From positions 1 to 39,759 of IMG/VR virus record IMGVR_UViG_3300013006_000063: a DNA stretch of 39,759 nt; one strand, written 5' to 3'. This document shows, piece by piece, positions 1 to 39,759 of the stretch. The position numbers and the translations under genes are program-made. Source of the DNA: a virus. The notes below the pieces were generated by a model, which saw only the letters and a program-made list of their open reading frames with translations, was not told where the DNA came from and did not search any database. Numbering within the stretch: the stretch's first letter is position 1; each line of letters starts with the position of its first letter.

Positions 1-318
1 AGCAGACGCAGTTGTAGAACTGTTAATAGTTCTACTTTGTTGCATCGGGCTAATTTTTCTGTTAGGATCATAATCAAGCGAAACCATTTCAAATCCCATT
101 CTAGGAAGAATGACTTGAAAATTGGTATTATCTACATCGGGCTGTTGTCTAATTTTAGCCAGGAATTTTTGTTGCGGAGAATATGCCAATGGCACTCGTT
201 GTAGTTGCACCACATTACCCGCGGTGTCTTTACGTTCAATAGTAATATTATTGAACATATTACCAAAAGCAACAATTGCTTTACGTATGGTACCCCAGTA
301 AAATCTTTGATCTAACAT
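1..318 (-). CDS. gp15: Tail terminator / proximal tail sheath stabiliser gp15, partial
   Basis: The first 106 codons are inside the window and the 3' end runs off the left edge. The start ATG overlaps the stop of gp14 (TAATG). The visible protein begins MLDQRFYWGTIRKAIVAFGN and continues with RVPLAYSPQQKFLAKIR and VILPRMGFEMVSLDYDPNRK. In layout this matches T4 gp15, which has an aromatic N-terminus, then a VP(I/L)xYxxxxxF block, then an ILPR block. gp15 caps the tail tube and sheath and joins tail to neck. Its place directly after gp13 and gp14 is the T4 order. The family call is recognition by eye. Confidence 0.85.
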   Translation of the reverse strand, partial: MLDQRFYWGTIRKAIVAFGNMFNNITIERKDTAGNVVQLQRVPLAYSPQQKFLAKIRQQPDVDNTNFQVILPRMGFEMVSLDYDPNRKISPMQQSRTINSSTTASA

Positions 319-1073
319 TATCTGAATACCTCACCAAATGGGTTTCTTTCAGAAAAATCTAAGACATCTCTTCCTTCGTCAGTAAATACTTCATTCTGAG
401 CGCCAATTTGGACATGGCCACCGGTCGATAAATTATAATCTTCTAATACTATCGGTGTTAGTGCATTTGTTTCGAATAATAAAGCATCTCCTGTTTCTAA
501 CAATAACTGATGAGCATCTATATCGAGGGTGGCGTCGGCAGTTAAACTATCAATCTCATATACACCAGTATTAAATCTTTCATTAGAAAATTGGTATAGT
601 TCGCACATCATTTTAAATACGTATAATTTACCAATCTGATAAAATGGTTCTTGACCCTCAACTTTACGTATTTCAAAAAACGATTTAGATTTCGGAAAAA
701 ATATTATATCGCCTTCTGCAGGGCGAGGAAGTATAGTTACATTCTGAGAACCAATCACATCTGTCCATCTTCTTCTTGACACTATAAAATTGCCTGTGTC
801 TCGAATTTCCAAACCAAACTTGGACATCAATTCACCGTCTCCCTGAAATCCCATGGTGTTTTCCAAATACATCTCAATTGGAAAAGCATAATCAAAAGTG
901 TTTAGATAATCCTCTGATAAAATAGAATCCAAACTGTTAGATTTACGTGGCAAGTAATAGACCTCAAAGCCATAAATCTTCATGGATTCGATCATTAAGT
1001 CTTCGTACAGATTCTGTTCAGAAGACCTACCTATCGTCCCACCGGATTGAAAATAAGGGTTAACGGTTGCCAT
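318..1073 (-). CDS. gp14: Neck protein gp14
   Basis: A 251-residue protein, close to T4 gp14 (256). It opens with MATVNPYFQSGGTIGRSSEQ and has the conserved early block YGFEVYYLPRKS (about residues 34-45), followed by DxIL and a region rich in FPIEMYLEN. gp14 and gp13 form the collar that closes the packaged head and receives the tail. It lies between gp13 and gp15 in the T4 order. The 71 bases between it and gp13 hold no convincing late promoter. It has no signal peptide or membrane segment, as expected of a virion protein. Confidence 0.9.
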   Translation of the reverse strand: MATVNPYFQSGGTIGRSSEQNLYEDLMIESMKIYGFEVYYLPRKSNSLDSILSEDYLNTFDYAFPIEMYLENTMGFQGDGELMSKFGLEIRDTGNFIVSRRRWTDVIGSQNVTILPRPAEGDIIFFPKSKSFFEIRKVEGQEPFYQIGKLYVFKMMCELYQFSNERFNTGVYEIDSLTADATLDIDAHQLLLETGDALLFETNALTPIVLEDYNLSTGGHVQIGAQNEVFTDEGRDVLDFSERNPFGEVFR

Positions 1074-1144
1074 AATTCTATTGACTTTCTATTGACACGG
1101 TGTTATCATTTACTATGTACCCCGGTTAATAAAATACTTTAAGT

Positions 1145-1888
1145 TTATCCTGAAAAGAAATCTACAGGTAATTCAAATCTAGATTGCATTTCAGCTTCAA
1201 TCTGTGTTATCTCAGTTAGTGCGTCTTGATAAATCTGATCCGCATTAATTGATACTCCGCCAGGCAGTTGTACTCCGTTAAACTTCTTTAGGTTCTCTCC
1301 CCATTGCCGTTTAATTAGAGCAGTGCAATATCTCTTAAGAAACATATCGTTATACACATCTCTGTATGTTTCTGGATCTAATATTCTATAACATTCCACA
1401 ATAATATAGTCTCCAGCTACCGCATCCGCTCCCCAATCCATATCCACGTATAGACGATTCATATGTCTATTGAATCTTATAGGTTTAACTCCCACTAAAA
1501 TTTGGTTAATTAATTCCAGTTCCTGTTTAACCTGATAAAAGTAAATAATGTTGGTAGACATTAAACTATATAGGTCGTTCAATAGAATTTGATATCTGAT
1601 ACTAAACATATTAGCACCGTCTGACCTGTTACTAAACGGTAAAACACGACTTACTCCGACTACTGCATCGGGTACTGAAATATATTGATTAGTAATGTCT
1701 TGTGTTGTAAATTGGTGTTTTAGATATACCATTTCCACAGCATCATAATGGTATTCTCTGTAAAATTGAAATGCATCATCTATACGATCTTCAATTTGAT
1801 TTTCCTCAACGTTTATTTCAATAACCGGTGCGCCTAATCTGCGTAGGCAATAATCTTTTAAACCTTCTCTAGTTGTTACGGTTGCCAT
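1145..1888 (-). CDS. gp13: Neck protein gp13
   Basis: A 247-residue protein, shorter than T4 gp13 (309). The N-terminus holds the family signature REGLKDYCLRRLGAPVIEIN (residues 7-26), followed by an acidic helix (EENQIEDRIDDAFQFYREYH). The C-terminal half has the YIIVECYRILDPETYRDVYND block that precedes the helix LKRYCTALIKRQWGENLKKF. gp13 is the head-tail connector partner of gp14. The start ATG shares a base with the stop of the next upstream gene, so translation is probably coupled. Confidence 0.9.
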   Translation of the reverse strand: MATVTTREGLKDYCLRRLGAPVIEINVEENQIEDRIDDAFQFYREYHYDAVEMVYLKHQFTTQDITNQYISVPDAVVGVSRVLPFSNRSDGANMFSIRYQILLNDLYSLMSTNIIYFYQVKQELELINQILVGVKPIRFNRHMNRLYVDMDWGADAVAGDYIIVECYRILDPETYRDVYNDMFLKRYCTALIKRQWGENLKKFNGVQLPGGVSINADQIYQDALTEITQIEAEMQSRFELPVDFFSG

Positions 1889-2214
1889 TATCGAGTTACT
1901 CCTGGGTTAACTGTTACTATACCTTCTTGTATTCTTATTGTAATGTTTGCGGTATTAGCAGTAATATCATAAACATACCTTCCGTCAAGGTTTGCCGTTT
2001 GTGCTGCTGTTAGTGATATAGAAATGTTTCCATTTGCACCGTTAGCCAATACTGTAGTAAACGAAACAGCATTTGCAGAATAATATGATTTTCTTAGTTT
2101 TGCCTGCACATCATAGCCAACTAAAGATATTGGTGTTTGTTCAATATCTAAATACTGCGCATATGCGGTAAAGGTTGCGCTCTGATCTACGGTTAAATTT
2201 TTATTTGTTGCCAT
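1888..2214 (-). CDS. Small beta-rich virion protein, possibly BppU-N-like
   Basis: A 108-residue protein built almost wholly of predicted beta-strands (alternating Val/Ile/Thr, many Asn and Ala) and ending in the motif EGIVTVNPGVTR. The pattern of a short two-sheet domain with VGYDVQAKLRKS in the middle resembles the small N-terminal domain seen in baseplate upper proteins and tail accessory proteins. It sits between fibre-type genes and gp13, so a tail or neck decoration is likely. I do not recognise a precise family. There is no cysteine, signal peptide or membrane segment. Confidence 0.55.
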   Translation of the reverse strand: MATNKNLTVDQSATFTAYAQYLDIEQTPISLVGYDVQAKLRKSYYSANAVSFTTVLANGANGNISISLTAAQTANLDGRYVYDITANTANITIRIQEGIVTVNPGVTR

Positions 2215-2225
2215 TGTAGTATTTA

Positions 2226-2714
2226 TTAGTTAAATCTTCCGTAATAAACTCGATAGGATATGGTAACTGCATCGTCACCTATTGCAAATCCTGAAGTTCC
2301 TCTATCAAAATTATGTGTACATATAAATTTTAAACTTCCCTGATCCTGTATATAATCTAATACAGATGTACCTAAAACAGAATTTGTTGCTTGATCTTTT
2401 ATTGTTCGTAACACGGTTGAACCTAATGCGGGTAAGACTTTGCCACCAGTGTCAGAGACTCCGCCTGTAATTTTTATCAAAGGAAAAATAAAATTATTTG
2501 CATTATCTGTGGATATATAAGTATCTGCCAATGTTACAAGAGTATCTATTCTTGTTAATATTTGTTGACCCACGGATAATGATAATGCAGGTATACCTAC
2601 ATTCCCAGTAATTTCGTGTATGATATGAGGCATCTTACTATTTAACGAGAATTTAGTATTACCTAAATTATCTGTTATAGTAAATGCGTTGTTTTTATTT
2701 AAAGATATTCCCAT
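2226..2714 (-). CDS. Putative tail fibre or virion structural protein
   Basis: A 162-residue protein without cysteines in its first half, starting MGISLNKNNAFTITDNLGNT. The first ~30 residues read like a beta-hairpin attachment segment (TKFSLNSKMPHIIHEI). The rest is Gly/Thr/Ser/Val rich and ends with a strand-like tail, ISYRVYYGRFN. It overlaps the upstream gene by one base (TAATG), so it is translated with the fibre genes. The family is not recognised; the call rests on composition and on lying inside the tail fibre cluster. Confidence 0.55.
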   Translation of the reverse strand: MGISLNKNNAFTITDNLGNTKFSLNSKMPHIIHEITGNVGIPALSLSVGQQILTRIDTLVTLADTYISTDNANNFIFPLIKITGGVSDTGGKVLPALGSTVLRTIKDQATNSVLGTSVLDYIQDQGSLKFICTHNFDRGTSGFAIGDDAVTISYRVYYGRFN

Positions 2715-3880
2715 TATATTACTCTTAAATACTGAACATTTCCAGTAAAATCTATTTTAGTACCAAAATTATATGTTGTACTATTATAATTATATGTTAA
2801 ATTTTTACCCGAAGTCTTAATAGTTGAGCCATTTTGCCAAATAAAAGTATCGGAGGATAATACTGATTGTGCGGCAATATCATAAAGTCCTCCAGATAAG
2901 GGATTAAAATTACTTGCATTTTCTATTGTCCTCCCCTCATAGTAACCTGTAGTTATATACTGTATAGTTGCATTATAAGTATCATAACCATACTGTGTTC
3001 TTAAATCTGAATACTTATTCAAATAGGCAGTAGGATCAAATATAATTGATCTTCCTTCTAGTGCTCCAGACCTAGCATAATGATCCTGTCCTTTTTTATA
3101 ATCTGTACCAAAGGCAACAATAAGATCAGTATAACTTGCAATATATCTTAATGCTTCTTCAGGTGTAATATAAAAAATTGTAACAGGTAGTGTACCTGTT
3201 ACTTTAGTATTTGCCCCAGGAATACTTTGAACATAAGAATTAATACTGGTTGCAGTTGTACTTGATGTTATCTTTTCCCCTCCCTGTAAATTTCTTAAAG
3301 CTAAATTTAACGGAGTAGGTATATATGTATAAATGGTAGGATTGGTTCCATCTAAACTTGTTAAAGGCGAGACAGTTGATTCATAAGTATAAAGTATATT
3401 TTTACTTATTTCTATTGCATATCCAAGCGTACCTTTTTGAACATATGAATATTTATCCGCATTCCTTTCCCAATCATAATGGGTATAATTTGTTAGTTGT
3501 CGAATAATACCTGTAAATGTTAATCCTGATATTTCAAAATTATAAAATCCTGTTCTAACAGGAGGTTTATCTATTAGTAATAGATTTACAAAATTATCTA
3601 AATTTAAATCACCTATTCTAGAATAATTTTCTATAAAAGGTCCGTTAATTGGGTCAGCTGGATCTAAAGATTGTCTAGTAACACCATCGTTATAAGAACC
3701 ATATAATAATCCATCCTCAGTTTCTTGATACAATTTTAAATCTGAAGCAATCAATGTTTTAGTATATGAGAATGTGCCAGTTTCTAATTGATTATTATCC
3801 TTAACGATATACGATTTTAATGAGGTAAATACATTACTTAGTGTTACTACATTTGGAGATAGATTTATAAGATATGCCAT
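2714..3880 (-). CDS. Putative tail adhesin with two surface-protein repeats
   Basis: A 388-residue protein in the fibre cluster. The N-terminal 200 residues are beta-rich with many Tyr and Thr. Residues about 243-320 hold two copies of a ~40-residue repeat: the first is YIASYTDLIVAFG...DHYARSGALEGR and the second is YLNKYSDLRTQYG...QYITTGYYEGR. This Y-x3-Y-x-DL...(G/A)xxEGR repeat is familiar from large bacterial surface and calcium-binding-type proteins. A role in binding the host envelope is inferred from the repeats and the location. The C-terminus is again beta-rich and ends LRVI. No catalytic residues are visible. Confidence 0.55.
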   Translation of the reverse strand: MAYLINLSPNVVTLSNVFTSLKSYIVKDNNQLETGTFSYTKTLIASDLKLYQETEDGLLYGSYNDGVTRQSLDPADPINGPFIENYSRIGDLNLDNFVNLLLIDKPPVRTGFYNFEISGLTFTGIIRQLTNYTHYDWERNADKYSYVQKGTLGYAIEISKNILYTYESTVSPLTSLDGTNPTIYTYIPTPLNLALRNLQGGEKITSSTTATSINSYVQSIPGANTKVTGTLPVTIFYITPEEALRYIASYTDLIVAFGTDYKKGQDHYARSGALEGRSIIFDPTAYLNKYSDLRTQYGYDTYNATIQYITTGYYEGRTIENASNFNPLSGGLYDIAAQSVLSSDTFIWQNGSTIKTSGKNLTYNYNSTTYNFGTKIDFTGNVQYLRVI

Positions 3881-4807
3881 TTAATTAGAATCCGCAGTAT
3901 TAGTAAATGCAAATATATTATATCGTCTTGTCATTGAAGGTAAGTTTGTAGTTACAGTATTATAATCTTCCTTGATGTAAAATTTTTCAGAATCAATTAA
4001 TAAAGATACTGTTCTATATGAATCATAATTTAATGCTTGAATATAATTACTATTAGTTAAAACTTCTCTGGTATCTATATCTACCATTATTGCTGCAGGA
4101 GGATATCCTAAATTGTGATAAGCAACCGTAGTAATTGTGTTACCCAAATTTCCAGCACTAACATTAGCATAATTATGAGTAAATGAAAATTGAGATTCTA
4201 CACTAATATACTTAAAACGAGAATCAAGGTAAATATTACTTAAATTATTAAATCTATCAGTTAATGGTTTACTATTACCTTCTTCTCTCGCAGGATTATT
4301 AAAAATAGATACTACTGCTACATTAGCAACATTGCCTGCCCAAAAAACATTTGTTCCCTGATTGGTATCTATAACAGGAGCAGGGCCACCTGCGCCAAAA
4401 TTTTCTAAACTTTCAATCAACGTATTGTAAATGAATAGATGAAAAGTTTCGGTGTGCGCAACACCCACCATTTTTTGATTTTCATGAGTATGATAAAGCC
4501 CATAATAAGCTTGCCCATTCACATACCCCACTAGTTCACCTGAGCTAGTGGGTGCTCCGCCCCCTCCTCCTGTGTAAGAGATAGTGGCCGGACTACCCCC
4601 TCCTGTGTAATAACCAGAGCCAGGACTAGGAGTGGGGCTAGGACTAGGAGTGGGGCTAGGACTAGGAGTGGGGCTAGGACTAGGAGTGGGGCTAGGACTA
4701 GGGCTCGGACTAGGACTAGGAGTGGGGCTAGGACTAGGGCTCGGACTAGGGCTCGGACTAGGGCTCGGACTAGGGCTCGGACTCGGACTAGGACTATGAT
4801 AACTCAT
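3881..4807 (-). CDS. Tail fibre protein with N-terminal Ser/Thr-Pro repeat stalk
   Basis: A 308-residue protein. Residues about 5-62 are almost pure (SP)n and (TP)(SP)n dipeptides, coded by a tandem minisatellite. A glycine-rich linker follows (GSGYYTGGGSPATISYTGGGG). Then comes a block with histidine pairs (YGLYHTHENQKMVGVAHTETFHL, about residues 105-127), a layout seen in fibre proteins of aquatic T4-like phages. The C-terminal ~170 residues are a beta-rich domain ending FAFTNTADSN. Pro-Ser repeats should form an extended stiff rod, so this could be a hinge or stalk for a distal domain. The start ATG overlaps the stop of the upstream fibre gene by 4 bases. Confidence 0.65.
   Translation of the reverse strand: MSYHSPSPSPSPSPSPSPSPSPSPSPSPTPSPSPSPSPSPTPSPSPTPSPSPTPSPSPTPSPGSGYYTGGGSPATISYTGGGGGAPTSSGELVGYVNGQAYYGLYHTHENQKMVGVAHTETFHLFIYNTLIESLENFGAGGPAPVIDTNQGTNVFWAGNVANVAVVSIFNNPAREEGNSKPLTDRFNNLSNIYLDSRFKYISVESQFSFTHNYANVSAGNLGNTITTVAYHNLGYPPAAIMVDIDTREVLTNSNYIQALNYDSYRTVSLLIDSEKFYIKEDYNTVTTNLPSMTRRYNIFAFTNTADSN
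4623..4796. repeat. Minisatellite of 18-bp and 12-bp units coding Ser/Thr-Pro repeats
   Basis: On the plus strand the 18-bp unit ggactaggagtggggcta occurs four times back to back (4623-4694) and once more at 4713-4730. The 12-bp unit ggactagggctc occurs once at 4695-4706 and four times back to back at 4731-4778. All units are multiples of 3, so gain or loss keeps the reading frame of the fibre gene. Both units share the core ggacta and interleave, which suggests repeated slippage or unequal recombination. The tract is far more GC-rich than its surroundings. Confidence 0.95.
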
Positions 4808-6372
4808 ATTTCAATTCTAATAAATTTACTATTTAAATCAATAACCATTTTACCATCGGCTGAACTAAAAATTCCCGATACTATGTTACCTGCATTCTGA
4901 GATAGTTCTGATAATGTATTTGCAGTTACCGATGTTATTGGAATAGATGATACTGCTAATTCTCTAGATGTAATAGAACCAACCTGTAGTCTAGATCCTG
5001 GAATAGAATTACTTGCAATTTCTCTTGATGTAATTACCCCCGCTTGTATCTTTGCAGATGTAATACTATTTGCTGCAATTTTTGCTGCAGTTATGGCTTC
5101 ATCTTGTATCTTTATTGTGGTAATAGTATTATCTTCTAACTTATTGCCAGTAATAGTATTTGCTAATATCTTAACCGCAGTTACAGAACTATTTGCTAAT
5201 ACATTGGTGGTTACTTGGCCTGCGGATAAAACTACACTAGTTAATGTGTTTGCTGCACCCGGTGTAAATAGAGCCCAAGAAGTTTTAGTTATATTTAATA
5301 TGTAAGTTTTATTACCCACAATAATTAAATCGCCAGCATTATAATATGTTACATCTACAGGTAGTGTTGCAAGAGTTCTAATACTTGCAGTGCTGGTGTT
5401 TGCTGTATATTGAGGGATAGTTTTCCAACCACCGTCGTATATGTACAATCCTGTGCCCGTTACTCTAAATAATTCTCCGACGTTTGCTGATGCGGGTAGC
5501 GTTGCACCGGATGTTATACCTGAACTTGTATTTGAGGATGATCCTGAAATATAGTCTCCAAGATTTTTCCATTGACCAGATATAAAGATATATGATGCTG
5601 TTCCAACAACAACAGTTCTTCCTGAATAGTTACTAGCATCTCCAACTGCAGGTAAACTAGTTAGAACATCTAATCCTGCAGGAGCATTTGATGTTATTAC
5701 ACTAGATAGTGTTTTCCATTGACCTGATAGATATAAGTAAATTGCAGCATTACCTGTTTCGTAGAATGTAGTTCCTTCGGGTGCAGTACTTGGTTTAACT
5801 AAACCAATGGATATGGCTTGATCGCCTCTAAATCTAACCCATCGTGAGTCTGATGCTGCGGCCCTTGCAATCGCAGGATCTGCTCCCAGTGTTGCACCAT
5901 TGCCTATAGGATAACTTGTATATGTCCAAATATCTCCTAAATAATATGCAACTCTGCCCTCGTAATTACCTACGGTAGGTAAAGATACTACTAGAGGTAT
6001 ACCCCCTATATTTCCATTTAATATACCGCCAGTATATGCGGCTATACTTGCATCAACATAATTCTTTGTAGATAATTCTGAATTTAACCATGATATTGCC
6101 CCAGTTTCATCTAATAAAAGATGAGGGGTGCCATTAATAGTAAACCCTATTTTACCTGTACCGGCATGATACATACCTGTATTAGTATCACCGTCCCACG
6201 CATAACCCGGAAAATCTGGGGTATCAGATATGAGAGATTTATACTGTCCGCTATTATAAACAGCATTGAAATTAGTATTAACCTTTATAAAGGCTTCTCG
6301 TAAAACGTCACCGTCTCCTGCATTTGCAGATGATCCGACATTTACGTTTGATAAATTTGTTGTATTTGGCAT
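4804..6372 (-). CDS. Tail fibre protein with W-K modules and AITxxKI repeats
   Basis: A 522-residue protein. Residues 1-40 (NVGSSANAGDGDVLREAFIKVNTNFNAVY) look like the attachment segment common in fibre proteins of T4-like aquatic phages. Next is a DGDTNTGMYHAGTGKIGF block. Between about 115 and 380 four loosely repeated modules occur, each with a GDxxxVG...YIY..GxWKxL signature. Residues about 395-495 hold a string of 10-11-residue repeats (ITGNKLEDN, ITTIKIQDE, ITAAKIAANS, ITSAKIQAG, ITSREIASNS), which usually build a thin trimeric shaft. The C-terminus is short (MVIDLNSKFIRIEI). Its receptor cannot be read from sequence. Confidence 0.7.
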   Translation of the reverse strand: MPNTTNLSNVNVGSSANAGDGDVLREAFIKVNTNFNAVYNSGQYKSLISDTPDFPGYAWDGDTNTGMYHAGTGKIGFTINGTPHLLLDETGAISWLNSELSTKNYVDASIAAYTGGILNGNIGGIPLVVSLPTVGNYEGRVAYYLGDIWTYTSYPIGNGATLGADPAIARAAASDSRWVRFRGDQAISIGLVKPSTAPEGTTFYETGNAAIYLYLSGQWKTLSSVITSNAPAGLDVLTSLPAVGDASNYSGRTVVVGTASYIFISGQWKNLGDYISGSSSNTSSGITSGATLPASANVGELFRVTGTGLYIYDGGWKTIPQYTANTSTASIRTLATLPVDVTYYNAGDLIIVGNKTYILNITKTSWALFTPGAANTLTSVVLSAGQVTTNVLANSSVTAVKILANTITGNKLEDNTITTIKIQDEAITAAKIAANSITSAKIQAGVITSREIASNSIPGSRLQVGSITSRELAVSSIPITSVTANTLSELSQNAGNIVSGIFSSADGKMVIDLNSKFIRIEI

Positions 6373-6376
6373 GGCG

Positions 6377-6583
6377 TTAGCTTATCTTAAGATGATTTTT
6401 AATTGTTGCAAGCTCTTCCTTTAATATATTTATTTCCTCTTGCATTGCCTGAATTTGCTTAGTTTGCTTTCGCTTATTTTTATATTCATATAATGCACCA
6501 AGATCAGTATTTAATATAGCAGAAGACATTGGATCTTTTACAAATCCAGGTTGTCCTTCTATTGGTAAATAATCGTATTGCAT
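6377..6583 (-). CDS. Small coiled-coil protein of the tail cluster
   Basis: A 68-residue protein starting MQYDYLPIEGQPGFVKDPMS, followed by a linker (SAILNTDLGALYEYKN) and a C-terminal heptad-patterned helix (KQIQAMQEEINILKEELATI). Small proteins with the same layout (xLPxxGxPGxVKDP...then coiled coil) are common beside the tail genes of T4-like aquatic phages. I recognise the type but know no assigned function; an assembly factor or small fibre connector is possible. Its start overlaps the stop of the upstream structural gene by one base, suggesting coupled translation. Confidence 0.65.
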   Translation of the reverse strand: MQYDYLPIEGQPGFVKDPMSSAILNTDLGALYEYKNKRKQTKQIQAMQEEINILKEELATIKNHLKIS

Positions 6584-8304
6584 TAAATTACGGCAGAAGC
6601 AATTAATGATTTTAATTTAGGGGGATATAAAGGATCACTTGCATAGAATACTATTTTAATTTGATAAGTTGCAAAATCATCAAACTTAGCAGATAACCCG
6701 TTAGCAATACTAGAGTATGAAAGAAAGGGATCTAAAATTTTGTATTTTTCTGTACTAAAAATATCTTTAGTTCCTGAATATGTTTTAGCACCAGGAAATG
6801 TTAACGGCATTTTAATAAAAGGTCTATCATTTATACCATTAGATACAGAACGATCATCTCTAGCAAGAACTCTACAGAATACTTCAATGTCTGAACCAAT
6901 TGGCCTACTAACTTCCAAAGCAACTTCTATGCCCGTCGAATCAAACCCATCTGCTAATGATACAGGCTTAGAAATATACTTACATTGCGCTGTTCCTCCA
7001 GCTGGTCTTAATTCACTTTGTGATATTTCGTAAGAATAAGGAGTAATGTATGTTTTAAATAATTGTGTACCAATTAGATCTGTATCTAAAATAGGGGTAA
7101 CATCTTTATTTTTAGATGTTAGAGATACTTGTAATGTTATATCGCCCTCAGTTTGTGCAACCATTAATCCTGAAAGATCTGCATTCAATCCAGGTTTAAT
7201 AGATTTATAACCTGTTTGTAATCTAGATCCCGCAGTTTTTGTAGATAATTTATAATCTGTATATGCGATATCTGCTAAACCTATAGTTGTGGATAATAAT
7301 CTAAAACGATCATATTCTATTCCTGTAGTATCTGCAACAGATTTCATTTCTATAGTAACCGTGCCTGTATCAAATACTGCTTTTCTTAAAACAAATGTTA
7401 AGTCTATGTTATCACTGGCAATCCATTCCCCAGTATTTTGTGGAAGATATAATTTTCCTGAAAATGGTTGCTTTACTGTTTTACCGTCACCTGCTTTAGC
7501 AGCAAGCAATTCGTAGTTATTAGATTTTGTTAATACACAAAACGCATATTGTCCTGGACGTAAATAGAGTGGATGATCAAATTGAAAATTAGTTGCTGGT
7601 GCAGAACCAGTAGTCCCATCATATACATCAATGTATGCAGGATCAACAACCACAAACGAACCAGTAATATATTCTGTTAGTGATGGTTTACCATTAACAA
7701 CTGGTCTTATTTCAACAGCCAACGGAAGTGTTGCATCTTTTTGATACACAAATAAGGATAATCCAGTTAAACATAATCCTAAAGGATATGCGGTTTCATC
7801 CACGGTAAATGTTTGAGCAAGTGGATCCAATTTTAATTGAGATACATCTGGTCCAACTGCATTGCCTGTTGGATTGGTTCTGATTCTAGTATTTCTCCTT
7901 AATCCAGATATATCTTTTTCCACAGAACTAACGAAATCTAAACCATAATTATAAAATATTGATTCAGAAATATATTTACAATCTGCAACACTTGTAGGGG
8001 AATCTCCAAATGTTAGAATGAGCTCACCGATTAAAAATTTAAATTTAGAATTTGGATCACTGGGAATATACAAATATCCAGATGCCGTACCCAATTGATT
8101 TGTTACTATTGGTTGTCCTATTTGTGCAGTCTCTAATACCGGTGCGCAAAACTCCGAAATATTAATATCATTACAATAGATATATATTCTCGTATTAGGT
8201 GGCATTTCTGTAACCGCAAAATTCATTAATTGTGCAGCGGAATAAATAGGGGCATTAGCTAATGCCGAAGTTTGTATTGCGCCTATATTATTAGTTATAG
8301 CCAT
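6583..8304 (-). CDS. Baseplate or tail structural protein with DPLAQTF domain
   Basis: A 573-residue, beta-rich protein. Residues about 155-165 read DPLAQTFTVDE, followed by a jelly-roll-like stretch (LTGLSLFVYQKDATLPLAVEIRPVVNGKPS) and a FDHPLYLRPGQYAFCVL block. This DPLAQTF domain is a hallmark of large structural proteins near the baseplate of T4-like aquatic phages. Here it follows the DUF4815-type protein, where T4 has gp9-gp12, so it may serve as a fibre connector or peripheral baseplate part. That role is inference. A Shine-Dalgarno-like AGGAAAT precedes the ATG. Confidence 0.65.
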   Translation of the reverse strand: MAITNNIGAIQTSALANAPIYSAAQLMNFAVTEMPPNTRIYIYCNDINISEFCAPVLETAQIGQPIVTNQLGTASGYLYIPSDPNSKFKFLIGELILTFGDSPTSVADCKYISESIFYNYGLDFVSSVEKDISGLRRNTRIRTNPTGNAVGPDVSQLKLDPLAQTFTVDETAYPLGLCLTGLSLFVYQKDATLPLAVEIRPVVNGKPSLTEYITGSFVVVDPAYIDVYDGTTGSAPATNFQFDHPLYLRPGQYAFCVLTKSNNYELLAAKAGDGKTVKQPFSGKLYLPQNTGEWIASDNIDLTFVLRKAVFDTGTVTIEMKSVADTTGIEYDRFRLLSTTIGLADIAYTDYKLSTKTAGSRLQTGYKSIKPGLNADLSGLMVAQTEGDITLQVSLTSKNKDVTPILDTDLIGTQLFKTYITPYSYEISQSELRPAGGTAQCKYISKPVSLADGFDSTGIEVALEVSRPIGSDIEVFCRVLARDDRSVSNGINDRPFIKMPLTFPGAKTYSGTKDIFSTEKYKILDPFLSYSSIANGLSAKFDDFATYQIKIVFYASDPLYPPKLKSLIASAVI

Positions 8305-8331
8305 TTTTATTTCCTGTTAAATTTTCTATTA

Positions 8332-11300
8332 TTACCAACTACTTACCCAGTCGTCAACATCTGCAAGAGCATCTTTCACACTGTCTTCTGCATTTGCCAG
8401 TTCGCTGCCTATGTCCACACCTGCTACATATAGTATAGCAATAACCGCAAGTATAACCCATCCATATGGATTTGATACAAACAACCAATTATAGGCAGCT
8501 GCTATACCATTGATTACTGTTTGATATGCTGCTTGTATAGCTAATGCAGCACTACCCGCAACACTTATTCCGACAGCTGCAATTCCAAGAACAGTTCCGC
8601 CAATATAATAATATGCTGCTAATGCAGCAAAAGCAATTGCAAGAGTTACTAATAAATTAACTAAGAAAGAACTTTTCTTTCCTAACTTAGATCTACCTCT
8701 TCCATTATTGATACCACCTGGATTTGGATTGACAAAATGATTTGCTTCTAATTGACTTGTAAATATTTCCTCCGAATAATTTGCGGTGATTATTCCATCG
8801 TTAATACTATAGTTAGTAGCCGAAGTTATTTGTAAAGGCATATCGGTTGCTGTAAATAGCGGGGAACATACGCCCCCACGAATATCAAATGCACATAAGA
8901 AATCTTGATTAGTTATATCTGCTTTTGAAAAGTCTGTAAAGTTTTCAACAAGTATACCTGTTTTCAATAAATTATCACCTGCATCGTTTAAAACTGGATT
9001 TTTAAGATTTGCAATTTCTACAGTATGTATTTTAACTGTTCTATTTAATGCTACTGTTGCTTTTTGTAACTTGGATATATCAGCCATAGTAAAACGACGA
9101 CTATCTTCATACACAATTTTTACATCAAAGGATGAAGTTGCATACGGAGGTATATAAAGTGTTGCTATAGTAAGTTTTAATTTGTCAGCATTAGAATCTT
9201 TTGCAGTAGCTACATTGTTTACTTCAATACCTTGTTCAACATATAATCTGCTATATGGATTTTCAAAATTTCTTGAATCTGCAGTAACATATAACTTATC
9301 TATTCTTGCAAGATAATACGTTACATCTGCTTCAGTATTAACCGCTGAAGTTGGGAATATTGCTGTTTCAAAATTTAAATATGGACTTCCGTTAACACGT
9401 TTTGGTCTGAAATCTAAACAATCTCTTAAATTATATTGTTTTGCATCTATTACTGAAGTATATGCATAAATTATAGTATTTGCCGGATAAGAATTTACAG
9501 TACACGGACCTTCTCCTGCGTGTGTAAAATAATCATATGTTATTAAAACATTACCAGGCAAAGATGCGGATGATCCCACATATTGAACATACCCATGGTC
9601 ATACCAACCATCTTTTTGCCCATTAGATAATATCCATACACTACTAGTAATGTCTGTTAATGCTGTCCAAGTATTTGCCGTTGTAACTGCAATATTTGAA
9701 CTAGGTGCAGTTGCTCTATAAGTATCACCACCGCCAACCACAATGTCGTTATAAGTATACGTTACATTTGATTGCCATTTACCTTTAAATGTATCAGTAG
9801 TATTTAATTTAAATACTCCATTATAGGATTCAATGTCTGCAATATTGGTACTATACTTGTAGTCCACAACATTAACATTGGCAAATTGAAAACCATCTGT
9901 TACTCGTGTTTTAATTCTCGGAGGAAGAGCATTTGATTCCACAACATATTCTATATCTGCTACACCTGTATAAGTTGCATCTCCTAAATTTACAGTTAAA
10001 ATTGTAGAATCCTGAGAAATAGTAGCTGTGCCTTTTTCGAAATTCCATATACCTAACGGTACATTTGCAGTTGCACCTGTTCTTATTGCAATAATAAAAT
10101 TTACTCTTGCAGTACTAGCATCTACTACACCATCTCCCAGAGCAAATGTTTCTGGATTAGACACTATTTTAGTAAATACACCTGCGGTGAAAATTGCACC
10201 TTGTACAGTTTTAGAATAAGTTGTTTTTAAATTATCTACAGATTTTACTGCTGTTTTTGGTATACGGAATACTAGTAAATCCGATGGTCTAGGATCTGAA
10301 ATAATTAATTGATTTTGTGCATCTATAGATGCAGCTGCAACATTTGCATAAAATAAAGGATCGGTATACGTCGCTCCAGTATAATGAGATGTTTGCCCGT
10401 TTGAAACACCTATAATACTTTTAACTTGTTTTACATTCAATAATCCATCTATAAACGGGCTACCGTTACTAAAAGAATAAAATGCTTTAGTATTGGATAA
10501 CATTCTTGCACGATCTGAATTTGTAGTATCAGCCAATAATGCTGTAGCAAATCTTGACTTTGTTTTAGATATATCTCTTTTATCTATATCGTTCCATTCT
10601 TTATACCAATATGCAGTTTCATCTGTACCTGGTTCTCTATATAATGCAAAACAAGGTGTACTCGCAACACCATAATTACCTAATAAAGTATTTGCGGCGG
10701 GCGATGAATAAAATACGTTTGCAATAAATTGTCCGTCTGCTACGGATATACCATATGTTGTACTCCACGCTGCCCATGTTGTTGGTGCTTCAAGCACAGG
10801 AGAGTAATAATGATAAAATAATCTAAATTGTGTTTTTGCATTACCCAATGAACTATCATATTCTAGATTTTTAAACAGTATTGTTCCAACTTTTGTATTT
10901 GCAGAATTTGCTGATGTTGGATTTGTAACATTATGCAGTTCTAGATACATCTCTCCTTGTACTTTAGTTTGTACAAGGGGAAGTTGCATATTACTACCAC
11001 CATAATTAAGATCAGTTATCCTAATATAGTTACCTTGAGATGTTGTAATATTATAACCTGTTTTTGTATCTGTTGCAGTTACTTTTGGTAAAGATATTTC
11101 TGTACCAGAAATAGTACTTATCTCACGACCAGCAACATATGCTTTACCGCTGGATACACTAAACAATAATGTAGGATCCTCAACCGATCCGGTTGGTGTA
11201 ATAGTAAATGGTTTAACTATATAGTTACCGGATTCGTCAAATGTTCTTTGTTCTATTTGTTGTTGTATTTCACTTGATACTGTTGTTTCAGGTATATATT

Positions 11301-12399
11301 CAATAAGCCCTCTATTAAAAACAAGTACAGGTATAATTGTCTGTTCTGTATCTGCTTTTCTGTTTATATCCATATCAAAACTAGTCAAGGATAAATCTAT
11401 TTTTAATCTATCAGCGCCTGTTGCAAAATAATTAGAACTACCTAAAGCAGGGTCCAATAATGAAGAATCATCTTCACTTGTAATTATTTGTTCTGTAACA
11501 TATAGACCAATAATTTTAGATGGAAACGATGTATTTTTATCTGGTACAATTTTTTGTCTGGGGCATTTAACTAAAAATCCATTTTTATAAAAATATGTCT
11601 CATCCTGTGTTACTATGGATGATGGACAAGATGATAATTTAGTGAATTGAATATTTTCGCCAGAAAATGTCGTTGCTGGGGCTTCACTAATTGCATACTG
11701 AGATTGATTAATAATTTCAGTTACATAGATTGTTTTAGTTATATTAGGATGTACAACTAAATCACCAACCTCAATAGAAGTACTGGCAGTGGATAAATTA
11801 ATTATTTTAGAAAAAGGTGTACAAGTGCCTATTGCATTTTTAACAACATTATTTTCTACAACAGATACTAAAGATGTTGTTGTGCCATTCAATGCTTGCG
11901 AATAAGTATTATGAAAATATAGAACATCTCCTTCAGGAAAAATTCCGTTATTTGTAGTATTGTATTTTTTTAAACTTATAACAATGGATGGTAGATCACC
12001 TATTTTAGGGTCATCTTTTTCATAAACAACTTCAACATAACCCAAAATGTCAGAATTTAAACTTGTAACATATTTTCCTAAACAATCATCCAGAGATATT
12101 GTTTGATTAATAGTATTTTTGCCTGTGATCCTTACAGTACGTACATCCAAATTGACACTTGGTTTAGAGCCTGTTACCTTTTGACCGTCGCTAAAAAGAT
12201 AATCACCGACTCTTTTAATTTGATTTTGTAATATGGTTTGGGATTGTGTTAACTCGCGAGATTGGACAGCCACTCCCGGTTTAAACAATACGCGGTGAAA
12301 GTTTTTATCTTCAGAATAATCATCAAAATATGGAGTAACTTTTGTTGCTTCAGGTGTAGCTGAAGAAGTTACTAAATTTAATGTTGCGGTCGTTGCCAT
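8332..12399 (-). CDS. Large DUF4815-type tail protein with hydrophobic C-terminus
   Basis: At 1,355 residues this is the largest protein here. Residues about 18-80 carry the DUF4815 signature (TPYFDDYSEDKNFHRVLFKP, then VQSRELTQSQTILQNQIKR and the GDYLFSDG block). A long beta-rich body follows, with an AVNTEADVTYYLARIDKLY block near residue 1010. The last ~115 residues are very different: after a Lys/Arg-rich stretch (GRGRSKLGKKS) come two or three strongly hydrophobic segments (LLVTLAIAFAALAAYYYIGG; WVILAVIAILYVAGV) and an acidic amphipathic end. DUF4815 proteins belong to the tails of T4-like aquatic phages and probably replace T4 gp9/gp10. The membrane-like end is unusual for a virion protein. 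Confidence 0.75.
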   Translation of the reverse strand: MATTATLNLVTSSATPEATKVTPYFDDYSEDKNFHRVLFKPGVAVQSRELTQSQTILQNQIKRVGDYLFSDGQKVTGSKPSVNLDVRTVRITGKNTINQTISLDDCLGKYVTSLNSDILGYVEVVYEKDDPKIGDLPSIVISLKKYNTTNNGIFPEGDVLYFHNTYSQALNGTTTSLVSVVENNVVKNAIGTCTPFSKIINLSTASTSIEVGDLVVHPNITKTIYVTEIINQSQYAISEAPATTFSGENIQFTKLSSCPSSIVTQDETYFYKNGFLVKCPRQKIVPDKNTSFPSKIIGLYVTEQIITSEDDSSLLDPALGSSNYFATGADRLKIDLSLTSFDMDINRKADTEQTIIPVLVFNRGLIEYIPETTVSSEIQQQIEQRTFDESGNYIVKPFTITPTGSVEDPTLLFSVSSGKAYVAGREISTISGTEISLPKVTATDTKTGYNITTSQGNYIRITDLNYGGSNMQLPLVQTKVQGEMYLELHNVTNPTSANSANTKVGTILFKNLEYDSSLGNAKTQFRLFYHYYSPVLEAPTTWAAWSTTYGISVADGQFIANVFYSSPAANTLLGNYGVASTPCFALYREPGTDETAYWYKEWNDIDKRDISKTKSRFATALLADTTNSDRARMLSNTKAFYSFSNGSPFIDGLLNVKQVKSIIGVSNGQTSHYTGATYTDPLFYANVAAASIDAQNQLIISDPRPSDLLVFRIPKTAVKSVDNLKTTYSKTVQGAIFTAGVFTKIVSNPETFALGDGVVDASTARVNFIIAIRTGATANVPLGIWNFEKGTATISQDSTILTVNLGDATYTGVADIEYVVESNALPPRIKTRVTDGFQFANVNVVDYKYSTNIADIESYNGVFKLNTTDTFKGKWQSNVTYTYNDIVVGGGDTYRATAPSSNIAVTTANTWTALTDITSSVWILSNGQKDGWYDHGYVQYVGSSASLPGNVLITYDYFTHAGEGPCTVNSYPANTIIYAYTSVIDAKQYNLRDCLDFRPKRVNGSPYLNFETAIFPTSAVNTEADVTYYLARIDKLYVTADSRNFENPYSRLYVEQGIEVNNVATAKDSNADKLKLTIATLYIPPYATSSFDVKIVYEDSRRFTMADISKLQKATVALNRTVKIHTVEIANLKNPVLNDAGDNLLKTGILVENFTDFSKADITNQDFLCAFDIRGGVCSPLFTATDMPLQITSATNYSINDGIITANYSEEIFTSQLEANHFVNPNPGGINNGRGRSKLGKKSSFLVNLLVTLAIAFAALAAYYYIGGTVLGIAAVGISVAGSAALAIQAAYQTVINGIAAAYNWLFVSNPYGWVILAVIAILYVAGVDIGSELANAEDSVKDALADVDDWVSSW

Positions 12400-12408
12400 T
12401 TGTTTTCC

Positions 12409-13707
12409 TTAAAATTCTATTACAAGATGTAAATTATCTGTCTGTTCTGTTGTTCTAGTTATAGGAGACTTGTTTTCTATATAAAGAATATCACCCTTGT
12501 TTTTTAATACTTCGGGATACGATAAATTTGAAACTATTGCTGTTGCACCCGACGTTTTTCCTATGATAGTTTCACCTGGAATAAAACTACTATAGTTTCC
12601 TGTTAAATCAAAATTTTGAATAAATTTAATATATCCGTTGCCCGCAGATATATTTGATACTATTACATACGCATTTGCACTACTAAGTCCGCCTTGAACA
12701 TACTCATATTGACTAAAATTATTTGATGCAGATATTAAAGTTATTCCTGATAATGCATTTAATGTTGTAGATGTAGAAATTGAGCCATTTGCATTTAAAG
12801 GATTCTTTACAATGCCGATTATGCGATATGAAAAACTTCCTGGGAAATCCCCAAAGCCTTCAGTATAAGTTGTTTTACAATTTAACATTAATAGGCTTGA
12901 ATTCAATTCTAACACAGGATCATATCCATGTCCATTTAAAGGACTTATTACTGGTTGTATGTTTGCATATCTTCCTGTACCTGTATTGTCTATTAATCTT
13001 GCAGTAGCATATCTGTAATCTGTACCTGTATTGTAATAAACAAAATCATATAACACACCTAAATCTATTTTTGGTGATACTGAAACAGAAGATCCATCTC
13101 CGTCAATTACTATAGAAGAAGTTGAGTTATAGCCAAATCCTGTATTTAATATCTTTATGTTTTCTATTGCTCCAGGTTTTGCATTTGAAATTACAAGATC
13201 ATCTGTCAATACTGGCATCCATTTATTAGTTAGGAATTTTAACCTATCACCTATGCCTATAGAATACATATACTTCCACCTATAGCCATCGGATAAAGTA
13301 ACTATGTCTAAACTAGTACCTGTGGGTTCGATTAAAGATTGCTCGTTATTACTATTGTGTATACATTTATAGACATTGAATTCAGAATTTATAACGTAAA
13401 AAGATTTATTAAAAAGATCTGGATCTAAGTTATCATATGCTGCGTATGTTGTATATTTTGCCCAATCTATTCTTTTAACAACGTGAGCAATATCTGAAGG
13501 TATTATTCTTTTAAGACTTACCATCTCATCCCAAGTTTTAGCAGTATCCAAAGAATAATCTTTTGGATCAGGTACAGTGCCATCTCCAGGCCAGGGGGAT
13601 GGTTTAGATAAGAATAAATACAATGAATTTTCTGAAGTTAAAGACACTCCATTTTTGAAATTCTTAGCATTATCTATTCTTAATTTATTAGTTACTATAT
13701 TAGGCAT
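12409..13707 (-). CDS. gp8: Baseplate wedge protein gp8
   Basis: A 432-residue protein, longer than T4 gp8 (334). The diagnostic blocks appear in order: LYLFLSKPSPWPGDGTVPDP (T4: ITFGRSEPWSSNE), WDEMVSLKRIIPSDIAHVVKRIDW (T4: WTHMMGTVKVLPSM...VIPRRDW), SDGYRWKYMYSI (T4: GDGYVWEYLFEI), and at the C-terminus GDILYIENKSPITRTTEQTDNL (T4: GEMIYMENRPPIIMAMDQTEE). gp8 is a peripheral wedge part that contacts gp7 and gp10. The extra length lies mid-protein, where an SGATAIVSN-type repeat module is inserted. Confidence 0.88.
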   Translation of the reverse strand: MPNIVTNKLRIDNAKNFKNGVSLTSENSLYLFLSKPSPWPGDGTVPDPKDYSLDTAKTWDEMVSLKRIIPSDIAHVVKRIDWAKYTTYAAYDNLDPDLFNKSFYVINSEFNVYKCIHNSNNEQSLIEPTGTSLDIVTLSDGYRWKYMYSIGIGDRLKFLTNKWMPVLTDDLVISNAKPGAIENIKILNTGFGYNSTSSIVIDGDGSSVSVSPKIDLGVLYDFVYYNTGTDYRYATARLIDNTGTGRYANIQPVISPLNGHGYDPVLELNSSLLMLNCKTTYTEGFGDFPGSFSYRIIGIVKNPLNANGSISTSTTLNALSGITLISASNNFSQYEYVQGGLSSANAYVIVSNISAGNGYIKFIQNFDLTGNYSSFIPGETIIGKTSGATAIVSNLSYPEVLKNKGDILYIENKSPITRTTEQTDNLHLVIEF

Positions 13708-13714
13708 CTATTAT

Positions 13715-15241
13715 TTATTGAGGATTAGTTTGTAAAAAGATAGTATCCACTGCAAGGGTTGAAGTACCTATCGCATTAGTATATGTAACATTACTAATAT
13801 TAAAGAATCCTAGTGTGCTATCTACCGTAGTTATCGAATAAGTAAAAATTTCAGAATCATTTGGCGAATTTACGCTAACATCATTTATATGATTCGGATC
13901 AGTCTCATTATTTATTTCGCTAAACAATGCAAATCCCGCAGGATGTAGTACAGTTTTAACGGATTCTTTCCATTTATCTATTGACAAAGATGAACGTATT
14001 ACATAAGAAAACGGTTGATACAGGACCAATGATTGTTCTGTTGCATCCAAAGATTTACCTTGCAACACCATTGCGTCGGATATTTGTCCCGTGGTGTCTA
14101 TCCAATATCCTGGTTTATTTGTTAGTGCTCCCACATTAGCTTGTAGTATAGCTTTTTCTAAAAAAGAAACAACTACATTTCCAGATGTTATTTCATCCGA
14201 TCTTATTAGTATATTTCCAGAATCCAGTATACTTATTACAGAAGAAGAAGTAGGAGAATAGAGACTTGACGGTGTTGCTGTAAGATAAAAATATTCTGTT
14301 GGTTCAAATTCATAGTCATCTTGTAAATTGAAAGTAATGCTGGCTACATTTGCCGATCCTACTGTCGAGAGTGGAGGAAATTTTCCTACAAAGGATGTTA
14401 AATTACTAAAATCACCTACCTCAGGGGAAATTATTTCTCCGCTTACTAAAGTATATGGCTTAGGTACTATTATATAATCTACATTAGATCCCGCAGGAAT
14501 ATTAACACCTTCCACTGTGAAGGTAATACTTTCACCTTCTCTTACTTTTGTTTTATTTGTTGTTAATTTAACATATCCAGAACTTTCCGTTGAAGTATCT
14601 AAAATAGTTGTTGTCCCGCTAACAACTAAGGAATATGCAAATGTTGGATATATCAACATTGCGATATTTTCTACCCCTTCAGTTTTATAATCTAAAATTG
14701 TTTTTAAGGTAATGCTTGCTCTGGTATCATAACTAGAATTAGCAACAAAAATTAAATTGCCTGTTAATTCTGTATTGTATACATCCTCAGCATCTATCCC
14801 ATAAATTTGATATTCAACACTTGAACCTGCAGCAACATTCTCACCTCTAACATTGAAGGTTATAGTTATTCCCTCTTCTGCTGAAGGAACGGATGTAGTT
14901 ATATAAAATTGAGCTGTTGCATTAGAAGGTGTGGAAGTATCCAAAACTGTTATACCAATACTTTCAGATCTACCTGTTCCGGTTAATCTAAGTATAAAAG
15001 ATTCTGTACCTTCTGTTTTTAAATCTTGAGCTGGCGTTAAGGTAATTGTACCTATTCCGCTTCGTATAATAAAATTGCCTGTAAGACTAGTTAAATTTAA
15101 GAAATCATACGTGTTAATACCTGTGCCTGTTATAACAAATGGTACAAGTGTTCCGTCAGGTAATCCTGTATTACTTAAAGTAATAGTTACCGGCGATCCT
15201 TCTGAAACTATTGCATTACTATAACTTAAAGAATATGCCAT
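13715..15241 (-). CDS. Calx-beta repeat virion protein
   Basis: A 508-residue protein with three Calx-beta-like repeats of ~105-120 residues (about 1-105, 108-218 and 220-342). Each carries a (S/A)EG(S/I)xxTxxxxxx...G start, a LxxDxKTEGxExxxLxL middle and a closing VLDTS/ILDSG strand. The TEG(T/V)E and EPTEYF segments are the typical acidic turns, which bind calcium in some relatives. The C-terminal ~160 residues are a different domain (AILQANVGALTNKPGYWIDT...). The gene sits between the gp7-like and gp8 genes, a place where T4 has no extra gene. A structural or adhesive role on the wedge is inferred. Confidence 0.7.
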   Translation of the reverse strand: MAYSLSYSNAIVSEGSPVTITLSNTGLPDGTLVPFVITGTGINTYDFLNLTSLTGNFIIRSGIGTITLTPAQDLKTEGTESFILRLTGTGRSESIGITVLDTSTPSNATAQFYITTSVPSAEEGITITFNVRGENVAAGSSVEYQIYGIDAEDVYNTELTGNLIFVANSSYDTRASITLKTILDYKTEGVENIAMLIYPTFAYSLVVSGTTTILDTSTESSGYVKLTTNKTKVREGESITFTVEGVNIPAGSNVDYIIVPKPYTLVSGEIISPEVGDFSNLTSFVGKFPPLSTVGSANVASITFNLQDDYEFEPTEYFYLTATPSSLYSPTSSSVISILDSGNILIRSDEITSGNVVVSFLEKAILQANVGALTNKPGYWIDTTGQISDAMVLQGKSLDATEQSLVLYQPFSYVIRSSLSIDKWKESVKTVLHPAGFALFSEINNETDPNHINDVSVNSPNDSEIFTYSITTVDSTLGFFNISNVTYTNAIGTSTLAVDTIFLQTNPQ

Positions 15242-16624
15242 TTAAATTCCAGGATATGTAAATCTTATTGAACGAACATTTGGTACAGATGTTACTGTAA
15301 CAGAATGAGTAGTATTATAAACTGGACTCAACACATTACCTGTATAGTTAATAAGCAATCTTGCACCTTTTTTTATACCATGGATATTAGGGAATTCTAA
15401 AGTAACTACCCCGTTTATTATACTATACGATCCTTGCAAATTTCCTGTAGGCAATCCGATATCAACTATAGTATTGATACTATAGTCTATTCCAGAATTA
15501 TCTATTTCTATAGAAGTTATTGATCCATATTGATTAACACCTGATACCTTTGCGGTGGCAAATATACCATTTCCATAAGGATCAGATACAGTTATACCAG
15601 CGCCTTTTATGTATCCTAATTTTCCATTAATCACATCTATTTTAGATAAAACAGAATATGTTGTGGCAATTAAATTTGATTTATCGATTACATTATTTAA
15701 TAGTATAGATTTAGATGCTGTTATTTTTTCATTGGGATAAAAATAATTAGTAATACTGTTTGGATCTAATAATAATTCATATATCTCATATCCGCCAAGT
15801 ATTATTTTTTGTACTTTATTTACTACAGCAGTAGCATTGGATAATTCTCCCACAACTAATGTATTTTCAAAATCAAATACATTTTGTAAGGGATCTATTT
15901 GTTTCACCTTTAATGATTTGGGTAGATACCATTTACCCGAGGATGTTTTTAATACTACCTCATATGGATAGAAAAATTCTATAGTTTCTTTATATAAAAT
16001 ATTAAATAAAATACGATAGGCATCTTCGGTGCCTTTTCTGCTATAGATATCTCTTATTTTTTTAATTAAGAAAGTATTATCCGATACGGAGGATTTGGTT
16101 ATATCGTATGCGTAATTCTCAAAGAATTTATCAATTAAAAAACTAGAAGTTTGGTCTACATCAGCATACTTGGTTATGTTTTGTAGTAATTCTTGAGCCT
16201 CATTCGTTTGTTCTAAAAATTCATAATATGCTTTTATAAAAGTTATAAACATACCATAGTCTGTTTGCACAAATTCTGGTAATTGAGTCTCTACTAATAA
16301 TGATAATTTATTTTGTATTTTAGCAAAGGGATTTTCTACACCATTACCTTCATATGATGTATAGTTTAGCGGTTGTTTAACTTTACCATAATTACCAAAA
16401 CTATCCGGCACATAAAATTCACCTTCTCTATAGTATAAAGTAATTACTTGATATATGCCCTTACCACCTTTTTCTATATCTGCTTGTATTGCTTCTTTTC
16501 TGGTTAGATATAGGGGATAAAACCACCCTACAAGATCCCCATTTATTTGTCCGGGTTTAGACTGACCATATACTTTTAATGGTCCAAGTAATGGTTCTAA
16601 ACTAGGTAGTGTTTCGTATGCCAT
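15242..16624 (-). CDS. Baseplate wedge protein, gp7-like by position
   Basis: A 460-residue protein immediately downstream of gp6, the T4 place of gp7. The core, about residues 105-235, is helical with the order LPEFVQTDYGMFITFIKAYY, then KFFENYAYDI, then IRDIYSRKGTEDAYRILFNI and FYPYEVVLKTSSGKWY. This KGTExAYRxLFNxLY...FFYPYE...SGKW block is shared by structural proteins of T4-like aquatic phages. T4 gp7 is more than twice as long (1,032), so equivalence rests on position and partial pattern. It could instead be a separate wedge family. Confidence 0.6.
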   Translation of the reverse strand: MAYETLPSLEPLLGPLKVYGQSKPGQINGDLVGWFYPLYLTRKEAIQADIEKGGKGIYQVITLYYREGEFYVPDSFGNYGKVKQPLNYTSYEGNGVENPFAKIQNKLSLLVETQLPEFVQTDYGMFITFIKAYYEFLEQTNEAQELLQNITKYADVDQTSSFLIDKFFENYAYDITKSSVSDNTFLIKKIRDIYSRKGTEDAYRILFNILYKETIEFFYPYEVVLKTSSGKWYLPKSLKVKQIDPLQNVFDFENTLVVGELSNATAVVNKVQKIILGGYEIYELLLDPNSITNYFYPNEKITASKSILLNNVIDKSNLIATTYSVLSKIDVINGKLGYIKGAGITVSDPYGNGIFATAKVSGVNQYGSITSIEIDNSGIDYSINTIVDIGLPTGNLQGSYSIINGVVTLEFPNIHGIKKGARLLINYTGNVLSPVYNTTHSVTVTSVPNVRSIRFTYPGI

Positions 16625-16625
16625 G

Positions 16626-18482
16626 TTATTCTGTTAGTATTGTAACCGTTAATCCAGATAATCGTTTGGCATCTGTATTTGATGCGGTGTCATCTATTAC
16701 TAATATCATATCGTTTGTGGATGCGATATCCAACTCTTCCGATTTTGCATATATTCTAATGTCTGATGAATTTTCTACATAACCTGCAGGATTTAAACTA
16801 TTGAATGATAGTGTTCCTGCAGAATAATTTACAGTACCAATTCCACTAACTAAAATCTGATCTGAATAAAAATCAACTAAATTTAAACTGCTTGTAGTAT
16901 TTGTGGACAATGTATCTTGAATATAAACTTTGTCTATAGTAATATTACCTGTCGTTGAAGTATCGTAATAAAATGCAGTGGATGCTATACTACCTGTAAC
17001 CAATTTATTTGCAAATTTAATAACGTCACTACCTGTGTAACCATTTTCGGCATTAATTGTAGGCTGTATTCTTTTTTGTAGTTTAATAGTTAATACACTA
17101 CCAATAATAGATTGATTAATTGAATCTATTAATTTAGATAATTTAGAATATATAAAATTTTTATTAAATTTTTGTAATTCCTGTTTAAAGTAATCATCTA
17201 TAGTTCCTCTAGTAAGTAATTCTATCTGAGGTGCGGAATATTTAGAATTTTTTGCTGTAAATTTAACCTTTGTGTCTAAATTAATATAGAGATATTTTGG
17301 ATCTACAAACTCAGGTATTATAGACATTACTTTTTTGCTTGCTAAAATATTTTTAGTTATATTAGTTTTTACCGTATCACTAATAATATACCCCTCATAT
17401 GGTTTTAGTGATATTATAACTTTACCATATTTAGGCGGATCGTTATCCTCCCCGCCCCATACAGATATAGATTCAACTAACGGATAATTTGCTTCTATAA
17501 TAGATTTATAGTCTGCAGCAGTGACTGCTCTATTAGTAGATGATGCAAATCTGGGCGCTTTAAACTTTATATCATCTGTTGTATCTTTAACATCTCCACC
17601 CGAAGAATTGGTAGTGGCTGTTATACTGCTTCCCAATATTACGCCACCTATAGAACCATTTAATGAAAAGTTTTGAGTAATTGTACTTGATACATTGCAT
17701 GCATCGCCATTGCTTACTAAATATTCTATAGTTACAATATTACCCTGACTTAGTTTTTGTCCGAGACTACCATCGCCAAAAAATATTTCAAAATATCCTG
17801 AAGGATTTTCTTCTAAATAAAATACTTTAGATGTGGGTGTTATACCGTATAAATCATTTGCCAATGTATATTGTTCTGTTGTATTATCGGTGTAAGAATT
17901 TTGAACAGTAACTCGTATTGTTGTAGTATCTACATTTATATTTGGTATGGTATATTTTTCTGAAGGGCCAGATAAATCAACTCTGTAAGAATATTGTAAT
18001 GGTTCACCCTCTACAATTTCTATATCCGTAAAATTATATAAACCATCTATAGGCTTAATTGTAATTGGATCTAAATTAACAAAGGTATATGTTGTTCCTG
18101 TTATAAGTGTAGTAAATTTAGAATATCTAGGCAAAGTCAATGTGGTAGGGGTATTTATAGGATTTGGTACATTAAATGATAATTTTACTTTTGCACTCCT
18201 ATAAGACATGGGGGTATAACCTAAATGCTTAGCAATAGATACAGCAGATTGCCTTTTAACTGCGGAATCTAAAAACATTTCGTTTGCAACCATATTGGCT
18301 AGGTATGCATTATAATGCGTGTTATAGGATAAAAGATCTAATAGTATAGACAAACTAGATGCGTCAAAATCATAATCTTTAAAAACAAGATTATTATCTT
18401 TATCTCTATAATTTGTTAAGAATTGTTTTAAATTATTCTTAATAGAATCAAAATCTAATTCTGATATTCGGTAATTCGCCAT
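16626..18482 (-). CDS. gp6: Baseplate wedge protein gp6 (baseplate J family)
   Basis: A 618-residue protein (T4 gp6: 660). The N-terminus has the family block LTNYRDKDNNLVFKDYDFDA, then SSLSILLDLLSYNTHYNAYL and ANMVANEMFLDSAVKRQSAVSIA. The J-type core follows (EIFFGDGSLGQKLSQGNIVTI, then APRFASSTNRAVTAADYKSI and VWGGEDNDPPKYGKVIISLKP). gp6 forms the inner ring of the baseplate with gp25 and gp53. It abuts gp25 upstream with a one-base stop/start overlap. Length and all main blocks are intact. Confidence 0.95.
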   Translation of the reverse strand: MANYRISELDFDSIKNNLKQFLTNYRDKDNNLVFKDYDFDASSLSILLDLLSYNTHYNAYLANMVANEMFLDSAVKRQSAVSIAKHLGYTPMSYRSAKVKLSFNVPNPINTPTTLTLPRYSKFTTLITGTTYTFVNLDPITIKPIDGLYNFTDIEIVEGEPLQYSYRVDLSGPSEKYTIPNINVDTTTIRVTVQNSYTDNTTEQYTLANDLYGITPTSKVFYLEENPSGYFEIFFGDGSLGQKLSQGNIVTIEYLVSNGDACNVSSTITQNFSLNGSIGGVILGSSITATTNSSGGDVKDTTDDIKFKAPRFASSTNRAVTAADYKSIIEANYPLVESISVWGGEDNDPPKYGKVIISLKPYEGYIISDTVKTNITKNILASKKVMSIIPEFVDPKYLYINLDTKVKFTAKNSKYSAPQIELLTRGTIDDYFKQELQKFNKNFIYSKLSKLIDSINQSIIGSVLTIKLQKRIQPTINAENGYTGSDVIKFANKLVTGSIASTAFYYDTSTTGNITIDKVYIQDTLSTNTTSSLNLVDFYSDQILVSGIGTVNYSAGTLSFNSLNPAGYVENSSDIRIYAKSEELDIASTNDMILVIDDTASNTDAKRLSGLTVTILTE

Positions 18483-18880
18483 TATCTTACCCTACTTATT
18501 AGTGTTGAAATTGTAACGGGATTGCTAGTATTTTTTAAAGTAAAAATAATATTGACTACTAAATCATTTGTATCTACAGATTCTTCTATATCTACGCTTA
18601 TTAACCTCACCCGTTTTTCATATTTTTCTATAGATTCGGTTATTGTTTGTTCCATTGCAAGTTTAGCTGCTGAAGAAAAATTCTCAAATAATAAAGAATG
18701 GATCTGTGTTCCTATTTCAGGATGGAAGGATCTTTCGAAATTTTTAGTTCGAATTAAATGTTTTATCGCAGTTGTTACTGCATCCTCATCTGTTTTAAGA
18801 TAAAGATCTTTGGTAAATGGATTGATTGTAAAGGACAAGTCCAAATCCGCGAATTCTTTTATTTGTTTGCTGGTTGCCAT
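18482..18880 (-). CDS. gp25: Baseplate wedge protein gp25
   Basis: A 132-residue protein, the same length as T4 gp25. It has DLDLSFTINPFTKDLYLKTD at the N-terminus and IKHLIRTKNFERSFHPEIGT with LLFE in the middle. The conserved E-x-R block follows (ITESIEKYEKRVRL). gp25 belongs to the lysozyme-like GPW/gp25 fold but is structural: it joins gp6 and gp53 at the sheath-facing centre of the wedge. The gene lies just upstream of gp6 and downstream of gp5. Confidence 0.95.
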   Translation of the reverse strand: MATSKQIKEFADLDLSFTINPFTKDLYLKTDEDAVTTAIKHLIRTKNFERSFHPEIGTQIHSLLFENFSSAAKLAMEQTITESIEKYEKRVRLISVDIEESVDTNDLVVNIIFTLKNTSNPVTISTLISRVR

Positions 18881-18892
18881 ATTAGATATTTA

Positions 18893-21460
18893 TTATGCTA
18901 GATTTACCAGAGATTTCGAAACAGATGCATGGTTTGCGAATGTTTGTACTGGCGGTTTGCTAGATTTAACTAATGTTCCGTTAGCAGTGAGGAACGCAAT
19001 ATGTATCCAAGCAGATCGTAATTTATTATTACCCGACTCAAAAGCATATTCTAAAAGAACTTGCCTGTGAGGAATATTCTGTACTATCCATTGTGCAATA
19101 TCTCTATAATCTTTAAATCTAGTATTTGTAAATTTTATATCTGCAGCTGCACCTAATCCATGATCGCTTGTTTCAACATTGCTTCCAGTAACGGTAGATG
19201 CTACGGGTCTAAACGCACTATTAATTTTCATATCTGGAAATTTAGCTTTAATGGGATCTAAACAATTCACAGTCAATTGTTTTAAGTTATATACTATTTG
19301 TTTTTCTGTCAATCCTCTTTGGGCAACTAATCCCCCATCTTTTAACATATCATCTAACGTAAATATTCTGTTATCTTTATTGGATAATATAAATGATCTT
19401 GGGAAGAATGTAAATTTATTAATATCAGCATCATTTACTGTTATTAATGGTGTGGATGCAGAAAGTAGAGCTTCACCTTCAACTGCTTTAGGAACAATAC
19501 TGTTGTTTATTAATCCTTGTTGTTCTAAGCTTAATTTATATGTATCGGCCCCTTCGTCACCAGCATCATGATAAAATGTTGCTTTTGATATTACTTCTCT
19601 TTGTAATAGGGGTATGGGTGTTTTATCTGGAGATTTCTTTTCAGGTAATGTATCCAGTGGTCTATCCACTTGCGCAATACTAACCGCTCCAGATTGTTGT
19701 TTTACTGTTCCGCCCTCTATCAATGTTTCTAATCCACCGTTTAAACTCATAGTGGATGTTCTACCTGACTCCATTAGAAAATCACCTGATGCTTTTTGAA
19801 CAATATCTCCGCCCTTAGAATAAAAATTAATTCCTTTGCCCTGCATACTAATAGGACCTTCTGATACTAAACTAAAACTCTTTGCCGCGGTTACTCTTAA
19901 ATTTTCAGATATTATACTTGTTTGACCTGCGCTTTGCACTAATGTATTACCGTGACTTGTTACTGATAAGTCACCTTCTACTTGAATTTTTGCATCATCT
20001 TTAACTAGTATACTAGTTTTACCGTCAACCGTTATACATTGAGCACCCTTAACATATACTAGATTATTGCGATCTATAATCTCATAGTTATCACCTACTG
20101 TTTTTCTCACCATTGATCCATTCACGTCAATCTCAATATATGTTCCTGTTTTATGAAATATATGGACTCGTTCTGCACCCGGCGTATTGTCTAATTCTAT
20201 TAGGTGCCCTGCTTCAGTTTCTGTAACTTGATTATATGGATATCCTGCGCCATATGCTGAATCGGGTTCATTCCATGTTTGTTTACTATTAGCTAATTGT
20301 ATATTATCTATTTTTCTATTCTTCTTCACATTAAAACTTTTGTGAGATATGTCACCTATTGCAAGTTTATTAATATCACTAGCACCAGTATAATCTGATC
20401 TTGGGTACTGTTTATTAGGATCCTGAAATCCTGTTATATTTGATAATGCAGAATTGTTTAAAGCATCATTGGTTAAATTCGTATTATTTGTACTTGGTAA
20501 ATAGTTACCAGTTGGGTCTATTTTATATTCAAAATCTCGTATGGTACCACCCAATGCAGCATTTACAGCAATAAAGTAATCTTTAGCTAATTTTCCGTTT
20601 GCGTCTTTTTTATTTAATTTGTCAGCATTAGTGACTCCCATCGCTAAGGATGTTGCTAGTAATCCCGCAACATCTTTAGATGCATCCTGATCTGTAACTT
20701 TTCCCATTCTTAATAATGTATTATAATTACTTTTAGATGCAGCAACAACTGCAGATTCTTGTATTATAATATCTTCTAAAAATTTTGTTTTACTTGTTAT
20801 ACCATCTTTACCTGTCCAATTATCAGAATCAGCAGTCCATGTAGATAATACAATATCCTCTGGGCATCTTTTAACGTAACCAAGATCAACTAAAGCATTT
20901 ATACTTAACTGATATTTTCCTAATTCTCCGTTGGAACTTTCTTTGGTATAATCTCCGCCCGATACTTTATCAGAAAATGTTTTAAGAAATATATCTAATT
21001 CTGGTTGTGTCAAGGGACCTAAATTTGGTTTAGTATTTTTTTCAGATTTTACTACATAGTTATTATCTTGATCAACCAATGGCCTACCATCAGAACTTTT
21101 TACAATATTGTTTATAGAGTTATCTTGAGTTTGTTTAGTTAAAGATGCAATACTCGGTGTAGGTTTTCCTGCAAGCGTTCCTATAATCAACGGGCGCTGT
21201 GCTTCTTCTCCATCCATAAACCAACCAACTACCCAAGTACCAGGTACAATGCCTACAGGAGTAGATCCTACTCCTGATGTTGCTGCAGAAGTAATAGATT
21301 GCATTGGCAACGCCCAGGGCAAATCTGATGTAGGCAATTCTGAAGTATCTCTGGTATGATATCCAAATACTCTTACTCGACATCTACCTAGTTTTTCGGG
21401 ATCGTCTCGATCTTCAACGACGCCTGTCCACCAAACTAATTCATTATTACCGAATATCAT
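18893..21460 (-). CDS. gp5: Central spike gp5 with lysozyme-like and M15 peptidase domains
   Basis: An 855-residue protein, against 575 in T4. Residues about 1-105 are the gp5 OB domain (WWTGVVEDRDDPEKLGRCRV, PGTWVVGWFMDGEEAQRPLI). Residues about 145-310 have a lysozyme- or transglycosylase-like look (SGGDYTKESSNGELGKYQLS, WTGKDGITSKTKFLED). About 375-610 form the triple-stranded beta-helix needle (repeats such as TSILVKDDAKIQVEGDLSV). The C-terminus has a domain not in T4 gp5: NSAFRP..., S-D-H767-GLGAAA-D774, and W-I-H820, the HxxxxxxD...WxH zinc layout of M15 L,D-/D,D-peptidases. The spike would thus carry two cell-wall activities. Catalytic residues of the lysozyme-like part could not be fixed. 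Confidence 0.85.
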   Translation of the reverse strand: MIFGNNELVWWTGVVEDRDDPEKLGRCRVRVFGYHTRDTSELPTSDLPWALPMQSITSAATSGVGSTPVGIVPGTWVVGWFMDGEEAQRPLIIGTLAGKPTPSIASLTKQTQDNSINNIVKSSDGRPLVDQDNNYVVKSEKNTKPNLGPLTQPELDIFLKTFSDKVSGGDYTKESSNGELGKYQLSINALVDLGYVKRCPEDIVLSTWTADSDNWTGKDGITSKTKFLEDIIIQESAVVAASKSNYNTLLRMGKVTDQDASKDVAGLLATSLAMGVTNADKLNKKDANGKLAKDYFIAVNAALGGTIRDFEYKIDPTGNYLPSTNNTNLTNDALNNSALSNITGFQDPNKQYPRSDYTGASDINKLAIGDISHKSFNVKKNRKIDNIQLANSKQTWNEPDSAYGAGYPYNQVTETEAGHLIELDNTPGAERVHIFHKTGTYIEIDVNGSMVRKTVGDNYEIIDRNNLVYVKGAQCITVDGKTSILVKDDAKIQVEGDLSVTSHGNTLVQSAGQTSIISENLRVTAAKSFSLVSEGPISMQGKGINFYSKGGDIVQKASGDFLMESGRTSTMSLNGGLETLIEGGTVKQQSGAVSIAQVDRPLDTLPEKKSPDKTPIPLLQREVISKATFYHDAGDEGADTYKLSLEQQGLINNSIVPKAVEGEALLSASTPLITVNDADINKFTFFPRSFILSNKDNRIFTLDDMLKDGGLVAQRGLTEKQIVYNLKQLTVNCLDPIKAKFPDMKINSAFRPVASTVTGSNVETSDHGLGAAADIKFTNTRFKDYRDIAQWIVQNIPHRQVLLEYAFESGNNKLRSAWIHIAFLTANGTLVKSSKPPVQTFANHASVSKSLVNLA

Positions 21461-22812
21461 TGTTTAACCTTTTTATATTCTGTAGCCGAAAAAGAATCTT
21501 TAATAACATTCATAGTAATATAATGTGTTTTTGGATTAATTTTGTGAGATAAATTTGTTATCAAATAATATCCCGTATATGCTGTATCTCTTTTAGAGCT
21601 TGTTTTATCTTGAGATGTTAAAGCACCCGGTTCACCTTTAGGGAAAATTATTTTTATAGTATTACCTACTTCAACATCTGTTCTTCCAGGAATAACAACT
21701 TCCATTTTAAAATTATTCAATTCAAGTAAATTGGATCTTCTGTTACCAAAAGTAATCTTCGGTATTTGATCAAAATTATTTTCTATTTTAGTAAATAATT
21801 TTGGAGTACTATAATTAATTTTACCGTATGAAAAAGGATTTCTTAATATACTTTTATCAAACATGGGATATGAATCAGAATTATTTAAATGTGCATATTT
21901 TTCAAATTCAGTTACGTGGTCATATTGTTTTATCTCGTATGTTTTATTATAAACATCTATATCTATCAAAGAACTTGCAAGATATCCTAATCTACTATTA
22001 TCCAATTGATTTACTGCAGTTTCGATTGATAACGATTTTATAGCATACATTGCTTTATATTTTTCATCAACAGTTAATGTTTTTATATAAGCTTCGGAAT
22101 AAACATACTCACCTATTGAAAATTTATCTAAATTTGTTAGTATATTATTCATACTACCAAAATAAAATCCTTTGGTTGTCTCATAAAATAAAAAATTTGC
22201 AGCTTTGCCATTATCTGGCAAGCATTTACCCGCCAACCAATTAATACATTGTATAGGGGTCCATCCGGGACTAATAAATTTTATATTATTTTTAGGATAT
22301 TCTAAAAAATATAAAGGTGTTTTTAATGAAGGTACATTTGAATTTCCTAACGGAATATTTCTGTTAGCTTGTATATAATCTATAAAAATATCATTTATTA
22401 TTTTAGAGGGAGTTCCTTCAAAAGATTTATATATTGGGTTTAATACGTCATTAAACCCTTCACTCGACATAATACCTAATTCATATATTACTGTGCTTCC
22501 ATCTTTAACATAATTTTTATTCTCAACAGAAAATATTCTAAAAGTTTTATAGATACTATCTTTATCTGTAAGAGAGGGAGTCTTAACATTTATAAAAAGA
22601 TATTCATCTCCAACCAAGGGAAAAAATGAAGCTAAATTTCTACTATCCGATAATAAAATTGAACCTGTAACCACAGGATCAAAAACGCTTTCATAAAGAT
22701 TAATTTCGACAAAATAATCTAAAAGATTTATATAGGTACCTTTATTAAATGAGATTAATTTAATTTCATTTAATTCAATTTGACCGGGGGCTTGTAATAC
22801 TTCTTGGGACAT
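21457..22812 (-). CDS. Baseplate hub protein, gp27-like
   Basis: A 451-residue protein that overlaps the start of gp5 by 4 bases. The N-terminal ~130 residues are the hub tube-fold pattern (YINLLDYFVEINLYESVFDP, VTGSILLSDSRNL, GDEYLFINVKTPSL). Later comes SPGWTPIQCINWLAGKC (about residues 180-196), a block typical of gp27-like hub proteins, and near the C-terminus VVIPGRTDVEVGNTIKIIFP, an OB-like segment. gp27 trimers hold gp5 at the hub centre, and the gene order next to gp5 and gp53 agrees. T4 gp27 has 391 residues. Confidence 0.82.
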   Translation of the reverse strand: MSQEVLQAPGQIELNEIKLISFNKGTYINLLDYFVEINLYESVFDPVVTGSILLSDSRNLASFFPLVGDEYLFINVKTPSLTDKDSIYKTFRIFSVENKNYVKDGSTVIYELGIMSSEGFNDVLNPIYKSFEGTPSKIINDIFIDYIQANRNIPLGNSNVPSLKTPLYFLEYPKNNIKFISPGWTPIQCINWLAGKCLPDNGKAANFLFYETTKGFYFGSMNNILTNLDKFSIGEYVYSEAYIKTLTVDEKYKAMYAIKSLSIETAVNQLDNSRLGYLASSLIDIDVYNKTYEIKQYDHVTEFEKYAHLNNSDSYPMFDKSILRNPFSYGKINYSTPKLFTKIENNFDQIPKITFGNRRSNLLELNNFKMEVVIPGRTDVEVGNTIKIIFPKGEPGALTSQDKTSSKRDTAYTGYYLITNLSHKINPKTHYITMNVIKDSFSATEYKKVKQ

Positions 22813-23420
22813 TATAGATTTATAGCTGTATTATAATCTGTAAGAACTCGTTCAACAATCTCTGCCTTTAACACCTTAATCAATCTATAGCTTTCATTTT
22901 TTAATTCTTCTACCTCATAATTACTTTGGAAATCTGTCCCTATTTCTGATTCTTTATATGCAATTGGTGTATTAATGCCTTGATCATTAGGAGATTCTAT
23001 AAGTAATCTTTTTGGATTTTTATGTGTGGAATCTTCTAACAGGATAAAGAATGACTCAACCTGATATCCTTTTGTATTGACTGCTCTATTAGTAGTAAAG
23101 ACATTTTGTTCAGAACCATATTTGGCTTGTGTTTGCTTTATAAGATTATCTTGACTAAGTGGCCATTCAAATCTGGGATCTACGATATTATTTGTAAGTA
23201 ATATTAACCAATGTAAATTTTGTGTTCCATAAAATCTAAAAGATAACTGTTCGGGAGTCTCACTCCCAAGAATTTCATATGTTTCAAAATAGGAATTGTT
23301 ATTTTGAAACTCTTTGGATAGTATTGCTCTTTTAAATATATCCTTTACTATTTGTTCTGTTTCACTATTATCTAAAGTATAGGCAATTCTTGGAAAATTC
23401 TCAAAGAAATTAATAGCCAT
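22812..23420 (-). CDS. gp53: Baseplate wedge protein gp53
   Basis: A 202-residue protein (T4 gp53: 196). It starts with FFENFPRIAYTLDNSE and has the key block ETYEILGSETPEQLSFRFYG, then NLHWLILLTNNIVDPRFEWP. This corresponds to T4 gp53 PRPEELANAIYGNPQLYWVLLMCNDNYDPYYGW, a LysM-like fold that clamps wedges together around the hub. Its 3' end overlaps the next gene by one base and its 5' end overlaps gp48 by 11 bases, so the genes form one translation-coupled unit. Confidence 0.92.
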   Translation of the reverse strand: MAINFFENFPRIAYTLDNSETEQIVKDIFKRAILSKEFQNNNSYFETYEILGSETPEQLSFRFYGTQNLHWLILLTNNIVDPRFEWPLSQDNLIKQTQAKYGSEQNVFTTNRAVNTKGYQVESFFILLEDSTHKNPKRLLIESPNDQGINTPIAYKESEIGTDFQSNYEVEELKNESYRLIKVLKAEIVERVLTDYNTAINL

Positions 23421-24522
23421 AATTTTTTATTCCCTCTGAAGTCATTTGTTCTAATTCTTGGAATTTAAGTGTCATACCTATTTCAACGGGTGCACCATCA
23501 TTAAACGTAACAAATTGATCACCGCCATAATCTACTACCATGTCCGTTAAAGCACACCGTGCAAATTTGTGTAAATATTTGTTTTCTTTATTTTTATAAA
23601 AATATTTGATGTCAAATTCTGAAGGGTATATGTAAAATAATTTTTGTTGTGTTATTTCGGGATGCATGTTTTCTTTAAATGTACTTATAATACTTTGTAT
23701 TTTTTTAGTTTCGCTTTCAGTTTTAGGTAAAAATCTATAACTAAATTGAAATGTTCTATAATCTACAGATTCAAATAATACTTCTCTAAAAGGGTTTGTT
23801 TTTTGTCTTGAACCCAATTCTATAAGATCTGATATTACGCCCCCTCCAGATTTTAAAGATGGAATTTTTGCAAGTTCTGCTATTATTCTTGATTGTACTT
23901 CTGGGTTTGTTGCCGCAGCTGTTAGTGATTCAAATGCAGAACCTTGTAATAATAAACCGGCTAATGCACCCAAATCTTTATTAGCATAATTTACACCATA
24001 TGAAACTACAGGTTTTTCCGATATGTGTAATGTTATAACATTTTTCAATCGAGATGTTGATCCGTTGCTAAATAAAGGTAAGCTCGCAATAGATTCCTTG
24101 CTAAGACTAACTCCTAGGGTAACAGCTGCACCTGTTAATAATGCTGCAGGAATATTTTTTATTTTTACTCCCATTCCTATAGCAGTTGCTGTAGCAGCCG
24201 CGGCCGTAACAAGTTCCACATTATCATATATCGTTTTGCCTGTTGCTGCGATAGCATCTTGAGTAACTTTAGTACCAGAATTATTTAACTGGTTTACTAT
24301 TTTTTGTTGATCTTCACTTAAATAATGTTCTGCCGGATTATTCTGTATTCCGTTATTGGCCTTATCTCTAGTATTAATAAAGAACGCAACATAATTCTGT
24401 AAGTCTTCTCTTACTCTCAATCCATCCGGATATTCCATAGCTTTTACATTATAATCAGAAAGATTTTGATTCTTCCATCTTTTAATTAGAGCTTCTGCTT
24501 CTTGTCTGGTGCTTATTGGCAT
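23410..24522 (-). CDS. gp48: Baseplate tail-tube cap gp48
   Basis: A 370-residue protein (T4 gp48: 364). The C-terminal half carries the tube-fold blocks VDYRTFQFSYRFLPKTESET, STFKENMHPE, IYPSEFDIKYFY, HKFARCALTDMVVDYGGDQF and PVEIGMTLKFQELEQMT. Before these is ITLHISEKPVVSYGVNYANK. A hydrophobic Ala/Gly/Val stretch lies at about residues 100-140 (ELVTAAAATATAIGMGV...). gp48 with gp54 caps the hub and starts tube growth. It is the first gene of the leftward structural unit and is preceded by a perfect late-promoter box. Confidence 0.88.
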   Translation of the reverse strand: MPISTRQEAEALIKRWKNQNLSDYNVKAMEYPDGLRVREDLQNYVAFFINTRDKANNGIQNNPAEHYLSEDQQKIVNQLNNSGTKVTQDAIAATGKTIYDNVELVTAAAATATAIGMGVKIKNIPAALLTGAAVTLGVSLSKESIASLPLFSNGSTSRLKNVITLHISEKPVVSYGVNYANKDLGALAGLLLQGSAFESLTAAATNPEVQSRIIAELAKIPSLKSGGGVISDLIELGSRQKTNPFREVLFESVDYRTFQFSYRFLPKTESETKKIQSIISTFKENMHPEITQQKLFYIYPSEFDIKYFYKNKENKYLHKFARCALTDMVVDYGGDQFVTFNDGAPVEIGMTLKFQELEQMTSEGIKNYGY

Positions 24523-24531
24523 ATATTTCTA

Positions 24532-24539
24532 TATAAATA
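24532..24539 (+). promoter_or_regulatory. T4-type late promoter for gp4 and the rightward virion genes
   Basis: The plus strand reads TATAAATA, a perfect T4 late -10 element, ending 27 bases before the ATG of gp4. The expected start site is near 24,545, so leftward and rightward transcripts would begin within about 5 bases of each other. Confidence 0.8.
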
Positions 24540-24554
24540 TTGTTGGATCATTAT

Positions 24555-24562
24555 TATTTATA
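24555..24562 (-). promoter_or_regulatory. T4-type late promoter for gp48 and the leftward virion genes
   Basis: The minus strand reads TATAAATA here, the exact T4 late -10 element recognised by gp55 with gp33 and the sliding clamp. The ATG of gp48 is about 33 bases downstream. The expected start site is near 24,549. Confidence 0.8.
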
Positions 24563-24566
24563 TTAA

Positions 24567-25022
24567 ATGTTATACACCAAAACCTATAAGGGCAAGTTTA
24601 GAACCAAGAATCCTTCGAAATACAAGGGTGATGTGAATAATATTGTATATCGTTCCTTGTGGGAATTGCGCTTTATGAAGTGGTGTGATTCCAATACTTC
24701 TGTACAGGAATGGGGTTCCGAGACAGTAATCGTACCATATATTTCCCCATTGGATAAAAAGGTACACAGATACTTTGTAGACTTTTATATTAAAGTGATG
24801 GATAAAAATGGCGGATTGCAGAAATATCTAATAGAAATAAAACCTGAAAGATTCACTAAACCCCCTACAATTCCTGCAAGGAAAACAAAAGCATTTATAG
24901 ATGAAGTCTTTCAGTATGGTGTAAATGAAGCAAAATGGAAGGCAGCATTTGAGTTTTGTCAGGATAGAAATATGAAATTTATGGTATTAACCGAAAAAGA
25001 TTTAGGACTAATGAATGGCTGA
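24567..25022 (+). CDS. gp4: Head completion protein gp4 (nuclease-fold)
   Basis: A 151-residue protein (T4 gp4/gp50: 150). It has the family blocks KGKFRTKNPSKYKGDVNNIV, YRSLWELRFMKWCD, VQEWGSETVIVPYISPLDKK, HRYFVDFYIKV and YLIEIKPERFTKPP. The E-x-K and preceding D in FVDFY...IEIKPE match the core of a PD-(D/E)xK nuclease-like fold. gp4 acts in head completion just before tail joining. It is the first gene of the rightward late unit and overlaps the next gene by 8 bases. Confidence 0.93.
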   Translation: MLYTKTYKGKFRTKNPSKYKGDVNNIVYRSLWELRFMKWCDSNTSVQEWGSETVIVPYISPLDKKVHRYFVDFYIKVMDKNGGLQKYLIEIKPERFTKPPTIPARKTKAFIDEVFQYGVNEAKWKAAFEFCQDRNMKFMVLTEKDLGLMNG

Positions 25023-25596
25023 TAATGTATTTCAAACTGTTAGTATGAAGGCAGGCGATGCTCAGAAATCATACTACTGGTATAGAGAACAAGTTAAGAA
25101 TCTTGGTTCTAACTTATCCGGAACTCAATTATTAAGGAACGAAAGATTAACTTCAAGAATACGCCCGGGTGAGATGTATTTGTTTATGTACGATCCAAAG
25201 CTTAAAAAGACTTTGCCTTATTATGATGCGGTTCCTTTAGTATTACCCTTTCAGATTGTCAAGGATGGTTTTTTAGGCATTAATCTCCACTACTTACCGT
25301 ATCTAGCTAGATTCAATTTGTTGGGTGAATTAAATAAATTGACATTAGATAAAAGAATAAATGAGAATACTAGAATACAAATATCTTGGCAAATATTAAA
25401 TAGTTCATCCAAGTATTTAGCAGCAACAGCATGTGTTAAACATTACTTAAGTTCTCACTTAAGATCGAGATTTTTAAAAATAAATTATACAGATTGGATT
25501 ACTGCATCTATGTTACCCGTTGAAAGATTTAAATCAGATTCAGGAAACGATCCGTCAAAAGCTAAAGTTTGGCGAGACACAACTAAGAAAATATAG
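25015..25596 (+). CDS. Conserved T4-like virion-cluster protein, function unknown
   Basis: A 193-residue protein between gp4 and gp54. The central block LPYYDAVPLVLPFQIVKDGF followed by LGINLHYLPYLARFNLLGEL is strongly patterned and familiar from T4-like aquatic phages, but I cannot tie it to a T4 gene number with confidence. The N-terminus (SYYWYREQVKNLG) and the basic C-terminal half suggest a nucleic-acid or head-vertex role, for example at the DNA end. That is only a guess from its neighbours. The overlap with gp4 implies coordinated synthesis. Confidence 0.6.
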   Translation: MADNVFQTVSMKAGDAQKSYYWYREQVKNLGSNLSGTQLLRNERLTSRIRPGEMYLFMYDPKLKKTLPYYDAVPLVLPFQIVKDGFLGINLHYLPYLARFNLLGELNKLTLDKRINENTRIQISWQILNSSSKYLAATACVKHYLSSHLRSRFLKINYTDWITASMLPVERFKSDSGNDPSKAKVWRDTTKKI

Positions 25597-25605
25597 GTAA
25601 CAATA

Positions 25606-26250
25606 ATGTCATCATCGTTAGAACGCTTTATAAGCCAGGTAAACGGCCGCGGCTTAGCAAAAACTAATTCATTTAATGTAGAAATATCTACTCCGCCGTG
25701 TATACGAGATGTAGCAGGCACCATATCAATGCCACCACTGTTAACATTATTTTGTCAATCAGCATCTTTTCCCGCAACTAATATAGGAGTTCGAGAGTTG
25801 AGAATCACTGGACCAACTTATAAAAGACCATATAGTATAGATTATGGCGGAGAAGGAATCCAATTGACTTTTTTAGTAGATAGCCAAATGAATATTAAAT
25901 CTTATTTTGATTTGTGGATGAATAAAATAATTAATCCCCTTGAATTTAATGCATACTATGATGAAAAAGAAACTAAGTATTCCACGCGTATTGATATAAG
26001 CCAAGTAACCAAAACTAGTACTACTGAGTTAGACGATGTTCAACGATACCAAAGCGTTGAAGATGAAGACGATAGATATTTTATAAGACTTGAAGATGCC
26101 TTTCCTAGAAATATAGGTCTAATTGAGTTAGATACTACTGCACAAAATTCTGTACATAAATTAACTGTAAATTTTGCTTACAGGATCGTTAAATTTCAAG
26201 GAGACATCTACAAAGAAGGTAGATGGTTACTTACAGAGAGTCCGCAATAA
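25606..26250 (+). CDS. gp54: Baseplate tail-tube initiator gp54
   Basis: A 214-residue protein with the tail-tube fold: FCQSASFPATNI, then YGGEGIQLTFLVDSQMNIKS, FDLWMNKIINP, AFPRNIGLIELDTTAQNSVH, and the closing strand LTVNFAYRIVKFQGD. This parallels T4 gp54 (ISFRMDSE...QDWVNSVQDP...GCIPISVSSPELTYEG...FDVTFAYRVMQ). gp19 tube protein shares the fold, but the location with gp48, gp4 and gp26 favours gp54, which sits on gp48 and nucleates the tube. It is shorter than T4 gp54 (320). Confidence 0.75.
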   Translation: MSSSLERFISQVNGRGLAKTNSFNVEISTPPCIRDVAGTISMPPLLTLFCQSASFPATNIGVRELRITGPTYKRPYSIDYGGEGIQLTFLVDSQMNIKSYFDLWMNKIINPLEFNAYYDEKETKYSTRIDISQVTKTSTTELDDVQRYQSVEDEDDRYFIRLEDAFPRNIGLIELDTTAQNSVHKLTVNFAYRIVKFQGDIYKEGRWLLTESPQ

Positions 26251-26262
26251 TAAAGGAACATT

Positions 26263-26955
26263 ATGGCTTTACCAAAATTAGAAACCCCAATTTATGAATT
26301 GAATTTACCCTCAACCGGAGAGAAAATAACATTCAGACCATTTCTTGTAAAAGAATATAAAATATTACTAACAACGTTGGATGCAGAAAATTCTGAGATT
26401 AATCGTGTTGTTACGCAACTAGTTGATGCATGTACATTTAATAAATTAAAAATGGATACACTTGCAAATTTTGATATAGAATATATCTTTTTAAATATGC
26501 GAGCAAAATCAATAGGTGAAATAACAAATCTATTATTAAATTGCAATAATTGTGATAATCAAATATCATTAGATTTAGATTTGACAAAAGCAACTGTAGA
26601 AAAATCTCCAGAACATTCTTCCAAGATTAATCTAACAGACAATATTATTCTAGAAATGAGATATCCTAAGTTTAACGAAATGATTGATATCTATCAAAAT
26701 TTTAAATCTGATAGGATAGTAGAATTACTAAGTATTTGTATAAAGGCAGTGTATACTGAAGATAAGATATATAACGATTATACTGCAGAAGAACTGTTAG
26801 AATTTGTAAATTCCTTTTCAAAGAATCAATTTGAGATGATAGAAAACTTCTTTCTAACTATGCCCAAATTGGTACAACATATAGAACAAGATTGCGATAA
26901 ATGTGGAACACATAATACAATGACTTTGGAGGGTCTGCAAAATTTTTTCGTCTGA
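26263..26955 (+). CDS. gp26: Baseplate hub assembly protein gp26 (zero-frame product)
   Basis: A 230-residue protein, near T4 gp26 (208). The start MALPKLETPIYELNLPSTGE, then ITFRPFLVKEYKILL, is the signature of the T4 baseplate hub protein family. Two CxxC pairs, C94/C97 and C211/C214, can form a zinc site. gp26 is needed for hub assembly and is regarded as a chaperone. The zero-frame product ends LQNFFV at a TGA, but the last codons contain a slippery heptamer preceded by an internal Shine-Dalgarno-like GGAGGG, so a longer -1 product is also likely. Confidence 0.88.
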   Translation: MALPKLETPIYELNLPSTGEKITFRPFLVKEYKILLTTLDAENSEINRVVTQLVDACTFNKLKMDTLANFDIEYIFLNMRAKSIGEITNLLLNCNNCDNQISLDLDLTKATVEKSPEHSSKINLTDNIILEMRYPKFNEMIDIYQNFKSDRIVELLSICIKAVYTEDKIYNDYTAEELLEFVNSFSKNQFEMIENFFLTMPKLVQHIEQDCDKCGTHNTMTLEGLQNFFV

Positions 26956-27146
26956 CCCTTTCCCATGAGGGCCTTTTAAACTATTTTACGTTAAATTCTA
27001 CTCTGATAACTAAATATAGTTACTCTCTTACAGACATAGAAAATATGATACCATGGGAAAGAGACACGTATATATCGTTAATTATTACGCAGATCAATGA
27101 AGAAAATGAGAAAATAAAACAAAAGAATTTCAGGAATAATCAATAA
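26263..27146 (+). CDS. gp26 -1 frameshift fusion product (coordinates span the shift)
   Basis: After slipping back one base at 26,946 the ribosome would read 66 more codons (FRLTLSHEGL... to ...NFRNNQ) and stop at the TAA at 27,144-27,146, giving a 294-residue fusion. The extension contains YSLTDIENMIPWERDTYISL and a charged C-terminal helix, with protein-like composition. The -1 frame has no ATG with a ribosome site until mid-way, so frameshifting is the natural way to express it. Its stop overlaps the ATG of the next gene (TAATG), like the stop/start couplings between the other phage genes. The layout copies the G / G-T chaperone pair of lambda-type tails, which also lies just before the tape measure. 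Confidence 0.72.
26940..26946 (+). promoter_or_regulatory. Programmed -1 ribosomal frameshift site in gp26
   Basis: The heptamer A AAT TTT is in the correct phase: zero-frame codons CAA AAT TTT TTC. An SD-like GGAGGG ends 8 bases upstream (26,928-26,933), as in the dnaX stimulator. A small stem (CCCT/AGGG) can form at about 26,956-26,971. Confidence 0.75.
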
Positions 27147-28726
27147 TGTTACCTACGAACCCACAATCACTAACTGTCGCAGATAGAACTGTTTTAGATA
27201 ATCTAAAACAACAAGGCGATCAAATAAATCGCCAGACTAAAGTCTTGGAAACTTTGATAGATAAAGTAACAAGGCAGATGAGATCTGATGAAAGATTGGA
27301 AAAGGGAAGTAAAAAAGACAAGACAGAAATTAAAGGTGACACCAGAGTAAAAGATGTTCCGGGTGTAGCATTTGATAAGTTTTCGGATAGTTTAAACGAA
27401 TTTATTACGGGTATGTTTAAGGAAAATAAAGCAAAACCTATAGATAAATCCAAAGAACCATCATTAAATAATAAAGATAAAACATCAAAAGATGAAAAAG
27501 ACGTATTGAAAAATATACTGAATAATATGGTAACAACATCTAAGTATCAGGAACAGATGTTAGAGCATACCAAAGCATTACAAACTATTGCTGACAAAAC
27601 ATTTGTTAGTATAAATGATTTAAAAGATAATCTTCAAAATGCAGAACAACCTGAAAATAATACTACAATAGAAGATACTGAAAAGCCAAAAGCAGATAAA
27701 AAAGAAAACAATAATAAAAAGTTAAAAATTGACTCCGACAAATTAAAACCTACACTAATGGCATCAAACGATACTGCATTTACTGCAGCAAATGATGAGA
27801 CTAAATTTACTGAGAAAAAATTACCTGATTCTATAGGCGTATCTGTAGGAAAAAATTTAAAACCGCAATTTGATGTATTAGGAAAAACTCTAAAGGATAG
27901 TTTAGCAGAGGGATTTGATCAATTAGATGAATCTATTTCTAATTTAAATGGTATAGGTATACCTCCAGTAATACCTATACCTCCAGTAATCCCACCACCT
28001 GTCGCACCGGCAGGTGCCGGTGTTGCTACCGCAGCAGCTGCAAGCACAGCTGCAGCTGCCGGGGCAACAACTGGATTAAAGAGTACCGCAGGCAATGTAT
28101 TAAAGGGTGCCGGAATATTAGGCGCGGGGTTTGTACTAGGTGAGCAGTTATTTGGTACCAGCGATGAGGAACTTGCTACACTAAGAGCGGCAGATGAAAA
28201 GAAAAAGGGCACACGAGCGCAAGTTCGAGCAGATGATAATAGGATAGAAAGCGCAGAATCTGAAAGAAATGCGGCAGATAAAAAGACGGGCGGAAGATAT
28301 ACTGAAGGTAGATTGCAGAGAAGAGCAGATAAAATAGATCCAAATGCTCTCAAATGGGCGCAAAAATATTATAATGATCCTAATATGCAAGATCCAGATT
28401 ATCTATCTTTACCTAAAAATAAAGAGATTTTGGATTATTTAGAAAAGAATCAAAATTATATTTCAAATAATCCCGACTTTAATATAAAAAATGTTAAACC
28501 AAAGACAAATGATAAAATGGGAATGATGGACGACGTTACGAATCAACGAACCGAACTAGCGGCAAACGGTAGTACACAGGGTGCGCCTGTTATTATAAAC
28601 AATACTAATAATAGTGTAACAGATTCGGGGTCTTCTATAGCATTTGCTTCTGCTAGACCTAGAACTACATCCACATCGGTAAATGATTATTTTAGACACA
28701 ATGCTAGATTGTTTGATGCCGCATAA
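27146..28726 (+). CDS. Tape-measure or hub protein candidate (gp29-like by position)
   Basis: A 526-residue, mostly helical protein with a charged low-complexity N-terminal half (many Lys, Asp, Glu, Asn; heptad-like stretches such as LDNLKQQGDQINRQTKVLET). A Pro-rich linker (IPPVIPIPPVIPPPVAP, about 275-291) leads into an Ala/Gly-rich hydrophobic segment (about 293-340, AAAASTAAAAGATTG...GAGILGAGFVLGEQLFG). The C-terminal region includes APVIINNTNNSV and ends FRHNARLFDAA. T4 tape measure gp29 has 590 residues. Length, helicity, hydrophobic patch and place right after the frameshifting gp26 fit a tape measure, but no sequence motif proves it. Confidence 0.5.
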   Translation: MLPTNPQSLTVADRTVLDNLKQQGDQINRQTKVLETLIDKVTRQMRSDERLEKGSKKDKTEIKGDTRVKDVPGVAFDKFSDSLNEFITGMFKENKAKPIDKSKEPSLNNKDKTSKDEKDVLKNILNNMVTTSKYQEQMLEHTKALQTIADKTFVSINDLKDNLQNAEQPENNTTIEDTEKPKADKKENNNKKLKIDSDKLKPTLMASNDTAFTAANDETKFTEKKLPDSIGVSVGKNLKPQFDVLGKTLKDSLAEGFDQLDESISNLNGIGIPPVIPIPPVIPPPVAPAGAGVATAAAASTAAAAGATTGLKSTAGNVLKGAGILGAGFVLGEQLFGTSDEELATLRAADEKKKGTRAQVRADDNRIESAESERNAADKKTGGRYTEGRLQRRADKIDPNALKWAQKYYNDPNMQDPDYLSLPKNKEILDYLEKNQNYISNNPDFNIKNVKPKTNDKMGMMDDVTNQRTELAANGSTQGAPVIINNTNNSVTDSGSSIAFASARPRTTSTSVNDYFRHNARLFDAA

Positions 28727-28732
28727 GTAAAA

Positions 28733-28750
28733 ACCCCGCCGAAGCGGGGT
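28733..28750 (-). terminator. Intrinsic terminator after gp32
   Basis: On the minus strand a 7-bp stem ACCCCGC/GCGGGGT closes an extra-stable C(TTCG)G tetraloop and is followed by a T run, 20 bases past the gp32 stop. On the plus strand the same hairpin lies 7 bases after the tape-measure gene but lacks a good T run, so it may act weakly in that direction too. Confidence 0.9.
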
Positions 28751-28769
28751 CTAATTAAAAGAAGATATT

Positions 28770-29699
28770 TTAATCTTCAGCTAATTTTGCGAAGTAGGAC
28801 AATGACTCTTCGTCATCTTCAAAGTCTACTTCTTTAGCAGGCGCCTTGACAGGTGCCTTTTCTGTCTTTGGTGCAAAGCTTTGCTTTGGAGCTGATACTT
28901 GTTCGCCAAGATCAATTTCTTCAGCACGCTTACCAGGAACAGCTCCACCATTCAATCCCATAACCATTTCGAATTTCTTCTTTAAATCGTCATAAGACTT
29001 AAAATGCTTTTCATCCAAAAACTGTGTCAATGAATGTTGCTTAGCCCAGATTTTCTCAATATCAGCATCATCTTCAGCAATATTACTTGCTGCTTCGAAT
29101 TCTGACTTATCATAATTACGATATCCTTCAACTTGACGGATCTTCAATTTGAAGTTGGCACCTTCCCAGAAGTCAAACACATTGATTGGTTTTTCATCTT
29201 GGAATTGTGGCTCAGCCATGTCCTTAATCTTATCAAAGATCTTCTTACCAAATTTATAAAGGAATACTTTACCTTCATTCTCTGGATGAGCTGGATCCTT
29301 AACAATAAGGATGTTGGTTGTGTAACTTAGCTTGCGCTTTTGTTTACGAGCAATTTCTTTATTTGCCTCAGAACCAGAGTTCCAAAGTTCTGTGTTATAT
29401 TCAGATATAGGATCTGCTTTACCTACAGAAGTTAAAGAATTTTCGATGTACCATTTTCCACCTGGACCTTGGAATCCATGATTCCAAACTCTAACCCAAG
29501 GCAAATCTTCGCCTTTAGGTGCAGGTAAAAATCTCAAGACAGCATAACCGTTGCCTGCTTTGTCTACTTCTGGAGACCAGAAGCGATCATCTGCGCCACG
29601 TGATTCTGCTTGGGGGTTTGCGATCTTTTCTACCTCTTTCATGAGGGAGTCAAATCCGCCGCGGGATTTTCTTAGATCAGATAGTGATGTGAATGCCAT
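28770..29699 (-). CDS. gp32: Single-stranded DNA-binding protein gp32
   Basis: A 309-residue protein (T4 gp32: 301). It has an N-terminal cooperative-binding segment with LRKS (residues 9-12), then the OB core with FLPAPKGEDLPWVRVWNHGF, GGKWYIENSLTSVGK, KRKLSYTTNILIVKDPAHPE and EGKVFLYKFGKKIFDKIKDM. The C-terminal tail is acidic with a hydrophobic end (DFEDDEESLSYFAKLAED) for partner binding. gp32 coats replication and recombination intermediates and recruits gp59. The zinc loop of T4 gp32 aligns with residues 85-102 here, but the whole protein contains no cysteine. A strong terminator follows, fitting a highly expressed single gene. Confidence 0.95.
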   Translation of the reverse strand: MAFTSLSDLRKSRGGFDSLMKEVEKIANPQAESRGADDRFWSPEVDKAGNGYAVLRFLPAPKGEDLPWVRVWNHGFQGPGGKWYIENSLTSVGKADPISEYNTELWNSGSEANKEIARKQKRKLSYTTNILIVKDPAHPENEGKVFLYKFGKKIFDKIKDMAEPQFQDEKPINVFDFWEGANFKLKIRQVEGYRNYDKSEFEAASNIAEDDADIEKIWAKQHSLTQFLDEKHFKSYDDLKKKFEMVMGLNGGAVPGKRAEEIDLGEQVSAPKQSFAPKTEKAPVKAPAKEVDFEDDEESLSYFAKLAED

Positions 29700-29743
29700 A
29701 ATTTGCCTTTCGTATTAGCGGTGTATAAATTGTATGTTTAGTA

Positions 29744-29932
29744 TTAACGTCGTTTGATTTTGAGTACTGTCGCATAATCATAATCTAACTCTCCATTGTC
29801 ATCATCTAATCTCTTAGCTGATGCAATATTATATATAAGATTCTTATGCTTGTCTATAGCATTTTTCTTCTTAATTGCCCGAAACTTTGTTTCTTTGTCC
29901 CGTTCGGTTTCATTATATCTTTTCTTGCCCAT
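29744..29932 (-). CDS. Small basic protein upstream of gp32, unknown
   Basis: A 62-residue, highly charged protein (MGKKRYNETERDKETKFRAI... ending KIKRR). The basic N-terminal half suggests RNA or DNA contact, and the acidic middle (RLDDDNGELDYDYA) suggests a partner surface. Small proteins of this look are common beside gp32 in T4-like aquatic phages, but I know no function. It is in the same orientation as the gp33-gp59 unit and probably read with it. Confidence 0.6.
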   Translation of the reverse strand: MGKKRYNETERDKETKFRAIKKKNAIDKHKNLIYNIASAKRLDDDNGELDYDYATVLKIKRR

Positions 29933-29954
29933 TTTGAAATTTTAAGAACTCCTA

Positions 29955-30170
29955 TCAATTATCTTTCTCTGACGAAACTGCAATGAATGGCCAATGAGAG
30001 ACCTTGCGGGTAACGTCTGCTTGATTATATGCCAATTTTACCAGATACCTTTGAGTCTCTTTTAATGACTCAATAGTTTGTCCTAATAATTCCCTGGTCA
30101 CTTCAATCTCTTTCTCAAGACGCAGAATCTTCTGCGATGTTATGTCCAATTCTTCGTCTAAGTATTCCAT
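29955..30170 (-). CDS. Small coiled-coil protein overlapping gp59, unknown
   Basis: A 71-residue protein if started at the ATG at 30,170, which has AAGGA 8 bases upstream. The frame stays open back to a TTG at 30,188, but that start has no ribosome site. Residues about 10-50 form a regular heptad helix (LDITSQKILRLEKEIEVTRE LL...), and the C-terminus is less ordered. The first 56 bases overlap the 3' end of gp59 in another frame. The family is not recognised. A dimeric helper of the replication module is possible. Confidence 0.55.
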   Translation of the reverse strand: MEYLDEELDITSQKILRLEKEIEVTRELLGQTIESLKETQRYLVKLAYNQADVTRKVSHWPFIAVSSEKDN

Positions 30171-30744
30171 TAAACTTTTCCTTATCAAACTGTAAAAATG
30201 GTTTATATTTTCTTATCAGTCTTGATATATCTGGCCACATAATGTCATTACTGAGGTCTGTGTCAAAGTGCATTAGAAAAGGATTAATTTTTTCTAATAT
30301 AACTAAAGTTTCCAGTGTTATCGTTTTTCTAAGAAATGCTTTAATTATATATGGATGCTGTGCTTTTGTGATTTTAAAAGCATCATCAAAATGTTTGTTA
30401 TCTGATTCAAGATCCTCTATTAAGTTATCCAAATCGTTAGTGAAAATATAGGATAGACTTTCTATTCGTTTTTTCCATTCGGCATAGCGATCACTTGCTT
30501 CAGAATCAAATAAGCCTCCCCAACGATCTCCCGATGTAAAATTAGCAACTAGGAAATTAGCTACTTCTTCATCTGAATATGTCTTGGATACTTTTTTAAT
30601 TGAATATAAGTCTTTGCGTTTTGCGAAAGCTTGTCGGCTTGCTCTTACTTTACCTCTCTGAGCAATAACATCATAATTTTCGGTAGTAAAATGTAACTTC
30701 AAAGCAATATACATTTTATACACTGAGTATTCATCCATAATCAC
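30115..30744 (-). CDS. gp59: Helicase loader gp59
   Basis: A 209-residue helical protein (T4 gp59: 217). The N-terminal block EYSVYKMYIALKLHFTTENY followed by DVI and KRKDLYSIKKVSKTYSDEEV parallels T4 gp59 (KSVYKLYLMIKQHMNGKYDV, KRRDKYFFQKLSEKY). NFLVANFTSGDRWGGLFDSE matches FISNLVANQDAWIGDISDAD. gp59 loads the gp41 helicase onto gp32-coated forks. Two starts are possible: GTG at 30,744, which overlaps the gp33 stop (GTGA), or ATG at 30,738, which fits the family N-terminus better. It is coupled to gp33. Confidence 0.9.
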   Translation of the reverse strand: MIMDEYSVYKMYIALKLHFTTENYDVIAQRGKVRASRQAFAKRKDLYSIKKVSKTYSDEEVANFLVANFTSGDRWGGLFDSEASDRYAEWKKRIESLSYIFTNDLDNLIEDLESDNKHFDDAFKITKAQHPYIIKAFLRKTITLETLVILEKINPFLMHFDTDLSNDIMWPDISRLIRKYKPFLQFDKEKFNGILRRRIGHNIAEDSAS

Positions 30745-31007
30745 AGGGGTAACTTCCCTCTCTTTTTAAAATAGTTGCCGTCTTCTGCTTCTATTTGTAC
30801 TTTGTCTTTTAACGATTGGTTTATTAATTTCGATATTGATTCAACGTCTATATCTACTTCATCACAATATTGAATTATTGCCTCCATATAACTAATGTCC
30901 TGTGCCGCAACTTTTCCTTCTATATAAAGTGAAAATTCGTTTGGGGATCTAAACTTTTTAGTTATGATTAAACTATCTGTTAAGATGTATTGTAATTCTT
31001 CACTCAT
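30741..31007 (-). CDS. gp33: Late-transcription coactivator gp33
   Basis: An 88-residue protein (T4 gp33: 112). The core SYMEAIIQYCDEVDIDVESI, then SKLINQSLKDKVQIEAEDGN and the ending GKLPL, is the family pattern that binds the RNA polymerase beta flap and the sliding clamp to activate TATAAATA promoters. Its presence agrees with the late-promoter boxes at 24,532, 24,555 and 37,729. A ribosome site (CCAGGAA) and a consensus sigma70 promoter precede it. It is the first gene of the gp33-gp59 unit. Confidence 0.9.
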   Translation of the reverse strand: MSEELQYILTDSLIITKKFRSPNEFSLYIEGKVAAQDISYMEAIIQYCDEVDIDVESISKLINQSLKDKVQIEAEDGNYFKKRGKLPL

Positions 31008-31042
31008 ACTTTTTCCTGGGGCCTACCGTAATTGCATTTTAT

Positions 31043-31071
31043 ATTATAACAGCAAAAGACTGAATTGTCAA
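31043..31071 (-). promoter_or_regulatory. Consensus sigma70 promoter for gp33-gp59
   Basis: The minus strand reads TTGACA (31,071-31,066), a 17-base spacer and TATAAT (31,048-31,043), both boxes perfect. It starts 9 bases after the bilin reductase stop and fires into gp33, which gives an early start for the late activator. Confidence 0.9.
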
Positions 31072-31079
31072 TACTATTA

Positions 31080-31775
31080 TTAAACAATTTCAGGAAACAA
31101 ACAGTCTTGAATAAACACCTGTACGTCTTCTTCTGAAAGTCCTAAACTAACCATAACTTTGGGTGTATGTGGATTTTTCTTTTGATTCTCACAATAGAAG
31201 TTTTGTGATTCTGAGGTGTTGTTGGTAGTGTTATTAGTTTCTGCAACTGTTTTCAAGTAATGATTAACTAGGATATGTGCGAAGCTTGTAAGTTGCGTTA
31301 ATTCGTTTTCGTCACTGACATTACCCGCGGCAACCATGTGTTCGCTGAAGATGAGTTCTGCCCACTCTGGTAGTTTGCGCTTTTTATTCCATTCATAGCG
31401 ACCAACTTCTTCACCAAAGTACTCTATCATAGGATGTTCCATATCACCTGTTGGACTATAATCAATAAAACAACCAGTGATCTTGTTCTTGCCCGCAATA
31501 ACATCAAATCCAAAAATAGGCGCAGGATTGTGGGTATGAGGAAATACACAACAATGCATCATCCAAAGACCCTTGGTTTCTCTGGCATCAACAACATCAA
31601 CGTGTGCCCTGCGATAAGATTCGCTGGTCCAAACACGATTAACCCAACCTGGCTGATTAAATCTATTCATGCCTGGTTCAAATACTTCTTTACCTGTTGC
31701 ATTGAAACTTTTTTCTAATAGATGTTGTATTTCTATTAAAGTATCCCATACCCTACTCTGTTGAATTTCAATCAT
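31080..31775 (-). CDS. pcyX: Ferredoxin-dependent bilin reductase, PcyX-like
   Basis: A 231-residue protein of the HY2/FDBR family (PcyA: ~248). It has AHVDVV (D60), MMHCCVFP (H74), IFGFDVIAG (D91) and the C-terminal pattern QNFYCENQKKN...T...LGLSEEDVQVFIQDCLFPEI. Aligning by eye with PcyA, H74 and D91 match catalytic His88 and Asp105, while PcyA Glu76, needed for the 18-vinyl reduction, is Asp60. That change is what I recall for the phage enzyme PcyX, which makes phycoerythrobilin rather than phycocyanobilin. The enzyme takes electrons from ferredoxin and uses biliverdin. Its start overlaps the heme oxygenase gene by 8 bases. The exact product is not provable from sequence. Confidence 0.85.
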   Translation of the reverse strand: MIEIQQSRVWDTLIEIQHLLEKSFNATGKEVFEPGMNRFNQPGWVNRVWTSESYRRAHVDVVDARETKGLWMMHCCVFPHTHNPAPIFGFDVIAGKNKITGCFIDYSPTGDMEHPMIEYFGEEVGRYEWNKKRKLPEWAELIFSEHMVAAGNVSDENELTQLTSFAHILVNHYLKTVAETNNTTNNTSESQNFYCENQKKNPHTPKVMVSLGLSEEDVQVFIQDCLFPEIV

Positions 31776-32304
31776 TGTAATCTTTTATCATCTCAATATT
31801 ATGTTTAAATGCTATAATAGATTCATCTGCTAAAGATATATCTAATTTAGACCTTACTGCTCTCACAAGTGACGGGATATCCTCAAACTTATACAAATGA
31901 CCGTTGCCGGGAGTTAACTTAGCCAGTTGTTGTCCTCCGAACATATCTCCCATGTGTCTGACATATACATGGGCCAATAACTTCTTAGGATCATCTTTAA
32001 TACTATCTAAATATTGTAGATATCTAAGAGTGGACTCGTTGATTGTAAATACAGTAGTACCGATATCCTCACAAAGTTCCATCCAATCTTTTTGCACGGC
32101 ATCTGCTCTTTTAAGATTTTCTATTCCCTCAAATAAAGCATGGTTGTTAGATAATATTTCCATCAGACCATATACATGAGTTAATTGATATATGTAACTT
32201 GTGTATTTGCCTTTATCTACATTACCAGCAAATACGGATTTTATAAATGGCTGAGATTCTGCTTCTGCATGGACATCAGCTGTCAATTCTTTTAATGTGC
32301 TCAA
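31768..32304 (-). CDS. ho1: Heme oxygenase
   Basis: A 178-residue helical protein of the biliverdin-forming heme oxygenase family, a little shorter than cyanobacterial HO1 (~240). The proximal heme ligand is H12 in LTADVHAEAESQPFIKSVF. The distal helix motif is GDMFGGQ (residues 119-125, family GD(L/M)SGGQ), preceded by AHVYVRHM. It opens heme to biliverdin, CO and iron using ferredoxin, and so supplies substrate to the reductase encoded directly after it. It overlaps both neighbours (4 and 8 bases), so the three genes form one operon. The family's main catalytic residues are present. Confidence 0.93.
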   Translation of the reverse strand: MSTLKELTADVHAEAESQPFIKSVFAGNVDKGKYTSYIYQLTHVYGLMEILSNNHALFEGIENLKRADAVQKDWMELCEDIGTTVFTINESTLRYLQYLDSIKDDPKKLLAHVYVRHMGDMFGGQQLAKLTPGNGHLYKFEDIPSLVRAVRSKLDISLADESIIAFKHNIEMIKDYND

Positions 32305-32978
32305 TTTGTTTTCCTTGAATTTGCAGCTGTGCCAATATATGGTCTATGATCCCATTTATAGTCACGGTAATTGCCGTTCTTATCCACATAGTGTAAAAAT
32401 GCCTGTGTTTGTCTTTGACCTAGATATGCGTCACGCCAATGGCTTAACGTATCACCTTTATAAACAATAAGGTCACCCGGATATAAGTAGATTGCCTTTT
32501 TCTCACCAGTTAAAGTCTCGAACCAAATTTCCCATGGTTCTTCATCGATAGAAATATTAATAGTTGAGGAAAATTGGCAACTTGGTCTATCTTTATGTAT
32601 AGCCATTGTTGCACCATTGTAATATATCCTGGCGTATGTGTATGTGGGATATAACTTCTTACCTGTTATCTCTTCCATGAGAGGTTGAAGTTGAATAGAT
32701 AATGCTTCGAACGGCAAAGCGGAATAGTAAGAAAAACTGTTGGGTATTTGGCTATCATTAAATGCAAATTTATCATCTTCACTTTTTCCGTTTGCCATGT
32801 ATTGTAATTTGCGCAATAACTCAAACTCTAAATCTAGATGTACAAGTTGGGATTCAGGAAGTACACCTCGTACAACCTCATATAAATCTGTAGCAAAACT
32901 CGCTTCATCTGATATTGCTAGTTCGCCTAGACCATTTACATCTGCGAATACAAACTTATCATCTGTTTTTGTTTTCAT
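32301..32978 (-). CDS. 2-oxoglutarate/Fe(II)-dependent oxygenase
   Basis: A 225-residue protein with the prolyl-4-hydroxylase-like double-stranded beta-helix. Iron ligands are H128-x-D130 (AIHKDRPSCQFSSTI) and H180 (DTLSHWRD). R189 (GQRQTQAFLHYV) is the 2-oxoglutarate ligand, and LYPGDLIVYKGD precedes the distal His. Enzymes of this type are frequent in T4-like aquatic phages, and their substrates are mostly unknown. It is the first gene of the unit that continues with heme oxygenase and bilin reductase (4-base overlap), so a link to the bilin pathway is possible but unproven. Confidence 0.9.
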   Translation of the reverse strand: MKTKTDDKFVFADVNGLGELAISDEASFATDLYEVVRGVLPESQLVHLDLEFELLRKLQYMANGKSEDDKFAFNDSQIPNSFSYYSALPFEALSIQLQPLMEEITGKKLYPTYTYARIYYNGATMAIHKDRPSCQFSSTINISIDEEPWEIWFETLTGEKKAIYLYPGDLIVYKGDTLSHWRDAYLGQRQTQAFLHYVDKNGNYRDYKWDHRPYIGTAANSRKTN

Positions 32979-32997
32979 ACTATTATCCTAAAATTTA

Positions 32998-33025
32998 TTA
33001 TTGGCTTTTAAGGATATGCCAATAA
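32998..33025 (-). terminator. Probable terminator or attenuator after the barrel gene
   Basis: An 8-bp stem TTATTGGC/GCCAATAA with a 12-base loop lies 12 bases past the stop of the outer-membrane protein gene on the minus strand and is followed by TAAATTTT. It is AT-rich and moderately strong. Some read-through into the oxygenase operon is expected, as no other clear promoter is seen there. Confidence 0.55.
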
Positions 33026-33036
33026 ACCTTTTGATA

Positions 33037-33582
33037 TTAGAATCCGCGTGTATATGCGAAGCCAACAACCTTTTGGTTGCTATCACCCTTAACACGGTCA
33101 TACTTAGCAGTAATAGTATCGACTTTGCTCAAAGCATAAGACAATGCATAACGTGCTGTTTGAGTTTGGTCATTGTTCTGTGAACCATTAAAGGCCGAAC
33201 GGAAACGATAACCAACTTTAGCTGTCACACCAGAAAGACCTGGAACTGCTGCAGCAATACCTGGCTCAACTGAATAATATGCGAAGTCTGTAGTATTAGA
33301 ATACTTTTGACCCACAGCAGTGCGAGCATACAATCCAATAGGACCGTTAACTGTTGCGCCTGCTTCTAAGCGTGTGCTCAAAGCACTAGTGCCTTCTGTT
33401 TGTGCATTTGCAAAAGATACATCGCCAGCAAAGCCGCCGAAGTCTTTCTTAACGCCTAAAACATATTGCTGTTGAGCTGCTGCACCTGCATTGTTGATAT
33501 GTTGCGCTTCTAAAGTAACGCTATCTGCTGCATATGCAAAACCGCTTACTGCAACTAATGTTGCAATTGCTAACTTTTTCAT
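33037..33582 (-). CDS. Outer-membrane beta-barrel protein with signal peptide
   Basis: A 181-residue protein with a clean signal peptide (MKKLAIATLVAVSGFAYA, cut likely before ADS at about 19). Alternating hydrophobic strands follow (YVLGVKKDF, FAGDVSFANAQ, STRLEAGATVN, IGLYARTAVGQKY, FAYYSVEPGIAAAV, GVTAKVGYRFRS, ARYALSYALSKV, TITAKYDRVKG, KVVGFAYTRGF). The protein ends in an aromatic residue (F), the mark for outer-membrane assembly. About eight strands fit a small OmpA/opacity-type barrel. It is less AT-rich and uses more GCA/GCT-Ala than its neighbours, suggesting transfer from a bacterial host. Roles could be envelope change or receptor masking; none is proven. AAGGAG precedes the ATG. 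Confidence 0.8.
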   Translation of the reverse strand: MKKLAIATLVAVSGFAYAADSVTLEAQHINNAGAAAQQQYVLGVKKDFGGFAGDVSFANAQTEGTSALSTRLEAGATVNGPIGLYARTAVGQKYSNTTDFAYYSVEPGIAAAVPGLSGVTAKVGYRFRSAFNGSQNNDQTQTARYALSYALSKVDTITAKYDRVKGDSNQKVVGFAYTRGF

Positions 33583-33607
33583 AAAACTCCTTTTTAAATT
33601 TAAAAAT

Positions 33608-33638
33608 GGTTGGTTATTCTGTTACGAGGAAACCAACC
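33608..33638 (-). terminator. Hairpin at the 3' end of the tmRNA unit
   Basis: An 8-bp stem GGTTGGTT/AACCAACC with a 15-base loop, followed on the minus strand by ATTTTTA. It may be both the last helix of the coding piece and a transcription stop before the barrel gene, whose ribosome site begins about 15 bases later. Confidence 0.6.
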
Positions 33639-33655
33639 GAAACCCTAAGCAGTGT

Positions 33656-33688
33656 TTAGGCTGCTAATGCGAACTGTTCGTCGTTTGC
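33656..33688 (-). other. tmRNA tag reading frame, ANDEQFALAA
   Basis: GCA AAC GAC GAA CAG TTC GCA TTA GCA GCC TAA codes ANDEQFALAA and a stop. The resume codon GCA follows the conserved context CGTAAAC. The stop lies inside helix H5 (CCTAA/TTAGG, 33,660-33,656 with 33,648-33,644), as in standard tmRNA. The ALAA end is the ClpXP/ClpAP recognition type. Confidence 0.95.
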
Positions 33689-33772
33689 GTTTACGTTGTT
33701 TTAGTTTTAACATCTACTCTGATGTGCTGTCCACTCTGTTACTCTTTGCCCTGTCGAATCTAGGTCAGCCCC

Positions 33773-33839
33773 ATCAAAAGTACATAATCCCCGCTAGAGC
33801 CCTAAGAGGTTTCTTTCATCTAGGACAACTATGTACTTA
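33773..33839 (-). other. Intervening spacer of the permuted tmRNA precursor
   Basis: 67 bases separate the CCA end of the acceptor piece from the 5' G of the coding piece. A perfect 9-bp helix, AAGTACATA (33,838-33,830) with TATGTACTT (33,786-33,778), would sit on top of the acceptor stem and place both processing sites next to each other, as expected for maturation by RNase P at the 5' end and 3' trimming. Confidence 0.88.
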
Positions 33840-33906
33840 TGGTGGAGCTGGGGGGATTCGCACCCCCGTCCAGAACACTTTTCTCTTTGCTTCATACAGC
33901 AATAAA

Positions 33907-34041
33907 TTATTTGCCTTGGCCTCTGTACTTTTTAAAACTACTTCTTCTAGTTTTATTCATAGTACTCGTTTTAGGTCTACTGCCACCTTGACAGGTGCGC
34001 TTACTAACACTGTGACCTTTTGTATTTCTACCTAATGCCAT
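33907..34041 (-). CDS. Small basic 44-residue protein directly before the tmRNA
   Basis: ATG at 34,041 is preceded by AAGGAG at 7 bases. The frame codes MALGRNTKGHSVSKRTCQGG, then SRPKTSTMNKTRRSSFKKYR and GQGK, and stops at 33,907. It is strongly basic, with many Lys, Arg, Ser, Thr and Gly and one Cys, like a small ribosomal or RNA-binding protein. I do not recognise the family with certainty. It shares the promoter of the tmRNA, and its stop lies only a few bases before the acceptor piece. Use of the tmRNA leader as a coding region, or a function in RNA handling or ribosome binding, are both possible. Confidence 0.7.
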   Translation of the reverse strand: MALGRNTKGHSVSKRTCQGGSRPKTSTMNKTRRSSFKKYRGQGK

Positions 34042-34056
34042 AATCTAACTCCTTAT

Positions 34057-34085
34057 ATTATATATGAATTACTAATAAAAATCAA
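34057..34085 (-). promoter_or_regulatory. Sigma70 promoter for the small ORF and tmRNA
   Basis: The minus strand reads TTGATT (34,085-34,080), a 17-base spacer and a perfect TATAAT (34,062-34,057). The start site should lie near 34,050, just before the AAGGAG of the 44-residue ORF. Confidence 0.85.
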
Positions 34086-34109
34086 GACAATAGTTGTTCA
34101 AACATTGTC

Positions 34110-34763
34110 CTAGATCAATTTTATACGCTTATATTCTGCTCTTAAATCCTTAAAGCCATTTATCCATGTATTACGCTTTTCCACAAATATTAATGGATCT
34201 TCTTCATCTACAGCTATTAAAATTACTATTTGAGGTACAGGTATTTTAGTCATTTCCTCAAAAGCAACCGCATACGCAGAACATTGCATAAAGTAGTCAT
34301 GAATACCGTCTCTGTGCTTTATTCGTTTGGATGTTTTAAAGTCTATAACAGACATTCGACCATTATATTCTGCGATACAGTCTACTGTACCAGCAACTTC
34401 TAAATGATCCGAATATAACGATTGTTCTACTGCATGAATGTTGTCAATATTATGTAGTATAGGTTTAAACTTATTCCACATCTCAATATCAAACATATCT
34501 GGGTTTACAGTCTCGTTCAATAGATATTTTTCAGCTAAAGAATGAATTCGAGTACCACGTCTTGCAGCAGTACTCGAAATTCTATTTGCTTCTTCTTCAC
34601 CCACTCGCTTTCGCCATGCTATAATAGATTGTTTTTTAAGCAATCCTGTAACAGTAGTAACTGATGGATATTTGTTACCTGAGGGTGTTTGATACACTCT
34701 AGTACCATCTTCATTTGTAACACGATTGAGCTTTGGCAGCTCACATTCTATATGATTAAACAT
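34110..34763 (-). CDS. PD-(D/E)xK exonuclease, RecB/MGME1-like
   Basis: A 217-residue protein with the RecB-type nuclease motifs in order: H74 (TRIHSLAEKYL), E113 (HAVEQSLYS), D128 (VAGTVDCIAEYNG), D141-F-K143 (MSVIDFKTSKR) and the Q160...Y164 helix (MQCSAYAVAFEE). The N-terminus (YPSVTTVTGLLKK) is typical of the phage form. It would trim single- or double-stranded DNA ends in replication or recombination. It shares one base with the next upstream gene and belongs to the MazG-like/endolysin group. The active site is complete. Confidence 0.88.
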   Translation of the reverse strand: MFNHIECELPKLNRVTNEDGTRVYQTPSGNKYPSVTTVTGLLKKQSIIAWRKRVGEEEANRISSTAARRGTRIHSLAEKYLLNETVNPDMFDIEMWNKFKPILHNIDNIHAVEQSLYSDHLEVAGTVDCIAEYNGRMSVIDFKTSKRIKHRDGIHDYFMQCSAYAVAFEEMTKIPVPQIVILIAVDEEDPLIFVEKRNTWINGFKDLRAEYKRIKLI

Positions 34764-35119
34764 TAAATAAATTTAGTTAGGTCTGGAGGTGTCCATCCTT
34801 CTGGTTTTAAAATTTTGCCATCTTCTCTACGAATAGCTTTTTGTGTTTTGGGATCTAATTTTCTCATATTGGATCTCAATACTTCACTCCACGCACCCTG
34901 TACGTCATAACCTTTCATATGGCAATAACCTAGTGTAACCCAGATAAGGTCCATACAAGCATCAAGCTGTTCGACCTCATCGTTGTCCTGATATGCTTCT
35001 AAAAATTCATTGTATTCCTCATTTATGAGTTTACGGTATAAAGAAGCATTTTCCTCACTGGGATTTTGATCGCATGCTGTTTGAAATACTTTTACATCTA
35101 AAGCCATATGCATGGTCAT
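34763..35119 (-). CDS. MazG-like / phosphoribosyl-ATP pyrophosphatase-like protein
   Basis: A 118-residue, all-helical protein with the metal motif of all-alpha NTP pyrophosphatases: E34-E35-x2-E38 (INEEYNEFLEAY), then D53 and D57 (QLDACMDLIWVTLGY). The C-terminal block NMRKLDP...REDGKILKPEGWTPPDL is typical of the phage form. Such enzymes hydrolyse nucleotides such as dNTPs or (p)ppGpp-like alarmones; the substrate is not readable here. Starts at residue 1 (ATG 35,119) or at the in-frame MAL at residue 5 are both possible. AAGGAAAAG precedes the first. Confidence 0.82.
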   Translation of the reverse strand: MTMHMALDVKVFQTACDQNPSEENASLYRKLINEEYNEFLEAYQDNDEVEQLDACMDLIWVTLGYCHMKGYDVQGAWSEVLRSNMRKLDPKTQKAIRREDGKILKPEGWTPPDLTKFI

Positions 35120-35127
35120 ACTTTTCC

Positions 35128-35751
35128 TTAAGCTAAAACTTCTACATTGTGCTCGTAATGTTTTTTACGATCTTCAAGTCCTATTGTACCACCATTTATC
35201 TTTTTTGTCATTGCAAGAACATCCTTTTTATCAGCAATAGCATTAAGTTTGTTCTTTTGCCAAAACCAACAAGCAGATTCAATAGCACCATCCATTGTTC
35301 CGCAATATGTAATAGCATCGTCTAAAGATAAGCCTACAGAATTGGCAAATGCCTGGTAATTTAGTTTACCTGTAAGTTGAATGGCCCCACGGCCACGGTG
35401 TGCCCAGCCTTCGCCAGACTCCTCGGGACCATTCCCCATACGATTTGCATAAATTCTATTTGCAATCTTCTCAGGCTTACGCTCATACTGTTTTGCCAAA
35501 TCCTCATTAGGGAAATACTTTTTAAATAATCCCAGTAAGCCTTTGGCACCATAATTTAAATTTTCTTGAAGGACTGTAAAGTCTGCAGACTCATGACCAC
35601 ATTGGGCCAAGAATGCTGCGACTCTTTCTACAGTTGTAATCTCATATTTAGGTAATACCTTGTCTAATGACTCAAATAGATCGTGAATATTTTTATTTCT
35701 TGATAAACACTTCTGTAATTTTTCTTCTGTGAAATCGAATTCAAAACTCAT
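35128..35751 (-). CDS. GH19 chitinase-type endolysin
   Basis: A 207-residue single-domain enzyme of glycoside hydrolase family 19. It has RVAAFLAQCGHESADFTVLQ with the catalytic pair H53-E54, LNYGAKGLLGLFKKYF, PEKIANRIYANRMGNG, and GWAHRGRGAIQLTGKLNY (about 116-132). In phages this family cleaves the peptidoglycan glycan strand for lysis. It has no signal peptide or membrane anchor, so release would need a holin; none is visible in the window. It stands between the MazG-like and PhoH genes and has its own AAGGAG site. Confidence 0.92.
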   Translation of the reverse strand: MSFEFDFTEEKLQKCLSRNKNIHDLFESLDKVLPKYEITTVERVAAFLAQCGHESADFTVLQENLNYGAKGLLGLFKKYFPNEDLAKQYERKPEKIANRIYANRMGNGPEESGEGWAHRGRGAIQLTGKLNYQAFANSVGLSLDDAITYCGTMDGAIESACWFWQKNKLNAIADKKDVLAMTKKINGGTIGLEDRKKHYEHNVEVLA

Positions 35752-35769
35752 AGTTTCTCCTTATAGTTA

Positions 35770-36522
35770 TTATCCCAGTTCGTACTGGGTTTCGTATTTT
35801 AGCCTTGCTAATATATATTCCTTCACTATAGCAGATCTAACTATATCGTCAACTCCAAATTCGAATGTTTTGAAGCTTGGCATCATATCAGCAATGACCA
35901 TGAATTTTTTCAAGCCCGACATATCGGTTTTCTTATATAAGTCTGTTTGCCTAAAATCGCCGCAGAATATAATCTTGGATTTTAAACCAACTCTAGTCAT
36001 AATAGAGTTTAATTCCATGTCAGTCATGTTCTGACACTCATCTACAATAATGATAGAGTTGCTTAGAGTAATACCGCGAACAAAAGATGTTATCATAAAT
36101 TGAACTGCTTTTTGCTCATTTAATCTCTGGAATGCATCTGTTCGATCAAATAGATCTTTACAAATTTCTACGTATGGTTCGGTATATACTTCTGTCTTTT
36201 CTTTCTCATCTCCAGGTAAATGTCCTATGTCTCTGCTAGGTACTGCTGACCTAACTATTACTACTCTTTGATACTGATTCTGTTTGTTTAATACTTCCTC
36301 CAATGCGTGATATAATGCTATATAGGTTTTGCCTGTCCCGGCAACACCCTGTAATAACATAACTTTTGCTTTATCGTATGCGTCAAAGAATCCTTTCTGG
36401 TTATCTGTTAATGGCTTGATTGTTTTCATATCATCTAGACACAATTTCAGTTTATTATTAGCTAATGTTAACTGAGGGGTTTGACTAGATTGTGTTTGAA
36501 CATTTGTTCTTGTTTTTGCCAT
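35770..36522 (-). CDS. phoH: PhoH-like ATPase
   Basis: A 250-residue P-loop protein. Walker A is GVAGTGKT (residues 59-66) and Walker B is IIIVDECQ (D161-E162), with RVVIVRSAVPSRDIGHLPGD between them and KIIFCGDFRQTDL after, the sensor block of the superfamily-1-like PhoH core. The ~35-residue N-terminal tail is Gln/Thr rich. PhoH is common in aquatic phages; links to phosphate stress and to RNA unwinding or cleavage have been proposed. Nothing here shows a Pho box. All ATPase motifs are intact. Confidence 0.92.
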   Translation of the reverse strand: MAKTRTNVQTQSSQTPQLTLANNKLKLCLDDMKTIKPLTDNQKGFFDAYDKAKVMLLQGVAGTGKTYIALYHALEEVLNKQNQYQRVVIVRSAVPSRDIGHLPGDEKEKTEVYTEPYVEICKDLFDRTDAFQRLNEQKAVQFMITSFVRGITLSNSIIIVDECQNMTDMELNSIMTRVGLKSKIIFCGDFRQTDLYKKTDMSGLKKFMVIADMMPSFKTFEFGVDDIVRSAIVKEYILARLKYETQYELG

Positions 36523-36548
36523 GAAGCGTCCTCTTAGAATAGTAAGTG

Positions 36549-36577
36549 AGGAGGCAATCTCTATGTATTGACCTCCT
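36549..36577. other. 10-bp bulged hairpin between phoH and the zinc-ribbon gene
   Basis: AGGAGG-CAAT (36,549-36,558) pairs with ATTG-CCTCCT (36,067-offset excluded: 36,567-36,570 and 36,572-36,577) with one bulged A and an 8-base loop. It lies in the leader of phoH. On the minus-strand RNA one arm is a perfect Shine-Dalgarno (AGGAGG), but no start codon follows at normal distance. It has no T run, so it is not a classic terminator; a stability or processing element is possible. Confidence 0.55.
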
Positions 36578-36605
36578 GAGTTAAAGAAAGATAACTTATC
36601 ATATA

Positions 36606-36866
36606 TTAGCGTCTGCTCAATTTGCTCTTAAGGTCAGCCTGACGTCCGTTGTTAGCGCCGACCCTAGACAACACTTCTCGAAACCCATCATCAATGGTTC
36701 TAACGCCAAGGCGAACAGGATCGCCAAACGCAGGCATAGCAGTATGATGGGATTCGTATTTGGGGGACTTGCAAGAAGGACACTCTTGCGATTCTCGTTT
36801 TGAGATAGAACACATAACTGAAAATATTTCATCGCAGTTAGAACATTTGAAATCATAAAAAGGCAT
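36606..36866 (-). CDS. FmdB-like zinc-ribbon protein
   Basis: An 86-residue protein. The N-terminal half is a zinc ribbon of the FmdB/CxxC regulatory type: MPFYDFKCSNC with C8/C11, then ECPSC with C29/C32. The C-terminal half (GVRTIDDGFREVLSRVGANN, ending SKLSRR) is a basic tail. Similar small proteins are frequent in T4-like aquatic phages, mostly of unknown role; a transcription or protein-binding function is often presumed. A TCAGGAG site precedes the ATG. Confidence 0.8.
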   Translation of the reverse strand: MPFYDFKCSNCDEIFSVMCSISKRESQECPSCKSPKYESHHTAMPAFGDPVRLGVRTIDDGFREVLSRVGANNGRQADLKSKLSRR

Positions 36867-36890
36867 TAATTAACTCCTGATACATTATAT

Positions 36891-36896
36891 ATTATA
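36891..36896 (-). promoter_or_regulatory. Possible sigma70 -10 box before the zinc-ribbon gene
   Basis: TATAAT on the minus strand lies 25 bases before the ATG. The -35 region (ATTTGG or TTTGGT, 16-17 bases upstream) is a poor match, so this is a weak or activator-dependent promoter at best. Confidence 0.4.
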
Positions 36897-36904
36897 ACTT
36901 GCTG

Positions 36905-37441
36905 TTAGTAATACCAAATAGGTACTTCCCGTTTTTTCCAGTTTGCTAGATGCTGTTTAGCGCCTATATAGTAGTTTTGATAAGAATTTATTGAGGATGC
37001 TACTTTATAACATTCTGGCATAGCGGGTGTAGGTTCAGTAAATTCTCCCGCAGGAATATTCACTGGCCACTCAAACAAAGTTTCCATTAAACCGACTTCT
37101 TCTACCTTGTGGATTCTACCATATCGATAAGTGTATTCTTTACATACAGCATGTAGTAATTGCGACAACCAAATATAGTTTTTATGCGATTGTCTTACCC
37201 ATATAGCAGACGGATGATTAGCATGGGTTGATTTGTATAGTTTATTATCCAGATATGATTCTAATTTCCAACGACGAATCTTTCTGCCATTTGCTGTTAG
37301 TTCTGTAACCTCGTGTCCGTCGAGAACTCTATGTGCTGTGGAAAGTAACTGTGCATATTCAAGAATCATTTTAACAACATGCTTATCGTTATGTTGTTTT
37401 GCACATTCTACAGTATCATTGTGTAGATAAAATATATTCAT
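36905..37441 (-). CDS. Conserved phage protein, HVVKM family, function unknown
   Basis: A 178-residue protein starting MNIFYLHNDTVECAKQHNDK, then HVVKMILEYAQLLSTAHRVL. Later conserved-looking blocks are YKSTHANHPSAIWVRQSHKN, WLSQLLHAVCKEYTYRYG and the C-terminal SYQNYYIGAKQHLANWKKRE. I have seen this family, with DKHVVKM, NHPSxxWVR and NYY...KxxxxxWKKR, in phages and some bacteria, but I do not know its function. Several conserved His, Asp and Arg residues look like an active or nucleic-acid-binding site. It overlaps the upstream gene by 4 bases. Confidence 0.65.
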   Translation of the reverse strand: MNIFYLHNDTVECAKQHNDKHVVKMILEYAQLLSTAHRVLDGHEVTELTANGRKIRRWKLESYLDNKLYKSTHANHPSAIWVRQSHKNYIWLSQLLHAVCKEYTYRYGRIHKVEEVGLMETLFEWPVNIPAGEFTEPTPAMPECYKVASSINSYQNYYIGAKQHLANWKKREVPIWYY

Positions 37442-37707
37442 AATGTTTCTATTGATTTCAAAATTTCCTGTATGGTATTTTTAGCTTTACCAGAAAAAAC
37501 GCTAGACGATTTTGCTTCGACTAGCGCTTTTATGACGGTTAACGGTTCATATTCTTCTAGGTTTTTTTCGGTTACCTTTTCTGTAAGGTTGCCGAAGATA
37601 TTTAATGATATAACTGTCAAAAATATCTGCTCCTCCGTATAGAGAGGAATTTTGTAACCACGGTAATATGTTCGTCTTTCTGGAAACTTATAGATTTGTG
37701 CGGGCAT
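37438..37707 (-). CDS. Hypothetical 89-residue protein
   Basis: The protein starts MPAQIYKFPERRTYYRGYKI, with a basic, Tyr-rich N-terminus. It then has two or three predicted helices (EEQIFLTVISLNIFGNLTEK, EPLTVIKALVEAKSSSVFSG) and ends in KSIETL. I do not recognise it. It lies between the ligase and the HVVKM protein, overlaps the latter by 4 bases, and is preceded by its own late-promoter box, which suggests expression late in infection. Confidence 0.55.
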   Translation of the reverse strand: MPAQIYKFPERRTYYRGYKIPLYTEEQIFLTVISLNIFGNLTEKVTEKNLEEYEPLTVIKALVEAKSSSVFSGKAKNTIQEILKSIETL

Positions 37708-37728
37708 AAGATAAACCTCATTCCCGAC

Positions 37729-37736
37729 TATTTATA
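37729..37736 (-). promoter_or_regulatory. T4-type late promoter before the 89-residue gene
   Basis: TATAAATA on the minus strand ends 21 bases before the ATG at 37,707 and begins 2 bases after the ligase stop. It would add late transcription for the HVVKM gene and perhaps for the genes beyond it, up to the endolysin. Confidence 0.65.
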
Positions 37737-37737
37737 A

Positions 37738-39066
37738 TTATTTAATAGTTTTACTAGATTCTGCTTTATCTTTATCTTCACGTAATTCGATAAATACGGG
37801 AAGGAACAAACTCTCGACCCCAGATTTATCTTTAATACGAGCATTATACTTAACAGTTATAATTTTACCGATAACTTTTTTGGTATACTCATCTCGTTGT
37901 TCATCAGAATAACCTGATCCGACATTTACTCGAATTACACCGTCACTTGATTCGCAAACCAATGCTCCTAGGCGACCGATATTCTTGCCTGTACCTTCTT
38001 CCCAGTCAACAACCTGCAGTTCGCATTCTAGTTCACCTTTGAATTTGATCTGAGTCTTAGAACGCTTGTCTTCCCAAATACCATCTTTGGATTTTAAGAT
38101 TGTACCTTCTTGACCTTCGGCAAGGAACTTCTCAAATATTTTCTGAGCAGTAGCAATATCGTTTACTTGTTTATTCCATACAAGATCAATATAATGACCT
38201 ACTTGTCCTTTTTGACCTCGCATGTCTGAAATAGCATTACTTAATTTAGCCATTCTTACACTATAAGGTTCTGTCTCAATACCTTGTGAGAATTTTTCGA
38301 ATGTAATAGCATCCCAAAGAGTAGCCCTTACATGATCTGCTTCTTGCTCACTCATCGTACCTTTAATTGATTTGGATAAGATACCATTACCTGTTTGTCT
38401 ATTGACTGGTTTGCCTGTTACATCAACAACTAGTAACTCACCATCGAATACCATATCCTCGCCATAGAATTTTGCCATCTGAATGAAGGGCACATCAAAT
38501 GCTTTATTCGGGATAGTTAGTTCTTTACCGTTGCGAGATCTGTATTCGACTACTTCGCCTTTGACAATTGCGTTGAATCGCATTCCGTCGAGTTTAAGTT
38601 GGACGTACGCTGGGAATTTAATTTTGTCGACGAGTTTTTGGTCGTATCCAGAAGCCAACATAACCGGGTATGACGGGATAGTTCCTGGCCAAATTTTATT
38701 AATGGTTGCTTCGGAGACTCCGCAACGCATGTCTTTTGCAATAATACGCTCAATGATTTTTGCATCTTCTTTACTCAGCGATCCTAAAATAAATTGTAAG
38801 TGATTAATTGCTGCGTGACCTGTCATAACTCTATCGGATAAAACACTAAGACTAGTTAGTGCGTCATCTAAGGACTTACGATTAATGTCTACAGCAGTAT
38901 CATAACTTGGGATTTTTCTGATATAAAATTGAACAAATGGATTCAAAGCTAATTTAAAAACTTGCTTTAGTAATTCATTGTTGGCATTCTTTTTAAGAAT
39001 GGCTTCCTTAGCAAGACGAGAATTATCTGATGCTAACTGTTCAATAACGGTGTAAATTACGCTCAT
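37738..39066 (-). CDS. gp30: ATP-dependent DNA ligase gp30
   Basis: A 442-residue protein (T4 ligase: 487). The nucleotidyl-transferase motif I is K158-LDGMR (residues 158-163). Motif III-like is EDMVFDGELLVVD, motif IV-like is EGTILKSKDGIWE, and motif V is RSKTQIKFKGELE. The OB domain with GRLGALVCESSDGVIRVNVG follows. The N-terminal helical domain includes RCGVSEATINKIWPGTIP, typical of T4-type ligases. It seals nicks on the lagging strand and in repair. AAGGAG and a near-perfect sigma70 promoter lie just upstream. Confidence 0.94.
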   Translation of the reverse strand: MSVIYTVIEQLASDNSRLAKEAILKKNANNELLKQVFKLALNPFVQFYIRKIPSYDTAVDINRKSLDDALTSLSVLSDRVMTGHAAINHLQFILGSLSKEDAKIIERIIAKDMRCGVSEATINKIWPGTIPSYPVMLASGYDQKLVDKIKFPAYVQLKLDGMRFNAIVKGEVVEYRSRNGKELTIPNKAFDVPFIQMAKFYGEDMVFDGELLVVDVTGKPVNRQTGNGILSKSIKGTMSEQEADHVRATLWDAITFEKFSQGIETEPYSVRMAKLSNAISDMRGQKGQVGHYIDLVWNKQVNDIATAQKIFEKFLAEGQEGTILKSKDGIWEDKRSKTQIKFKGELECELQVVDWEEGTGKNIGRLGALVCESSDGVIRVNVGSGYSDEQRDEYTKKVIGKIITVKYNARIKDKSGVESLFLPVFIELREDKDKAESSKTIK

Positions 39067-39085
39067 GCCTACTCCTTAATGTCTT

Positions 39086-39114
39086 ATTATAACATCTTTT
39101 AGGGTAGAAGTCAA
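39086..39114 (-). promoter_or_regulatory. Sigma70 promoter for the DNA ligase gene
   Basis: The minus strand reads TTGACT (39,114-39,109), a 17-base spacer and TATAAT (39,091-39,086). The -35 box overlaps the stop region of the upstream small gene. The start site is about 15 bases before the AAGGAG of the ligase. Confidence 0.88.
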
Positions 39115-39308
39115 GCAACCATTTGAATAAAAGGGTCAAAGTGTGGGGTAATGGAAAACCGCAAGGAATACTTGGTTTCTTCCGCAAGTAAGTTCTTTTT
39201 GGCTTCCTCTACTTTGTCTAAATTAGCATATACCCCTACGATATATTTTCTCTTGACTCTTTTGATGGCATCCAGATATTTGGCCTCGAGAATATATTGA
39301 TTATACAT
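39111..39308 (-). CDS. Small hypothetical protein before the ligase
   Basis: The best start is the ATG at 39,308, which overlaps the stop of the upstream gene by 8 bases and has AAGGAA upstream, giving 65 residues (MYNQYILEAKYLDAIKRVKR..., ending FIQMVA). The frame is open further upstream to 39,371, but that would overlap the neighbour by ~70 bases. The pattern of basic helix, then YIVGVYANLDKVEEAKKNLL, then a beta strand suggests a small alpha/beta fold. The family is not recognised. Confidence 0.6.
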   Translation of the reverse strand: MYNQYILEAKYLDAIKRVKRKYIVGVYANLDKVEEAKKNLLAEETKYSLRFSITPHFDPFIQMVA

Positions 39309-39525
39309 GATGATATAATTCCTTTTCCTGTTTCGGATCGAATTGCTCGAATCCTTGGCCTTCGTAAGCATCTTCTACAAAGTCTAAATTGCCAGTAAAA
39401 TGAAATCCTGTGCCTCGTAAAAACATCTCAATGTTTTCTAGAATATATGGTAAATAGTCTTTTTCAAATTCAAGTGTTGTTTTTTCACCTGTTGAATGTT
39501 CTGCTATAAATGTAAATTTAGGCAT
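39301..39525 (-). CDS. Conserved small phage protein, MFLRGTGFHF type
   Basis: A 74-residue protein: MPKFTFIAEHSTGEKTTLEF, then KDYLPYILENIEMFLRGTGF and HFTGNLDFVED. Small proteins with FTFxxEH...TxEF...YLPxxxExxEMFLxGxGFHFxGxLD are widespread in T4-like aquatic phages, so the gene is real, but no function is known to me. It overlaps the neighbouring genes on both sides by 8 bases, indicating one translation-coupled unit. Confidence 0.75.
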   Translation of the reverse strand: MPKFTFIAEHSTGEKTTLEFEKDYLPYILENIEMFLRGTGFHFTGNLDFVEDAYEGQGFEQFDPKQEKELYHHV

Positions 39526-39748
39526 GGTCTTTACTCATAGTTGTTGATGTTGTAATTGTTTGATACATAGTCTCAAACTCTTCGTGCTCTTCAAGTTCTA
39601 AACTGAAGTTTTGCTTGTGATAAACTTTTGCCATCCGACGAAATGTTTTTTTGGATAGCTGATACTTATCACAAATTTCTTTAATAGCTTCACGCATAAA
39701 CTCTCGTTCACCTTCGGTGCGAGTCATAGATGCACTAATTTCTTTCAT
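39518..39748 (-). CDS. DsbA-like double-stranded DNA-binding protein
   Basis: A 76-residue helical protein. The C-terminal two thirds, LSKKTFRRMAKVYHKQNFSL and EEHEEFETMYQTI, parallel T4 DsbA (MFNRLLALYHKDNRDVF...EETEEVVELYDTVF), which binds double-stranded DNA near late promoters. The N-terminus (EREFMREAIKEICDKYQ) is a charged helix. The start ATG lies 11 bases from the window edge, so its ribosome site cannot be judged and a longer start outside the window is possible. The match is by eye. Confidence 0.65.
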   Translation of the reverse strand: MKEISASMTRTEGEREFMREAIKEICDKYQLSKKTFRRMAKVYHKQNFSLELEEHEEFETMYQTITTSTTMSKDHA

Positions 39749-39759
39749 GCAATCTAAGA

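Follow-up and report, generated by a model that had tools for sequence, protein, structure and literature searches.

A conserved, exchangeable RNA element in the linker of a permuted tmRNA gene of a T4-like phage

The stretch of DNA analysed here (the window) is 39,759 nucleotides long, and IMG/VR virus record IMGVR_UViG_3300013006_000063 consists solely of it; the virus is a lake-type bacteriophage. The T4-like context proposed in a first-pass annotation is borne out by genes for gp32, gp59, gp33, baseplate and tail-tube proteins, PhoH and DNA ligase, and the baseplate gp6 is closest to those of Melnitz, BUCT-ZZ01, Mosig and HTVC008M (~35% identity). A permuted tmRNA gene, delimited by Rfam, ARAGORN and sequence, lies at 33901-33606 on the minus strand. 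The genes upstream of it on the same strand, in the order of transcription, encode PhoH, an endolysin, a MazG-like protein, a PD-(D/E)XK nuclease and a 44-aa basic ORF (33907..34041, minus strand; phrog_17967, E 0.00055). The last of these is directly upstream of the tmRNA, does not overlap the mature RNA, and has a comparable short ORF near the Melnitz tmRNA. A candidate sigma-70-like promoter (TTGATT-17-TATAAT, 34057..34085, minus strand; 10/12 consensus positions) is located upstream of both the 44-aa ORF and the tmRNA, in a scan that was weak overall, with 6 promoter-like sites versus 3.5 (sd 2.3) in shuffles. Downstream, again on the same strand, are a 181-aa membrane-protein-like ORF, an oxygenase-like ORF, and genes for heme oxygenase, bilin reductase, gp33, gp59 and gp32.

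The 181-aa ORF (33037..33582, minus strand), directly downstream of the tmRNA, has a signal-peptide-like start and matched nothing in Pfam, PHROGs or INPHARED. Relatives were found in 38 IMG/VR contigs at 71-100% identity, and in lake contigs they are phage-borne. A Burkholderiales origin or host was considered on the basis of this ORF and rejected, as there was one marginal match in 200 Burkholderiales genomes and one in 299 Pseudomonadota (E 9.1e-4 and 5.9e-4), both within much longer frames. The tag ANDEQFALAA was likewise rejected as an indicator of host: 17 bacterial-genome contigs encode it, 16 of them in one-piece genes, and the sole permuted case, L057, is phage-like. That contig (CAIMTR010000195.1), binned as a gammaproteobacterial MAG, carries its permuted tmRNA together with seven tRNAs in what looks like a phage tRNA array, and tmRNA databases built from MAGs may list phage genes of this kind as bacterial. 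Elsewhere in the window, a heme oxygenase gene sits beside that of a ferredoxin-dependent bilin reductase of the PcyA/PcyX type (31080-32304, minus strand), with the Mosig pair as nearest relative (50% identity); such pairs are already known in aquatic phages (PMC11480375). An ORF immediately preceding the heme oxygenase gene (32301-32978, minus strand) is labelled ferrochelatase by PHROGs; its sole Pfam match, to 2OG-Fe(II) oxygenase, is weak and falls short of the cut-off. Among the tail genes, an ORF at 3881-4807 (minus strand) encodes a protein that begins with a long Ser-Pro repeat (SPSPSPSPTP...).

The first-pass annotation had claimed a permuted, two-piece tmRNA and had proposed Infernal searches with the permuted Rfam models. 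In cmscan runs at Rfam gathering thresholds, RF04321 (tmRNA_permuted) matched 33901-33656 on the minus strand over model positions 1-213 of 213 (131.5 bits, cut-off 47, E 1.1e-25), and RF01850 (beta_tmRNA) matched 33949-33595 over the full model (131.4 bits, cut-off 84, E 5.4e-40). The latter is the top-scoring of the older clade-specific tmRNA models and was kept as clan best. ARAGORN, which is independent of Rfam, calls a permuted tmRNA at 33932-33565 (minus strand) with the tag ANDEQFALAA. These two full-length matches, both above cut-off, and the ARAGORN call uphold the claim.

The acceptor piece (33840..33901, minus strand, as are all parts below) was delimited from the RF04321 alignment, ARAGORN and sequence, and has a putative mature 5' end. 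It comprises an outer H2 strand UGCUG (33901-33897), an inner H2 strand UGUUCUG (33877-33871), the T arm (33867-33851), the acceptor 3' strand CAGCUCC (33850-33844) and an encoded ACCA whose last base is 33840. A 67-nt linker between the halves (33773..33839) is predicted to be removed from the mature RNA. The coding piece (33606..33772; Rfam, ARAGORN, sequence) has a putative 3' end and comprises the acceptor 5' strand GGGGCUG (33772-33766), the inner H2 strand CAGGGCA (33753-33747), the outer H2 strand CAGCA (33729-33725) and the tag frame ANDEQFALAA, closed by UAA (33656..33688; ARAGORN, sequence) and followed by H5. Read from the sequence, the ends given earlier for the CCA (33840) and the coding piece (33772) are correct to the base, and all of the parts listed then, namely a 7-bp acceptor stem, T arm, two H2 pairings, tag frame and H5, are present; the span of 33606-33905 given for the gene covers nearly, though not quite, the whole RNA.

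The acceptor stem GGGGCUG/CAGCUCC forms seven pairs, of which the third is G-U, the alanine identity position recognised by alanyl-tRNA synthetase. The T stem is GGGGG/CCCCC with a UGCGAAU loop, and the two pieces are joined through the H2 pairings CAGGGCA/UGUUCUG and UGCUG/CAGCA, although the middle pairs that the Rfam model draws are largely non-standard in the window. The predicted fold is more stable than 100/100 shuffles (z -3.2). In relatives, acceptor pair 5 is C-G, G-C or A-U with pairing maintained, and most of those found have an open tag frame with an ending of the ALAA type. It is very improbable that the phage RNA acts as a decoy, competing with host tmRNA or inhibiting it, or that the gene is a captured one in decay: the window has an intact tag, G-U identity pair, acceptor stem and H2, and compensatory changes preserve the acceptor stem across many phages. 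What speaks for such a role is a report that a tag-less phage tmRNA-like RNA of DS6A inhibits endogenous tmRNA (PMC11915505), together with a few odd relatives such as L074, which has a 5-residue tag call.

The implied novelty of a permuted tmRNA in a T4-like phage does not stand, as Buchholz et al. 2022 described such a two-piece gene in Melnitz, a T4-like Methylophilales myophage (PMC9004378). The same study found permuted tmRNA in 17/47 related contigs, counted two-piece forms as 53 of 133 distinct phage tmRNA structures, with 50 from aquatic phages, and listed Mosig among the phages having both a tmRNA and a riboswitch. Rescue and redirected-degradation roles during infection were also proposed there, and ribosome rescue or redirected degradation is a plausible role for the present gene. 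Further permuted tmRNAs are present in IMG/VR (46 stretches from one pattern), where they also adjoin genes related to that for the PD-(D/E)XK nuclease and to the 181-aa ORF. ARAGORN additionally calls permuted tmRNAs in Synechococcus phage BUCT-ZZ01 (L004, 7783-8201) and Xanthomonas phage Rb1 (L005, 4972-5400), both absent from the record annotations.

Placement in a tmRNA tree with host genes had been suggested as a check. In our trees of the mature parts, which rest on ~210 columns, the window clusters exclusively with genes from phages, and with L069 and L070 in particular (support of 98 in one tree and 100/97 in another). The permuted form is usually credited to independent origins, a view from later reviews, and the many phage genes let one ask whether phages moved it between bacterial groups. 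Six Burkholderiales permuted tmRNAs fall among the phage permuted genes and are separated from almost every one-piece tmRNA from that order. This would fit a scenario in which betaproteobacteria acquired the permuted form from phages of the window's group and did not evolve it independently. We consider this transfer possible but rather doubtful. A clade of the six beta permuted genes with beta one-piece genes is compatible with the data (AU p 0.343, not rejected), leaving phages as the source suggested by the tree without AU support; the alignment is short and lacks cyanobacterial genes, and shared structure could attract permuted genes to each other in the tree.

Mosaic arrangements were also encountered. 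At L078 4060-4360, and in L081, L082, L281, L293 and L295, there is an apparent chimeric permuted tmRNA missed by ARAGORN, in which the T arm (GGGGGCAGUGCCC in L078) and coding-piece start are of alphaproteobacterial type, and the linker and H5 resemble those of the window's relatives. On this reading, phage tmRNAs look mosaic.

The most unusual part of the gene is its linker element, which the first-pass annotation overlooked. The 67-nt linker folds as a stem that extends the acceptor stem, and within it lies what we call the type A element (33777-33839, minus strand), composed of an outer stem and the core UAGAUGAAAGAAACC-UCUUA-GGGCUCUA. It is separated from the predicted RNase P site by UGAU, and the window linker scores 89.7 bits with model R1. 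The interior of the stem is near-identical across aligned relatives despite their differing tmRNA bodies. The pattern TAGATGAAAGAAACC-(4 to 12 nt)-GGGCTCTA has matches in 70 IMG/VR contigs, and in the loci examined CCACCA is found just upstream of it in 75/77 occurrences, the window being counted twice (also as L001). One of the two remaining occurrences is truncated by the contig end (L309); in the other (L314) the element directly abuts the end of a tRNA-Thr gene that precedes it. A looser pattern was discarded, as its extra matches lacked CCA or tmRNA context and resembled coding sequence. INPHARED gave no significant type A match.

Stem positions 2-9 are paired in all 36 distinct type A linkers, with changes such as C-G to U-A. 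Across the structure, 97.2% of cells are paired versus 28-52% in slid controls, and 35 cells are changed on both sides versus 9.5 in shuffles. Wobble cells on the transcribed strand are 69 G-U versus 3 A-C. The linker carries a conserved, covarying RNA element and is not filler.

Two further element types were recognised. Type B, which consists of CG, a hairpin and AGAGACAUAAGAAACRUG within a stem, occupies the slot of type A in other tmRNAs. Its cells are 97.4% paired versus 23-55% in slid controls, covariation is strong in two helices (29 cells changed on both sides versus 9.1 in shuffles), and wobble cells are 6 G-U versus 3 A-C. Type M (AUGGUCCUAGAUGAAGGAAAUU) was found in phage tmRNAs that are mostly of alpha type, among them the tmRNA of the isolate Mosig, and has GUCCUAGAUGAARGAAA in common with type A. 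Searches with models R1 and R2, each over 249 Pseudomonadota genomes, gave no matches, in a set for which there is no positive control. In several long linkers (L163, L314 and L003, which is Melnitz) short open frames were read by eye, for example MKSPLVKEVSKWMFKAYIVWSICADITLLAGIIYLVFF in L163 and MSSDTRFVIILAICLMWAYTVAFL in L314, and small genes may also be accommodated in the linker.

Bodies of tmRNAs that are 97-99% identical have different linkers, as with type A in the window and type B in L070, and type A bodies averaging 68% identity have linkers that are 84% alike. Because near-identical tmRNAs differ in their element and tmRNAs about 68% alike share one, the linker is exchanged as a module. 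Among 68 unique phage permuted tmRNAs sampled regardless of linker, 10/68 carry type A or B and 58/68 carry none of A, B or M; since most lack all three, a two-piece tmRNA does not require the element. In phage tRNA arrays, types A and B were found next to tRNAs as well. Type B is located just before tRNA-Gly in L363, between tRNA-Glu and tRNA-Val in L368 and L380, after tRNA-Thr in L375, and ~200 nt before a tRNA-Thr in L376.

Such cassette-like swapping between near-identical tmRNAs, and the presence of the elements at several kinds of site, are also what would be expected of mobile DNA hairpins or recombination sites that landed in tmRNA linkers and tRNA spacers, with the RNA structure incidental. 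We consider this improbable. The elements are in the sense orientation in all tmRNA and tRNA contexts read, and the transcribed strand of type A tolerates G-U but hardly any A-C, for which reasons an RNA structure formed by the transcribed strand is favoured over mobile DNA. Moreover, the stems carry compensatory changes and the element starts exactly at the base after CCA.

The best explanation, in which we have considerable though not complete confidence, is a functional two-piece tmRNA whose linker hairpin serves end maturation or protection. RNase P generates the 5' end of tmRNA and other nucleases the CCA end, and rescue requires SmpB. For transcription, processing, rescue activity and linker function in the present case, we infer the following course. 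Transcription would yield a single precursor in which the acceptor piece comes first, then the linker and then the coding piece; RNase P would cut before G33772, and 3'-end maturation would free the CCA at 33840. The linker would then be discarded, and the pieces would remain paired through the acceptor stem and H2. Charged with alanine, the tmRNA would act with host SmpB to rescue stalled ribosomes in the infected cell and append ANDEQFALAA. The use of host machinery is assumed, the window itself carrying no SmpB gene. Before its removal, the linker hairpin would extend the acceptor stem, keep the ends together and present the conserved core, which would aid precise release or protect the RNA ends. 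Types A, B and M would be equivalent, interchangeable solutions to the presentation or protection of RNA ends. Removal of the linker in permuted tmRNA probably involves RNase P and tRNase Z (PMC3985003). Both this removal and the role of the linker are little studied, and the conserved core, compensatory stems and cassette-like exchange make that role testable.

One observation runs against a maturation hairpin: type M also occurs after the end of a gp32-like gene in L404 and L408, where no tRNA end is matured. In both contigs (L404 near 1258, L408 near 5694) the type M hairpin has a different, fully paired GC-rich stem, is preceded by a gene ending in ...DDEDDTMNYFSKLVND (gp32-like C terminus), and is directly followed by TATAAATAG, a T4-like late promoter motif. 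The elements could instead act in their own right, as a ligand sensor, a self-cleaving RNA or a protein-binding hairpin that controls the level of tmRNA or tRNA maturation, which we regard as a minority possibility. That they lie next to tRNAs and behind gp32, and not in tmRNA alone, suits this reading. So does the far greater conservation of unpaired core nucleotides than of stems, although core identity is partly built in, types A and B having been gathered by exact core patterns. The Melnitz tmRNA is already tied to a riboswitch, though one downstream of the gene. On the other side, the type A stretch has no Rfam family of its own, the type B stretches tested matched none, and neither type matches an Rfam ribozyme or riboswitch. 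A glutamine riboswitch such as that near Melnitz was rejected for the linker: RF01739/RF01704 matched neither the window in Rfam searches nor the linker at E up to 10, and the Melnitz riboswitch is itself outside the linker. A hammerhead-like reading of CUAGAUGA..GAAA was also discarded, as by eye the strands misfit the hammerhead arrangement and Rfam gave no match. We retain the maturation or protection hairpin as the preferred reading. More tentatively, we suggest a joint proposition: that in aquatic phages interchangeable RNA modules A, B and M actively govern tmRNA or tRNA maturation or stability, possibly by self-processing or by recruiting a factor of phage or host, and that this set of modules, placed between permuted tmRNA halves, beside tRNAs and after gp32, is previously undescribed in the open-licence PMC literature.

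Several known systems can be set beside the window. Melnitz is likewise a T4-like phage with a permuted gene in the neighbourhood PhoH/PD-(D/E)XK/tmRNA/gp33/gp59. Its tmRNA is of alphaproteobacterial type (RF01849, 106.7 bits, T loop GGCAGUA), whereas that of the window is beta-type (RF01850); its linker differs from the window linker, and it has a glutamine riboswitch downstream of the tmRNA where the window has no Rfam riboswitch. The Pelagibacter phage Mosig (MT647606) is also T4-like and permuted with the same neighbourhood, and shares the heme oxygenase/bilin reductase pair, although in Mosig this is located elsewhere in the genome. The type M core GUCCUAGAUGAAGGAAA, near in sequence to the start of type A, is present in the Mosig linker, and its best older tmRNA model is alpha_tmRNA (67.6 bits) with the tag GEDNFALAA, as opposed to the beta-type gene and ANDEQFALAA of the window. 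Beta permuted tmRNAs (RF01850) have the UUCGACAGGG and GUUCUGGAC signatures in common with the window, but the T loop is UUCGAUU or UUCAAUU in the beta genes examined and UGCGAAU in the window, and the type A linker was seen in no Pseudomonadota genome searched. In circularly permuted tRNAs the intervening sequences span 1-74 nt, the review concerned mentions no conserved element in them, and the halves are re-ligated (PMC3978253), unlike the pieces of tmRNA. Permuted tmRNA itself is known, and the novelty of the phage gene lies in its conserved, cassette-like linker element.
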